Virus record (IMG/VR): IMGVR_UViG_3300031766_000012
Coordinates: 1 to 48,997 of that record
Strand: one strand, 5' to 3'
Source of the DNA: a virus
Length of the DNA stretch: 48,997 nucleotides
The notes under the pieces were generated by a model, which was given only the letters and a program-made list of their open reading frames with translations, had not been told where the DNA came from and did not search any database. This document shows, in pieces, positions 1 through 48,997 of the stretch (position 1 is its first letter; every line of letters begins with the position of its first letter). The position numbers and the translations under genes were made by a program.

Positions 1-7
1 AAGATTT

Positions 8-952
8 ATGATAACTGGCACATTTAATAAAATACCTCGAAAAAAGAATAGTCATGGATATGGTTGGGCAAGAACATGGTCAGAAAATTTAGGCGTTGAA
101 ATCAATCATGATGGTGAACAAACAGATCTGTTGTATTTAGATCATGGTGTTAATTTTGGTGGATCTCTTAATTTATTCTCTGGTTTTAATGAAGACTTAG
201 AAAAAAGAATCAATAACTTCTTACAAGCAAACGTAATATATTCATTAGATATTGATATGCCAGATTACGGTGCGATGTTAAAGAAAAGAAAAGACGTAAA
301 AGATAAAGAATGGTGTGATAAAATATCAGATAAATGTGCACAAGTAAAACCGTTAAAATCAACAGATCTATTTGAACTTCCATGGTTAACAATTGGTGAT
401 TCACATACTGCAGCTTATGCACCACATAATTCAATGGTTATCAAAACTGATGGTTTAACATTAAATGGTCAAATTAATAATAATTTCGAATATGTTAGAT
501 CACATATGGCAGAATGTGATCCAAAGGGAATTACTATGTCGTTTGGTAATATCGACATAAGACATCATGTGTGTAGGCTAAATGTTGATATTAGAGAAAT
601 GTTACAAAAATGGAAAGAATTTGGAGATAGTTTAGGAATACCGGTAGAATATTCTACTCCATGGCCAATTGAAACTGAAGAAAGAAGATTACCAAAAACC
701 GGGTATTATAAGGACAAACCATTCTGGGGAACAAGATGGCAAAGAATGGATGCAGTAACCGAGTGGACCACAACGATGGATGAGCTCGGAATGCAGAGGG
801 TAAAGTATCCTGAGGAATGGTTACTTTTAAACGGGGAAAGATATGCCAAAGAAAAGATGGAAAGTGTTTCATCGGTTCACCTCTCACCAGAAGTATATAG
901 ACGAAAAGAATGGGGAAATAACCATGTACAATTGTCTGATTTTATGGTATAA
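8..952 (+). CDS. SGNH/GDSL hydrolase-like phage protein, possibly 5'-truncated by the window
   Basis: The 314-residue protein has a GDSHT block near residue 132 after a hydrophobic strand (LPWLTIGDSHT) and a later block SFGNIDIRHH near residue 179. These resemble blocks I and III of SGNH hydrolase-like domains; I do not see a clear C-terminal DxxH. The frame is open to the left edge and no ribosome binding site is visible before the ATG at 8, so the gene may start outside the window. Its last codons contain the early promoter for the next gene. The fold assignment is tentative and the substrate unknown. Confidence 0.55.
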   Translation: MITGTFNKIPRKKNSHGYGWARTWSENLGVEINHDGEQTDLLYLDHGVNFGGSLNLFSGFNEDLEKRINNFLQANVIYSLDIDMPDYGAMLKKRKDVKDKEWCDKISDKCAQVKPLKSTDLFELPWLTIGDSHTAAYAPHNSMVIKTDGLTLNGQINNNFEYVRSHMAECDPKGITMSFGNIDIRHHVCRLNVDIREMLQKWKEFGDSLGIPVEYSTPWPIETEERRLPKTGYYKDKPFWGTRWQRMDAVTEWTTTMDELGMQRVKYPEEWLLLNGERYAKEKMESVSSVHLSPEVYRRKEWGNNHVQLSDFMV

Positions 953-953
953 T
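925..953 (+). promoter_or_regulatory. Early sigma70-type promoter P1 (upstream of bS21)
   Basis: -35-like TGTACA at 925-930, 17-bp spacer, TATAAT at 948-953 preceded by TGG (extended -10). It matches nine other promoters in the window. It overlaps the 3' end of the SGNH-like gene and drives bS21 and probably uvsX-gp41. Confidence 0.8.
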
Positions 954-965
954 ATACCCCATATG

Positions 966-973
966 TATAAATA
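966..973 (+). promoter_or_regulatory. T4-type late promoter TATAAATA upstream of bS21
   Basis: A perfect TATAAATA lies 12 nt downstream of the early -10 element, ahead of an AGGAG ribosome binding site and the bS21 ATG at 986. The gene may therefore be transcribed both early and late. Confidence 0.6.
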
Positions 974-985
974 ACTAGGAGAAAC

Positions 986-1246
986 ATGCCAAGTATAGAC
1001 TTAACACCGAGAAAGAATAGAAATCCTCGGGATAAACGACCTGCCAAACCAATGCCTTTTGATGTAGCTTTACGCAAATTCAAAAAGGCTTGTGAAAGAG
1101 CAGGAATAGTTCAAGAGTGTCGTAAAAGACAATATTATGAAAAACCAACCGCAAAACGTAAACGCAAAAAAGCCGAAGGTATTGCACGTTGGAGAAGGCA
1201 AGAAAGTGCCATGAAATTAAGACCGCAAAAGAACCACTGGAGGTAA
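986..1246 (+). CDS. rpsU: Ribosomal protein bS21 homologue
   Basis: The 86-residue, very basic protein contains the bS21 signature: [17 protein letters not shown] followed by [13 protein letters not shown] and a [13 protein letters not shown] tail. Host bS21 is about 70 residues, so the length fits with small extensions at both ends. bS21 sits on the 30S platform near the 3' end of 16S rRNA and takes part in translation initiation. A viral copy probably enters host ribosomes; bS21 is the ribosomal protein most often reported from marine phages. AGGAG lies 5 nt before the ATG. It has an early and a late promoter and is followed 3 nt later by uvsX. Confidence 0.93.
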
Positions 1247-1249
1247 GAT

Positions 1250-2311
1250 ATGGGTATAATGGATAAATTGAAAAAGAATTCGAAAATCAAAACAACAGAT
1301 GTTTTGTCTGATTCGGTATTCTTTAAAGAACAAGATATAGTAGTTACCGAAGTTCCAATGGTAAATGTTGCTTTATCTGGTGATGTTGATGGAGGACTAA
1401 CTTCTGGTTTAACAGTATTAGCTGGTCCATCTAAACATTTTAAAACAAGCTTTGCGCTGCTAATGGCAGGTGCATATTTAAAAGAACATGATGATGCAGT
1501 TCTTTTATTTTATGATTCAGAATTTGGTTCTCCTCAGAACTATTTCGAATCTTTTGGTATAGATACTAGTAGAGTATTACATACACCAATCACAGATGTA
1601 GAACAACTTAAATTTGATCTCGTTAGTCAATTAGATAATATTGAAAGAGGAGATAAAGTTTGTATTGTTATCGATTCTATTGGTAATTTGGCTTCGAAGA
1701 AAGAATTAGAAGATGCACTAAATGAAAAAGGTGTAGCAGATATGTCAAGAGCAAAAGCTCTTAAAGGATTATTTAGAATGGCAACTCCATATCTAACTAT
1801 GAAAAACATTCCTTTATTGGCTGTTAATCATACATATCAAGAAATCGGCTTATTTCCTAAAGCTATCGTTTCAGGTGGTACAGGAATTTATTACTCAGCT
1901 GATAATATTTGGATCCTCGGTCGCCAACAAAATAAACAAGGTACCGAAATAAAAGGTTACAATTTTGTAATCAATGTGGAGAAATCGCGTTTTGTTAAAG
2001 AAAAATCTAAAGTACCTATCGCAGTTAGCTGGGAAGGTGGGATTGAGCGTTACAGTGGTCTGTTGGATGTTGCTCTTGCTGGTAATTACGTTGCTAAGCC
2101 TTCTAACGGTTGGTATTGCAGAGTTGACCGTGAAACTGGAGAACTTATTGACCCGAAAGTCAGAGAGAAAGATACTCTTGAGAAGGATTTTTGGACACCA
2201 ATTTTTGAAGGAACAGACTTCAAAAAATTCATCAAAGGTCATTACCAAATCGGACATAAACCGCTTTTGGATGTAAATATCGATGGAACGGAGAGTATAG
2301 ATGAGGACTGA
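1250..2311 (+). CDS. uvsX: UvsX, RecA-like recombinase
   Basis: 353 residues. Walker A is GPSKHFKTS (about 59-67), Walker B is VCIVIDS (about 138-144), and SGGTGIYYSADNIWIL matches the conserved RecA/UvsX core. T4 UvsX is about 390 residues. It forms filaments on ssDNA and drives recombination-dependent replication, working with gp32, gp59 and gp41, all encoded here. The ATG at 1250 follows GGAGG closely after bS21. The 3' end overlaps the next gene by 11 nt, so the two are translationally coupled. Confidence 0.95.
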   Translation: MGIMDKLKKNSKIKTTDVLSDSVFFKEQDIVVTEVPMVNVALSGDVDGGLTSGLTVLAGPSKHFKTSFALLMAGAYLKEHDDAVLLFYDSEFGSPQNYFESFGIDTSRVLHTPITDVEQLKFDLVSQLDNIERGDKVCIVIDSIGNLASKKELEDALNEKGVADMSRAKALKGLFRMATPYLTMKNIPLLAVNHTYQEIGLFPKAIVSGGTGIYYSADNIWILGRQQNKQGTEIKGYNFVINVEKSRFVKEKSKVPIAVSWEGGIERYSGLLDVALAGNYVAKPSNGWYCRVDRETGELIDPKVREKDTLEKDFWTPIFEGTDFKKFIKGHYQIGHKPLLDVNIDGTESIDED

Positions 2312-2648
2312 CATTAGTGATGCCGATTTTGTATTCTTGGAAAAAGAAACAGAAGACTTCTACGGAGTCGAATTAAAAACTGGAAAATGGCAAGGAGTAC
2401 AATTTATATACGGAAGTGTATCAATTAAAGAAACACCTGAGCTAGATACTGCTACTATGAGTTTTACTTATACTATTACTGATAGCGGCAAATTTGAACA
2501 CGATGAACTTATAGCTGATATAGAATTTAAAAATCACTTAGGTGATATTCTATCTTATGTTATGTATGATTCACTAAATAATGGAAAAGCAAAAATTGGA
2601 CATATCGACACAAATACCGACTCACGTACTGAGCCACTTAATCAATGA
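2301..2648 (+). CDS. Conserved hypothetical phage protein between uvsX and gp41
   Basis: A 115-residue protein with no recognised domain. The middle (residues 30-90) looks like alternating beta strands. It overlaps uvsX by 11 nt and the helicase gene by 68 nt in another frame, so it is part of the replication-recombination operon. The place corresponds to that of gene 40 in T4, but I see no clear gp40 similarity. Confidence 0.7.
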   Translation: MRTDISDADFVFLEKETEDFYGVELKTGKWQGVQFIYGSVSIKETPELDTATMSFTYTITDSGKFEHDELIADIEFKNHLGDILSYVMYDSLNNGKAKIGHIDTNTDSRTEPLNQ

Positions 2649-3990
2649 TGAAGAATATTGCCGAAAGGTAATACCGTATCTTAAAAAAGATTATTTCGAA
2701 GGATGCCATAAGGTTGTATTCAATCTTATTGTTGATTTTGTAAATGCACATAATAAGATACCGTCAGGAAAAGTATTAGAATTAGAGTTGAAAAAAGTTA
2801 ATGCACCAGAAGATGTGTTAAATCAAGCTAATCAACTTATTCATGAATGTAAGGAAAAATCAGATATCGATCATGAGTACATTATACGAGAAAGCGAAAA
2901 ATGGTGTCAAGAAAAGGCTGTCTATAATGCGATCATGGAATCAATATCAATTATCGACGGAAAATCTAACGACGAGAGAGGTGAAGGAGTTATTCCTGAA
3001 ATACTCACTAATGCTCTTGGTGTGTCTTTTGATCCTAATATTGGACACGATTATATAGATAATTCTGACGATAGATATGAATTTTATAATAAAGTCGAAA
3101 GTAGAATTCCATTTGATTTAGATTATTTTAACAAAATTACAAAAGACGGTTTACCGAATAAAACATTGAATATTTGTTTAGCTGGTACTGGTGTAGGTAA
3201 ATCCCTATTCATGTGTCATTGTGCAGCAGCAAATATTGATCAAGGTAAAAACGTTTTATATATAACAATGGAAATGGCAGAAGAACGCATCGCAGAAAGA
3301 ATAGATGCTAATCTTATGAATTTCCCAATAGAACAATTAGAAAATATGCCTAAGAATGTCTTTGACCAAAAGATTTCAAAGATTGCTCATGGACATGTAG
3401 GTAAACTAATTGTAAAGGAATATCCAACGGGTGCAGCCCATACTGGACATTTCAGAGCATTACTCAACGAGTTAAAGCTCAAAAAGAACTTCAAACCTGA
3501 TATTATTTACATAGATTATTTAAACATTTGTGCATCTAGTCGCGTCCGAGGGTTAGGTGGAAGTATAAATACCTATTCATATATCAAAGCAATAGCTGAA
3601 GAGCTACGTGGTTTGGCGGTTGAATTTAATGTCCCTATTGTTAGCGCAACGCAAACAACCAGATCTGGTTTTAGTAATACAGATGTTGGTTTAGAGGACA
3701 CTTCGGAATCATTTGGATTACCAGCTACGGCTGACCTAATGTTTGCTCTCATTTCAACAGAGGAACTTGAAGGTTTAGGCCAACTGATGGTAAAACAATT
3801 GAAAAATCGTTATAATGACCCTACTAAATACAAAAGATTTGTAATTGGTATAGATAGGTCTAGAATGAAATTATACGATGTAGAGGAGTCGGCACAGTCT
3901 GATATCATGTCTGACATGGCACCAGATACTGGACCGATAAATACGTTCGGTGATAGGGAAAGTAAAGACTTCACCGAATTCAAAATATAG
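2581..3990 (+). CDS. 41: Replicative DNA helicase, T4 gp41 family
   Basis: 469 residues (T4 gp41 about 475). The N-terminal domain (15-70) resembles gp41 (VLSHLINDEEYCRKV...IPYL). The DnaB-like RecA core has Walker A AGTGVGKS at 201-208, a MEMAEERIAERID segment and Walker B IIYIDYLN. The product is the hexameric 5'-3' helicase of the replisome. It starts inside the preceding gene. It is loaded by gp59 (45686-46282) on gp32-coated DNA (46332-47219). Confidence 0.95.
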   Translation: MEKQKLDISTQIPTHVLSHLINDEEYCRKVIPYLKKDYFEGCHKVVFNLIVDFVNAHNKIPSGKVLELELKKVNAPEDVLNQANQLIHECKEKSDIDHEYIIRESEKWCQEKAVYNAIMESISIIDGKSNDERGEGVIPEILTNALGVSFDPNIGHDYIDNSDDRYEFYNKVESRIPFDLDYFNKITKDGLPNKTLNICLAGTGVGKSLFMCHCAAANIDQGKNVLYITMEMAEERIAERIDANLMNFPIEQLENMPKNVFDQKISKIAHGHVGKLIVKEYPTGAAHTGHFRALLNELKLKKNFKPDIIYIDYLNICASSRVRGLGGSINTYSYIKAIAEELRGLAVEFNVPIVSATQTTRSGFSNTDVGLEDTSESFGLPATADLMFALISTEELEGLGQLMVKQLKNRYNDPTKYKRFVIGIDRSRMKLYDVEESAQSDIMSDMAPDTGPINTFGDRESKDFTEFKI

Positions 3991-4001
3991 AGGAGAAATC
4001 T

Positions 4002-4184
4002 ATGAATATATTTACTAAAGCCAAAGATTGGCTAGTGGCAAGAATGCCCGAAAGAACATCACATGACGGAGTATTACTTATTGTAATATGTGGTTGTGTG
4101 TTACTTTTTGGTGGTGTTGCCAAACTACTCGCGTGGGTAGGTTTAGCATGGGGAGTTTATACTCTCGTACAAGGAGAGAAATAA
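4002..4184 (+). CDS. Small membrane protein
   Basis: 60 residues with one or two hydrophobic segments (GVLLIVICGCVLLFGGVAKLL and LAWVGLAWGVYTLV). The ATG at 4002 follows GAGGAG. The stop overlaps the ATG of the porin gene. Unknown function; possibly inner membrane. Confidence 0.7.
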   Translation: MNIFTKAKDWLVARMPERTSHDGVLLIVICGCVLLFGGVAKLLAWVGLAWGVYTLVQGEK

Positions 4185-4801
4185 TGATGAATATGAAAAC
4201 AGCGCTATTAAGTGCTCTATTAATGATACCATCATTTGCAATCCAAGCTGATACCGAATTCACTGTTGGACTTGATTCAGATTATTTCTGGAGAGGAGTT
4301 TCACAGAATGCGGGTAACCCAAGCTTTAATGTAAGGGGACATTATGAAAATAATGGATTCTATGCAGGAGCATGGGCAGGTCAAGTAGATCTTGGCAATG
4401 CTGCAGACTGGGAATATGATTTGTACGGGGGATATGATTTAAATCTCACGGACAATTTTGTCCTAGGAGCAGGTGTTATTCAGTATAATTACGATGCCGA
4501 TATAGCTGACACAGAAGAAATTTTTGTCAGAGGCAGAGTAGGACATACTCGTTTAGCATATTATGTTAATGCAGATAATAGAGATCAAGGATATTTGGAA
4601 TTACATCAAGGTGTACCATTTATCAATGTTGTCGATATGGAACTCGGTTACGGGAAACATAAAGACGGTGATGATTTCCTATCACTTTCAGCAAGCAAAA
4701 ATATTAATGAAAAGCTTTCTGTGGGTGTAACAGTTTACGACGGTGTAAGACATGGCCAAGCTATGGATTCTATCGTATTTTCAACTGCATTTAACTTTTA
4801 A
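4184..4801 (+). CDS. TorF-family putative outer-membrane porin with signal peptide
   Basis: 205 residues from the ATG at 4184, chosen because AAGGAGAG precedes it and a signal peptide follows (KTALLSALLMIPSFAIQA, cut before DTEF). An upstream in-frame start at 4088 would bury the signal. The mature part opens with FTVGLDSDYFWRGVSQN, the hallmark of the TorF/Gcw_chp porin family, followed by alternating aromatic strands and a C-terminal Phe (STAFNF), typical for outer-membrane barrels assembled by BAM. A phage copy would insert a new channel in the host outer membrane. It lies between replication genes and thyX. Confidence 0.85.
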   Translation: MMNMKTALLSALLMIPSFAIQADTEFTVGLDSDYFWRGVSQNAGNPSFNVRGHYENNGFYAGAWAGQVDLGNAADWEYDLYGGYDLNLTDNFVLGAGVIQYNYDADIADTEEIFVRGRVGHTRLAYYVNADNRDQGYLELHQGVPFINVVDMELGYGKHKDGDDFLSLSASKNINEKLSVGVTVYDGVRHGQAMDSIVFSTAFNF

Positions 4802-4836
4802 TATATACATATATTAATCACAAAGGATTAAGTGAT

Positions 4837-5496
4837 TTGAACGTAAAACTTATATCATACTCGCAACCAGCTGAAGAATTCGAAATACAAGGCGATCTTC
4901 TTCAGTTGGTTGCTTTTTGTGCAAGAGTCTCAAACCCAAAAGGTCAATTCAATGAAAAGACTTCAGAGAAACTTGTAAAATATTTAATTAAACACAAACA
5001 TTGGTCACCTCTTGAAATGGTTAATGTTTGCTTAGAGATCGAAACCACAAGAGATATCGCAAGGCAAATCTTAAGACATAGATCTTTCTCATTTCAAGAA
5101 TATTCTCAAAGATATGCAGATGTCCAAGATATGGATGTTGCATTTACTACACGAGAAGCAAGATTACAAGATCACAAAAATAGACAGAATTCTATTCCAT
5201 TAGATCACGATGATTCTATTAATTATATATGGGAATCATATCAAGAAGTGATTATTGCAAGATGCAAGAAAGCATACGATTGGGCATTGAAAGCTGGCAT
5301 AGCCAAAGAACAAGCTCGAGCAGTTTTACCAGAAGGTTTAACTATGAGCAAAATGTATGTAAACGGAACATTGCGATCGTGGATCCATTATGTAGAATTA
5401 AGATCTGCACATGGAACACAGCAAGAACATATGGAAATAGCAAAAGCTGTCGGTGATGTAATCTATAAAATCTTCCCCCTAGACGACATTATTTAG
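4837..5496 (+). CDS. thyX: Flavin-dependent thymidylate synthase ThyX
   Basis: 219 residues. The ThyX motif RHRSFSFQEYSQRY (about 80-93) is intact. An ARAVLP...MYVNGTLRSWIHYVELR segment matches the FAD/dUMP-binding C-terminal part, with HGTQQEHMEIA near the end. The enzyme methylates dUMP to dTMP using methylene-tetrahydrofolate and NAD(P)H. T4 itself uses the unrelated ThyA. The start is TTG at 4837, supported by AAAGGA at 4822-4827; no ATG is available nearby. Confidence 0.95.
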   Translation: MNVKLISYSQPAEEFEIQGDLLQLVAFCARVSNPKGQFNEKTSEKLVKYLIKHKHWSPLEMVNVCLEIETTRDIARQILRHRSFSFQEYSQRYADVQDMDVAFTTREARLQDHKNRQNSIPLDHDDSINYIWESYQEVIIARCKKAYDWALKAGIAKEQARAVLPEGLTMSKMYVNGTLRSWIHYVELRSAHGTQQEHMEIAKAVGDVIYKIFPLDDII

Positions 5497-5512
5497 TCCA
5501 TAAAAGTGCAAT

Positions 5513-5534
5513 AAAGTGACATTTATATCACTTT
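5513..5534 (+). terminator. Possible weak terminator or hairpin after thyX
   Basis: AAAGTGA at 5513-5519 and TCACTTT at 5528-5534 pair in a 7-bp stem with an 8-nt loop, followed by TTG. The T-tract is too short for a confident intrinsic terminator. Similar GTGACA-type inverted repeats precede two other early promoters (39358-39373 and about 41969-41994). Confidence 0.35.
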
Positions 5535-5558
5535 TGTGAAAAAAAGTGAAAAAAAGCA

Positions 5559-5587
5559 TGTACATTTCCGGAATACTATGGTATAAT
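5559..5587 (+). promoter_or_regulatory. Early promoter P2
   Basis: TGTACA 5559-5564, 17-bp spacer, TGG-TATAAT with the hexamer at 5582-5587. Upstream are A-tracts with AGTG spacers that could act as an UP element. The leader ends in the RBS GTAAGGAGTG shared with three other early units. Confidence 0.85.
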
Positions 5588-5619
5588 AGGCCTATATTAA
5601 ATCAAAGTAAGGAGTGATT

Positions 5620-5997
5620 ATGAAAAATGAAAAACTAATAGATGCTATCAGACAGCTGTGTGTGGATCTCAAAACCGCAGGTGATGACGCATTTCCTAGT
5701 CTAGCTAAATATAAAACCGTAACATTTGAGCCAGGTAGAAAATACTGTAAAATTATCTTGCAAGATACATTTAACGGTGAAGATAGAATGTCTCAATCTG
5801 TATGGGGATTCATCAATTTAAAAGAATTCGTCAAAGAAAGGAAAATGACGAATAGCATCAAATCAGTTACTTTCAAAGAAGGTGATGTTTTGCTTGCAGC
5901 AGGTTGGAATGCCCCAGCTCTTAACACAGCAAGAGGAAATCTCTTAGATGGTTACGCAGTTGGCAGAAACAACCAACATGGTCCTACTTACTTATAG
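5620..5997 (+). CDS. Hypothetical early phage protein
   Basis: 125 residues from the ATG at 5620, 6 nt after TAAGGAG; a GTG six bases upstream is less likely. A central segment (MSQSVWGFINLKEF) and a C-terminal GDVLLAAGWNAPALNTARGN part look conserved among T4-like phages. No catalytic motif seen. First gene after early promoter P2; function unknown. Confidence 0.75.
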   Translation: MKNEKLIDAIRQLCVDLKTAGDDAFPSLAKYKTVTFEPGRKYCKIILQDTFNGEDRMSQSVWGFINLKEFVKERKMTNSIKSVTFKEGDVLLAAGWNAPALNTARGNLLDGYAVGRNNQHGPTYL

Positions 5998-6003
5998 GAT
6001 CAT

Positions 6004-6080
6004 GAAGCGTCACTCGTAGGACGCACGAAAGCCGCGAGTGGTTACGTCAGAACGTACAAGGGGGAGTTGTGGACCCCCAC
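6004..6080 (+). ncRNA. Candidate structured RNA with an H-type pseudoknot and two hairpins
   Basis: A G+C-rich island in AT-rich DNA. Stem 1 is GCGTC (6007-6011) with GACGC (6020-6024). Loop bases ACTCG (6012-6016) pair with CGAGT (6035-6039), giving an H-type pseudoknot. Two hairpins follow: TACGT (6043-6047) with ACGTA (6052-6056), and GGGGG (6060-6064) with CCCCC (6074-6078). It ends just before the RBS of the next gene. It could be a cis-regulatory leader or a separate RNA; I do not recognise a known family. Confidence 0.5.
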
Positions 6081-6100
6081 ATTATTATATGGAGAATGTG

Positions 6101-6256
6101 ATGGAAAATAAAATAACTAGTTGGAAAGTAATAGCAACTATGAGTCAAACTTTGATGGCTGAATATCTTTTTGCTATCGAAGAAGAAGCTCGAGCATTTA
6201 AACAAGATATGTTAAATAACGGCTATGAAGCTGTAATGTTTAAAGTAGACATATAA
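6101..6256 (+). CDS. Small hypothetical protein downstream of the pseudoknot RNA
   Basis: 51 residues. The ATG at 6101 is preferred because GGAG lies 6 nt upstream; an in-frame start at 6038 would translate the structured RNA. The protein is mixed helix (LMAEYLFAIEEEARAFKQDML). The stop abuts the next ATG. Function unknown. Confidence 0.65.
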   Translation: MENKITSWKVIATMSQTLMAEYLFAIEEEARAFKQDMLNNGYEAVMFKVDI

Positions 6257-6439
6257 ATGGATATTTTAGGATTATTAATTCCCGCTGTGTTAATCGTAGC
6301 TTGTGGTTATTCAAGTTATAAAATTGGTAGAGCTGATGGAGCAGAAGCTTTATTAGAAATATTGCATAAAAAAAGGATAATTGCATACGACGATAAAGGT
6401 AATATAAAACCAAATCCGTTCTTTTTACCAGAAGATTAA
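6257..6439 (+). CDS. Small N-terminally anchored membrane protein
   Basis: 60 residues: hydrophobic segment ILGLLIPAVLIVACGY at residues 3-18, then KIGRADGAEALLEILHKKRIIAYDDKGNI. This pattern (GYxxG, short helix, acidic tail) recurs in small membrane proteins of T4-like marine phages. The start directly follows the preceding stop. Confidence 0.7.
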   Translation: MDILGLLIPAVLIVACGYSSYKIGRADGAEALLEILHKKRIIAYDDKGNIKPNPFFLPED

Positions 6440-6451
6440 GATTTTAAAATG

Positions 6452-6459
6452 TATAAATA
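6452..6459 (+). promoter_or_regulatory. Late promoter TATAAATA
   Basis: Perfect T4-type late -10 element 24 nt before the ATG at 6484, with AAAGGGA as RBS between. It opens the late block of predicted capsid-targeted proteins. Confidence 0.75.
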
Positions 6460-6483
6460 GATCTATACAAAGGGAATATTTTT

Positions 6484-7038
6484 ATGTTACTATTTAAAAA
6501 GTCAAACGCAGTATCTAATCTAGCAGCAACACGTACTGCTGCATTAGGATTAACATATTACGATAGAGCTAATCATCCGCAAACTACAGATGATCCCGTT
6601 TGGGCAAGTCCTACAGTATATCGCGGAACAGTAGCAAGTACTGCTACATCAGGAGCAATTAAAACATCAATTGATGAAATAGTAACTGCTTTTGAAGATA
6701 AGTTTAGTTTAACTGTATCTGAAAAAATGGCTTATTGTCAATATTATAAACAAAGCGACACTGAACCTGGAATTCATTATGATACACAAACTGGATTTGA
6801 TCCGGTTTATAAACCTACTCATGTCGCGGTTTTATGGTTAACTGAAACAGAAAATGCAATACAATTCTACAGACAAACGGGTGATGATACTTATGATCCT
6901 CCAGTAGAATCAGCACTAACAGAAAATGATCTAGTATTCTTTAACCATGAGAATGCACATAGAATAAAACCTGCATCATTTGGAACAGATAAAACTGATA
7001 GCGGATTAATGTTAGCAGTTTTTATAAAGGCATCTTAA
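6484..7038 (+). CDS. Putative 2-oxoglutarate/Fe(II) oxygenase-fold protein
   Basis: 184 residues. HYDTQ (HxD, about residue 99), the strand VAVLWLTE, AIQFYRQTG, and HENAHRIKP near residue 155 follow the HxD...H...R order of the double-stranded beta-helix Fe(II)/2OG oxygenases. Many T4-like marine phages carry such proteins. The assignment is from motif order only. It is the first gene after a late promoter and overlaps the next ATG by one base. Confidence 0.55.
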   Translation: MLLFKKSNAVSNLAATRTAALGLTYYDRANHPQTTDDPVWASPTVYRGTVASTATSGAIKTSIDEIVTAFEDKFSLTVSEKMAYCQYYKQSDTEPGIHYDTQTGFDPVYKPTHVAVLWLTETENAIQFYRQTGDDTYDPPVESALTENDLVFFNHENAHRIKPASFGTDKTDSGLMLAVFIKAS

Positions 7039-8411
7039 TGAAAAAGTTTGATTCATTCGTAGCAATTAAAGAAGCCACAAATTTAGGTGGTGGAGAACTA
7101 TTAAAACCTAATAGTAGAACCGGTGAACCAAGACTAGACATTTTAAAAAGATTAATTCAAGATGGAACACCACTTGAATTGGCAAAAGGTGGAACCTTTG
7201 TTGTAAAAGATATTGAATCTGCATTGCAATCGATCGAAACATATAAAAAAGACGAAAAGAATTTCGCTCTCAAAGGCGATGGAGAGAAATTTATTATGTC
7301 TAATCATTTAGCTAAATCAAAGGTATTTGGCGGTGGTTTTGGTGGAGCAGGTTCAGGAACAAAAGATACTCAAAGAAACGAATGTCATCAAGCTGCAATG
7401 TGTCAAGCATTCCTTGATCATGGTATGCATGATTTCGATTTCTTTGATGATAAGATTATTGCACAAGCTTTTAAATCTACCAAAACAGATTCTAATGAAA
7501 AACAAATATTAGAAACCCCTGATAATTGGTGGGAATCATCATACGCTTCTGCAGTAGCATTAATGAAAGGTGGATATCTTAATAAGAATCAAGTATTTCA
7601 CCGGGGTGATAAAAAGATGATTGAAATATATGCTATGAAAAATCAAGCATATAAGAATAACGGATTTAAACCACTTAAAGATGATAAGTGGAATCCTGGA
7701 GATATTTGGGCAATTGATAAAAGCTTTAATTTATCAAAAGAATTAGATACATCTTCTGTAGGTGCATTTAATAAATCATTATTAGAGCATTTTAATACTA
7801 AACGTTTAGTTGGTATATCGCTTAAACAATCATCCTTAAAAGCTGCACCTATTGTAGAATTAAATAATGAATATCCACCAGATACTGATACACATAAGAT
7901 TAAAAGTCTTGAATTAGAATCAAAAGGTGGTGATTTTTGGTCAGCAAAAGGTGCAACAATTGTATTTGATACAGGAGAAATGATATTAAAAGATAATTCT
8001 CCAGGAGATACAGTTAAGGCCGAAATAAAAGGAAAGAAAGCTCGAGGAGGGGGATTATCCTGGGGTGTTATGCAAGAATTCATGAAAAGGGAAACAAAGA
8101 AAACACTCCCGCCTCATGCAAAGGGCATAAAGAATTACGCGAAGAAAATAGAAAAAGGTTCTAAAAGAGAACTTAAACTATTTTGGACGATGTTCAATCA
8201 TTTTTACAAAAATGTAAAATATGAAGACTTCTTACAAGAATTAGAAAAGAAAGATTGGTTTTGGATATCAGCTAAGTTAGGTTGTATGTATGTATTATAC
8301 TACCTAAGTTTACACACTGGTACAAAAGCCGATAATGTTGTAACTCATTTCGTAAATTATGCAGGATCTAAATCATTAGATTCAAGCGTATACGTAAAGG
8401 TTGGAAAATAG
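7038..8411 (+). CDS. Large late protein with capsid-targeting-like N-terminus, function unknown
   Basis: 457 residues. The N-terminus MKKFDSFVAIKEA fits the T4 capsid-targeting pattern with an IxE-A site for the prohead protease. The rest has no domain I can name; it includes a Gly-rich stretch (VFGGGFGGAGSG, about 96-107), several aromatic segments and a Lys-rich C-terminal third. If the peptide acts as in T4, the protein is packed in the prohead and injected with DNA. Confidence 0.75.
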   Translation: MKKFDSFVAIKEATNLGGGELLKPNSRTGEPRLDILKRLIQDGTPLELAKGGTFVVKDIESALQSIETYKKDEKNFALKGDGEKFIMSNHLAKSKVFGGGFGGAGSGTKDTQRNECHQAAMCQAFLDHGMHDFDFFDDKIIAQAFKSTKTDSNEKQILETPDNWWESSYASAVALMKGGYLNKNQVFHRGDKKMIEIYAMKNQAYKNNGFKPLKDDKWNPGDIWAIDKSFNLSKELDTSSVGAFNKSLLEHFNTKRLVGISLKQSSLKAAPIVELNNEYPPDTDTHKIKSLELESKGGDFWSAKGATIVFDTGEMILKDNSPGDTVKAEIKGKKARGGGLSWGVMQEFMKRETKKTLPPHAKGIKNYAKKIEKGSKRELKLFWTMFNHFYKNVKYEDFLQELEKKDWFWISAKLGCMYVLYYLSLHTGTKADNVVTHFVNYAGSKSLDSSVYVKVGK

Positions 8412-8582
8412 ATGAAGACGTTTGGTCAAATAAGAGAAAAACTATCTGTGGGTCAAGGGATTGGCGCATGGATAAAAGATTTTATGAAATCAGATGCTCC
8501 TCAATTTGATGGTAAAACACAAGATGAAAGGCGCAAAATGGCTATTGCCGCATTTGTCGCCGCAGGAGGATCACTTAAATGA
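8412..8582 (+). CDS. Small late protein with capsid-targeting-like N-terminus
   Basis: 56 residues, starting directly after the previous stop. It begins MKTFGQIREKLSVG (IRE site) and ends with DERRKMAIAAFVAAGGSLK, a tail pattern seen in small proteins of T4-like marine phages. It overlaps the next gene as ATGA. Function unknown. Confidence 0.7.
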   Translation: MKTFGQIREKLSVGQGIGAWIKDFMKSDAPQFDGKTQDERRKMAIAAFVAAGGSLK

Positions 8583-9817
8583 AAACATTTAAACAAAACC
8601 TACATGAGGCCGCTGGAAAAAATACTCATATGACACATATTGAGGATTTAGTTCTAGACGGTGGAGTCAAGGGGGCACGCCAAGCAATTCTCGCGCTTAG
8701 ATCGCTCAGAGATATGCTAGCTGGTAATACATCATCTGCAGTAGATGTGACAGTTAAATGGGACGGTGCCCCCGCCGTTTTTGCAGGTGAAGATCCAAGC
8801 GATGGAAAATTCTTTGTTGCAAAGAAAGGAATATTTGCAAAAAATCCTAAAATATATAAATCACATGAAGATATCAAAGCAGATACATCTGGAGATCTAC
8901 AAGGAAAACTAATTAAAGCTTTTGATAATTTAAAAGATCTTGGTATTAAAGAAGTAATCCAAGGTGATTTTATGTTTGAGAAAAAAGATCTTAAAACAGA
9001 AACAATTAATGGAGTTAAACATTTAGTATTTCATCCGAATACAATTGCTTATGCGATTCCTATGGATAATCCTTTGGCTAAAACGATATCCTCTGCAGAA
9101 ATTGGTATAGTTTGGCACACAACATATAAAGGTTTGGCATTTGAAACAATGCAAGCAGAATTTGGAAGAGATATTGTTAAGAAATTAAAACCTTCAAAAA
9201 AGGTATGGATGGTAGATGCTAAATTGCCTGCTACAGAAGGTGCAGTATTAACCGCTGCTCAAACGAAAAAGGTTACAGAGAAATTACAATTAGCTGGAAT
9301 GGTATTTAAAAAAATATCTTCCACAACGCTAAAAGAAATAGAATCAAATAAAGAATTAAACCTTGTAATGAACATATGGAATAATAGAAAAGTTCGAGAA
9401 GGTCAAAGAATTAAAGATACAAGTAAACACGCAAAAGGTTTAGTCATGTTTGTCAAAGACAGATATCAAAAAGAAATTGATAAAGTTACAAGACCTGCAT
9501 CTAAACAAGCTAAAGCCGATAAAAGAGATGATGTTTTAAGCTTTTTTAGTGATAAAAATCTAAAAAACTTAGCTTTAGTGTATGATTTACAGAATTATAT
9601 CACAGATGCGAAATTAATTATTATAAATAAACTAAACAGCTTAAGTTCTATAGGAACTTTTGTTAAAACTAAATCCGGATTTAAAGTAACCAACCCCGAA
9701 GGTTTTGTTGCTATAGATCGTATGGAAGGTGGAGCCGTTAAGCTTGTTAATAGATTAGAATTTTCTACTAACAATTTTAGCAAAGATATTATAAAAGGTT
9801 GGGATAATCCCAACTAA
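8579..9817 (+). CDS. KxDG nucleotidyltransferase (RNA/DNA ligase-like), capsid-targeted
   Basis: 412 residues. VKWDGAPAVFAG (about 59-70) matches ligase motif I, with Lys as the candidate nucleotidylated residue. FVAKKGIF, VIQGDFMF and SAEIGIVWHTTYKG follow in the order of later motifs. Such proteins in marine phages are labelled DUF6267 or ligase-like. The N-terminus MKTFKQNLHEAAG carries an LxE-A capsid-targeting and protease site. It may be injected to repair or modify nucleic acid early in infection. Substrate not predictable. Confidence 0.75.
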   Translation: MKTFKQNLHEAAGKNTHMTHIEDLVLDGGVKGARQAILALRSLRDMLAGNTSSAVDVTVKWDGAPAVFAGEDPSDGKFFVAKKGIFAKNPKIYKSHEDIKADTSGDLQGKLIKAFDNLKDLGIKEVIQGDFMFEKKDLKTETINGVKHLVFHPNTIAYAIPMDNPLAKTISSAEIGIVWHTTYKGLAFETMQAEFGRDIVKKLKPSKKVWMVDAKLPATEGAVLTAAQTKKVTEKLQLAGMVFKKISSTTLKEIESNKELNLVMNIWNNRKVREGQRIKDTSKHAKGLVMFVKDRYQKEIDKVTRPASKQAKADKRDDVLSFFSDKNLKNLALVYDLQNYITDAKLIIINKLNSLSSIGTFVKTKSGFKVTNPEGFVAIDRMEGGAVKLVNRLEFSTNNFSKDIIKGWDNPN

Positions 9818-9838
9818 CATGGAAATAAACCGAGGATT

Positions 9839-11116
9839 ATGATAAAGTCATTCAGTCAATACGTAGATGAAGCATCTGGGAAGTCAGTAACTTTTGTATT
9901 TGGGAGATTCAATCCCCCAACAAATGGTCATGAAATCCTATTTGATAAACTCAAAAGCATTTCAAATGGATCTTATAGAATATATTGTTCTAAGAGCGAA
10001 GATCCAAAGAAAAACCCACTCAAATTTAAAGACAAAGTAAAATTCTTACGTAAGATGTTTCCTAAACATGCGCGTTCGGTTATGGCCGATAAAGACGTGC
10101 GTACTGCAATGGACATATGTGTAAAACTATATGATCAAGGTTTTACAACAGTAACTATGGTTGTAGGTTCAGATAGGTTAACAGAATTTAAAACGCTGCT
10201 TAACAAATATAATAATGTAAAATCGCGACATGGTTTTTATAATTTTAGAGATGGTATTTCAGTAGTATCTGCAGGAGAAAGAGATCCTGACGCAGATGAC
10301 GCAAGTGGAATGTCTGCTTCTAAAATGAGAACTGCAGCTGCCGGAAATGATTATGATTTGTTTTCAAAAGGTTTGCCCAAAGCATATAAAGATGGATCCG
10401 AATTATTTAATGCAGTACGCAAAGGAATGGGTCTTAAAGAAACATACAATCATTATAAGAAAGTTAAGCTTGATCCAATCTCTGATTTAAGAGAATCATA
10501 TATTGAAGGTGATCTTTTCAAAGTAGGTCAACAAGTAATCATAAAAGAAACAAAACAATTCGGAACTATTAAAATGTTAGGTTCTAATTATGTTTCTGTG
10601 TCTATCAATGAAAACGAAAAACCAAACCGATATTGGTTAGAAGATATATCTCTCGTAGAAGAGCATGGTGGAGGTGATATTGGAACACCAGATCTTATAA
10701 ATAGATATCAGAAGGACACTCCTGGAGAGCATAAAGGTTGGAGAACATTTATGGCTTTTGCAGCAGAAGAAGAATTTAAACGTAAGAATTTAAAACCGGA
10801 TTGGTTCATGACAAAAAGTTTTGACGATATAAGAGTAGGAATTAAAATCCAAGAAGGTACAATGGAAATTGGTATTTTCTCAGATAACAAAGATGAAGCT
10901 AAAAAAATGGCAGCAGAACTTGTTATGTTTATGAGAAAAAACAAAGATTTAAAGGTTGGTGATGATAAATCAGAAGCATATGCAGAAGGAATATCAAGAT
11001 ATATTTACGATGATCAATTGCTTGATGATTTAGATCCTGACACAGGAAAAACCGGTGAAAGCTGCAATAGTATTGTGGCTGCTAGATTAAAAGAGTTGGG
11101 AGTTAATATACACTAA
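9839..11116 (+). CDS. Cytidylyltransferase-fold (NMN/pantetheine adenylyltransferase-like) protein, capsid-targeted
   Basis: 425 residues. After MIKSFSQYVDEASGK (VDE-A site) comes a nucleotidyltransferase alpha/beta domain: FVFGRFNPPTNGHEILF is the HxGH-like nucleotide site and SASKMRTAA the counterpart of the ISSTxxR motif. A C-terminal domain (about 275-425) shows GWRTFMAFAAEEEFKRK. Family members use ATP or CTP to make NAD, CoA or CDP derivatives. Located directly after the KxDG protein, so the two may work together. Confidence 0.75.
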   Translation: MIKSFSQYVDEASGKSVTFVFGRFNPPTNGHEILFDKLKSISNGSYRIYCSKSEDPKKNPLKFKDKVKFLRKMFPKHARSVMADKDVRTAMDICVKLYDQGFTTVTMVVGSDRLTEFKTLLNKYNNVKSRHGFYNFRDGISVVSAGERDPDADDASGMSASKMRTAAAGNDYDLFSKGLPKAYKDGSELFNAVRKGMGLKETYNHYKKVKLDPISDLRESYIEGDLFKVGQQVIIKETKQFGTIKMLGSNYVSVSINENEKPNRYWLEDISLVEEHGGGDIGTPDLINRYQKDTPGEHKGWRTFMAFAAEEEFKRKNLKPDWFMTKSFDDIRVGIKIQEGTMEIGIFSDNKDEAKKMAAELVMFMRKNKDLKVGDDKSEAYAEGISRYIYDDQLLDDLDPDTGKTGESCNSIVAARLKELGVNIH

Positions 11117-11117
11117 A

Positions 11118-11381
11118 ATGAAAACTTTTTTAGAATATAATCAATTATCAGAAGATGAAGCAGTAAAGAATTCGTTAAAGAAGAAAGCAGCAGAATCTGG
11201 TATTTCTTATTCTATTCTAAAGCAGGTTTTCGACAGAGGTTATGGAGCTTGGAAAACTGGTCATAGACCTGGAACAAATCCAACTCAATGGGCCCATGCA
11301 CGAGTTAATTCGTTCATTAATGGTGGAAAAACAAGAACAACCGCAGATGCTGATCTGTGGAAAAAACATAACGGAAATTAA
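11118..11381 (+). CDS. DUF5824-like small protein, capsid-targeted
   Basis: 87 residues: MKTFLEYNQLSEDEA (LSE site), then GISYSILKQVFDRGYGAWKTGHRPGT and the SFINGGKTRTTADADLWKK tail. The second part matches the DUF5824 pattern often found at the ends of phage structural or head-internal proteins. Separated by 1 nt from the preceding stop. Confidence 0.75.
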   Translation: MKTFLEYNQLSEDEAVKNSLKKKAAESGISYSILKQVFDRGYGAWKTGHRPGTNPTQWAHARVNSFINGGKTRTTADADLWKKHNGN

Positions 11382-11382
11382 G

Positions 11383-12084
11383 ATGCAAGATTTTAAAGAA
11401 TTTTATCACGCTAAAATAGCATGGAATCAAGGTCAACAACCAAAGGTCGATGAAGGCAAAGAAGAATATATTATGAAAAAAGGCCAGTTTACTCGTAAAG
11501 TAGACGGAAAAACTGCTGACAAAATGAAGAGACAAGGTTGGAAACTGGTTGCAAAAGAAGGCATTAAGATTAAAGAATCATTTGTTTTATTCGAAGGTCG
11601 TGGTCCAAAAATAAAAGATATTAAAAGAAAATTTAAAAGGGAAATCGAAAAGTTCCAAAAGGGTGGAGATCTAGATTGGAAAGCTGAAAATGCATTACTT
11701 GCATGGGCATTAGAATATACCAATGATATTAAAACAGATGATGCCGATGAAATGGATGATTGGTTAATGGACAAAATAGCAGATAAAAAAGCTTTTGATA
11801 AACTTAAAGAATCTCTTGATGAAGCATTATCTGACGCAGAAAAGAAAAAACGTTTAGCCATGATCAAAAAAGCAGTTGAAAAAATAGATAAAAAGAATAT
11901 GGCTAAGGCAAAGAAAGACGCGATGGCTATGATGAAAGCTTCTGGAATGTTCGATGAATCATCTGCTTCTTGGGCAAAATCACTTGATGATATAGCAAAG
12001 AAAAAGCAACTAGATAAAATATCAGATAAAGATAAAGCAACTCTAATAAAAATTGCAGCAATGCTGGGGAAAGAAAAGAAATGA
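11383..12084 (+). CDS. Lys/Ala-rich helical late protein
   Basis: 233 residues from the ATG at 11383, one base after the previous stop; an upstream in-frame start at 11242 would overlap the DUF5824 gene. N-terminus MQDFKEFYHAKIAW lacks an obvious LxE site. The rest is charged helices rich in Lys, Asp and Ala, as in prohead-core or internal proteins. It overlaps the next ATG. Confidence 0.65.
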   Translation: MQDFKEFYHAKIAWNQGQQPKVDEGKEEYIMKKGQFTRKVDGKTADKMKRQGWKLVAKEGIKIKESFVLFEGRGPKIKDIKRKFKREIEKFQKGGDLDWKAENALLAWALEYTNDIKTDDADEMDDWLMDKIADKKAFDKLKESLDEALSDAEKKKRLAMIKKAVEKIDKKNMAKAKKDAMAMMKASGMFDESSASWAKSLDDIAKKKQLDKISDKDKATLIKIAAMLGKEKK

Positions 12085-12368
12085 AAACATTTAAAGAATT
12101 AAGAGAAAATAGTCAACTCAATGAAAGGGGGTGGAAACCTGAATCTCCTGCAGCCTTCTTTAAAACTATGAAAGATAAAAAACTCCAAAAGGATATCGCA
12201 AAGTTTTTTGATACTGACAGACATGAATTTATGTCAGTAAAGGACGCAGAAAAGAAATTTCCTTACATGATAAAATTCATGAAGAATTCTGAGTTTTTAA
12301 AAATAAACAAACAAAAGCTAACTGATAAAAATTTAATGACGGTTGCCATGACAATGTCAAACGATTAA
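12081..12368 (+). CDS. Small late protein with capsid-targeting-like N-terminus
   Basis: 95 residues. MKTFKELRENSQLNERG gives an LNE site. The rest is basic and helical (FFKTMKDKKLQKDIAKFF). ATGA overlap with the gene before. Function unknown; candidate internal head protein. Confidence 0.7.
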   Translation: MKTFKELRENSQLNERGWKPESPAAFFKTMKDKKLQKDIAKFFDTDRHEFMSVKDAEKKFPYMIKFMKNSEFLKINKQKLTDKNLMTVAMTMSND

Positions 12369-12369
12369 T

Positions 12370-12606
12370 ATGAAAACTTTTAAGGAACAATCTAATCTTG
12401 ATGAAGCTCCTCTCGTAATGAGCGATATGGAAATGGCTGATGCTCTTTATACTAAAATCAAAGACGATATGTTTAAGTTTAAAAGGTCAAAAAAACATGA
12501 GAAAATATGGCCATATCTTCAAACATTAGCAAAAATGGCTGGTTATGGAATTACTAAAAAGGGTCAATCTGGTGATAAAACATTCAGATATGATTTAAAA
12601 AAATAA
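12370..12606 (+). CDS. Small late protein with capsid-targeting-like N-terminus
   Basis: 78 residues. MKTFKEQSNLDEAPL has an LDE-A site. Remaining 65 residues are basic with a helical pattern and a short C-terminal strand-like part. Function unknown; candidate internal head protein. Confidence 0.7.
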   Translation: MKTFKEQSNLDEAPLVMSDMEMADALYTKIKDDMFKFKRSKKHEKIWPYLQTLAKMAGYGITKKGQSGDKTFRYDLKK

Positions 12607-12941
12607 TGGAAAATTTTTACAAATATTACAAAAAATGTTGTGACGAATGCAACGAAGAAGTAGTAGTTGAACAATCAGAGTATCAAGGAAGAAAGGTTAA
12701 ACTTAATGATCCTATGAGATCAGACGACGGAAAAGCCAAATTTCATGTATACGTTAAAAATGAAAAAGGTAATGTAATAAAATTAAGATTTGGTGATCCT
12801 AATATGGATATAAAACGAGATGATCCTGCAAGAAGACGATCTTTCAGAGCAAGATTTAATTGTGATAATCCTGGACCTAAGTGGAAAGCGAGATATTGGT
12901 CTTGTTATCAATGGCGAGCAAACGCGAAGGTGGAAAACTGA
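12606..12941 (+). CDS. Conserved phage protein with SFRARFNCDNPGPKWKARYW motif
   Basis: 111 residues. After a Cys-rich N-terminus (CCDECNEE), VVVEQSEYQGRKVKLNDPMR leads to a conserved beta module: FGDPNMDIKRDDPARRRSF, RARFNCDNPGPKWKARYWSC. This module recurs in T4-like marine phages, often at the end of head-associated proteins, with no known function. The stop overlaps the next ATG (TGATG). Confidence 0.7.
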   Translation: MENFYKYYKKCCDECNEEVVVEQSEYQGRKVKLNDPMRSDDGKAKFHVYVKNEKGNVIKLRFGDPNMDIKRDDPARRRSFRARFNCDNPGPKWKARYWSCYQWRANAKVEN

Positions 12942-13279
12942 TGGTAAATAAAACAACCCGTGGAATGACACAAGACGACATTGCACAAGTAAAGAGAGAT
13001 CATATGAATCAGTCTGATAGATTGGATAGAATCGAAGAAAAAATTGATCGAATGTCCGAGGCGATAATATCGTTAGCTCGAGCAGAAGAGAAAATAACTA
13101 CGTTAACATCTTTTAGTAAACAACAAAATGAAATGATCATTGAGCTTACAAGAAGAATGGAAAAATTAGAAGGTACAGTCACACAAAACGCTGTTGTAGT
13201 GAATGTTATTAACAAAGTATTTTGGATTATAATGGTTGCATCTGCAACTGCTATAACTGGAATGCTAGTAATGCAATAA
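12941..13279 (+). CDS. Coiled-coil protein with C-terminal membrane anchor
   Basis: 112 residues from the ATG at 12941, which overlaps the preceding stop. Residues 15-85 are heptad-rich (RLDRIEEKIDRMSEAIISLARAEEKI); the last 25 are hydrophobic (VFWIIMVASATAITGMLVM). The layout resembles XhlA-like phage membrane proteins, but the function is not established. Confidence 0.65.
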   Translation: MVNKTTRGMTQDDIAQVKRDHMNQSDRLDRIEEKIDRMSEAIISLARAEEKITTLTSFSKQQNEMIIELTRRMEKLEGTVTQNAVVVNVINKVFWIIMVASATAITGMLVMQ

Positions 13280-13293
13280 ACAGGGAGAAAACT

Positions 13294-14256
13294 ATGAAAT
13301 TGCAAGATAAAGAAACTCTAAACGTTGCAGCGGCAGTCAAAGACGTATTAGAAGGTAAAAAGCCTGCGGTAAAGGAAGAGCCAAAATATCCTCATAAGAT
13401 GTATCATCCTGAAACCGGCGAAGAAGAAACTGCCAACAACGAAGAAGAGCATAAAGCTTTATCTGCTAAAGGTTATACCCATGAGAAGAAAGAATCTCCT
13501 GAAGAGCCTAAAGCTAAAGGTGAAAAAGACTTTAAAGATAAGCATGTTGTTAAGAAATCAGGTATGAATACTGATGGTTCTAATGTTAAAGAAGAGGCCG
13601 AAGAAGTTGAAGAAGGCCTTAGTGCTTCTGATATGAAAAAAGCAATGAAAATCATTAATGATCCTAAAACTAAAGGCGGTAATTATACGCAAGCTATGAA
13701 GGATCTAGAGAAATGGAAGAAAGGATCAACAAAAGATCCTAAAGTTGCTGCTGCTTTAAAAGCTGCTCATGAATCTAAAGAAGAGGTTGAAGAAGTTAAA
13801 GAAGAAACTAAAGAAGAAGTTTCTGATAAGCAAAAGAAGTATCAAGCTTTCTTTCAAAAAGCATTAAAGAAATTTGGTGTTAAATCTCCAGCAGAATTAG
13901 ACGGAGAGAAAAAGAAAGAATTCTTTGACTACGTAGATAAGAACTACGAAGCTGATAACGAAGAAGATGCAGAAGAAGAAGTAGTAGAAACAACGATTAC
14001 TATTTCTCCTACTGAAATCAATAAGCTTACTTCAATGAGCGAAAAAAAAGTCACACTTGACATTGATTGGATAGGTGATCCTAAATTCACAAAAGATACT
14101 GAGAAAAAGTTTAAACTTAAATTTAAAGTTAATTCTCGTCAAGGTACTGCTGATGTCACCGGTGATAATAAGCAAATATTAAAAATGCTTACAGATCCTG
14201 ATGTTTATGGATGGGACAAATCTGATGCATTAGATGTATGGCCGGAGCTTAAGTAA
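13294..14256 (+). CDS. Acidic prohead-core/scaffold-like protein
   Basis: 320 residues from the ATG at 13294 after AGGGAGA. Long Glu/Lys-rich linkers (EEVEEVKEETKEE) connect short modules: YPHKMYHPETGEEE, a helical module around YQAFFQKALKKFGV...KKKEFFDYVDKNY, and a C-terminal beta domain. This composition is like scaffold or core proteins of T4-like heads. No enzymatic motif. Role inferred from composition and its place in the capsid-targeted block. Confidence 0.65.
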   Translation: MKLQDKETLNVAAAVKDVLEGKKPAVKEEPKYPHKMYHPETGEEETANNEEEHKALSAKGYTHEKKESPEEPKAKGEKDFKDKHVVKKSGMNTDGSNVKEEAEEVEEGLSASDMKKAMKIINDPKTKGGNYTQAMKDLEKWKKGSTKDPKVAAALKAAHESKEEVEEVKEETKEEVSDKQKKYQAFFQKALKKFGVKSPAELDGEKKKEFFDYVDKNYEADNEEDAEEEVVETTITISPTEINKLTSMSEKKVTLDIDWIGDPKFTKDTEKKFKLKFKVNSRQGTADVTGDNKQILKMLTDPDVYGWDKSDALDVWPELK

Positions 14257-14492
14257 TGAAATCCTTTAATGAAATTCGGCCACTAAACGAAGATCAATTT
14301 GATAAATCAAAAGGCGCTTTCATAGGTAACATTGAAAAGTCAGTTAAACAGATCGAACTTTGGATTAAACAAATTGAAAAAATGGATAAACAAGGTGAAA
14401 ATGCTGGTCAAATGAAAAAAGATGTATCAGTATTAAAAAAGGATTTGGAAAAATTTAAAATGCGATTGTCAATGTTGGCAGTGCTACTTTAG
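14256..14492 (+). CDS. Small coiled-coil late protein with capsid-targeting-like N-terminus
   Basis: 78 residues: MKSFNEIRPLNEDQ has an LNE site, then amphipathic helices (SVKQIELWIKQIEKMDKQG). The ATG overlaps the preceding stop. Function unknown. Confidence 0.7.
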   Translation: MKSFNEIRPLNEDQFDKSKGAFIGNIEKSVKQIELWIKQIEKMDKQGENAGQMKKDVSVLKKDLEKFKMRLSMLAVLL

Positions 14493-14501
14493 GGGAACAA
14501 A

Positions 14502-14753
14502 ATGAAAAATTATAAAGATATTAGAGAAGCATCTCTAGCTATCGCAACAGATTTGGATGAATATCCAGTCACAAAACAAGCTAAAAAGTTTAAGCTTAAA
14601 GCTAAAGAAGAACCTGGTAAAGGTGATAATATGTATGGTCCTGATAAAGTTACTCTTACGGGTAGCGAAAGAGATATTATTAAGTATGCTGATGAATATC
14701 TTGGTTGGGACGGTAGTAGCTTTAGAGAGCTCAAAAAGGAGCTAGGATTATAG
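14502..14753 (+). CDS. Small late protein with capsid-targeting-like N-terminus
   Basis: 83 residues: MKNYKDIREASLAI has an IRE-A site. It continues with a basic middle and a GSERDIIKYADEYLGWDGSS tail. The tail resembles the end of the scaffold-like protein at 13294-14256 (a DxxxWD-type module), so the two may share a domain. Preceded by AGGGG. Confidence 0.7.
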   Translation: MKNYKDIREASLAIATDLDEYPVTKQAKKFKLKAKEEPGKGDNMYGPDKVTLTGSERDIIKYADEYLGWDGSSFRELKKELGL

Positions 14754-14762
14754 TTTTATCTT

Positions 14763-14770
14763 ATATAAGT
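14763..14770 (+). promoter_or_regulatory. Possible variant late promoter TATAAGTA
   Basis: TATAAGTA differs by one base from the late consensus and lies 33 nt before the ATG at 14804, in the only gap of this region. Plausible but unproven. Confidence 0.4.
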
Positions 14771-14803
14771 AGTACTGTATACTAATTAATATATAGGAAC
14801 ATT

Positions 14804-15172
14804 ATGAAGATATTTGATAAATTGACGGCCAGGAATTTCGAATTATTTGCGGCTCAACATTATAATAATCCCGAAGCTACTGATGTAGAAGAGTTTAAAG
14901 AAGATCTAAGTCGTTTTAAATATTTAAAGAGACTTTTAAAACGATACGAAATGGCAGGAGATCTTCAAGAGCGACTGATACTTAATCATCTCATTGTTAT
15001 ATACAATGTATTTGGTATAGAAGCTGCTGATAGAATGATTTGGTTTAAAATAAATGAAGAACATTATTCGTATATTAAACCATTTTTAATCTTCTTAAAT
15101 TATTTAAAGGAAGATGATAAAGTAGAAATCGGCATTAACGCTGAGATAGTAGAGAAACTAAGAAAGATATGA
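14804..15172 (+). CDS. DUF7207-like conserved T4-like phage protein
   Basis: 122 residues, mostly helical: NFELFAAQHYNNPEATDVEEF, FKYLKRLLKRY, LQERLILNHLIVIYNVFGIEAA. The pattern is strongly conserved in T4-like marine phages as a protein of unknown function. RBS ATAGGAA. Overlaps the next gene (ATGA). Confidence 0.75.
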   Translation: MKIFDKLTARNFELFAAQHYNNPEATDVEEFKEDLSRFKYLKRLLKRYEMAGDLQERLILNHLIVIYNVFGIEAADRMIWFKINEEHYSYIKPFLIFLNYLKEDDKVEIGINAEIVEKLRKI

Positions 15173-15774
15173 GAACAGAATATATCGTAAATGAAGGAGT
15201 TTTAAGCAGAGCAGCCGATACTGTTTATGCTTTTCGTTTCGTACGTTTGTTAGTTACAAAATGGGAAAAGACTCAAGCTTATAAATTAGGCATTCTAGAT
15301 AATAGCGGAAAAGTTTTAAAAAAACCTGAAACAACCGCAGAAAAAGCATCATATACTTATTTTCATAGATTAGTTTTTAATATCAAAAGATTGGTACAAA
15401 AAATACCATTCGGAAAATCGGCATTAGCTTCTTGGGCCACGGCGTTATTTCTTTTAAAAGAACATGCAAAATTAACTGATAAAGAGCTTGAAGAAGCTAT
15501 GGATAGTGTAGTTGATTTTGATTTTGATAACCTAAAAGAAAACACAGATTCATGGATTCAATCACAAGGTAGATTAAGTCCAGGTGCATATACATTAATT
15601 AATGATATTATGCATCCAAAAACTGCTGAATTTATTGGAACAGCAGGAACACAAGTTGTAGCAGAAGAGTTTATTGAACCTTCTGGATTTGTATTTGCAA
15701 CACCTATATACGAGGTTACACATACATTAACAAAGCAAAAATTATATATATCTATTGGAGACATAAAAAGATGA
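15169..15774 (+). CDS. Conserved T4-like phage protein
   Basis: 201 residues. The N-terminus EYIVNEGVLSRAADTVYAFRF and the middle TYFHRLVFNIKRLVQKIPFGKS look conserved among T4-like marine phages. The NEG near residue 8 could be a protease-like site but is weak. Rich in helices, no catalytic motif. Coupled by overlap to the genes on both sides. Function unknown. Confidence 0.7.
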   Translation: MRTEYIVNEGVLSRAADTVYAFRFVRLLVTKWEKTQAYKLGILDNSGKVLKKPETTAEKASYTYFHRLVFNIKRLVQKIPFGKSALASWATALFLLKEHAKLTDKELEEAMDSVVDFDFDNLKENTDSWIQSQGRLSPGAYTLINDIMHPKTAEFIGTAGTQVVAEEFIEPSGFVFATPIYEVTHTLTKQKLYISIGDIKR

Positions 15775-16016
15775 AAATAGAAACGTTTAAAAAATGGGAA
15801 TTAGCAGCCCACTGTCAAGAGGATGCTGCTGCCAATTCAGTAGCCTCTGGCGGAGTTTCTATGCCAGCAGATGCAATGGGTAAAAAAGCCCAAAAGAAAA
15901 GATTAAAGCCACAATACGACGGTAGAACTCGAGCGGGAAGAAAGTTTGTTGAAAGAATGAACTTAAGAAAAGCTGCAAGAGAAGCAAAGAAAGCTGCTGC
16001 AGCTCAGAAAGAGTAA
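15771..16016 (+). CDS. Small basic conserved phage protein
   Basis: 81 residues. ANSVASGGVSMPADAMGKK is followed by YDGRTRAGRKFVERMN and an Ala/Lys tail. The DGRTxxGRKFVER pattern recurs in T4-like marine phages. Function unknown; overlapping ATGA with the previous gene. Confidence 0.65.
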   Translation: MKIETFKKWELAAHCQEDAAANSVASGGVSMPADAMGKKAQKKRLKPQYDGRTRAGRKFVERMNLRKAAREAKKAAAAQKE

Positions 16017-16282
16017 TGCAATTCTTTCGTAATGTTAAAGATCTAATCGTTAAATTTTGGCGATGGATATTAAGTTGGTTCGAAAACCACCAATATCTTT
16101 ATGTATCTCATAATCAATATAATTCTGAAGGTGAGATCATAGACGTACTTGAAAAGAAATTTGAAGTACGTAAATTTTATAAGCAAACTCAAAAGCATAT
16201 GAAATTTAAAACAATGGAAGGCCATGTTGTTGAACTTAAAACTGCAACACCCATGGATTATATGACGGAGACTATAGACTAA
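16016..16282 (+). CDS. Hypothetical protein with amphipathic N-terminus
   Basis: 88 residues. The N-terminus (VKDLIVKFWRWILSWF) is amphipathic and may touch a membrane; the rest is a short beta-rich domain. Directly upstream of the spanin cassette with a one-base overlap. Confidence 0.6.
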   Translation: MQFFRNVKDLIVKFWRWILSWFENHQYLYVSHNQYNSEGEIIDVLEKKFEVRKFYKQTQKHMKFKTMEGHVVELKTATPMDYMTETID

Positions 16283-16665
16283 TGCAACAAATATTGATAG
16301 GAATTATATTAGTTTTAGGTTTAGGCGGTTATTGGTTATACAACGAAAACCAAACACTAGCTGCAAATAACCTAGCGCTAGAAGGTGCAGTTGAAGAGCA
16401 GAAAGCTGCATTCAATGCAATGAAAGAATCTTTCGAGAAACAAGGGCAAGCCTTGCAGAATATGTCTCGAAAAAATGCAGAAATAGAAGCAGAAAAAGCC
16501 GAGTATTTGGCCATATTTGCTAGACATAATTTAGATATGTTGGCCATTAAAAAACCTGGTCTTATTCAAAACAGGTTTAATAATGCTAGTCAACTAGTGA
16601 TGGAGGGATTAGAGGATGACACTGAGAAACTTTACAGTATTGACACTCCTAATAGCGATAACTAG
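16282..16665 (+). CDS. Putative inner-membrane spanin (i-spanin)
   Basis: 127 residues. A single N-terminal transmembrane segment (ILIGIILVLGLGGYWLY) is followed by a long coiled coil (about 25-90) in the periplasm. Its gene overlaps by 50 nt, in a different frame, with a lipoprotein gene. TM-coiled-coil plus overlapping lipoprotein is the Rz/Rz1 arrangement. Spanins fuse inner and outer membrane in the last step of lysis. Inferred from architecture. Confidence 0.65.
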   Translation: MQQILIGIILVLGLGGYWLYNENQTLAANNLALEGAVEEQKAAFNAMKESFEKQGQALQNMSRKNAEIEAEKAEYLAIFARHNLDMLAIKKPGLIQNRFNNASQLVMEGLEDDTEKLYSIDTPNSDN

Positions 16666-17161
16666 TGGTTGTTCGCTAATACCAAGTAAAAAGGTTGAGA
16701 TCATATCAAAGCCTATTGAAATAGAAATAATGCAACCCGCTCTACCTAGAGCAGTTGACTTAACAGCACCAAAATGGTACGTAGTATCAGAAGCTAAAAT
16801 AGCAAATCCATGTGTAGCTACAATTTCCTTTGAGCCTAAGAAGTTTGACGAAAAGGGTGTAGAGAAACTAAAAAGACCTAAAACATGTGCAAAAGAAGAT
16901 ACAGAAAATCCTGATTGGCCAGATGGATATACGTATTTAGATAGATTTCTAGATGAAATGAAAGAACAAAATAACGGAGAGATTGTTTTCGTTGCTACTA
17001 CGATTGGTGATTATAAAGTAATGGCAGAAGATATGCAAGAACTTAAAAGGTATATCAAACAATTAGGCGAAGTAGTAATATACTATCGTGACGTAACAAT
17101 GACTGACGGCCAAAAAGGCGCAGCAGTTGGAATTAAGGTGAATAAAAATGAAAACAACTAG
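16616..17161 (+). CDS. Putative outer-membrane lipoprotein spanin (o-spanin-like)
   Basis: 181 residues. Signal sequence FTVLTLLIAITSGC with a lipobox-like end at Cys19; Pro-rich mature start (MQPALPRAVDLTAPKWYVV). The C-terminal half holds a module seen in T4-like marine phages (FVATTIGDYKVMAEDMQELKR). It is longer than classic Rz1. AGAGGA precedes the ATG, inside the i-spanin gene. Confidence 0.6.
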   Translation: MTLRNFTVLTLLIAITSGCSLIPSKKVEIISKPIEIEIMQPALPRAVDLTAPKWYVVSEAKIANPCVATISFEPKKFDEKGVEKLKRPKTCAKEDTENPDWPDGYTYLDRFLDEMKEQNNGEIVFVATTIGDYKVMAEDMQELKRYIKQLGEVVIYYRDVTMTDGQKGAAVGIKVNKNENN

Positions 17162-17906
17162 AATGAAAGATGACAGATCTCAAATGGAGAGGGCTTTAAT
17201 TGCAGCTAAATTGTCAGCAATTGCATATAAAAACGAAAAACCTGCAATAACTGCAGCTAAAAAGTTAGGTTTTGCTTGGGTACAATTAATCTCCAAAGGT
17301 GGAGCAGAAGTATTAATAGCTAAAGATCGTAATGATCTTTGGTTTGCATTTAGAGGTACTGAACCTTCAAAATTAAATGATGTTATGGCCGATCTTAAAC
17401 TTGCAAAGCAAGCAGCTGTAGCAGGTGGAAAAGTTCATTCTGGATTCCAAGAAGAAGTGAATGATTTATGGATGGACATTTTAAAAGAATTAGAACACAA
17501 TGCACAATTAAAAGTTAAAAAAGATGTGTATATGACAGGTCATTCTTTAGGAGCTGCAATGGCAACAATCGCCGCAACTCGATACGAACCTGTAGAATTA
17601 TTTACTTTTGGATCTCCAAGAGTAGGTGGACCTAAATTCATTAGGAATATTAATTGTCCACACCTTAGATTTATGAACAACAACGATATCGTCTGTAGAA
17701 TCCCACCTGCATGGTTAGGATTTAGACACCATGGGGAAATGATCTATTTTAATAAAGATGGTAATCAACAAGCTAAACCCACATGGGGCGATTTATTTTA
17801 TGGTATACTAAACTCATGGAAAAGATTTAAATTCTTTGATGGTATAGTAGATCATGGAATGCCAAATTATGTTAAAGCAATTACTAAAGCTTCGAAAGAG
17901 CAGTAA
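17148..17906 (+). CDS. Class 3 lipase (alpha/beta hydrolase)
   Basis: 252 residues. Nucleophile elbow TGHSLGAAMA (Ser about residue 131), oxyanion region FAFRGTEP, Asp in NNNDIVCRIPP and His in FDGIVDHGMPNYV give a complete Ser-Asp-His triad as in Pfam Lipase_3. No signal peptide, so it would act in the cytoplasm until lysis, or on the inner membrane. It overlaps the o-spanin gene and is followed by a membrane protein, so a role in envelope breakdown is likely but inferred. Confidence 0.85.
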   Translation: MKTTRMKDDRSQMERALIAAKLSAIAYKNEKPAITAAKKLGFAWVQLISKGGAEVLIAKDRNDLWFAFRGTEPSKLNDVMADLKLAKQAAVAGGKVHSGFQEEVNDLWMDILKELEHNAQLKVKKDVYMTGHSLGAAMATIAATRYEPVELFTFGSPRVGGPKFIRNINCPHLRFMNNNDIVCRIPPAWLGFRHHGEMIYFNKDGNQQAKPTWGDLFYGILNSWKRFKFFDGIVDHGMPNYVKAITKASKEQ

Positions 17907-18223
17907 TGTATTGGTTAACTATATTAGCGCTTAAATCTATACTTTCCTCAGTGATTGGTAGTACCTTTTATGTTTGGTTCCAAGATACTAAAATCGGTAT
18001 TTGGTTTCAAAAAAAGGTTGATCAATTCATGGAACATTTTGCTGAAAAATATGATATTGAAGTAGCTAAAAAGGATTCTAAATTTAGAAGCCTATATCCT
18101 TTACAAGCCGACAGATTAGACAAAGTAGAAAAATTGGCTCATCCAAAATGTGGATTAGAGGCCTTTGATGGATACGATGAACTAATAAAAAGGATAGATA
18201 AATTAGAAAAGAAAATAAAATAA
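17906..18223 (+). CDS. Small membrane-anchored protein of the lysis cassette
   Basis: 105 residues. N-terminal hydrophobic segment (LTILALKSILSSVIGSTFYVWF) and a charged cytoplasmic or periplasmic part ending in a coiled coil (LIKRIDKLEKKIK). The ATG overlaps the stop of the lipase gene. Could be a holin-like or accessory lysis protein; not assignable. Confidence 0.6.
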   Translation: MYWLTILALKSILSSVIGSTFYVWFQDTKIGIWFQKKVDQFMEHFAEKYDIEVAKKDSKFRSLYPLQADRLDKVEKLAHPKCGLEAFDGYDELIKRIDKLEKKIK

Positions 18224-18226
18224 GCA

Positions 18227-18255
18227 TGTACATTTATCCACAATTGTGGTATAAT
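18227..18255 (+). promoter_or_regulatory. Early promoter P3 (upstream of nrdA)
   Basis: TGTACA 18227-18232, 17-bp spacer, TATAAT 18250-18255 with TGG before it. Drives the ribonucleotide reductase operon. Confidence 0.85.
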
Positions 18256-18283
18256 GGACCTTATATAATGATTGGAATAAATA

Positions 18284-20587
18284 ATGCAAATAAATGTCAC
18301 GAAACGAGATGGCAGTTTACAAGAATTTGATCTCGACAAAATACATAAAGTTTTAGAATGGGCCACTGATGGATTGACAGGCGTTTCTATATCCGAAATA
18401 GAATTAAAATCTAATATACAATTATATGATAAAATTCCAGCTTATGATATGCATGAGCTACTTATTAAATCTGCATCAGAATTAATATCAGAACATACCC
18501 CAAATTATCAGTTTGTAGCAGCAAGATTAATCAACTATAAAATTCGAAAGGAAGTTTATGGAGGATATGATCCATGTTGCTTACAAGATCTTATTAATAT
18601 TAATATCGAAAATAAAGTATATGATGAACAAGTATTACTAAGATACACAAAAGAAGAACTAAAAGTTGCCAATGGATATATAAAACATGACAGAGATTTT
18701 ACCTTTACTTATGCAGGAATGGAACAATTCAGAGGTAAATATTTAGTTCAAGATCGATCTACAGGTGAAGTATACGAAACACCACAAATGCTATATATGA
18801 TGATAGCATTAACATTATTTGAAAATACTCCCAATACATCAGAAAATGGTATTAATTGGGACAGAATGAAATGGGTAAAAGAATTTTATGACGCAATCTC
18901 ACAATTTTACATATCATTACCGACTCCAATTATGGCTGGTGTCAGGACCCCAACTCGACAGTTCAGTAGTTGTGTTCTTATTGAATCCGGCGACAGTCTC
19001 GATTCTATTAACGCTACTTCAACTTCTATTGTCAAATATATAAGCAAAAAAGCAGGTATTGGCATTGGAGCTGGAGGAATCAGAGGAATAGGAGCTCGAA
19101 TAGGAGACGGTTCAGTAGTACATACTGGATTAATTCCATTCTTAAAATATTTCCAAGCTGCAGTAAAATCATGCTCACAAGGCGGAGTAAGAGGTGGAGC
19201 TGCAACAGTGTATCTACCATTATGGCATTATGAATTTGAAGATCTTGTTGTATTAAAAAACAATAAAGGTGTTGATGAAACTCGTGTAAGACATATGGAT
19301 TATGCATTTCAATTTAATAAATTGATGTATGAACGTTTACTCGAAGGTGGTAACATTACTTTCTTTGATCCAAATGATGTTCCAGGTTTATACGATGCAT
19401 TCTTTAATGATCAAAGAGAATTTAAAAAGCTCTATGAAAAATATGAAAGAGCATATTCGATAAGAAAGAAAACATTACCAGCACTTGAAGTATTTCAAGC
19501 TTTTATTACTGAAAGAAAAGATACCGGTAGAATTTATGCAATGAATGTTGATCATGCAAATGATCATGGAGCATTTATTGAATCTGAAGCACCAATTAAA
19601 ATGTCAAATTTATGTTGTGAAATTGATTTACCAACAACTCCATTAGAATCACATGATGATCCAAACGGAGAAATATCATTGTGTACATTAAGTGCTATTA
19701 ACTGGGGATTAATTAATGATCCAAAAGATTTTGAGAAATATTGTACTCTTGCAGTAAGAGCATTAGATAACTTATTACAATATCAAGATTATCCTGTAAA
19801 AGCTGCATATCATGGAACTATGAATCGTAGACCTTTAGGTGTAGGAATTATTAATCTTGCATATTTCCTTGCGAAAAGAGGTCTTAAGTATGATGAATCT
19901 GCATTTGAAACTGTAGACGAGTATGCAGAAGCATGGTCGTATTATCTAATTAAAGCATCTGCAGATTTGGCTAAAGAAAAAGCTCCATGTAGTAAAAATA
20001 AAGAGACAAAATATGCCCGCGGGATTCTTCCAATTGATACATATAAGAGTGCAGTAGATAATTTAGTGGAGTCAAAAGAGCGTATGCCATGGGACGATTT
20101 AAGAGATCAACTCAAAGAAACTGGTATTCGAAACTCAACTCTAATGGCATTAATGCCTGCGGAAACATCTGCACAAATTAGTAATAGTACAAATGGTATT
20201 GAACCTCCACGAGCTTTAGTATCATACAAACAATCAAAGGACGGAGTTATGGCTCAAGTCGTTCCAGGCATTGTTCAACTGAAAAATAAATATGATCTTC
20301 TTTGGGACCAAAAATCACCAGAAGGTTACTTAAAAATATGTGCTATTTTACAGAAGTATATTGACCAAGGAATTAGTGTTAATACTTCGTACAATCCCGA
20401 ACATTATGAAGAAAATAAATTGCCAATGTCAGTTATGATTGGTGATTTGTTAACTGCTTATAAGTTCGGACTTAAACAACTATATTACTTTAACACATAT
20501 GATGGTGCTGGAGAACATATAGAAGAACTTCCAGAATTGGAACAAACCCTTAACGACGATGAAGATTGCGAGAGTTGTATTATATGA
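18284..20587 (+). CDS. nrdA: Ribonucleoside-diphosphate reductase, class Ia large subunit
   Basis: 767 residues. ATP-cone-like N-terminus (VTKRDGSLQEFDLDKIHKV), substrate-site Cys in RQFSSCVLI, the active-site Cys motif NLCCEIDLPT, and C-terminal CESC for thiol exchange. NrdA makes dNTP precursors for phage DNA synthesis with NrdB. The last 4 nt overlap nrdB. A glutaredoxin gene downstream can supply electrons. Confidence 0.95.
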   Translation: MQINVTKRDGSLQEFDLDKIHKVLEWATDGLTGVSISEIELKSNIQLYDKIPAYDMHELLIKSASELISEHTPNYQFVAARLINYKIRKEVYGGYDPCCLQDLININIENKVYDEQVLLRYTKEELKVANGYIKHDRDFTFTYAGMEQFRGKYLVQDRSTGEVYETPQMLYMMIALTLFENTPNTSENGINWDRMKWVKEFYDAISQFYISLPTPIMAGVRTPTRQFSSCVLIESGDSLDSINATSTSIVKYISKKAGIGIGAGGIRGIGARIGDGSVVHTGLIPFLKYFQAAVKSCSQGGVRGGAATVYLPLWHYEFEDLVVLKNNKGVDETRVRHMDYAFQFNKLMYERLLEGGNITFFDPNDVPGLYDAFFNDQREFKKLYEKYERAYSIRKKTLPALEVFQAFITERKDTGRIYAMNVDHANDHGAFIESEAPIKMSNLCCEIDLPTTPLESHDDPNGEISLCTLSAINWGLINDPKDFEKYCTLAVRALDNLLQYQDYPVKAAYHGTMNRRPLGVGIINLAYFLAKRGLKYDESAFETVDEYAEAWSYYLIKASADLAKEKAPCSKNKETKYARGILPIDTYKSAVDNLVESKERMPWDDLRDQLKETGIRNSTLMALMPAETSAQISNSTNGIEPPRALVSYKQSKDGVMAQVVPGIVQLKNKYDLLWDQKSPEGYLKICAILQKYIDQGISVNTSYNPEHYEENKLPMSVMIGDLLTAYKFGLKQLYYFNTYDGAGEHIEELPELEQTLNDDEDCESCII

Positions 20588-21654
20588 TACTAAAAAAGAA
20601 TAAAAAATCACATTTAACCAAAAACATGTTTTTGGATGAAGAAGTAGATATTCAAAGATTCGATATTTTGAAATACCCACAGTTAGATAAAATTACAGAA
20701 AAACAATTAGGATTCTTTTGGAGACCAGAAGAAGTAGATATCTCTAAAGATAAAAAAGACTTTGAGAGCTTAAGTCCTCATGAACAACATATTTTTACAA
20801 GTAATCTTAAAAGGCAAATATTATTGGACTCGGTTCAAGGAAGAGCACCGAATTTGGCATTTTTACCAATTGCTTCTTTACCAGAAGTAGAGAATTGGAT
20901 TGAGACATGGTCATTCTTTGAAACTATCCACTCTCGATCTTATACACATATTATTCGTAATGTTTATCCAGATCCTTCTGTTGTGTTTGACGGTATGTTA
21001 GACATTAAAGAAATATTAGATTGCGGAAAAGATATAGCACAATATTATGATGATTTGATGGATGCAAATGCTGGTCCTACAAATGTACATGATCATAAGA
21101 AAGCATTATGGATGGCAATGTTAAGCGCTAATGCATTAGAAGGTGTACGTTTTTATGTTTCGTTTGCATGCAGTTGGGCTTTTGCTGAACTTAAAAAAAT
21201 GGAAGGTAATGCAAAGATTATTAAGTTTATTGCAAGAGATGAAAATACTCACCTTGCAGGAACAACTACGATTCTTAAAAAAATGCAACAAGAAGATAAA
21301 GATTTCGTTAAGATTGCAAAAGAAATGGAAAATGAATCTGTTAAATTATATGTAGATGTTATCGAACAAGAAAAACAATGGGCAAAATATCTATTTCAAG
21401 ATGGATCAATGATAGGTTTAAACGAAAAACTATTAGGTGATTATGTTGAATGGATAGGTTGTAAACGTATGAGAGCACTAGGAATGCAATGTCCTTATAG
21501 TGTTAGTCAACAAAATCCATTGCCTTGGACAGAAAAATGGATCGGTGGTGGAAATGTACAAGTTGCTCCTCAAGAGACAGAAATTACATCATACATTACC
21601 GGCGGAGTTAAACAAGACGTTGATACAGACACTTTATCTAAATTTGAATTGTGA
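20584..21654 (+). CDS. nrdB: Ribonucleoside-diphosphate reductase, class Ia small subunit
   Basis: 356 residues from the ATG at 20584 (ATGA overlap with nrdA). The radical-bearing Tyr is in ETIHSRSYTHI, and metal ligands are in ANALEGVRFYVSF and ARDENTHL. The diiron-tyrosyl radical subunit of class Ia RNR. T4 also encodes nrdA and nrdB. No intron or inserted endonuclease seen. Confidence 0.95.
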   Translation: MILKKNKKSHLTKNMFLDEEVDIQRFDILKYPQLDKITEKQLGFFWRPEEVDISKDKKDFESLSPHEQHIFTSNLKRQILLDSVQGRAPNLAFLPIASLPEVENWIETWSFFETIHSRSYTHIIRNVYPDPSVVFDGMLDIKEILDCGKDIAQYYDDLMDANAGPTNVHDHKKALWMAMLSANALEGVRFYVSFACSWAFAELKKMEGNAKIIKFIARDENTHLAGTTTILKKMQQEDKDFVKIAKEMENESVKLYVDVIEQEKQWAKYLFQDGSMIGLNEKLLGDYVEWIGCKRMRALGMQCPYSVSQQNPLPWTEKWIGGGNVQVAPQETEITSYITGGVKQDVDTDTLSKFEL

Positions 21655-21770
21655 TAGAGGAAATAACTAAAGTACATCCTATGAGGCAAGTCTTTTGGGC
21701 TTCCGTAATTCAAGTTTGTGTTTTAGCTTTTATGGGATTATCAATGTACTTAATAGGATTATTCACATGA
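21651..21770 (+). CDS. Tiny membrane protein between nrdB and glutaredoxin
   Basis: 39 residues, GTG start overlapping the nrdB stop. Central hydrophobic segment (VFWASVIQVCVLAFMGLSMY). It ends with ATGA overlap into the glutaredoxin gene; the coupling at both ends supports that it is translated. Confidence 0.55.
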   Translation: MIEEITKVHPMRQVFWASVIQVCVLAFMGLSMYLIGLFT

Positions 21771-21997
21771 ATATAGAAATTTATAGTAAAGATCATTGTC
21801 CGTTTTGTGATAAAGCAGTACACAAAGCTCAAGCTATGATGCAAGAAAATACCAAAATTAAAACTGCAGTATATAAACTAAACGAAGATTTTTCAAGAGA
21901 AGAGTTATTTGAAAAATTCCCAACCGCAAGAACTTTTCCTCAGATATCAATAGATGGAGAAGGTATTGGAGGATGGGTAGAATTTGAAAAAATCTAA
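21767..21997 (+). CDS. Glutaredoxin
   Basis: 76 residues from the ATG at 21767. Active site CPFC at residues 11-14 after IEIYSKDH; TFPQISIDGEGIGGW holds the cis-Pro and glutathione-binding glycines. Reduces disulfides, most likely the C-terminal Cys pair of NrdA next door. Confidence 0.92.
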   Translation: MNIEIYSKDHCPFCDKAVHKAQAMMQENTKIKTAVYKLNEDFSREELFEKFPTARTFPQISIDGEGIGGWVEFEKI

Positions 21998-22170
21998 TGT
22001 CCATTAAAATAATAGAGTGTGATTATTGTTATAATCAAAGTACGATAGAATATAAATCTGATGAAGATGAACCATTAACGCCAACATATTGTCCATTTTG
22101 TGGACAAAGAGATATTGACTTTGATGAAATAAATGATGATATAGATTACTATAGGGATGATGACGATTGA
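21997..22170 (+). CDS. Small zinc-ribbon-like protein
   Basis: 57 residues: CDYC near residue 8 and CPFCG near residue 34 form a two-knuckle zinc ribbon, followed by an Asp-rich tail. Start overlaps the glutaredoxin stop, and the end overlaps the next gene. Possible nucleic-acid or metal binding. Confidence 0.65.
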   Translation: MSIKIIECDYCYNQSTIEYKSDEDEPLTPTYCPFCGQRDIDFDEINDDIDYYRDDDD

Positions 22171-22634
22171 GTTTGCAACAAATTGACAGATGTGGAGATT
22201 GTCATTCTTGTTGCAAATCATTTGGATTCCTTGATGAAAATAAAATTGTAATAAAGAGTTTAGATATTCATTATGAATGGGGTAGATGTAATAAGCTTGC
22301 TGATAATAATCGATGTACCATATATGATGATAGACCAAAAACATGTTCTAAATTTAAATGCTTGTATATAGAATCTGATTTACCTAAAAAGTATTTACCT
22401 AAAAATATAGGTTTTGTTACACAGCTTAAACGAGATAAAAATGGTCCTTTTTTAACTGTTGTTCCGCACGAATCTAAAAAAACAAATGTAGATCCTAGAG
22501 ATTTTTGGAATAATAATTATAAAAACATTCTTGTAATGAAAGAAACCGCAGAGAAAATGTGGTCAATAGATATACCTTCTATTAAAATAGCATGTGCAAG
22601 AGATGAAATTACAATCAAAAAGGCAATCAATTAA
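22167..22634 (+). CDS. YkgJ-type cysteine-cluster protein
   Basis: 155 residues, TTG start at 22167 overlapping the preceding stop. CGDCHSCC near the N-terminus, then C, C and C in GRCNKLADNNRCTIYDDRP and CSKFKC, match the YkgJ/CxxCxxCC family thought to bind zinc or iron. Role unknown; it sits with other Cys-rich genes downstream of RNR. Confidence 0.75.
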   Translation: MSLQQIDRCGDCHSCCKSFGFLDENKIVIKSLDIHYEWGRCNKLADNNRCTIYDDRPKTCSKFKCLYIESDLPKKYLPKNIGFVTQLKRDKNGPFLTVVPHESKKTNVDPRDFWNNNYKNILVMKETAEKMWSIDIPSIKIACARDEITIKKAIN

Positions 22635-22638
22635 CTCA

Positions 22639-22646
22639 TATAAATA
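22639..22646 (+). promoter_or_regulatory. Late promoter, 5 nt from the ATG (predicted leaderless mRNA)
   Basis: Perfect TATAAATA; the gap to the ATG at 22652 is 5 nt. By T4 spacing, transcription would begin at or beside the A of the start codon. Confidence 0.75.
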
Positions 22647-22651
22647 AATAT

Positions 22652-23086
22652 ATGAGCGAATGGTATTATAAAGGTAAATTATGGGAAAGGCCGCAAGACG
22701 ACTTATTCAATCCAGAAGAAATGTATGGTTTTGTATACATGATAACAAACCTACAGAATCAAAGGAAATACATTGGAAAGAAGTTCTTTTGGAAATCCAA
22801 AACACTTCCCATCACAAAAACACGAAAACGAAGAAAGAAACTTAAAGTAGAATCTGACTGGAGAGATTATTATGGGTCTAGTAGACACCTTACGGAAGAC
22901 GTGGAAAAAATGGGTATTGAGAATTTCTATCGCGAAATTTTGGTATTCTGTAAGACTAAGGGCGAGTGTGCATACATGGAAACAAAACTTCAATTCGAAC
23001 ACGACGTATTATTATCAGATGATTATTATAATGGTATTGTCAATTGTCGTATTGGGTCTAATTCTGTTAAGCATTTAATTAAATAA
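22652..23086 (+). CDS. GIY-YIG-like nuclease-domain protein
   Basis: 144 residues. GFVYMITN near 27 and KYIGKKFFW near 40 form the GIY-YIG core, followed by a basic segment (TKTRKRRKKLKVESDW) and DYYGSS. Such stand-alone proteins are common in T4-like phages, either as Seg-like endonucleases or with unknown role. No Shine-Dalgarno is present; the gene appears to be expressed from a leaderless late transcript. Confidence 0.75.
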   Translation: MSEWYYKGKLWERPQDDLFNPEEMYGFVYMITNLQNQRKYIGKKFFWKSKTLPITKTRKRRKKLKVESDWRDYYGSSRHLTEDVEKMGIENFYREILVFCKTKGECAYMETKLQFEHDVLLSDDYYNGIVNCRIGSNSVKHLIK

Positions 23087-23090
23087 AGCA

Positions 23091-23119
23091 TGTACAAACA
23101 TTAGAAAGTATGGTATAAT
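23091..23119 (+). promoter_or_regulatory. Early promoter P4, 7 nt from the ATG (predicted leaderless mRNA)
   Basis: TGTACA 23091-23096, 17-bp spacer, TGG-TATAAT (23114-23119). Only ATACCAA separates it from the ATG at 23127. Confidence 0.85.
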
Positions 23120-23126
23120 ATACCAA

Positions 23127-23525
23127 ATGCAGAAAAAAAGTAACATAATTCAATTCCCAGATCGTATGTCTGAAAATATGACAGAACGAGTATTGGAACG
23201 AAAAAATCTACAAGAAGACTCAATTGAGTTAGCTAGATTTGCAATGCATATTATACAAGAAACAATCGAACAACAAGATTGGAGTCCTTTATCAGATAAC
23301 ATGGATATACAAAATCCTGATAGTGATACTTATAAAGACTTATATGTTATACTAAATATGTTAGTTGCAACGTTTATGAGATCTGCAGAGATTGATCATG
23401 TATTACAAGATGATTTGGCAACGGTGTATGGTAAATTAAAAGTACTCGAATATGCTGATCAAAAAAATATAGATCTTTCTGACATATTTAACGAACCTGA
23501 GGATGATCCAAATGATTTTGCTTGA
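23127..23525 (+). CDS. Hypothetical early protein
   Basis: 132 residues. N-terminus KKSNIIQFPDR, then helical (SIELARFAMHIIQETIEQQDW) with an acidic tail. Conserved in position before RNase H in some T4-like marine phages, as far as I recall. No SD; leaderless from P4. Confidence 0.7.
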   Translation: MQKKSNIIQFPDRMSENMTERVLERKNLQEDSIELARFAMHIIQETIEQQDWSPLSDNMDIQNPDSDTYKDLYVILNMLVATFMRSAEIDHVLQDDLATVYGKLKVLEYADQKNIDLSDIFNEPEDDPNDFA

Positions 23526-24366
23526 TTATAGCCAAATAGCACTAAGTAATATAATAGTGCAAAAAGTAGATAGCGAAGAGCTAATACGACATATGATACT
23601 AAACAGTATTCGTATGTATAATAAAAAATATCGTGATGAATATGGCCAAATGGTTATATGCACAGATGGTTTTAATACGTGGAGAAAAGAATATTTCCCA
23701 CAATATAAAGCTGCACGAAAGAAAAACAGAACAGAATCCAACTTAGATTGGAATGAAATATTTAGAGTATTAAATCAAATCAGAGAAGATTTAGCAAATC
23801 ATTTTCCATATAAAGTAGTACATATGGAAGGTTGTGAAGCAGATGATGTTATAGGTGCACTTACAATAGACTCACAAGAGTTTGGTAAAAATGAACCAAT
23901 CATGATTATATCTTCTGATAAAGATTTTATACAATTACAAAGATATTCGAACGTAAAACAGTTTTCTCCAATACAAAAGAAAGCGGTTTCCGATCCAAAC
24001 CCACGCAAATATCTCTTTGAACATATATTAAAAGGAGATAAAGGTGATGGTATACCTAATATATTATCTGGTGATAATACCTTTGTGGACGAAATTAGGC
24101 AATCTCCTATGACAGCAAAGAAGATTGAACATTTTGCACACAATGCCGATAAATTAGACGAAGTAATGACCACAGAAGAATTTAGAAACTTTCAAAGAAA
24201 TAAAACTTTGATAGATTTGCACGATATTCCTTCAGATAGGTTTCAAAGTATTATAGATAATTATAACAACCAAAAACCAGCAATGCGTATGAAGGTTTTA
24301 AATTATTTAGTTAAAAACAGATGTAATAATTTGATTGAATCAGTGGAGGAATTTTACAATGGCTAA
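23512..24366 (+). CDS. rnh: RNase H, T4 Rnh / 5'-3' exonuclease family
   Basis: 284 residues from the ATG at 23512, 8 nt after GAGGA (an ATG at 23503 is too close to it). LLDYSQIAL, CTDGFNTWRKEYFPQYKAARKK, EGCEADDVIGAL and SSDKDFIQLQ give the acidic metal sites of the FEN-like family, and KGDKGDGIPN the helix-hairpin region. Removes RNA primers from lagging-strand fragments. Overlaps the previous gene by 14 nt. Confidence 0.93.
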   Translation: MILLDYSQIALSNIIVQKVDSEELIRHMILNSIRMYNKKYRDEYGQMVICTDGFNTWRKEYFPQYKAARKKNRTESNLDWNEIFRVLNQIREDLANHFPYKVVHMEGCEADDVIGALTIDSQEFGKNEPIMIISSDKDFIQLQRYSNVKQFSPIQKKAVSDPNPRKYLFEHILKGDKGDGIPNILSGDNTFVDEIRQSPMTAKKIEHFAHNADKLDEVMTTEEFRNFQRNKTLIDLHDIPSDRFQSIIDNYNNQKPAMRMKVLNYLVKNRCNNLIESVEEFYNG

Positions 24367-24841
24367 AAAGAAAATGATCTCAGAAATTCTTGAGGGAGCA
24401 GCTAAGCTCGATTCTCAAGAAGCTAGAAGAGAATATCTAAAAGACAACTATTCGGTTGCACTAATCACAATTTTAAAGGGCGGATTTGATGATTCTGTAC
24501 AGTGGAATTTACCTAAAGGTGAACCACCATACAAGCAAGATGACGCTCCAAAAGGATTTGAACCAAACAATTTGTATAAATTACAACCTAGGTTTGGCAA
24601 ATATTTCATGAAAGGCGGAAGAGGCGATAAGCTTACTTCTGTCAAACGTGAAAGTATGTTCATTGAAGTATTAGAATCTCTTCATAAAAATGAAGCGGAA
24701 CTAGTATTGGCAATGAAAGATAAGAAACTTACTGGAAGATATAAAGGAGTAACGCTTAAGTTAGTACAAGATACATTTCCAGATCTTATCAAAACGGTTA
24801 CAGCACCTGAAGTGAAAGAACAGGCAGCTGTAGAAAAATAA
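24359..24841 (+). CDS. DUF6433-family conserved phage protein
   Basis: 160 residues from the ATG at 24359, with GGAGG upstream. Pattern: ISEILEGAAKL, FNLPKGEPPYKQ-like (WNLPKGEPPYKQDDAPKG), MKGGRGDKLTSVKRESMF, and a helical end. This matches a protein conserved in T4-like marine phages (DUF6433), unknown function. Overlaps rnh by 8 nt. Confidence 0.8.
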   Translation: MAKKKMISEILEGAAKLDSQEARREYLKDNYSVALITILKGGFDDSVQWNLPKGEPPYKQDDAPKGFEPNNLYKLQPRFGKYFMKGGRGDKLTSVKRESMFIEVLESLHKNEAELVLAMKDKKLTGRYKGVTLKLVQDTFPDLIKTVTAPEVKEQAAVEK

Positions 24842-24843
24842 AA

Positions 24844-24970
24844 TATCTCTAAGGAGGTGATCACCAATAATATATGATTTGTTTTTTAACTTATTTTATA
24901 GAAGGAGGATTACTAACAAAAAACTTTGGTTGTCCCAGATCTGCAGATCTGGGATAATCTTTTAGAGATA
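24844..24970 (+). ncRNA. Candidate structured RNA with strong anti-16S (Shine-Dalgarno-like) elements
   Basis: TATCTCTAA (24844-24852) and TTAGAGATA (24962-24970) are perfect complements that close the whole gap. TAAGGAGGTGATC (24850-24862) is a 13-nt perfect complement of the canonical 16S rRNA 3' end; GAAGGAGG recurs at 24901-24908. The first lies 13 or more nt from the nearest ATG (24874), which would give only a 27-residue peptide; the second has no start codon behind it. So these may not initiate a normal protein. Confidence 0.5.
24933..24963 (+). terminator. Probable intrinsic terminator after the DUF6433 gene
   Basis: A perfect 22-nt inverted repeat (TCCCAGATCTG at 24933-24943 with CAGATCTGGGA at 24944-24954) followed by TAATCTTTT. 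The T-tract is short, so termination may be partial. Confidence 0.6.
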
Positions 24971-24974
24971 AGCA

Positions 24975-25003
24975 TGTACTTTATTATGAAAGTGTGGTAT
25001 AAT
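24975..25003 (+). promoter_or_regulatory. Early promoter P5, 7 nt from the ATG (predicted leaderless mRNA)
   Basis: TGTACT 24975-24980, 17-bp spacer, TGG-TATAAT (24998-25003). AGGCCCT separates it from the ATG at 25011. Confidence 0.85.
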
Positions 25004-25010
25004 AGGCCCT

Positions 25011-25562
25011 ATGAATATATTTATTTTAGATAATGATCCCGTGATAGCAGCCCAAATGCAATGTGATAAACATGTTGTCAAAATGGTAGTCGAATCAGCA
25101 CAAATGCTTTCAACTGTGCATCGTATGGTTGATGGCACAATGGAACGTAGACCTTCAAAGTCTGGTTCTATGTTACAATACTTTTACTTAGAAGATGAAA
25201 GAGAAGATTTGCTATACAAAGCATGTCATTTCAACCATCCTTCTACAGTATGGACACGAGAATCTATGCATAATTACAGGTGGCATTACGTACATTTTGC
25301 TGCTCTATGCGACGAATATACGTATAGATATGGTAAAGTGCATAGCACAGATAGTAAGCTTAGAAAAGCTTTATCGAAATTGCCTCACAATATACCTGTT
25401 AAAAAAATGACTCCATTCAAATTAGCAATGGCTTCATTTCCACAATGTATAACTGAAGATGCAGTAGAATCATATAGAAATTTTTATATGACAAAACAAG
25501 AACGATTTAAAATGGCGTGGACAAAACGCCCACAACCGGAGTGGTTTAATGCCTCGATATGA
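25011..25562 (+). CDS. Conserved phage protein (MNIFxLDNDPxxAA family)
   Basis: 183 residues. NIFILDNDPVIAAQMQCDKH, MVVESAQMLSTVHR, HPSTVWTRESMHNYRW and WTKRPQPEWF are conserved blocks of a protein widespread in T4-like phages. Databases sometimes attach a DNA glycosylase name to it; I cannot confirm this. His- and Trp-rich, probably enzymatic. Leaderless from P5. Confidence 0.75.
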   Translation: MNIFILDNDPVIAAQMQCDKHVVKMVVESAQMLSTVHRMVDGTMERRPSKSGSMLQYFYLEDEREDLLYKACHFNHPSTVWTRESMHNYRWHYVHFAALCDEYTYRYGKVHSTDSKLRKALSKLPHNIPVKKMTPFKLAMASFPQCITEDAVESYRNFYMTKQERFKMAWTKRPQPEWFNASI

Positions 25563-25794
25563 TTTTAAAGATTTAGAAACAGGTGAAGTAACTGAGTATA
25601 CTATGAGTTACAAAGATCTTGATAAATTTAAAGAAGAAAATCCTAATTTGCAACAACAAATAGGAGTTCCAAATCACATTACTGGTACTGAAGGTGCAAC
25701 TCTCAGACAAGCTGGAAGTGGATGGAAAGAAGTCCAAGATAGAATTAAGAGTGGTTTACCTCCACGATTAAAAGGAAATATAAAAACAAAATGA
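25549..25794 (+). CDS. Small FmdB-like phage protein without cysteines
   Basis: 81 residues. MPRYDFKDLETGEVTEY resembles the start of FmdB-type zinc ribbons, but the cysteines are absent; the C-terminus GSGWKEVQDRIKSGLPPR is like T4-like marine phage homologues. Overlaps both neighbours. Function unknown. Confidence 0.65.
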   Translation: MPRYDFKDLETGEVTEYTMSYKDLDKFKEENPNLQQQIGVPNHITGTEGATLRQAGSGWKEVQDRIKSGLPPRLKGNIKTK

Positions 25795-26453
25795 TTGAAT
25801 TAGCACTAAATACCGAAGATTATGGTTTAAAACAAGTTAACCACGAATCAGGTAGATGGTATGAAGATCCAGAAACTAATCGTTATTATAGTATTACAAA
25901 CGTATTATCTATATTAAGCGAAGAAAGTATTCAGAAATGGAGAGCTCGAGTTGGAGAAGAAGAAGCTAATAGAATATCACGTCAAGCTTCAGGCAAAGGT
26001 ACAGAAGTTCATGATATGATTGAAGCTTTTGTTTTAGGAGAAATTAAAGAAACAAAGAATCTTTTAGCATTACAAAATTTTAAAGAAATTAAACCTATTA
26101 TTGAAGATAAATTATCAAAGGTTTATGCAACAGAAAAACGAATGTTTTCATCACATTTAGGAGTAGCTGGTACAGTAGATTGTGTTGGTGAATGGGAAGG
26201 TAAAACTTCTATTATAGATTGGAAAACATCTAAAAAGTTTAAGAAAAAAGAATGGATTCACTCTTACTTTATGCAAGCAGCAGCATATGCTATTATGTGG
26301 GAAGAAAGAACTGGACAACCAATTACGCAATTAGTTATTTGTATTGCGGGTGATACAGGACCTCAGGTGTTTATTGAACATCGTGATAATTGGACACGCG
26401 GGTTAATCAAAGTGATTAACGAATTTAAACGAAGAAAATTATTTGGGAGATAA
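25791..26453 (+). CDS. PD-(D/E)XK exonuclease
   Basis: 220 residues. GKGTEVHDMIEAF (motif with Glu/His), GVAGTVDCVGEW (catalytic Asp), TSIIDWKTSKK (D-x-K) and YFMQAAAYAIMW (QxxxY) follow the order of the RecB/Cas4/MGME1-like nuclease family. Likely ssDNA exonuclease in recombination or host DNA breakdown. Overlaps the preceding gene (ATGA). Confidence 0.85.
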   Translation: MIELALNTEDYGLKQVNHESGRWYEDPETNRYYSITNVLSILSEESIQKWRARVGEEEANRISRQASGKGTEVHDMIEAFVLGEIKETKNLLALQNFKEIKPIIEDKLSKVYATEKRMFSSHLGVAGTVDCVGEWEGKTSIIDWKTSKKFKKKEWIHSYFMQAAAYAIMWEERTGQPITQLVICIAGDTGPQVFIEHRDNWTRGLIKVINEFKRRKLFGR

Positions 26454-26454
26454 A

Positions 26455-26673
26455 ATGAGAAATATATTAATTGATGCACTAAAAGCACATTACAAAGGTA
26501 TTATTAAAACTTCTCAAGCAAATGTAGAAATCTATTTACAAAACTCAGTAGGAGTTGGAGAACATCCAAATGTTATTGAAACTATTGATCTAGAGATTAC
26601 TAAAATTGCTGAAGCAGAAGATAAATTACATACGCTTGAGAGTTATTTCGTTCTAAAAGATTTACGTATATAA
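26455..26673 (+). CDS. Small conserved phage protein
   Basis: 72 residues from the ATG at 26455 (GGGAGA upstream). Helical: HYKGIIKTSQANVEIYLQNS, VGVGEHPNVIETID, and a final acidic helix. This pattern (I/V-Y-x-x-x-P/S-x-G-I/V-G-E-H) recurs in T4-like marine phages. Function unknown. Confidence 0.7.
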   Translation: MRNILIDALKAHYKGIIKTSQANVEIYLQNSVGVGEHPNVIETIDLEITKIAEAEDKLHTLESYFVLKDLRI

Positions 26674-26676
26674 ATA
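26669..26676 (+). promoter_or_regulatory. Late promoter, 5 nt from the ATG (predicted leaderless mRNA)
   Basis: Perfect TATAAATA overlapping the end of the previous gene; the gap GATCT leads to the ATG at 26682. Confidence 0.75.
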
Positions 26677-26681
26677 GATCT

Positions 26682-27293
26682 ATGAAAAGAGAACTCATAG
26701 AATATATCATCGAGGCAGCCGCTGGAAAGGGGCTTACTATTTTTGATATTGATGAAACTCTCTTTCATACTAAAGCAAAAATAGGTGTATTACGTAACGG
26801 TAAGATAATTAAACAGTTAAATAACGTACAATTTAATACATATAAATTGCAAAAAGGCGAAACATTTGACTTTGGTCAATTTAAGTCTGCTGAGATTTTT
26901 TATAAGACATCTACACCAATTGGTAAGATGATTGCAAAAGCAAAAATCATTATAAAAAATGCAACGAAGAAAGGTTCCAAAGTAATCGTTGTTACCGCAA
27001 GAGGAGATATGGATGACAGAGATCTATTCATAAAAACTTTTGAAGCACAAGGAATCGACATGAGCAATGTTTATGTCGAAAGGGCAGGAAATATCGGATT
27101 AGATAGTTCTGCAAAAAACAAAGAAGTGGTATTTAGAAAATATCTAGATACTGGATTATATACAAGAATAAGATTATTCGATGATGCCATGGAAAATCTA
27201 TTAGCTTTAACATCACTTAAGGATGAATATCCACATATAACATTTGAAGCATATAGAGTAAACAAAAGTGGCAGCATTTCAACGGTGAAGTGA
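26682..27293 (+). CDS. HAD-superfamily phosphatase with capsid-targeting-like N-terminus
   Basis: 203 residues. MKRELIEYIIEAAAGKG (IIE-A site), then LTIFDIDETLFHT (DxDET, HAD motif I), VIVVTARGD (motif II Thr) and RIRLFDDAMEN (motif IV). Predicted Mg-dependent phosphatase that would be packed in the head and injected. Distinct from the second HAD protein at 40065. Substrate unknown. Confidence 0.82.
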   Translation: MKRELIEYIIEAAAGKGLTIFDIDETLFHTKAKIGVLRNGKIIKQLNNVQFNTYKLQKGETFDFGQFKSAEIFYKTSTPIGKMIAKAKIIIKNATKKGSKVIVVTARGDMDDRDLFIKTFEAQGIDMSNVYVERAGNIGLDSSAKNKEVVFRKYLDTGLYTRIRLFDDAMENLLALTSLKDEYPHITFEAYRVNKSGSISTVK

Positions 27294-27294
27294 T

Positions 27295-27510
27295 ATGCCC
27301 CCTATAAAATTTAAACCATCAGTTACACAAAGATTAAGAGGAGAAGCGAAAGCTACAACTACTAATTATTATATAAAGAATATTTCACAAAATGAATTAT
27401 TCGATGCTCTCAATGCAAACAATACTACTCCAAAAAGAAAGCAAAAGATACGGAATGAACTTGTGAGGAGAGGAGTTAATATTGTTTATGTCACAAAAGA
27501 AGAAGCCTAA
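27295..27510 (+). CDS. Small conserved phage protein
   Basis: 71 residues: MPPIKFKPSVTQRLRGEAKAT, YYIKNISQNELFDALN, KRKQKIRNELVRRGV. A pattern I recall from T4-like marine phages, basic and probably nucleic-acid binding; function unknown. It starts just after the HAD gene and overlaps the next small ORF. Confidence 0.7.
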   Translation: MPPIKFKPSVTQRLRGEAKATTTNYYIKNISQNELFDALNANNTTPKRKQKIRNELVRRGVNIVYVTKEEA

Positions 27511-27610
27511 AGAATACGCTTGGATGCTAAAACCCATTTCTGATAGATCTAAAGAGATCCGTGAGAAAGGCAGAATTATTGATGCTCGAAGAGCAGGAGT
27601 TAAATTATGA
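27488..27610 (+). CDS. Tiny basic protein
   Basis: 40 residues: MSQKKKPKEYAWMLKPISDR and a charged helix (EIREKGRIIDARRAGVKL). Overlaps the previous gene by 23 nt and the next by 4 nt (ATGA), which supports translation. Function unknown. Confidence 0.5.
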   Translation: MSQKKKPKEYAWMLKPISDRSKEIREKGRIIDARRAGVKL

Positions 27611-27927
27611 ATTTCGAAGGTACTTATACGCCTTTAAGGCATGATCTTACAATACAACCAGCAAGTCATGGTTTAGGATTAGTTGCAACCGAAACTATTC
27701 CTGCAGGAACTTTTTTAGGTATATCTCACGTATGGGAAATACAACGATCTGAATGGATAAGAACACCATTAGGAGGTTTTGTAAATCACTCAGAAACACC
27801 AAATGCATGGATCTATTGGAATCAAGATCATGATCTTGGATGGCAAAGAGAAATGTTCGCTATTAGAAATATCAAAGCTGAGGAAGAAGTCGTAGTTTAT
27901 TATCAACTACCAGAATATGATGACTGA
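27607..27927 (+). CDS. SET-domain protein
   Basis: 106 residues. HGLGLVATETIPAGTFLG is the N-terminal SET motif, GGFVNHSETPNA the NHS cofactor motif, and IKAEEEVVVYYQLPEYDD the C-terminal part with the catalytic-type Tyr. The pre- and post-SET regions are absent, as in other small viral SET proteins. Predicted protein-lysine methyltransferase; target unknown. Confidence 0.82.
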   Translation: MNFEGTYTPLRHDLTIQPASHGLGLVATETIPAGTFLGISHVWEIQRSEWIRTPLGGFVNHSETPNAWIYWNQDHDLGWQREMFAIRNIKAEEEVVVYYQLPEYDD

Positions 27928-28201
27928 TCAATGGCATGGAGGAAAAGGTTCTAAACGAAGAAAATCTGATGAAAACAAATATGCAGATAATTGGGATAGA
28001 ATATTTGGAAAGAAAAAACGTGGGGCTGTAGCTCAGTTGGGAGAGCGCGTCCCTTGCACGGATGAGGTCGCAGGTTCGACCCCTGTCAGCTCCACCACCG
28101 AAGAAGATTGGGATATGTTACCCGATGTAGAAGATCTAGAAAAAATTGTAGATCGAGAACTTAAAAAACTAGAGGAATGGGAAAATGAAAATAAGACATG
28201 A
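27917..28201 (+). CDS. WHGGKGS-type small protein with a tRNA gene embedded in frame
   Basis: Residues 1-34 (DQWHGGKGSKRR...YADNWDRIFGKKK) match a small conserved T4-like phage protein that normally ends about there. The frame then runs through the tRNA-Ala (giving VAQLGERVPCTDEVAG, a typical artefact of tRNA translation) and on to 28201 with an acidic helical tail (DVEDLEKIVDRELKKLEEW). The tail could instead be a separate ORF from the ATG at 28114. The full-length protein is doubtful; the N-terminal part is real. Confidence 0.55.
   Translation: MMTDQWHGGKGSKRRKSDENKYADNWDRIFGKKKRGAVAQLGERVPCTDEVAGSTPVSSTTEEDWDMLPDVEDLEKIVDRELKKLEEWENENKT
28022..28097 (+). tRNA. tRNA-Ala (UGC)
   Basis: A 76-nt cloverleaf: acceptor GGGGCTG with CAGCTCC, D-arm GCTC/GAGC, anticodon stem CGTCC/GGATG around loop CTTGCAC (anticodon TGC), T-arm with TTCGACC loop, discriminator A and encoded CCA (28095-28097). 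One G-U pair in each of the acceptor, anticodon and T stems. The only tRNA in the window. Confidence 0.95.
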
Positions 28202-28451
28202 TTATGTATTAGTAGCGGAAGCACAAAAAGAAGAGAAAACAGCAGGTGGAATTATTCTATCCGCTGATGCTCAAATAGATAAAGCAGCAAAACCTGGAGT
28301 TGTATTAGCATACGGTCCACATGTTGAAGGACTATTTACAGGAGATAGAGTATATGTGCAATGGTCAGAATCTATGCCTATCAACGTAGATGGAAAAGCA
28401 GCTGTTTTAATTAAAGATGAATTCGTAAAAGCATATATAAGATCCGAATAG
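28185..28451 (+). CDS. groES: GroES-type co-chaperonin
   Basis: 88 residues. IRHDYVLVAEAQKEEKTAGGIIL contains the mobile loop with GGIIL; PGVVLAYGP and GDRVYV follow as in GroES. T4 uses the very divergent gp31; this one is closer to bacterial GroES. It likely replaces the host cap on GroEL for folding the phage capsid protein. AGAGGA precedes the ATG. Confidence 0.88.
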   Translation: MKIRHDYVLVAEAQKEEKTAGGIILSADAQIDKAAKPGVVLAYGPHVEGLFTGDRVYVQWSESMPINVDGKAAVLIKDEFVKAYIRSE

Positions 28452-28452
28452 G

Positions 28453-28460
28453 TATAAATA
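28453..28460 (+). promoter_or_regulatory. Late promoter, 5 nt from the ATG (predicted leaderless mRNA)
   Basis: Perfect TATAAATA; the gap GAACC leads to the ATG at 28466. No SD is present. Confidence 0.75.
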
Positions 28461-28465
28461 GAACC

Positions 28466-29884
28466 ATGTACGATTATAACTATATCACAGAAGCCAAAGA
28501 AAAGAACATGAAAATGTCTGTAATTATATTGGCTAATTCACTGGACGATGGAACAGCAGCAAAAGTTATGGCTGATGTATGTTCGTTTAATGATATAGAA
28601 TGCAATTTAATTGATATTGATAAAGCATATTTAGGTGATGCCGATATTGAACTGAGAAAAGTTGATATTCGTAATATCGATGGAGAAGGTAAAAAGGTTA
28701 CATGTAATATAGATTCAACAATCGTATTTACAAGAGGTGGAGCAATTGCGACTCAGGTAGGACAAGCTTTAGTATCTACATTACAAACCGCGGGATTCTT
28801 TATGGTTAATGATCTTGAATCCATGATGTTATGTGATAATAAAATGGCAACTACAATTGCTATGAATAGATCAAATGTTAAAACACCGCGCACAGTTATA
28901 TTGAACAACGATGAAAGTATCGAATTTGCTCATAAACAAATTGGTAGTAAATTTCCTGTAATTGTTAAAACTTTGACCGGAACGCAAGGTGTAGGTGTAA
29001 CAAAAGTTGATTCGATGAGTTCTTTAAGGTCTGTATGTCAATCTTTATGGAAGTTTGATGCACAGCTGTTGATGCAAGAATTCTTAGAAATGGAATATGA
29101 TATCAGAACTCTTGTAGTTGATGGTAAAATATTAGGTGCAGCAAAAAGAATCACGGCTAAAGGTTCTGAATTTAGATCAAATGTTCATCAAGGCGCAGAT
29201 ACGGTTCCTTATATATTAAAGGAAAGGGAAATTGAAATAATTCTTGCAGCTTCACGAGTAAGTGGAGGATATTATGTTGGTGTAGATCATTGTATAGTTG
29301 ATGGAGAGATTTATATTTTAGAGGTAAATGGATCTCCTGGTGTAAAGTCACATTATAACGCATATGATTTAGATACACAAAAATCTGTAGGTAAAAAATC
29401 AGACAATAAATTATTTGATATATTTTTAAAATATTTGTTAGAAGAAAATAATAGAACTAAATTCTTTAGACTTGAAGCAGGTTTTATTGAAACAATTATC
29501 CTTGAAGGTATGGAAGATGATCCAATACGAGCTAAACTTGATACCGGCAATGGAACAAATGCATCAATGTTAATGGTTGATGATCTTAAGGTAAAAGATA
29601 AAAAAGTATTTTGGAAAAAGAATGGTAAGAAATTTGAATCTGATCTTATTGGTTTATCTAAAGCAAGACATATGGAAACGGTCGATGAAAGACCAGTTAT
29701 TGAACATACAATAACATTTAATAATAGATCCTATCTAATACATTTAGGATTATCGCTTAAAAATACAGCATCAGAGATGTTGTGTAATAGAGATTTAATA
29801 ACACTTTTTGGTGTATCTGTAAATCCATCTAAACGATTTGCTTTAACACCATACACGGCAAGAAATGACAACTACGACGTTTAA
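28466..29884 (+). CDS. RimK-like ATP-grasp ligase fused to a RimB-like zinc-protease domain, capsid-targeted
   Basis: 472 residues. MYDYNYITEAKEK gives an ITE-A site. Residues about 20-305 are a RimK-type ATP-grasp: FTRGGAIATQVG, VIVKTLTGTQGVGVT, LMQEFLE...DIRTLVVDG, YILEVNGSPGV. Residues about 330-465 match the ATP-dependent zinc protease/RimB family: IRAKLDTGNGTNASM (D-T-G), RPVIEHTI, MLCNRDLI. RimK adds Glu to ribosomal protein bS6 and RimB modulates this in bacteria. Here both are one protein, apparently made late and packaged. Target inferred. Confidence 0.82.
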   Translation: MYDYNYITEAKEKNMKMSVIILANSLDDGTAAKVMADVCSFNDIECNLIDIDKAYLGDADIELRKVDIRNIDGEGKKVTCNIDSTIVFTRGGAIATQVGQALVSTLQTAGFFMVNDLESMMLCDNKMATTIAMNRSNVKTPRTVILNNDESIEFAHKQIGSKFPVIVKTLTGTQGVGVTKVDSMSSLRSVCQSLWKFDAQLLMQEFLEMEYDIRTLVVDGKILGAAKRITAKGSEFRSNVHQGADTVPYILKEREIEIILAASRVSGGYYVGVDHCIVDGEIYILEVNGSPGVKSHYNAYDLDTQKSVGKKSDNKLFDIFLKYLLEENNRTKFFRLEAGFIETIILEGMEDDPIRAKLDTGNGTNASMLMVDDLKVKDKKVFWKKNGKKFESDLIGLSKARHMETVDERPVIEHTITFNNRSYLIHLGLSLKNTASEMLCNRDLITLFGVSVNPSKRFALTPYTARNDNYDV

Positions 29885-30023
29885 AATTAAAATGCCACCG
29901 AGGCATGAAATCAAAGTGAGAAAGGTAACACCATCTCATACTGTTACTCGCGTGGAAAAAGATAAAACTAAAACTTTGCCGAGAAAAGCTAAGTATAAAG
30001 ATATAAATACATACGAGGTATAA
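29865..30023 (+). CDS. Small basic protein
   Basis: 52 residues: TTTTFKIKMPPRHEIKVRKV and a Lys-rich second half. Overlaps the end of the RimK-RimB gene by 20 nt; its end contains a late promoter. Function unknown. Confidence 0.5.
   Translation: MTTTTFKIKMPPRHEIKVRKVTPSHTVTRVEKDKTKTLPRKAKYKDINTYEV
30002..30009 (+). promoter_or_regulatory. Late promoter TATAAATA
   Basis: 15 nt before the ATG at 30025, with CGAGG between as a weak RBS. Confidence 0.65.
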
Positions 30024-30024
30024 A

Positions 30025-30294
30025 ATGGCAGATTTAGACAATTTAGATTTTGACTTTGGTTTTACAGCAGTTGATGAACATGAACTCGAAGCTGTACAAA
30101 CCGTAAGTAAAACCGCTGACACTGCAGCATCAGAATTAGCTGCAGCTGAAGCAAAACTAGGTAAGTTATATAATGCAATATTACCATTGCTCAGTAACTT
30201 GAAGAAAAATCCTGAAAAGGAATACATACTTTGGCCAAATAGGACAGAGAAAATTGAACAATTTGAAGATGTTATTGCTAACATCATAAAATGA
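30025..30294 (+). CDS. Conserved late protein of unknown function
   Basis: 89 residues: LDFDFGFTAVDEHELEAVQ, an Ala-rich helix, then LSNLKKNPEKEYILWPNRTE. A pattern conserved in T4-like marine phages, sometimes called structural. Overlaps the upstream context of the lysozyme gene. Confidence 0.75.
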   Translation: MADLDNLDFDFGFTAVDEHELEAVQTVSKTADTAASELAAAEAKLGKLYNAILPLLSNLKKNPEKEYILWPNRTEKIEQFEDVIANIIK

Positions 30295-30305
30295 GGATAC
30301 CACAA

Positions 30306-30746
30306 ATGGATATTAATAAATTAAGAGAGCAACTAAAAATAGACGAAGGACAGGTCAATGAAATTTATAACGATCATCTTGGCTATGCTACTTTTGGTAT
30401 CGGTCATTTGGTTATTGATGGTGATCAAGAAAAGGGTCAACCATTGGGCACACCAGTTACCGAACAACGCGTTTATGAAGTTTTTGAGAAGGATGTACAA
30501 ACGGTAATTGCCGATTGTAAAAAATTGCATGAAGGTTGGGATGGATATCCCGAGGAAGCAAAACAGATCATTGCAAATATGATGTTTAACATGGGTTATA
30601 CTCGACTTTCTAAATTTAAAAAACACAATACAGCGCTTCAGTGCGGTGATTGGAAAACAGCAGCTGTCGAAGGAAGAGATTCAAGATGGCATAAACAAGT
30701 CACAAATAGAGCAGAAAGGCTCATGGTGAGACTTGAAAATATATAA
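30306..30746 (+). CDS. e: T4-type lysozyme (GH24 endolysin)
   Basis: 146 residues from the ATG at 30306 (GAGGA 7 nt upstream; an earlier in-frame ATG at 30291 is less well placed). LKIDEGQVNEIYNDHLGYATFGIGHL reproduces the Glu-Asp-Thr catalytic triad of T4 lysozyme (E11, D20, T26). No signal peptide, so a holin is required; the small membrane proteins at 31804 and 32097 or 17906 are candidates. Confidence 0.93.
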   Translation: MDINKLREQLKIDEGQVNEIYNDHLGYATFGIGHLVIDGDQEKGQPLGTPVTEQRVYEVFEKDVQTVIADCKKLHEGWDGYPEEAKQIIANMMFNMGYTRLSKFKKHNTALQCGDWKTAAVEGRDSRWHKQVTNRAERLMVRLENI

Positions 30747-30749
30747 ATA
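30742..30749 (+). promoter_or_regulatory. Late promoter TATAAATA
   Basis: Overlaps the stop of the lysozyme gene, 21 nt before the ATG at 30771, with AAGAGG as RBS. Confidence 0.75.
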
Positions 30750-30770
30750 GTTATTTAAGAGGAAAACAAA

Positions 30771-31022
30771 ATGGCAGTATTAAGACTATTAGGATCAGAA
30801 GCAGGTTTAGCTTCAGCATCTAATGTTGGGTTTGCTAAATTAGTAAGGGTTTTAAACAATAAAACTTCAGTGCAAGTTATTACACAAAAAGCTGCAGGTG
30901 GTACTACACTAGCAACTGTGACATTAGCCGCAGGAGAATCAGTTTTAATCGCTAAAGCTCCATCTGATACACTTACCGGAGTAGCTACTTCTTTAGCTGT
31001 TTCAGTAGCATTCGCTAACTAA
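30771..31022 (+). CDS. Small Ala/Val-rich late protein
   Basis: 83 residues: VRVLNNKTSVQVITQKAAGG, TLATVTLAAGESVLIAKAP. An all-beta small protein like ones found in marine phages behind late promoters, possibly a decoration or virion protein. Function unknown. Confidence 0.7.
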   Translation: MAVLRLLGSEAGLASASNVGFAKLVRVLNNKTSVQVITQKAAGGTTLATVTLAAGESVLIAKAPSDTLTGVATSLAVSVAFAN

Positions 31023-31031
31023 AAATGAATC

Positions 31032-31469
31032 ATGGCCTATTCGCAGAAGGTAATAGACAGATTTAATAATGTATTAAATTCTCCAGAGAAATTCTCTGTA
31101 GGCCGATTCGATCCAAAAGAATCCAATGTAGCAACCGGAATGACAGGCGCACCCGCGTGTGGTGATGTCATGAAGCTACAACTGAAATTGAATGACAACG
31201 AAGAAATCGTTGATGTTAAATTTAAAACTTATGGATGCGGATCCGCTATCGCATCTTCTTCATTATTCGTTGATATGCTAATGGGTAAAACCATAGAAGA
31301 GGCAAAACTTGTTAAAGACAAAGATATTGCCGAAATATTAGAACTTCCGGCTATCAAACTTCATTGTTCTGTATTAGCTGAAGATTCGATTCGTCAGGCA
31401 ATAAGAAATTGGGAAGATAAAAAAGCCCATAGACAGCACAATGGAGAACCTAATGATCGAGTTGACTAA
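31032..31469 (+). CDS. iscU: IscU-like Fe-S cluster scaffold
   Basis: 145 residues. The three scaffold cysteines are present: TGAPACGDVMKL (with the key Asp), TYGCGSAIASSS and IKLHCSVLAEDS (with His). Cysteine desulfurase, HscA/HscB and ferredoxin are not encoded here, so it must take sulfur from the host IscS or SufS. It assembles 2Fe-2S clusters for transfer, presumably to the next protein. Confidence 0.93.
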   Translation: MAYSQKVIDRFNNVLNSPEKFSVGRFDPKESNVATGMTGAPACGDVMKLQLKLNDNEEIVDVKFKTYGCGSAIASSSLFVDMLMGKTIEEAKLVKDKDIAEILELPAIKLHCSVLAEDSIRQAIRNWEDKKAHRQHNGEPNDRVD

Positions 31470-31770
31470 TGAAGCAATTCAACAATTACTCAAACAAACC
31501 CAAAATGAGGGGAATGATACTGTCAGAATTGGTTATTATCCTGGCGGTTGCAACGGTTTTAAATATGTTATCGCTTTTGCTGATACAGTCACTGGCGATG
31601 ATCATATCATAGACTACGGAAAGTTTCTTATAGTAGTAGAAACTGGCCAACTTCACAATTTTACTGGATTAACCTTAGATTACATTACTGAGGGACTCAA
31701 TTCAGAATTCAAATTCATAAATCCTAATGCAACTGCGTCCTGTGGTTGTGGAGAATCAGTAGCCTTTTAG
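31453..31770 (+). CDS. A-type Fe-S cluster carrier (IscA/ErpA-like)
   Basis: 105 residues from the ATG at 31453 (GGAG 6 nt before). MIELTNEAIQQLLKQ, YYPGGCNGFKY and ASCGCGESVAF give the three conserved cysteines of A-type carriers. Overlaps iscU by 17 nt in another frame. Delivers clusters to apo-proteins. Which phage or host protein benefits is unknown. Confidence 0.92.
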   Translation: MIELTNEAIQQLLKQTQNEGNDTVRIGYYPGGCNGFKYVIAFADTVTGDDHIIDYGKFLIVVETGQLHNFTGLTLDYITEGLNSEFKFINPNATASCGCGESVAF

Positions 31771-31790
31771 TAATCTAGAATCGTGCATAG

Positions 31791-31798
31791 TATAAATA
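31791..31798 (+). promoter_or_regulatory. Late promoter, 5 nt from the ATG (predicted leaderless mRNA)
   Basis: Perfect TATAAATA; GTACT leads to the ATG at 31804. Likely start of the transcript for the membrane proteins and the curli-like module. Confidence 0.75.
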
Positions 31799-31803
31799 GT
31801 ACT

Positions 31804-32097
31804 ATGGAAATATTCGAACTTATAATGGAGGTAGGTACTCCTATCGCCGGCTCATTAGTTATGGGCTATTTTATATTTTTGATATTAAAACAGATACTAG
31901 GAGGTCTCGTTGACTCAATTAGTACTCTTACTATGTTTACAAAAAGCTTAGAAACAAGAGTTACTACAATGAATAATGAGATTGTAAAAATAGACTTATT
32001 GGTAAGTAGTGCTTTAGAATTAACACCGCCAGTAGACAGAGTAGCAAGAGCGTCAAACTTTGTTGAAGACGGTAAAATTGATGCTAGGAGGGATTAA
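31804..32097 (+). CDS. Small membrane protein (holin-like topology)
   Basis: 97 residues from the ATG at 31804; an in-frame ATG at 31783 lies upstream of the late promoter and is less likely. One N-terminal TM helix (GSLVMGYFIFLILKQILGG) and a coiled-coil second half. Paralogous in layout to the next gene. Could be a holin or a fibre anchor. Confidence 0.65.
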   Translation: MEIFELIMEVGTPIAGSLVMGYFIFLILKQILGGLVDSISTLTMFTKSLETRVTTMNNEIVKIDLLVSSALELTPPVDRVARASNFVEDGKIDARRD

Positions 32098-32426
32098 TGG
32101 AAGTAAGCCAAGATCCTACAATTGTAGCGTTAATAAATGATTATGGGTTCCCAGTCGTTTTGGCTGTGGGTATGGGATATTTCATATATTATGTGTGGAA
32201 ATTTATTTCAGATGAATTGGAACCTAAAATAGAAGAAATGCATTTTGCATTAATTCGATTAATTGATCAAATACGAATGCTTGATCAAGATATGATTAGA
32301 TTACAACAAAAAGTAAATGTTGTACTTGAATACAGAGAGCGACAAAAATTCATCGAAGATCTCGAAGAAAAAGAAGCTCTTATGGAGAAAAAAAATGGAA
32401 GAAATAAAACCACTAATAAGTCGTAA
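32097..32426 (+). CDS. Small membrane protein, YvrJ-like
   Basis: 109 residues. NDYGFPVVLAVGMGYFIYYVW is a TM segment like that of YvrJ/holin-associated proteins, then a coiled coil (LIRLIDQIRMLDQDMIRLQQKV). Overlaps the genes on both sides (ATGG/TAATGG and 32 nt into csgF). Confidence 0.65.
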   Translation: MEVSQDPTIVALINDYGFPVVLAVGMGYFIYYVWKFISDELEPKIEEMHFALIRLIDQIRMLDQDMIRLQQKVNVVLEYRERQKFIEDLEEKEALMEKKNGRNKTTNKS

Positions 32427-32955
32427 TTCTAAAATAGCCATATGGGCTTTTATAGTTATTTTTTTACTTGGATCCGCTGAAGATATATATGGCGATGAAT
32501 TAGTACATGAATTTAAAAATCCTTCGTTCAGCGGAGTAGGAACCTCATCTCATTATCTTACAATTGAGAATCAGGAATTTAGTAGAAGACAAGCAATAGC
32601 TGAAAAAATAGAGAGTGCATTACAAGCAGCACAAAGAGATGCAGAAAATACAACATTAGCAAAATTTATGCGTAATCTCGAATCGAGAATTTATGCTCAA
32701 TTATCTAAACAGCTTGTAGAATCATTATTTCAATCATGTACAGCTGAAGCAATAGCTGCAGGAACATGTACAGAAACAACATTTGGTAGTTTTGTCCTAG
32801 AAGGAAATACAATTACATATCAAAAAACGATATGTGATGAAAGTCTATGGGCTTGTACTCAGGGTGAACAAGTTATTGTTATGACTATTGTTGCTGAAGA
32901 TGGAACAGAAACACAAATAGTAATTCCAATTGGCGCTGGATCGACTGGTGGATAA
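32395..32955 (+). CDS. csgF: CsgF-like curli assembly protein
   Basis: 186 residues from the ATG at 32395. Signal or anchor segment (IAIWAFIVIFLLGSAEDIYG), then a mature start ELVHEFKNPSFSG that matches the F-x-NPxFGG segment of E. coli CsgF which plugs into the CsgG pore. A helical middle (FMRNLESRIYAQLSKQLVESL) and C-terminal strands (VIVMTIVAEDGTETQIVIPI) follow as in CsgF. It overlaps csgG by 8 nt. CsgF couples secretion of curlin through CsgG to nucleation. Confidence 0.88.
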   Translation: MEEIKPLISRNSKIAIWAFIVIFLLGSAEDIYGDELVHEFKNPSFSGVGTSSHYLTIENQEFSRRQAIAEKIESALQAAQRDAENTTLAKFMRNLESRIYAQLSKQLVESLFQSCTAEAIAAGTCTETTFGSFVLEGNTITYQKTICDESLWACTQGEQVIVMTIVAEDGTETQIVIPIGAGSTGG

Positions 32956-33910
32956 GAAGCTTATATTATTAATAGGAGTCCTTCTTATGCAAGGATGTGC
33001 TTCTATTGTCCCGCCAGGAGGATTATCAGCAACAAATTGTAATCCTGCATTAAATTTAGCGTGTGTAGAATCACCAGAAGTTGTTGAGTTACCTACACAT
33101 GAAGAATTAAGAAATTTACCACCAGCAGAAAAACAAATAGTCGTAGCAGTATACGGATTTCCTGATAAAACAGGACAAAGAAAACAAAAAGGAAATGCTG
33201 CAATGTTCAGTACAGCAGTATCACAAGGCGGTGATACAATGCTTATTGACGCATTAAAAAATGCAGGAAAAGGACAATGGTTTAGAGTAGTAGAACGCGT
33301 AGGAATAGATCATCTTACAAGAGAACGTCAAATCGTTCGTACTACAAGAGAACAATATGGTGAAAAGGATGAAACTGGGTTAGCCCCGCTTCTTTTCGCA
33401 GGGATCATTCTTGAAGGAGGTATCATTGGATTCGATACTAATATCGAGACTGGGGGAATGGGAGCTCGAACTCTTGGTATTGGTTATTCACAACAATACC
33501 GAAGAGACATAGTAACTGTTTCATTAAGAGCTGTCAGCACATTGACAGGTGAGATTTTACTAAATGTGCAAACGTCAAAAACCATTTTGTCGATCGCTGA
33601 TGGCTATGACGTATTTAAATTCGTTGATATGGACACTCAACTTGTAGAAATAGAAGATGGGATGACAGAAAACGAATCGGTGACACGGTCGCTTCGCTCA
33701 ACAATTGAAGCAGCTGTGTTAGAAATGATATACCAGGGGGAAGAATTAGATTTTTGGAAAATAAATTGGCCAATGAAACAAATCATTGAAAATAAAGTCG
33801 AACAGATTATAGACGAAGCTGAAATTATATATACTAAGCCAATAGAAGATCCAGAAAACATTCCGGAAGAAGTTATTACCCCTGAAACAATAGAGGAAAT
33901 AAGAGGATGA
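32948..33910 (+). CDS. csgG: CsgG-like curli secretion lipoprotein
   Basis: 320 residues from the GTG at 32948 (a TTG at 32930 is possible). Lipobox LMQGC; then LPTHEELRNLPPAEKQIVVAV, FSTAVSQGG, a FDTNIETGGMGARTLGIG segment and TGEILLNVQTSKTIL, all diagnostic for CsgG, which forms a nonameric outer-membrane channel. By eye, in the E. coli constriction Y51-N55-F56 only the Phe is kept (AAMFSTAV), so the pore may be wider or differently selective. No CsgE homologue was found. C-terminal 40 residues are extra. Confidence 0.93.
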   Translation: MDKKLILLIGVLLMQGCASIVPPGGLSATNCNPALNLACVESPEVVELPTHEELRNLPPAEKQIVVAVYGFPDKTGQRKQKGNAAMFSTAVSQGGDTMLIDALKNAGKGQWFRVVERVGIDHLTRERQIVRTTREQYGEKDETGLAPLLFAGIILEGGIIGFDTNIETGGMGARTLGIGYSQQYRRDIVTVSLRAVSTLTGEILLNVQTSKTILSIADGYDVFKFVDMDTQLVEIEDGMTENESVTRSLRSTIEAAVLEMIYQGEELDFWKINWPMKQIIENKVEQIIDEAEIIYTKPIEDPENIPEEVITPETIEEIRG

Positions 33911-34635
33911 ATATTTTTAAAAGATATATCGCATTCGCTCTTTTATTATGCCCCGTAGTTGTGTTCGCTGGAGCCAATGATAACAAAATTCTTTTAGATC
34001 AATCTGGAGATACACTAAGGCTATACGTAGACCAAATCGGTTATGGTAATAAGCTTTGTGGAACTATCTCAAGTGCAGATTGTGCTACTGATTGGGTTTT
34101 GACTGGTAACACTGTCACAATGGATATAGATATGATAGGTAACTTGAACCAAATCTTTGGTCCAACACTATTTGATTCTACTGATGTTGACTTAAAGTTA
34201 ACTGGAAATAGTAACATATGGGATTGGAACGTAGGTTATGGTGGAAGTGCTGATTCATCTGTAATGGATGTTGACATAACCGGTTCTTCAAATACTTTCG
34301 ATATAGATTGGGGTTATACAGCTTCAGCTGAAAGATTGGATTTTGATTTAGATATAACCGGTGGATCAAACGTATGGAACATTGATATTAATGCTGATGA
34401 TGTAACTTGGAATGTGGATGTTGTAGGAAGTTCAAATAACTTCTTAACAGCACAATCCGATGGTGCAGATAATTCATTAACAATGGAATACATAGGTTCA
34501 AATGGAGATATCGATATTATTCAATCATCTGGTACATGCCCAACTGGCGTGAGTGGATGTTATGGAATAATAAACGCGGATTTTGACACAGAGAATGGCA
34601 TTGTTGACATTAAACAAAAAGATACTGGCGACTAG
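33907..34635 (+). CDS. Curlin-like secreted repeat protein 1
   Basis: 242 residues. Signal peptide (YIAFALLLCPVVVFA), then LYVDQIGYGNKL, a curlin-type Q-x-G-x-x-N segment, and about five repeats around D-x-D-x-x-G-x-S-N (KLTGNSNIWDW, DITGSSNTFDI, DITGGSNVWNI, DVVGSSNNFLT). Such periodic Gly-Ser-Asn turns fit a beta-solenoid amyloid. Likely substrate of CsgG. Overlaps csgG (ATGA). Confidence 0.75.
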   Translation: MNIFKRYIAFALLLCPVVVFAGANDNKILLDQSGDTLRLYVDQIGYGNKLCGTISSADCATDWVLTGNTVTMDIDMIGNLNQIFGPTLFDSTDVDLKLTGNSNIWDWNVGYGGSADSSVMDVDITGSSNTFDIDWGYTASAERLDFDLDITGGSNVWNIDINADDVTWNVDVVGSSNNFLTAQSDGADNSLTMEYIGSNGDIDIIQSSGTCPTGVSGCYGIINADFDTENGIVDIKQKDTGD

Positions 34636-35740
34636 TCTATTACTGATTAGTTCAACAGCTTTTGCCAATGATGTTGGCAATATAACTGAACACAAGGGCA
34701 GTGGTGGAATTACTCGTGAAGGTGAGTCATTTGCCACTGATCTTGGTTTAGGCGTTATTGCAATGGATCATATTGAAACAGTTAATGGTCGATTAAAATT
34801 AGATTTTATTGATTCTTCTGTACTTAGATTAACTGAACATACGGAAGTTACATTATACGAATATTATTACAATTCTAAAACCAAAGATGGTGGAATTGGA
34901 ATGAAAATGGTCAGTGGTACTGCAAGATTTTCTACTGGCAGATTAGGTTTATTACCTAAAGAAAATATAGTAATTGATACTCCAACCGCCACAGTGGGCG
35001 TACGTGGGACGGATTTTACGACTTCAGTTGATGAATTGGGAAGAAGTTTAGTAATTCTCCTTCCGGAAACTGAATGTACTATAGATGGTGATTGTTCACC
35101 GTCAGGAGAAATTACGGTAACAAATGAGGGCGGTGTAGTAGTCCTTACAGAAGCATATCAAGCCACAATGGTGTCAAGTTATGATACAGCACCAGCACAA
35201 CCAGTTACGCTTCAAAATATAAATTTAAATATGATTGACAATATGTTTATTGTTAATCCACCAAAAGAAATACAGGATCAACAAGAGGAAACTCAAGCTA
35301 ATACTGCGGTCAATTCTAATGGCCTACTTGATTTCACTGAGCTCGATACTGATTATCTGGCCGATGATTTTTTAGCAGAAGATGATTTAGAATTCAATGA
35401 ACTCGATATGGATTTACTTGATGTCGACTTTTTACAAGACATATTGGTTGCTTTAGAAGAAATAAATATTTTAAAAAATAAACAAATTTTATCATCTGCA
35501 GGTGGTTCCGGAAATATAGTTGGTACTGCTTTAGGATTTGATAAAAATACACAATATAATACAATAATAGATCAAGGTGCTGGTCAAATTTGGTTTTATA
35601 GAGAAGTAAATGGAGTTATATCGGTAAGAATTCCGATAGATTCAAATACAACAGTGGAGAGTGAAAATGAAGGTAAGAAAAATCTTATCAGTGTTGGCGA
35701 TGGTCAGTCTGTCGTTATCATCATACGTCAAAGCGGATAA
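34595..35740 (+). CDS. FecR-domain protein with signal peptide
   Basis: 381 residues from the ATG at 34595 inside the preceding gene; signal NKKILATSLLLISSTAFA cut before NDVGN. A FecR domain spans about 25-150: SFATDLGLGVIAMDHIETV, SVLRLTEHTEVTL, GTARFSTG, IDTPTATVGVRGTDF. The rest is acidic with DLxxxDF repeats. FecR proteins bind cell-surface ligands, and are often next to CHASE2 cyclases in bacteria, as here. Predicted periplasmic or surface location. Confidence 0.8.
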   Translation: MALLTLNKKILATSLLLISSTAFANDVGNITEHKGSGGITREGESFATDLGLGVIAMDHIETVNGRLKLDFIDSSVLRLTEHTEVTLYEYYYNSKTKDGGIGMKMVSGTARFSTGRLGLLPKENIVIDTPTATVGVRGTDFTTSVDELGRSLVILLPETECTIDGDCSPSGEITVTNEGGVVVLTEAYQATMVSSYDTAPAQPVTLQNINLNMIDNMFIVNPPKEIQDQQEETQANTAVNSNGLLDFTELDTDYLADDFLAEDDLEFNELDMDLLDVDFLQDILVALEEINILKNKQILSSAGGSGNIVGTALGFDKNTQYNTIIDQGAGQIWFYREVNGVISVRIPIDSNTTVESENEGKKNLISVGDGQSVVIIIRQSG

Positions 35741-36491
35741 TACAAACTCAGTTATCATAAGTCAAGTATCAGGTGTATCAACAGATAACTTGAATTTGAA
35801 TATTGAACAGATAGGTTATAATAATAAAGTCAATCTTTCTATTGCTCACGATAATAACACACTACTCTTTAAACAAGAAGGTAATAATAACAAAATATCT
35901 TGGGTTGACTATTGGGGATCAGGATTAGCTTATGGTGGTGATTTAGACGGTTCTGGTAATAATTTACATTTTGAACAAAAGTGTACAAGAGGAGCCGGTA
36001 ATTGTTCTCAATCAGTTATAGGATTTCATATTAATCATCCAAACAACGTAGTTCGTTGGGGTCAAGGTACAATATTGACAGATATAAATGATACAACTTT
36101 TTCAAACGATGGAGATGAAGGTGGTGGCCATAGATTAAATTTAGATATTCATGGAGAAGATAACAAACTAGTAGGTTATCAAAGAAATGGTAGTTTAAAT
36201 AATTATAACGGACACACAGCTACAATTTATTATTATTCAGATAACAATGAATTTTTTGTTAAACAAGAAACAGATGGTGCTAAGACACTTTCATTGATAA
36301 CATACAATGACGGAAATACAGGTACAATCACACAATCTGGTAATGGAGCTCATAATGCTACAGTAACTTTGACTGGTACAAATCCCACTACATTTAATTT
36401 AACTCAAACTAGTAATACAGCTCAATCATATTCATTAACTCAAAATTGCCAAACATCAGGTGGATGTTCGGTTAGTGTTACACAAAACTAA
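35667..36491 (+). CDS. Curlin-like secreted repeat protein 2
   Basis: 274 residues from the ATG at 35667 (GGAG 7 nt upstream). Signal peptide (ILSVLAMVSLSLSSYVKA), then LNIEQIGYNNKV, matching DQIGYGNK of curlin-like protein 1, LLFKQEGNNNKI, and C-terminal TITQSGNGAHNATVT and FNLTQTSNTAQSYSLTQN. These Q-x-G-x-x-N units are curlin repeats. A pair of unequal curlin-like proteins is reminiscent of CsgA and CsgB. Overlaps the FecR gene by 74 nt. Confidence 0.82.
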   Translation: MKVRKILSVLAMVSLSLSSYVKADNTNSVIISQVSGVSTDNLNLNIEQIGYNNKVNLSIAHDNNTLLFKQEGNNNKISWVDYWGSGLAYGGDLDGSGNNLHFEQKCTRGAGNCSQSVIGFHINHPNNVVRWGQGTILTDINDTTFSNDGDEGGGHRLNLDIHGEDNKLVGYQRNGSLNNYNGHTATIYYYSDNNEFFVKQETDGAKTLSLITYNDGNTGTITQSGNGAHNATVTLTGTNPTTFNLTQTSNTAQSYSLTQNCQTSGGCSVSVTQN

Positions 36492-36655
36492 TGTCAAATT
36501 GGATTTTTAATAAACTCGCCCCGTATGCTATAAGATTTAGAGAATGGTCTAAAGGAAAAACGTGGGTTCAAATCCCATTATGGATTCTTATATTGTGGAT
36601 GTTAGGTTTTGCAAATCCATATTGGTGTGTTTATCCAGTTTGTTGGATAAATTAA
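36491..36655 (+). CDS. Small membrane protein of the curli-like module
   Basis: 54 residues with a C-terminal hydrophobic segment (VQIPLWILILWMLGFANPYW) and two Cys near the end. Starts on the stop of curlin-like 2. Function unknown. Confidence 0.55.
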   Translation: MSNWIFNKLAPYAIRFREWSKGKTWVQIPLWILILWMLGFANPYWCVYPVCWIN

Positions 36656-36732
36656 TGAGAAGAAGATTTTTATATTTTAAATATGGATTTCCACAATCGA
36701 AGAAAGGGTCTATTCTAGACATATACGTATGA
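36655..36732 (+). CDS. Tiny ORF coupled to the cyclase gene
   Basis: 25 residues (MRRRFLYFKYGFPQSKKGS...). Overlaps the stop of the gene before and the ATG of the cyclase gene; may only serve to couple translation. Weak call. Confidence 0.3.
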   Translation: MRRRFLYFKYGFPQSKKGSILDIYV

Positions 36733-38588
36733 AATATTTAACAAGCATTTGGACAGTTATAGCTGTTATTGCATTTGGATTGTTTCTTAAAATATCCAAT
36801 GTTCCTCAAATTGAACAAATCCAGCTTATGGGATTTGACGCAAAAATTCAATCACTACCCAAACAAAAAGACGAAGATGTAATTCTTTATGAAATTGGAG
36901 AAGGTACATTAGAAAAATGGGGTCAATTTCCATTACCTCGTCAATACTATGCCCAAATGATATCTGACTTAATAAATGCAAATGCCGAAATTAAGGCTTT
37001 TACGATTATGTTCCCAGAGGCCGACAGGTTTGGAGGAGATCCAGCATTTGAATCGTGGATTAAAGACTCTGGAGTGGTTCTATCACAAAAAGCCGATCCT
37101 CGTGGAAGATCAGACGTAGCTCCATATGTTGGAACTGCCATGAAAGGCGAAGGCGATCCTATGCAATTTCTTCAAGAATACGAAAAAATTCTAACAAATG
37201 TAGAAATAGTTGAAAGACATGCTTGGGGAGCAGGAATATCTAATGTAGCTCCAGAAGTTGATGGAATAGTACGTAAGTTTCCTTTAGTTGTACAAGTTAA
37301 TGGTCAAAGATATCCATCATTATCGGTAGAAATTATTAGAGCTGAGAATCAGACAAAGGGTTATACAATTAATACTGATCCAGATCTTGGAATAGTAGAT
37401 CTTTTTATACCACCAAAATTACATTCAAAAACAAATTCGGATGGAACAGCTTATATTAACTATTCAATAACGCACGATCGTTATGAAGCGGGAGTTGACA
37501 CTCTTCCAGATCTTCGTGGGAAAACAGTTCTGATTGGTGTTTCGGCTCTTGGGATTGTGCCTGAGATTCTGACTCCGTTAGGGTTAAAGTTTCCCCATGA
37601 GATTCAAGCATCGGCTCTATCTTCGATCCTTTCAGAGGATTCAATAATCCGTCCTTATTGGGCTGATTTGGCGGAAATAGGTCTAATTCTAATTGGGTCT
37701 CTGTTGATTCTTTCATGTGTTTATTTCTTTCCTGCGATAATCGGATTAGGCGCCTTTGGCGTTGTTGGTGCTGTAAGCTTCTATTTCTCCAGCTATTTTT
37801 GGACGAATTCACTATATCTCCTTGATTGGACATTCGCTATAGTATTATATATAATAGTCTTCGCGCATGCAAGTTTTAATAACTTTTGGATCCAATTTAA
37901 ATTAAGACAACAAATTAAAGGTCAGTTTGGTACATATCTTTCACCTGATATGGTGAATATGTTGATTAAAGATCCAAGTTTAATGAAGCTTGGGGGTGAT
38001 AGAAAGGAAATGACATTTTTATTCATGGATATATGTGGATTTACCCCAATATCGGAATATTATAAGAATAAAGATGATCCCGAAGGATTAGTAGAATTAG
38101 TCAATGAATTCCTCGATGCAATGACAAAAATCATTCTCAAAAATGGAGGAACAATTGACAAATATATGGGTGACTGCATAATGGCATTTTGGAATGCACC
38201 ATTACCTTGTAAAAATCACGCTGAAATGGCAGTTAAATCAGCAATGGAAATTGAAATAAAAGTAAATGAACTCAAAGAAATCTATAAAGAACGTGGTCTT
38301 CCTGATATCAATGTTGGGACTGGCATTAACACCGGGGATTGTATTGTTGGTAACATGGGTAGTGAATCCAGATTTGACTATTCGGTTATTGGAGATGCAG
38401 TCAACCTTGCTGCTCGACTCGAGGCAACTGCTGCCCGTCATGAATACATAGATTACAAAACTATCATCTCAAGCTTTACAATGAAACAACTCCCAGAAGG
38501 ATATTTCTGTGAGAAGATTGGTGATATCAAAGTAAAGGGTAAAGAAGAAACCATCTCTATATTCTCCCCTGGAATATACCGTAAGTAG
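36729..38588 (+). CDS. CHASE2-sensor class III adenylate (nucleotidyl) cyclase
   Basis: 619 residues. N-terminal TM (about 8-20), extracytoplasmic CHASE2 domain (about 25-300: MGFDAKIQSLP, DVILYEIGEGTLEKWGQFPLPR, FPLVVQVNGQRYPSLSVE, GKTVLIGVSALG), then about three TM helices (315-390) and a cyclase domain. Metal Asp in FLFMDICGFT (about 431) and DKYMGD (about 479), Lys in that motif, and VIGDAVNLAARLE with catalytic Asn and Arg (about 552-560). The Lys and Asp fit adenylate rather than guanylate cyclases. It would make cAMP in the host from an envelope signal. Confidence 0.92.
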   Translation: MKYLTSIWTVIAVIAFGLFLKISNVPQIEQIQLMGFDAKIQSLPKQKDEDVILYEIGEGTLEKWGQFPLPRQYYAQMISDLINANAEIKAFTIMFPEADRFGGDPAFESWIKDSGVVLSQKADPRGRSDVAPYVGTAMKGEGDPMQFLQEYEKILTNVEIVERHAWGAGISNVAPEVDGIVRKFPLVVQVNGQRYPSLSVEIIRAENQTKGYTINTDPDLGIVDLFIPPKLHSKTNSDGTAYINYSITHDRYEAGVDTLPDLRGKTVLIGVSALGIVPEILTPLGLKFPHEIQASALSSILSEDSIIRPYWADLAEIGLILIGSLLILSCVYFFPAIIGLGAFGVVGAVSFYFSSYFWTNSLYLLDWTFAIVLYIIVFAHASFNNFWIQFKLRQQIKGQFGTYLSPDMVNMLIKDPSLMKLGGDRKEMTFLFMDICGFTPISEYYKNKDDPEGLVELVNEFLDAMTKIILKNGGTIDKYMGDCIMAFWNAPLPCKNHAEMAVKSAMEIEIKVNELKEIYKERGLPDINVGTGINTGDCIVGNMGSESRFDYSVIGDAVNLAARLEATAARHEYIDYKTIISSFTMKQLPEGYFCEKIGDIKVKGKEETISIFSPGIYRK

Positions 38589-38616
38589 TATATAACAAAA
38601 TAATCTAAGAAAAGCA

Positions 38617-38644
38617 TGTACATTCCTGGCCAGTGTGGTATAAT
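38617..38644 (+). promoter_or_regulatory. Early promoter P6
   Basis: TGTACA 38617-38622, 16-bp spacer, TGG-TATAAT (38639-38644). Initial transcribed AGCCCTATTAAATAAT is shared with P7. Confidence 0.85.
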
Positions 38645-38678
38645 AGCCCTATTAAATAATTGAATAAGGCATAATATT

Positions 38679-38768
38679 ATGAATGATGATAACTGGACCA
38701 TGGAGCTAGACGGCGAAGTCGTTACCTTCCTAACACAGGAAGAGTATGACGCGGAGGTGGAAAAATGA
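38679..38768 (+). CDS. Tiny acidic protein
   Basis: 29 residues (MNDDNWTMELDGEVV...). First ORF after P6, ending with ATGA overlap to the next. Possibly real by context; no family recognised. Confidence 0.45.
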   Translation: MNDDNWTMELDGEVVTFLTQEEYDAEVEK

Positions 38769-39007
38769 TTTTTAAGCATAAACGTTTAGTTAACGGAATA
38801 ACAATTACCGATAGAGCTACAAAAGAAGTTCTAGAAATTGCTCTTAATTACAAAGAAATGCAACTCGCATTGGATAATTCTAAGACTGTGCTTGATTCAT
38901 GGGCATTATTACTCGATATGCTTAAAGAAAGGCTAGGTCTAATCATAATGGATAATTATGATTTAGAGACAATTACTGTTGAAGGTAAAACGAGACCATT
39001 ACATTGA
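38765..39007 (+). CDS. Hypothetical early protein
   Basis: 80 residues; helical middle (ALNYKEMQLALDNSKTVLDSW). GGAGG immediately upstream. Overlaps the SprT-like gene. Function unknown. Confidence 0.65.
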   Translation: MIFKHKRLVNGITITDRATKEVLEIALNYKEMQLALDNSKTVLDSWALLLDMLKERLGLIIMDNYDLETITVEGKTRPLH

Positions 39008-39366
39008 TCTTTAGTATAAAAGGTAGACATAAGAACTCAGCTGCGGTTGAGGAATATGTACAAAATCTATGTCGTGAGCTTAAAATAGCGCATCTCAAAA
39101 AAGCAGAATTTAGTATCAGATTTGTAACAAAATGTGATACTGATGCTTTAGGTTTGTGTTGGGACGATGCTGAAGAAATTGAGGTAGAGATCTCAAGAAC
39201 TTGCGAAGGAGAACCTTTAACGTTCTTCGAACAAATGCAAACCATAGCTCACGAAATGGTACATGTAAAGCAATTCATAAGAAAAGAATATCCAAGCGAG
39301 CGCGAAGCTAAGAAACTCGAATTCGAGCTATATGCAAAGTGTTTTCCGTGGAAATTAGTGACATAA
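39004..39366 (+). CDS. SprT-like/HExxH metallopeptidase
   Basis: 120 residues with TTG start overlapping the previous stop. MQTIAHEMVHVKQ near residue 78 is an HExxH zinc site, followed by a downstream Glu (REAKKLEFELYAK) as possible third ligand. Small phage versions of the SprT/metallopeptidase-like domain are common. Target unknown. Confidence 0.75.
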   Translation: MIFSIKGRHKNSAAVEEYVQNLCRELKIAHLKKAEFSIRFVTKCDTDALGLCWDDAEEIEVEISRTCEGEPLTFFEQMQTIAHEMVHVKQFIRKEYPSEREAKKLEFELYAKCFPWKLVT

Positions 39367-39373
39367 ATGTCAC
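39358..39373. repeat. Inverted repeat at the end of the SprT-like gene
   Basis: GTGACAT-AA-ATGTCAC, a 7-bp perfect inverted repeat overlapping the stop, 37 nt upstream of the P7 -35 element. Similar repeats precede P2 and P9. Could be a weak hairpin or a protein site. Confidence 0.4.
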
Positions 39374-39409
39374 AATATGAAAAAAAGTGAAAATAAATCA
39401 CAAAAAGCA

Positions 39410-39438
39410 TGTACATTTCCGGTTTTATATGGTATAAT
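39410..39438 (+). promoter_or_regulatory. Early promoter P7
   Basis: TGTACA 39410-39415, 17-bp spacer, TGG-TATAAT (39433-39438). A-tracts with AGTG upstream; leader ends in GTAAGGAGTG. Confidence 0.88.
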
Positions 39439-39475
39439 AGCCCTATTAAATAATTAAACAAAGTAAGGAGTGTTT

Positions 39476-39997
39476 ATGAAAGTATCAAAAGAATTATTAA
39501 ACCACATCGAGGCAGCTAACCTTAAAACTAAGGCTTGGGTTGCTGAAGATCCTAAGAATCGTTGGGCAGGACTTTATCCTACTGACGTAAGGCATTGGGA
39601 AGATCGTGGTATCTTTACACTTGCTCAGCTCGAAAGAGATGAGTTAATCACTCACATTTACGAAGGTCATAAGGATGCTTATGGCACGAAAGGTCGTCAT
39701 TACGACTTTGACGCAATGTCTCTTGAGCAGCTTAAAGCTGAAGCTGATTCAATCAGCTCTGCAATTGCTGAAGAAATGGAAAGAATGGAAGCTCAAGAAA
39801 GAGCTAGCATTGCTAAATTCGAGAATCAGATCTCTGATCTTGAAAATATGGGTGCATCTCGCGAAGACGCTCTTCGTTGGATGCTTGATGCTGAAGGTCT
39901 CAAAGATGAGTATGATGTTGGATTTGTCCAATATACCTTCGGTCTTCCTTATACGTATATGAAGGAAGAATTAACTGCTGCATTGAAGGTGGCATAA
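39476..39997 (+). CDS. Conserved hypothetical early protein
   Basis: 173 residues from the ATG at 39476 (TAAGGAG 6 nt upstream). KAWVAEDPKNRWAGLYPTDVRHWEDRGIFT, then YDFDAMSLEQLKAEA and a long helical middle. The N-terminal pattern recurs in many phages. G+C is slightly higher than in the neighbours. Function unknown. Confidence 0.75.
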   Translation: MKVSKELLNHIEAANLKTKAWVAEDPKNRWAGLYPTDVRHWEDRGIFTLAQLERDELITHIYEGHKDAYGTKGRHYDFDAMSLEQLKAEADSISSAIAEEMERMEAQERASIAKFENQISDLENMGASREDALRWMLDAEGLKDEYDVGFVQYTFGLPYTYMKEELTAALKVA

Positions 39998-40062
39998 TGA
40001 TAGTTAAAACAATAATTTTAACATTTTATTTCACACTTATGATAGTGTGGGGAGAAGACTAA
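39997..40062 (+). CDS. Single-helix membrane microprotein
   Basis: 21 residues (MIVKTIILTFYFTLMIVWGED), essentially one TM helix. Starts on the previous stop and ends 2 nt before the next ATG, with GGGGAG inside as RBS for the next gene. May be translated or just a spacer. Confidence 0.4.
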   Translation: MIVKTIILTFYFTLMIVWGED

Positions 40063-40064
40063 TA

Positions 40065-40499
40065 ATGAAAGTAATATTTGATGTTGATGGAACTCTTATG
40101 GATATAGAACATAGGAGAGTACATCTTCAAAATGGTAATAACGATTGGGAAGCATTTAACAATGCAATGGAGCATGATACTCCAAACTTTCCAATTATGC
40201 AAATCGCAAGAGAAATGTCCGATGTAGGTCATGAGATTGTAATTTGTTCTGCAAGAAACGAAAGACATAGAGATATCACTGAATCTCAAATCAGAGATTG
40301 TGGTGTAGATTTTATGCATTGTTTTCTTAGAGGTGACGATGATTTTAGACCTGATGAAGTATTCAAGCAAGATGTTCTTGATGCTCTTATCGCTCAAGAT
40401 TGGAAACCAGATCTTGTGTTTGACGACAGAAATAAAGTTGTCGACATGTGGAGACGAAACGGACTTGTGTGTGTTCAAGTAGCTGAAGGAGATTTTTAA
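40065..40499 (+). CDS. HAD-family phosphatase (polynucleotide-kinase-3'-phosphatase-like)
   Basis: 144 residues from the ATG at 40065. VIFDVDGTLMDIEHRR is HAD motif I with the HRR signature of PNK phosphatase-like proteins; IVICSARNERHRD is motif II, KPDLVFDDRNKVVDMWR motif IV. Removes phosphates, possibly 3'-phosphates of nucleic acids or nucleotides. Expressed early from P7. It lacks a capsid-targeting peptide, unlike the HAD at 26682. Confidence 0.82.
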   Translation: MKVIFDVDGTLMDIEHRRVHLQNGNNDWEAFNNAMEHDTPNFPIMQIAREMSDVGHEIVICSARNERHRDITESQIRDCGVDFMHCFLRGDDDFRPDEVFKQDVLDALIAQDWKPDLVFDDRNKVVDMWRRNGLVCVQVAEGDF

Positions 40500-40604
40500 G
40501 TGGGAAAGTTTAGACAATGGTTCAGAGAATGGTTTGATACACAACTTGAAAAATCTCTGCAGCGACAAGCAAATAAAATGTTTAAAAAAAGTGAAAAAAA
40601 GTGA
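40500..40604 (+). CDS. Tiny basic protein, GTG start
   Basis: 34 residues (MGKFRQWFREWFDTQLEKSL... with a Lys-rich end). GTG overlaps the preceding TAA region; the last codons run into the A-tract before P8. Amphipathic helix. Weakly supported. Confidence 0.4.
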   Translation: MGKFRQWFREWFDTQLEKSLQRQANKMFKKSEKK

Positions 40605-40613
40605 AAAAAAGCA

Positions 40614-40642
40614 TGTACATTTGCGAAAGGATATGGTATAAT
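40614..40642 (+). promoter_or_regulatory. Early promoter P8
   Basis: TGTACA 40614-40619, 17-bp spacer, TGG-TATAAT (40637-40642); two GTGAAAAAAA units directly upstream. Leader ends in GTAAGGAGTG. Confidence 0.88.
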
Positions 40643-40681
40643 ATCCCTATATTAAATAATAAAACACTGTAAGGAGTGCAT

Positions 40682-40966
40682 ATGAAAAAAAGTGAAATAG
40701 TAAAATTAGCAACTTTGATAGCTAAAATCGATAATAACGAAACTTTAAGTACTGTTATTAATCTTGTTAAAGATCAACAAAAAAACATTAGAGCTACAGC
40801 AAATATGCTTGTAAAAGCTACTTTGTCTGTTGGTGATAAAGTGAAAGTTAACAGCAGAAAAATCACCGAAAACGGTGTAGTTGTTAAAATTAACAGAACT
40901 AAAGCTGAAGTCAAAATTGACGGAAGAATTTGGAACTGTCCACTATCAATGTTGGAGGTTGTATAA
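40682..40966 (+). CDS. Small early protein with SH3/KOW-like C-terminus
   Basis: 94 residues from the ATG at 40682. N-terminal helix bundle; C-terminal beta part VGDKVKVNSR...GVVVKINRTKAEVKIDGRIW looks like a KOW or SH3 barrel. Might bind nucleic acid or ribosome. Overlaps the next ATG. Confidence 0.65.
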   Translation: MKKSEIVKLATLIAKIDNNETLSTVINLVKDQQKNIRATANMLVKATLSVGDKVKVNSRKITENGVVVKINRTKAEVKIDGRIWNCPLSMLEVV

Positions 40967-41154
40967 TGTACGTAGCTAGACTTACACACATAGCAACTGG
41001 CTATCCCGCACAAGTCGAAATATCACTTTTCGACTACTTAAACTTCAAAGTTTTTAAAAGTGGATATGAGCTACTTTGTAGCTCTATAGAATCTAAACTC
41101 GGAATTGATTTCGAGTTAGATTATTTTATTGATGGTGTAGATCATGTCAAATAA
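40966..41154 (+). CDS. Hypothetical early protein
   Basis: 62 residues from the ATG at 40966 (GGAGG upstream). YVARLTHIATGYPAQVEISLF then a helical and acidic end. No family recognised. Overlaps both neighbours. Confidence 0.6.
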   Translation: MYVARLTHIATGYPAQVEISLFDYLNFKVFKSGYELLCSSIESKLGIDFELDYFIDGVDHVK

Positions 41155-41473
41155 ATTTTCATTCGAAAATTTAGATAGAACCGAATACTCTGTAGGAGGT
41201 TCTAAAAGGGGTGAAATTTGGGCATCATTTGCAGATCTAAGAGATCTTTTAGGAGAACCAGCTTTCGAAGGAAAAGGTGATAAAATCACTACTGAATTTG
41301 TAGTAAAATGGACAGATAATTCAAACGAAGATACTGGAACATTTGCTTTATACGATTGGCATTACGCACGAAACTTTGGTAATGATTACGAAGTAATTCA
41401 ATGGAATATTGGTGGACATACGTTTAACGATGTCCTTGCAGTTGACGCTTTATTGGAGAAGAAAAATGCGTAG
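41144..41473 (+). CDS. Conserved hypothetical early protein
   Basis: 109 residues. YSVGGSKRGEIWASFADLRDLLGEP, EFVVKWTD, TFALYDWHYA, IQWNIGGHT. A family found in many phages and some plasmids, unknown role, compact alpha/beta fold. Overlaps both neighbours. Confidence 0.7.
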   Translation: MSNKFSFENLDRTEYSVGGSKRGEIWASFADLRDLLGEPAFEGKGDKITTEFVVKWTDNSNEDTGTFALYDWHYARNFGNDYEVIQWNIGGHTFNDVLAVDALLEKKNA

Positions 41474-41720
41474 TTCAGAAAATTTTATAACAACTTTAGA
41501 TCCTCATTGCATGTTCGGAATGGAAGAACTCAAAAGCATTAGGAAAAGTATTAGTATTGCTAATAGCGAAATGCCTAAAGCAAGACTAAGGGTAGAAGTA
41601 AAAGCGAGAGGACCTCGAAGAGTACACGCAATTGCTGATGGTTTACCACGACATGCTTATGATATGTGGTTACCTATTCGTCATGCAGAAAGATTAGACG
41701 TATATGTCTACAGGAAATAA
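41466..41720 (+). CDS. Hypothetical early protein
   Basis: 84 residues from the ATG at 41466 (GGAGAA upstream). RLRVEVKARGPRRVHAIADGLPR is basic; the end is DVYVYRK. Overlaps neighbours. Function unknown. Confidence 0.6.
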   Translation: MRSSENFITTLDPHCMFGMEELKSIRKSISIANSEMPKARLRVEVKARGPRRVHAIADGLPRHAYDMWLPIRHAERLDVYVYRK

Positions 41721-41977
41721 TGTTTGAACCAACCAAAACCACGATATTCGGAGAATTCCCAAATGGAATTCAAAGACTTTATAAATTCGAAAATGGTTAT
41801 GGTGCTTCTGTTGTTATGCACAGTGGTAGTTATGGTAATAAAAAAGGTTTATGGGAACTTGCAGTTCTCGACGAAAAAGGAGATATTTGTTATCACACAC
41901 CGATAACTCAAGACGTTATAGGTCATTTAACAGATACTAAATTACAAGAGATCTTAAAAGAGATTTCTGAACTGTGA
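41720..41977 (+). CDS. Conserved hypothetical early protein
   Basis: 85 residues from the ATG at 41720. YKFENGYGASVVMHSGSYGNKKGLWELAVL and CYHTPITQDVIGHLT blocks recur in T4-like phages. All-beta. Function unknown. Last gene of the P8 unit. Confidence 0.7.
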   Translation: MFEPTKTTIFGEFPNGIQRLYKFENGYGASVVMHSGSYGNKKGLWELAVLDEKGDICYHTPITQDVIGHLTDTKLQEILKEISEL

Positions 41978-42015
41978 CTAAAATGTTACAGTTCGAAAAA
42001 AAGTGAAAAAAAGCA

Positions 42016-42044
42016 TGTACAAATGCTTTAAAATAGGGTATAAT
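42016..42044 (+). promoter_or_regulatory. Early promoter P9
   Basis: TGTACA 42016-42021, 17-bp spacer, GGG-TATAAT (42039-42044), slightly off the extended -10. Preceded by an inverted repeat near 41969-41994 and A-tracts; leader ends in GTAAGGAGTG. Confidence 0.85.
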
Positions 42045-42082
42045 ATCCCCTATAAATTAAACAAATCATGTAAGGAGTGATT

Positions 42083-42364
42083 ATGGATAGATTAGCATTA
42101 ATCAAAAAAATAGCAGAAAAGCAGCGCGAAGAAAAGCAATTCCAAGAAAGCATTGCAAAACTAGATGAGCGGAAAGCTGCTATTAAAGCAACTCAAAAGT
42201 TGACAAAGACTGTAAAAGCAGCAGGTAGACAAGCACCTTCAAGCTTAGATTGTTTTTCAAGCGAAAATATGTATTATACTGATAAGCAGAATCAAGAGTT
42301 TTTAGATGGTTCTTCTTACATGGATACGTATAGAGCTACAAAATTCAGTGACGGAGAATGGTAA
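42083..42364 (+). CDS. Hypothetical early protein
   Basis: 93 residues from the ATG at 42083. Charged coiled-coil start (LALIKKIAEKQREEKQFQES), then an acidic, aromatic end. The stop overlaps the next ATG. Function unknown. Confidence 0.65.
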   Translation: MDRLALIKKIAEKQREEKQFQESIAKLDERKAAIKATQKLTKTVKAAGRQAPSSLDCFSSENMYYTDKQNQEFLDGSSYMDTYRATKFSDGEW

Positions 42365-42534
42365 TGTCATTCACGAATAAAGAATTGTTTGTTAGACGAG
42401 CAAGATCACTGCAAAGAGCAGCTGATCGAGCTCAAAACCCAGACTTTAAAGATCTGTGGAATAATATGCTTGATAAGCTTATCGCGCAAGAAAAAGCACG
42501 AGCAACCGAGAAAGGATATGACACAATACACTGA
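42364..42534 (+). CDS. Small early protein
   Basis: 56 residues, helical and basic (LFVRRARSLQRAADRAQNP). Overlaps genes on both sides. Function unknown. Confidence 0.55.
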   Translation: MSFTNKELFVRRARSLQRAADRAQNPDFKDLWNNMLDKLIAQEKARATEKGYDTIH

Positions 42535-42778
42535 TAGAGTAGAGTATCAAAAAATGTTATTTGCAGCAGAAGATTGGGCAAAACAAGTTTCATTTGTGCA
42601 TGCGCATTCATTAACCTCAATGCATTATGCAGAAGGTAGAAACGATGGATCTGTCATGGACATTGGTTATAATAGTGGCGTTATTAAACGTGAAATAAGA
42701 TCAACTGGAGAAGTTGTTTGGTTCGGTAAAAGACTAAAAGGTGAAGCTTTGGTTGATGAATTTAGAAGGAGATCATAA
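42518..42778 (+). CDS. Hypothetical early protein
   Basis: 86 residues from the ATG at 42518 (AAAGGA upstream). FAAEDWAKQVSFVHAHSLTSMHYAEGRNDG and EVVWFGKRLKG. Overlaps the next ATG. Function unknown. Confidence 0.6.
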   Translation: MTQYTDRVEYQKMLFAAEDWAKQVSFVHAHSLTSMHYAEGRNDGSVMDIGYNSGVIKREIRSTGEVVWFGKRLKGEALVDEFRRRS

Positions 42779-43104
42779 TGGGTATGACAAATTTTTATAG
42801 TGGTGGTATGAGATACTCACCGTGTGGCAGAAAGCGAAAAACAAATGCTTATAAAACAAAGAAGCGCACCCCTGATTCTTTTAGCGTATATACACCAACG
42901 CAACGCGAATTAGATTCACACCAGGCGCGATTAAACTTCAATAAGAAGTACCCAAGTTACGTCCCAGATAGAAAAACTGACATTACGCGTCATGACGATT
43001 CTTGGAAACTCGAAGAGAGTAAGAAATTTACAGTTGCACCAGCGTACAATAAAGGTGCATATCAAGTCATACCTCAATCCGATTTGGAACATATAGGTAA
43101 ATAG
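42778..43104 (+). CDS. Conserved hypothetical early protein
   Basis: 108 residues, basic. The C-terminal part DDSWKLEESKKFTVAPAYNKGAYQVI fits a pattern from T4-like marine phages. AGGAG precedes the ATG. Followed by the hairpin RNA. Confidence 0.7.
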   Translation: MGMTNFYSGGMRYSPCGRKRKTNAYKTKKRTPDSFSVYTPTQRELDSHQARLNFNKKYPSYVPDRKTDITRHDDSWKLEESKKFTVAPAYNKGAYQVIPQSDLEHIGK

Positions 43105-43107
43105 TTT

Positions 43108-43171
43108 TGACCGATACGATGCAATTTTCTCGCAACGAGAGACACTCCTTATCGCCGCATCGTATCGGTCA
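43108..43171 (+). ncRNA. Long-stem hairpin RNA with loop complementary to early-gene ribosome binding sites
   Basis: Arms TGACCGATACGATGC (43108-43122) and GCATCGTATCGGTCA (43157-43171) form a perfect 15-bp stem. The 34-nt loop holds a small hairpin (TCTCG-CAA-CGAGA, 43128-43140) and then unpaired ACACTCCTTA (43142-43151). CACTCCTTA is the exact complement of TAAGGAGTG, the RBS of the four leaders at 5608, 39464, 40670 and 42071. It is G+C-rich relative to its surroundings. Candidate trans-acting RNA or a 16S anti-SD mimic; RNase III could release it. Confidence 0.6.
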
Positions 43172-43180
43172 TCTTTCATT

Positions 43181-43624
43181 ATGAAGTATAAAAATACCAA
43201 AATAACATCCGATTTTATAAAGCATAGAGATAAGCTAGCTTCAGATCTAAGTGGAGAAAATACCACATTTAGAGCAGATTTCGAATGGCCCGAATGGTAT
43301 TTAGGAAAAGTTATTCCAGAAGAATCGTTACATGAAAGGTTCTATGGTTATTCATATGATACAACGCATCCTAATTATGGTAAATGTGAATTTAAATACT
43401 TACCAAAATCAGGATTAGTACACATCGGATTATATACACAAAGACAGCAATTTGATAGTTATATATTTTGGAATTGGACTAAAAAATTTGGTACATTTGA
43501 AGAAGGAAATACTATCGATTTTGAATTAATTGATGTTGTATCAAGAGATTTTGTTAATAAAAAAATCGATTATGTTAAATTTGATTATAATAAGCATGTA
43601 CTTAACGATCAAAATGTGGTATAA
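43181..43624 (+). CDS. Hypothetical protein after the hairpin RNA
   Basis: 147 residues. WPEWYLGKVIPEESLHERFYGYSYDTTHPN and a beta-rich middle. No SD before the ATG at 43181, so it may be weakly or conditionally translated. Its 3' end contains promoter P10. Function unknown. Confidence 0.6.
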   Translation: MKYKNTKITSDFIKHRDKLASDLSGENTTFRADFEWPEWYLGKVIPEESLHERFYGYSYDTTHPNYGKCEFKYLPKSGLVHIGLYTQRQQFDSYIFWNWTKKFGTFEEGNTIDFELIDVVSRDFVNKKIDYVKFDYNKHVLNDQNVV

Positions 43625-43625
43625 T
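43597..43625 (+). promoter_or_regulatory. Early promoter P10
   Basis: TGTACT 43597-43602, 17-bp spacer, TGG-TATAAT (43620-43625), overlapping the end of the previous gene. Drives the gene at 43654 and probably peroxiredoxin, gp33, gp59 and gp32. Confidence 0.85.
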
Positions 43626-43653
43626 ATACCCTATATAATGATAAGGATTAATT

Positions 43654-44820
43654 ATGGCTAAAACAGCAACAGAAAAGAAAAGAATTAAAATGCGTGGTAA
43701 CCGTAGGAGTATCGAAGATATTCATATGGGACCAGAACCAGATTTTCGTGGTCAAGAAGTATCTGAAGATATGTACGGATCTACGTGGGCAAGAGCAGCA
43801 AATTGGTATAATTATTTCTATGCACCAAAAGATTATCAATCTGATATATTAAAATATGCTGAAGAAGTATTAGGATATTCTAAAAAAGAAGTATCATCAC
43901 TTAAAAAGTTATCTGATTGGCAATTGAACGATGGTGTAAAAATGATATGTAAATTACATTTTAGAGGATTGCCTCAACCAGAAAAGTACATAATACGTGC
44001 AAAAGAAGAAATAGCTACTAAGATTGAATTAGCTAAAACAGTTGTAGAAGAAGCAAAAGCAGCAAAGAAAGCTGCACCACCACCCATCTCAATTCAAACA
44101 AGAATTAAGAATAAAGTATATGATACAATTTATGAAGATTGGGATTGGATTATTGATGGTTGGATAGAAGGTGATTTTAAAAGATCAATTGATGTATATG
44201 AATTATTTAATAGATATCAATTAAAAGGTCAAGCAGTAACAATATTTGGTGATTTTGTAAGAGGCGAATACGAAGTTGTATCAGACTCTGTCAATAATAA
44301 ATGTGATCAAGCTGTAGAAGCATATCAGCATATATCAAAAACAAATCAAAAGAAAATGCTTAAACTTATGGAAGGAGTATTTTCAGATCTCGAACGAGTG
44401 CAAATGGCTGCAAAAGCATCAAGATTACCTCGTAAGAAAAAGGTCAAAGCGTCAGATAAACAAATCGTAAATCTAAATTATTTACAAGAAGATGTAGACG
44501 CAAAACTAGTTTCAATTAATCCAGTAATGATTCCAACAAATAATAGGTTGTTTGTATATAACGTTAAAACACGAAAATTAACAATGTATATATCAGATGC
44601 AGCTAAAGGATTTGAAGTGAGAGGATCAACGCTATACAATTGGAATGAGGATCATTCTAAAATTACAACTCTTAGAAAACCTCAAGAAATTTTACCTCAA
44701 ATATTGAGTAAAACCGAACGTCAAATCGACAACCTATGGGACACTTTTACAACCAAGATCGGTGTACCCAATGGAAGAATTAATAAAGATTGTATCTTGG
44801 TAAGGGTATCTGATAAATGA
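43654..44820 (+). CDS. Conserved T4-like phage protein of unknown function
   Basis: 388 residues. Helical first half with a long Glu/Lys/Ala helix near 120-145; then ASRLPRKKKVKASDKQIVNL, SINPVMIPTNNRLFVYNVKTRKL and GRINKDCILVRVSDK. The second half is a pattern I know from T4-like cyanophages and relatives. ATGA overlap with peroxiredoxin. May bind DNA; function not established. Confidence 0.75.
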   Translation: MAKTATEKKRIKMRGNRRSIEDIHMGPEPDFRGQEVSEDMYGSTWARAANWYNYFYAPKDYQSDILKYAEEVLGYSKKEVSSLKKLSDWQLNDGVKMICKLHFRGLPQPEKYIIRAKEEIATKIELAKTVVEEAKAAKKAAPPPISIQTRIKNKVYDTIYEDWDWIIDGWIEGDFKRSIDVYELFNRYQLKGQAVTIFGDFVRGEYEVVSDSVNNKCDQAVEAYQHISKTNQKKMLKLMEGVFSDLERVQMAAKASRLPRKKKVKASDKQIVNLNYLQEDVDAKLVSINPVMIPTNNRLFVYNVKTRKLTMYISDAAKGFEVRGSTLYNWNEDHSKITTLRKPQEILPQILSKTERQIDNLWDTFTTKIGVPNGRINKDCILVRVSDK

Positions 44821-45293
44821 AACATATCAACTTTAATAATGTTCCGGAAGGAATGTTAACTGGAGAGGAAGTCTTCGGTGGAAAAACGGTACTTGTATTT
44901 GGCTTGCCAGGTGCATTTACGCCTACGTGTAGTACAAAACAACTTCCAACATATGATGAAATGTATGATCAATTCATCGAAGCAGGAATAGATGAAGTAT
45001 ATTGCACATCGGTAAACGATGGATTTGTAATGAAAGCTTGGTTTGAAAGCCAAGATATAAAAAACGTAAAATATCTTTCTGATGGAAACGGAGAATTTGC
45101 ATCATGGATGGGAATGTACGTATCTAAATTTAATATGGGCTTTGGTCAAAGATCATGGAGATATGCAGCGATTATCAAAGACGGAATCACGTCGGAAATG
45201 TTTGCTGAAGAAGGACAAACAGATAATCATGATCAAGATCCATATAAAATTTCTACACCAGAAAATGTGTTAGAAAGTTTAAATAATGACTGA
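44817..45293 (+). CDS. Peroxiredoxin, Prx5/AhpE-like
   Basis: 158 residues. LVFGLPGAFTPTCSTKQLP contains the peroxidatic Cys motif (PxxxT-x-x-C); Arg in GFGQRSWRYAAII is the conserved active-site partner. No resolving Cys is obvious in the usual position. Reduces H2O2 or organic peroxides; with the glutaredoxin it could protect the infected cell from oxidative stress. Confidence 0.92.
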   Translation: MKHINFNNVPEGMLTGEEVFGGKTVLVFGLPGAFTPTCSTKQLPTYDEMYDQFIEAGIDEVYCTSVNDGFVMKAWFESQDIKNVKYLSDGNGEFASWMGMYVSKFNMGFGQRSWRYAAIIKDGITSEMFAEEGQTDNHDQDPYKISTPENVLESLNND

Positions 45294-45528
45294 TCCTTTA
45301 GAACATAAAATAATGACTAAGAAAAGATTCAATATCGCTGTTGAATCTTTAGTCGCTAAAGATAATATGTCTTATTTAGATGCCATGTCTCATATTATAG
45401 AGACACGAGGGATGGATTATGCAAACATTAAAAAGTTGCTATCTCCATCATTGAAACAAAAAATAGAAGCGGAAGCTACTAATAACAATTTAATTAAAGC
45501 AAAAAAAGGAAATAAATTACCTGTATGA
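45286..45528 (+). CDS. 33: Late transcription co-activator, T4 gp33 family
   Basis: 80 residues. NMSYLDAMSHIIETRGMDYANIKKLLSP and IEAEATNNNLIK match the core of T4 gp33 (GMSYLEA... then KIQSEAIDENLL). gp33 binds RNA polymerase and the sliding clamp to activate TATAAATA promoters together with gp55. T4 gp33 is about 112 residues; the N-terminal part is shorter here. Same order as T4: 33, 59, 32. Confidence 0.87.
   Translation: MTDPLEHKIMTKKRFNIAVESLVAKDNMSYLDAMSHIIETRGMDYANIKKLLSPSLKQKIEAEATNNNLIKAKKGNKLPV
45315..45354 (+). promoter_or_regulatory. RNA hairpin inside the start of gene 33
   Basis: GACTAA-(GAAA)-AGATTCAA (45315-45332) pairs with TTGAATCTTTAGTC (45341-45354): 14 bp with a 4-nt bulge and an 8-nt loop. 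It begins on the G of an in-frame ATG (45313-45315). It may lower translation or block use of that internal start. Confidence 0.4.
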
Positions 45529-45686
45529 AACGATTCTGGCAAATTTGGAAATATGCACTTGGATCTTTTAATGATGAAGATACCAAACCTGTAGAGGACC
45601 AAATTACTATCATTCGAACAGTAGTACTATTAGTTAATCTAATGTGTGCCATGTTGATTATGGCTAATATTGTTAAAGGTTGGTAA
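45525..45686 (+). CDS. Small membrane protein between genes 33 and 59
   Basis: 53 residues with one C-terminal TM helix (TVVLLVNLMCAMLIMANIV). ATGA overlap with gene 33 and one-base overlap with 59. Function unknown; takes the place of dsbA in T4 order. Confidence 0.6.
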   Translation: MKRFWQIWKYALGSFNDEDTKPVEDQITIIRTVVLLVNLMCAMLIMANIVKGW

Positions 45687-46282
45687 TGGATCCTTTTGAA
45701 TCATACAAATTATACAATGCTTTAAAGCTTCACTTTGAGAGTGATTCATATGATGCAGTTAAATACAATTTTAAATCAAATGTATCATCTAAATCATTCT
45801 TTAAAAGGAAGGACAAGTTTTTCTTTGCTAAGTTGGCGAAACATCATGGCAAAGAATTAAAAATGTATTTTGTATCTAATTTTATAAATGACGTATCTTA
45901 CGTCGGTGATATGATAAATGAAGATGGTGAAAAGAACTTTATGAAAATGAAAAAGTTTCATGAATCTTTACACTATAGCTTTGAAAAAGATATAAATACA
46001 TTAGGTAACTATATAGATGTTAACGCATACAACTTTGACACTATACTAGAAAGTAAAGATGGACAACATCCTATAGTTATCAAACTTTGGTTGCAGGATG
46101 AAATACAATTGGAAACAATCGTAATTCTGAATGCAATCTTAGGGTTTATAGATCGTGAATCGAAGAATATTACTGAAACCATTATGTGGCCAAGTATAAA
46201 ACGGAAAGTTACGAAATATGAACCATTCATTAAGTTCCAAGCAGTTAGCTGTAAGGAAATAGTGAAGAATATTATATTATGA
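45686..46282 (+). CDS. 59: Helicase loader, T4 gp59 family
   Basis: 198 residues from the ATG at 45686 (T4 gp59 about 217). MDPFESYKLYNALKLHFESD, SFFKRKDKFFFAKLAKHHG, LKMYFVSNF are characteristic. Loads gp41 on gp32-coated ssDNA at forks and recombination intermediates. Position next to gene 32 as in T4. Confidence 0.9.
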   Translation: MDPFESYKLYNALKLHFESDSYDAVKYNFKSNVSSKSFFKRKDKFFFAKLAKHHGKELKMYFVSNFINDVSYVGDMINEDGEKNFMKMKKFHESLHYSFEKDINTLGNYIDVNAYNFDTILESKDGQHPIVIKLWLQDEIQLETIVILNAILGFIDRESKNITETIMWPSIKRKVTKYEPFIKFQAVSCKEIVKNIIL

Positions 46283-46331
46283 ATATGAGTGAAATACACT
46301 GTAAATATAACGCAATACAACGGAGAATAAT

Positions 46332-47219
46332 ATGTCTTTTGCAAACTTAAAGAGCTCGCGAGGCTCGTCTATCGACAAACTCGTACAGGCAGCGGAAGCT
46401 GTTTCCACTAAAGCCGAAACTAAATCTTATGTAGATGATAGGTTTTGGAAACCAACTCAAGATAAAGCTGGTAATGGTTACGCCGTTATTAGATTTTTAC
46501 CTGCGAAAGAAGGTGAAGATTTACCTTGGGTACGATATTGGGATCATGGCTTTAAAGGCCCGAATGGTCTATGGTATATCGAAAATAGCTTGACTTCAAT
46601 CAACCAACCTGATCCTGTTTCAGAAATGAATTCAGAATTATGGAATACTGGTAGAGACGAAGATAAGCAACTTGCTCGTGAGAGAAAAAGAAGGTTACAC
46701 CACGTGTCTAACATTATGGTTGTCTCAGATTCTGCTAATCCAGAAAATGAAGGAAAAGTTTTCCTTTATAAATTTGGTAAGAAAATCTTTGATAAAGTGA
46801 TGGATATTATGCAACCTCAATTCGCTGACGAAGATCCTATCAATCCATTTGATTTTTGGGAAGGTGCTGACTTTAGGATTAAAATTCGTAAAGTAGAAGG
46901 TTGGACTAATTACGATAAGTCTGATTTTGCTACACCATCTGCCGTCCATGGCGGAGATGATGCGAAACTCGAAGAGTTGTATGGTAAACTCCATTCACTT
47001 AATGAGTTCACTAATCCTAGTAACTATAAGAGCTACGATGAGCTTAAAGCTAAATTGAATAGAGTTCTTGGTGTTACCGCTGGAGTTAGTATGGAAGCAA
47101 CTGAAATGCCTTCAGCGCCTGCAGTTACAACAAATTTTGTTGAAGCTCCGGAACCTGAATCTGCAGAAAGTGCTGATGATACAATGAGCTATTTCGCGAA
47201 ACTCGCACAAGATAGTTAG
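46332..47219 (+). CDS. 32: Single-stranded DNA-binding protein, T4 gp32 family
   Basis: 295 residues. Core YVDDRFWKPTQDKAGNGYAVIRFLPA, GPNGLWYIENSL, NIMVVSDSANPENEGKVFLYKFGKKIFDK and the acidic C-terminus (SADDTMSYFAKLAQ) are gp32 features. The T4 zinc ligands (H64, C77, C87, C90) are replaced: the segment between WYIENSL and ELWNT has no cysteine. Zinc-free gp32 also occurs in cyanophages. GGAG precedes the ATG. Confidence 0.94.
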   Translation: MSFANLKSSRGSSIDKLVQAAEAVSTKAETKSYVDDRFWKPTQDKAGNGYAVIRFLPAKEGEDLPWVRYWDHGFKGPNGLWYIENSLTSINQPDPVSEMNSELWNTGRDEDKQLARERKRRLHHVSNIMVVSDSANPENEGKVFLYKFGKKIFDKVMDIMQPQFADEDPINPFDFWEGADFRIKIRKVEGWTNYDKSDFATPSAVHGGDDAKLEELYGKLHSLNEFTNPSNYKSYDELKAKLNRVLGVTAGVSMEATEMPSAPAVTTNFVEAPEPESAESADDTMSYFAKLAQDS

Positions 47220-47276
47220 GGAGAGATCCTTTAAGTAGGACACATCCTTATAGAATAAAATAGAATATGTTTTTTC

Positions 47277-47302
47277 AAGGCCTCGAATGAGGCCTTTTTT
47301 TT
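47277..47302 (+). terminator. Strong intrinsic terminator after gene 32
   Basis: AAGGCCTC (47277-47284), loop GAAT, GAGGCCTT (47289-47296), then a T-run to 47302. The A/T flanks let it work from both sides, also for the convergent - strand gene whose stop is at 47301. Confidence 0.93.
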
Positions 47303-48971
47303 ATCTCCGCGGTACGCGTGCACCGCCAGTAAGTTTTGTACTAGCTCCTGGATTTGCAAAGTTATTAATTACGTTTACTCTACTACTATTATCAACACTG
47401 GACTGATTCTGGTTTGTAGTAACAATAGCAGTAGCAGCTGCTACACCAGCTTTTTCTCTTGCAGTTGCAAGATCAGCTTCGTCATTCATCAGTTTTTCGG
47501 CGTTTAATATTTTCTTATTTTGGACTGCTTGTAATCTATTTAACGGAGCAGGATCAACATTAATAACACCAAGATCGTTTAACATCTTATCTTGTGCTTG
47601 AGCTCCTGAAGCTTCTTCTATAGCAGATTGAGAATTAAGTATTTCTATTTGATTTAATTCATCTTCTGACATCGGGCCAATATTAACACCGCTTGGAACA
47701 CCATCGTTTAATTTATTAAAATTTGCACCCATAAGTTCATTTTGAACTTCGTGTTCCTCAATTTCTTTTGCTTTAGCTTTTTCTGCGGCTTCAGCTCGAG
47801 CCTTTTCTTCTAATTCTGTCTTTTTCCTCTCTGCATTATCGGTACTTAGGCGCTTCATTTTTAGATCAGGTAAATCAAAACCTAGCCATGATGCAAATCC
47901 ACCTATGATATCCATTATTTTATTGTAAATATCAATCACGACATTACCAACGTGAGCAAAGCCATCTTTTAGATATGCTACACCTAACATAATTACATCA
48001 AATACAGAAGTAAATCCTAATGCGTCTCTTAGTTTAGTTAAAGCATAACCTATACCGGCAACTATTAATGCAATACCTGCAGCGATAGCGATAGGAATTG
48101 CAAATGGTGCTAAGAACGCGATCATTCCAGTTAACATACTACCCATAGCAGTTGCACTTGCAAGAGCTGCGGCTCTTAGCGCAAGAGATACTGTTTTAAT
48201 TACTTTGCTAACTTTACCAATAAATCCACTTAAACTTTTTGCTGTAGTAAACATAGATCCAAGTCCACGTAGAATACTACCACCAAATAATAATGCAACT
48301 CCTGCAATTATTAGTTTATTATCACCAGCAAAACCTAATAAATCATTAAGTCCACCTTTCCAATCACCGTCAATTATTTTACCTACGGCCGCAACGATTT
48401 CATTGATCTTTTCAAGTGCTATTGTAACACCCTTCATTAAGGTTTCTGGATCAAAGAATATAAGAGCTATTGCTCCTAATGCTGCTATGATTCCTCCACC
48501 CTTAAGCAAACCATCTCTGAAACTATCAAATCCAGCTGCCATTTTATTCGTACCATTGGCTATACGCAATAATACTGATTGTGAGTCATCAACTTCTTTT
48601 TGTTTTTCTCTGCGCTCTTCTTCTGCGTCTGCGCCTTTAGCTATTTGATCAAGTTCTGCAGTTAGAACTTCGCGTTCTAACGGATTTAAATCTGGATTAT
48701 CTAATTGACCTTTAATAGATTTAAATTCAGATATAAGCGCATTAGATTGTTCTGTTGAATTCGATCCTAATACACCACCAAGTTTATCTAATTGTTTTTC
48801 AAGAGCTACAGCATCTGCGCTTTTACCGACAGATTCTTTTTCTTGTTGTAATTTTTCGGCTAATTCACCTGCTTTAGAACGTTCGGCCTTAGATTCATTA
48901 AGATCTGCTCTATATGCATCTTCGGCCTCTTTACGTTTCTTAGTAGCTTCATGTAAATCTTTTGCACGCAT
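47301..48971 (-). CDS. Tail or structural protein with hydrophobic core (tape-measure-like), partial
   Basis: At least 556 residues; the frame stays open to the right edge of the window, so the 5' end is missing and the ATG at 48971 need not be the start. N-terminal third is coiled coil (Glu/Lys/Ala), residues about 155-360 carry several hydrophobic helices (GGIIAALGAIALIFF, GMIAFLAPFAIPIAIAAGIALIVAG), then a charged stretch and a Asn-rich C-terminus. This resembles tape-measure or virion membrane-contacting proteins. The only - strand gene; begins a structural region. Confidence 0.6.
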   Translation of the reverse strand: MRAKDLHEATKKRKEAEDAYRADLNESKAERSKAGELAEKLQQEKESVGKSADAVALEKQLDKLGGVLGSNSTEQSNALISEFKSIKGQLDNPDLNPLEREVLTAELDQIAKGADAEEERREKQKEVDDSQSVLLRIANGTNKMAAGFDSFRDGLLKGGGIIAALGAIALIFFDPETLMKGVTIALEKINEIVAAVGKIIDGDWKGGLNDLLGFAGDNKLIIAGVALLFGGSILRGLGSMFTTAKSLSGFIGKVSKVIKTVSLALRAAALASATAMGSMLTGMIAFLAPFAIPIAIAAGIALIVAGIGYALTKLRDALGFTSVFDVIMLGVAYLKDGFAHVGNVVIDIYNKIMDIIGGFASWLGFDLPDLKMKRLSTDNAERKKTELEEKARAEAAEKAKAKEIEEHEVQNELMGANFNKLNDGVPSGVNIGPMSEDELNQIEILNSQSAIEEASGAQAQDKMLNDLGVINVDPAPLNRLQAVQNKKILNAEKLMNDEADLATAREKAGVAAATAIVTTNQNQSSVDNSSRVNVINNFANPGASTKLTGGARVPRR

Positions 48972-48997
48972 ATCAGTCCAATTGCGTTCATTTACCG

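Follow-up and report, generated by a model that had tools for sequence, protein, structure and literature searches.

A hairpin on the + strand of a T4-like phage genome is shown by comparison with related loci to be a real, conserved and covarying phage RNA element, its expression being inferred. The window, by which we mean the whole stretch of DNA analysed, corresponds to a 48,997-base virus record in IMG/VR, which is assigned to a T4-like phage on the basis of its genes for a DnaB-like helicase, a ribonucleotide reductase and a T4-type ssDNA-binding protein, and is closest to Kyanoviridae-type marine phages. We propose as the likely reading that this element is the 3'-UTR or terminator hairpin of an early operon, whose loop would cover the Shine-Dalgarno (SD) sequences of selected early mRNAs and thereby repress them; transcription, base pairing in the cell, repression and timing are all inferred.

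Structure and position of the hairpin

The arms of the stem, TGACCGATACGATGC (43108-43122) and GCATCGTATCGGTCA (43157-43171), are 100% complementary, and no other perfect, GC-containing inverted repeat with a loop in the window has the length of the one at 43108-43171. Folding of the + strand gave -30.1 kcal/mol as against -12.8 +/- 2.7 in shuffles (z -6.4), with none of 200 shuffles being as good. In the predicted fold 43143-43156 (CACTCCTTATCGCC) is single-stranded and begins with CACTCCTTA, whose predicted unpaired probability of 0.88-0.98 suggests that it is accessible. The features of the locus are as follows:

43108-43171, + strand: hairpin with a perfect 15-bp stem (arms 43108-43122 and 43157-43171)
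43126-43142, + strand: inner hairpin of 7 bp (TTTCTCG CAA CGAGAGA), placed towards the 5' side within the loop
43143-43151, + strand: single-stranded antisense segment CACTCCTTA, complementary to TAAGGAGTG(T); as GACACTCCTTA from 43141
43172-43182, + strand: T-rich tail TCTTTCATTAT, weakly intrinsic-terminator-like, directly after the stem
42778-43104, + strand: last gene ahead of the hairpin, 108 aa, with a conserved 3' end ...HIGK-stop
43597-43625, + strand: promoter P10 for the PHROG_11903 gene
43654-44820, + strand: next conserved gene downstream, PHROG_11903, with its own promoter P10

The hairpin is flanked by the 108-aa gene and a 147-aa gene, both on the + strand, and in most relatives examined one further small gene is found ahead of it. 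The initial annotation, made from the sequence alone, had described a perfect 15-bp stem in a gap between two genes, which held exactly, and an RNA transcribed with the last of the early operons, which is supported, with transcription itself being inferred. No own consensus-like promoter was found within 250 nt upstream of the hairpin in 75 of 76 loci, the single match being a loose one and other promoter types not being excluded. The candidate of an independent sRNA gene, which should have its own promoter directly upstream, is less likely on this account (1/76 loci, loose match). Given this lack of consensus promoters and the enrichment of T after the stem (67-83% at positions 3-5 past it, over 28 lineages), the hairpin most likely forms the 3' terminus of the early transcript that precedes it. 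It is likely to form the end of the last early operon either as a 3'-UTR or as an RNA released by processing, with + strand transcription inferred. Because promoter P10 is located at 43597, transcription of the PHROG_11903 gene need not pass through the hairpin. With respect to the criterion for intrinsic terminators, namely a GC-containing stem and a U tract, the window shows a short run (TCTTTCATT) together with a long loop. More than one such hairpin per genome was not found, three contigs of 97-128 kb having one each. The opposite strand was also considered as the functional RNA, since it too folds and bears TAAGGAG in its loop, but it was rejected, as no start codon was seen at SD distance and both neighbouring genes are on the + strand.

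Between the PHROG_11903 and ssDNA-binding protein genes the window contains a peroxiredoxin-like phage gene at 44817-45293 (PHROG_2281, E 3e-64). Elsewhere, the intergenic stretch 24842-24975 includes TAAGGAGGTGATC (24850-24862), which is perfectly complementary over 13 nt to the 3' end of canonical 16S and lacks a start codon at the spacing of an SD. This stretch folds strongly (z -6.7), forming a 14-bp hairpin at 24930-24957 along with a long-range stem, and the TAAGGAGGTGATC motif was absent from all other loci compared.

Conservation and covariation among marine phages

We collected every locus that has the PHROG_11903 gene preceded by 120 nt or more of sequence, which yielded 103 non-identical loci from uncultured marine T4-like phages. 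In 76 of these a hairpin lies at the syntenic position and has CTCCTTA unpaired in its loop, and CTCCTTTT is seen in the equivalent hairpin of seven loci. At 75% identity the 76 loci and five variant loci define 30 lineages, of which 28 contain the exact heptamer CTCCTTA, with CTCCTTTT occurring in the other two and in some members of a third. The 59 distinct hairpins have stems mostly of 10-17 bp that are unrelated between clades, while the loop keeps ACTCCTTA. In the phage L003, whose ssDNA-binding protein is 92% identical to that of the window, the hairpin is kept with compensatory stem changes; its loop is identical to the window over GACACTCCTTA, and the inner hairpin is altered in sequence yet still forms. 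More distant phages have at the equivalent place a hairpin with a very different stem sequence, and its loop again displays CTCCTTA. Across a 19-sequence subfamily with 14 stem pairs, all 266 cells are paired (100%) and 11 of the 14 pairs show double-sided change; the covariation score was reached by none of 500 shuffles, and slid controls were 33-43% paired. The compensatory stem changes together with the kept loop imply that the structure is conserved as RNA and that it is the loop which selection retains.

The hairpin is absent from about 20 loci, most of which are without any other hairpin of note on inspection. Among cultured relatives, nothing in the phage collection matched the window at the DNA level, and the portions of Melnitz and Mosig that were examined, about 40 kb from each, yielded neither such a hairpin nor a tblastn match to the target gene family. 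An exact stem search (GACCGATACGATGC) in viral contigs recovered, beyond L002, only loci with a single chance-like match, and a search with a 19-nt 3' arm pattern recovered only near-identical contigs of the window and L003. No covariance model in Rfam, including that of the c4 antisense RNA, matched at its gathering score, and relaxed E-values gave chance matches only. In L058 and L269 there is, about 56 nt upstream of the PHROG_11903 gene, no CTCCTTA hairpin and instead a different one (CCTCTTGGCG..CGCTGGGGGG), whose loop ..TTTCCTGGATATCATTT is partly complementary to the phages' own leader AAATGATAAGGAATTG; this is possibly a diverged version.

Complementarity of the loop to early leaders

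On the + strand of the window TAAGGAGTG occurs only at 5608, 39464, 40670 and 42071, and on the - strand only as the loop itself; 0.38 occurrences are expected as against these 5 (4 on +, 1 on -), and none of 100 shuffles had 5. Each of the four leaders has an ATG 3 nt downstream and a TGTACA-N17-TATAAT promoter about 20-30 nt upstream (GCATGTACA-N17-TGGTATAATA or near). An ordinal count of such promoters gives exactly P2, P7, P8 and P9, and the remaining six promoters of early type have leaders different from TAAGGAGTG. The matching leaders and their promoters are:

5559-5587, + strand: early-type promoter P2 (TGTACA-N17-TATAAT, extended -10)
5608-5616, + strand: target leader P2, TAAGGAGTG, of gene 5620-5997 (125 aa); duplex with the loop about -15.0 kcal/mol
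39410-39438, + strand: early-type promoter P7
39464-39472, + strand: target leader P7, TAAGGAGTG(T), of gene 39476-39997 (173 aa, PHROG_21968); duplex about -18.2 kcal/mol
40614-40642, + strand: early-type promoter P8
40670-40678, + strand: target leader P8, TAAGGAGTG, of gene 40682-40966 (94 aa, ..VKATLSVGDKVKV..); duplex about -14.8 kcal/mol
42016-42044, + strand: early-type promoter P9, the nearest promoter upstream of the hairpin
42071-42079, + strand: target leader P9, TAAGGAGTG, of gene 42083-42364 (93 aa); duplex about -14.8 kcal/mol

Pairing with the loop extends over 10 nt for the P7 leader and 9 nt for the P2, P8 and P9 leaders. The loop/leader duplexes in the window, at -14.5 to -17.8 kcal/mol in this comparison, are stronger than the canonical anti-SD/leader duplexes (-8.7 to -13.2), with the caveat that the SD of these leaders is on average half paired in single-strand folding. 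As to promoters in general, the window has ten near-identical ones of the form TGTAC[AT]-N16/17-TATAAT with an extended -10 (925, 5559, 18227, 23091, 24975, 38617, 39410, 40614, 42016 and 43597), several of them preceded by A-rich GTGAAAAAAAG repeats. A HAD-like gene of the window (40062-40499, MKVIFDVDGTLMDI..) has the leader GGGGAGAAGACTAATAATG, whereas its relatives in L026 and L069 have TAAGGAGTT leaders; target membership thus seems to change between phages.

As the heptamer core is also a good Shine-Dalgarno sequence, only the flanking nucleotides test the pairing. We defined leaders as [AT]AGGAG before the ATG of an ORF of at least 35 codons, and scored the match in each lineage as the length of the longest uninterrupted complementarity to the loop that spans the AGGAG core. 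This comparison shows that the loop fits leaders from its own genome more closely than leaders from other lineages, the difference being weaker against nearest relatives. Own-lineage leaders have a mean match of 9.60 nt versus 8.50 (sd 0.18-0.19) in permuted lineages, a value as high being reached in 0 of 20,000 permutations; without the downstream gene the means are 8.80 and 7.87 nt, again with 0 of 20,000. In the nearest-relative control the own value of 8.80 stands against 6.99 for the own loop on the relative's leaders (p 0.009) and 8.31 for the relative's loop on the own leaders (p 0.03). An early gene family of unknown function with the signature MQKLVI.QYREN.. (about 165 aa) has complementary leaders of 9-13 nt in 18 records, for which as good a match was obtained in 8 of 50,000 permutations by run length and 4 of 50,000 by duplex energy. 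Examples are provided by L004 (loop AACTCCTTATTTT, leader AAAATAAGGAGTT), L020 (loop ATTCACTCCTTA, leader TAAGGAGTGAAT) and L008 (loop TTTAACTCCTTAT, leader ATAAGGAGTTAAA). The strongest single case is L040, where the variant loop CTCCTTTTAATTT matches the odd leader AAATTAAACGGAG of the same genome, with a duplex of -11.1 kcal/mol for its own loop versus -6.2 to -6.5 for the loops of ten other lineages. Leaders of the type TAAGGAGT are also about fivefold more frequent in hairpin loci (7.8 per 100 kb) than in those without (1.5), in samples that are not independent.

Against the pairing, L071 has TAAGGAGTGAAT leaders and no such hairpin in the region searched, and the leaders of L018 and L214 fit the loop only with a bulge. 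Most target contigs are fragments and may be missing their leaders. In light of the modest excess over nearest relatives, the fragmentary contigs and the L071 exception, we call the pairing of the loop with its own early leaders likely and well supported, though not proven, and its occurrence in the cell is inferred.

Of the claims in the initial annotation, that of the loop complement being the RBS of the four leaders after P2, P7, P8 and P9 held, as did the 10 nt for P7. It had named a loop not conserved in relatives as a refutation and covariation in related phages as a check: the loop turned out to be the most conserved part of the hairpin and so did not refute it, and the check, once run, gave covarying stems and the better match of loops to own leaders. 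Its translational shut-off as a negative feedback loop is supported by comparison only, with RNA accumulation, repression as opposed to activation, and feedback remaining inferred.

Proposed mechanism, alternatives and known systems

In the mechanism we propose, the stem would serve as a scaffold that keeps the antisense segment (CACUCCUUA in the window) single-stranded, and this segment would pair over 9-13 nt with the SD region of a few early mRNAs from strong early promoters, four in the window. Such pairing would block 30S binding and so lower translation once the hairpin-bearing transcript accumulates. The transcript headed by the P9 leader would run to the hairpin, so that cis pairing and feedback are possible; the remaining leaders would be reached in trans, which for the P2 leader, 37 kb away with its own promoter, is the only route. 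Repression of initiation is the natural reading, with its direction (repression or activation), its timing, and feedback or early shut-off all being inferred. Of the defining features of the class of SD-occluding hairpins (RNAIII/LhrC type), an expressed RNA that lowers target translation is inferred, and three others are present, namely a single-stranded loop complementary to the target SD, a structure kept by compensatory change (11/14 pairs double-sided; window versus L003) and loop/target co-variation between lineages, the last being weaker under the nearest-relative control. A bolder reading, to which we incline by a small margin, is that of a widespread and undescribed family of phage regulatory RNAs, in which a single 3'-end hairpin would time the shut-off of early-gene translation in trans, its loop and leaders co-evolving lineage by lineage. 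In T4-like phages, control of the early genes is mainly attributed to promoters and proteins. If an RNA reads a leader code common to several early genes, it would offer marine phages a compact timing of expression. The loop predicts targets in any new genome, the fast-changing stems with matching loop/leader changes make the hypothesis directly testable, and the conserved MQKLVI.QYREN.. family is the best candidate target.

Among the alternatives, action in cis only survives best, even if it appears unlikely. Here the 3'-UTR loop would bind the SD of the very mRNA that carries it, at that mRNA's 5' end, in the manner of Staphylococcus icaR, and the likeness of other leaders would reflect shared design. 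In its favour, a matching leader (P9, 42071) opens the window operon that ends at the hairpin, and in relatives matching leaders are usually 1-4 kb upstream on the same strand; however, the three other window leaders, one at a distance of 37 kb, are each served by a separate promoter and show the same 9-10 nt match. Very unlikely in our estimate is a pseudoknot of the loop with the SD of the adjacent PHROG_11903 gene, by which that gene would be regulated. Some relatives do have TAAGGAG in the PHROG_11903 leader shortly 3' of the hairpin, and for this gene taken by itself the own-lineage match exceeds chance (as good in 280 of 20,000 permutations), but TAAGGAG is lacking in this leader in many lineages (L037, L042, L048, L069, L070, L236), and at least 11 of 52 loci, including the window, have a promoter between the hairpin and the gene. 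An ordinary intrinsic terminator, with the loop as a protein-binding site or remnant and its SD-complement likeness incidental, would account for the operon-end position and the T enrichment at positions 3-5; it is likewise very improbable, as terminator loops are not normally conserved while stems turn over, and a protein site would not predict that loop flanks track own leaders. The mimicry of the 16S anti-SD (CUCCUUA) claimed in the initial annotation held only in part, and a reading in which such mimicry makes the loop a broad decoy towards SD-bearing or host mRNAs has very little support, for the loop shares the 7 nt of the canonical anti-SD heptamer but has A before it in the listed loops where canonical 16S has C, the leaders in hairpin-bearing genomes mostly have T at that base's partner (67 T, 41 A, 8 G, 4 C) and further loop flanks also match leaders, so that the loop fits phage leaders (TAAGGAGT) better than it imitates rRNA.

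The proposal that our hairpin family reaches several early mRNAs by SD pairing rests on a known type of mechanism, with SD occlusion being inferred by analogy (RNAIII, LhrC, the icaR 3'-UTR and P1 c4). The family itself is likely to be undescribed: no description of the element was found in the open-access literature searched, subscription journals and preprints being outside its scope. In Listeria, CU-rich hairpin loops of the LhrC sRNAs, among them that of the terminator, base-pair with mRNAs at the SD region and lower their expression (PMC4132741). The phage hairpin is alike in its loop/SD pairing, but LhrC is cellular, multicopy and stress-induced with a UCCC motif, whereas the phage element has one copy per contig, CUCCUUA and no own promoter seen. 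The C-rich hairpin loops of Staphylococcus aureus RNAIII occlude the SDs of multiple targets (PMC2837412), a likeness that does not extend to sequence or context; RNAIII is a long multi-hairpin quorum-sensing RNA, unlike the phage hairpin. An anti-SD motif in the icaR 3'-UTR pairs with the SD and blocks ribosome loading in cis (PMC3868564), thus acting on its own mRNA, while the phage hairpin matches several leaders with separate promoters. The c4 antisense RNA of phages P1 and P7 blocks translation through loops complementary near the RBS (reviewed in PMC12197685); it controls one antirepressor gene in temperate phages, in contrast to a hairpin without an Rfam family that matches several early leaders in T4-like phages. 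In T4 the proteins RegB and RegA shut off early mRNAs post-transcriptionally, acting at the SD or close to it. The site of shut-off would be alike in the two systems, with proteins acting in T4 and an RNA being proposed for the phages studied here.
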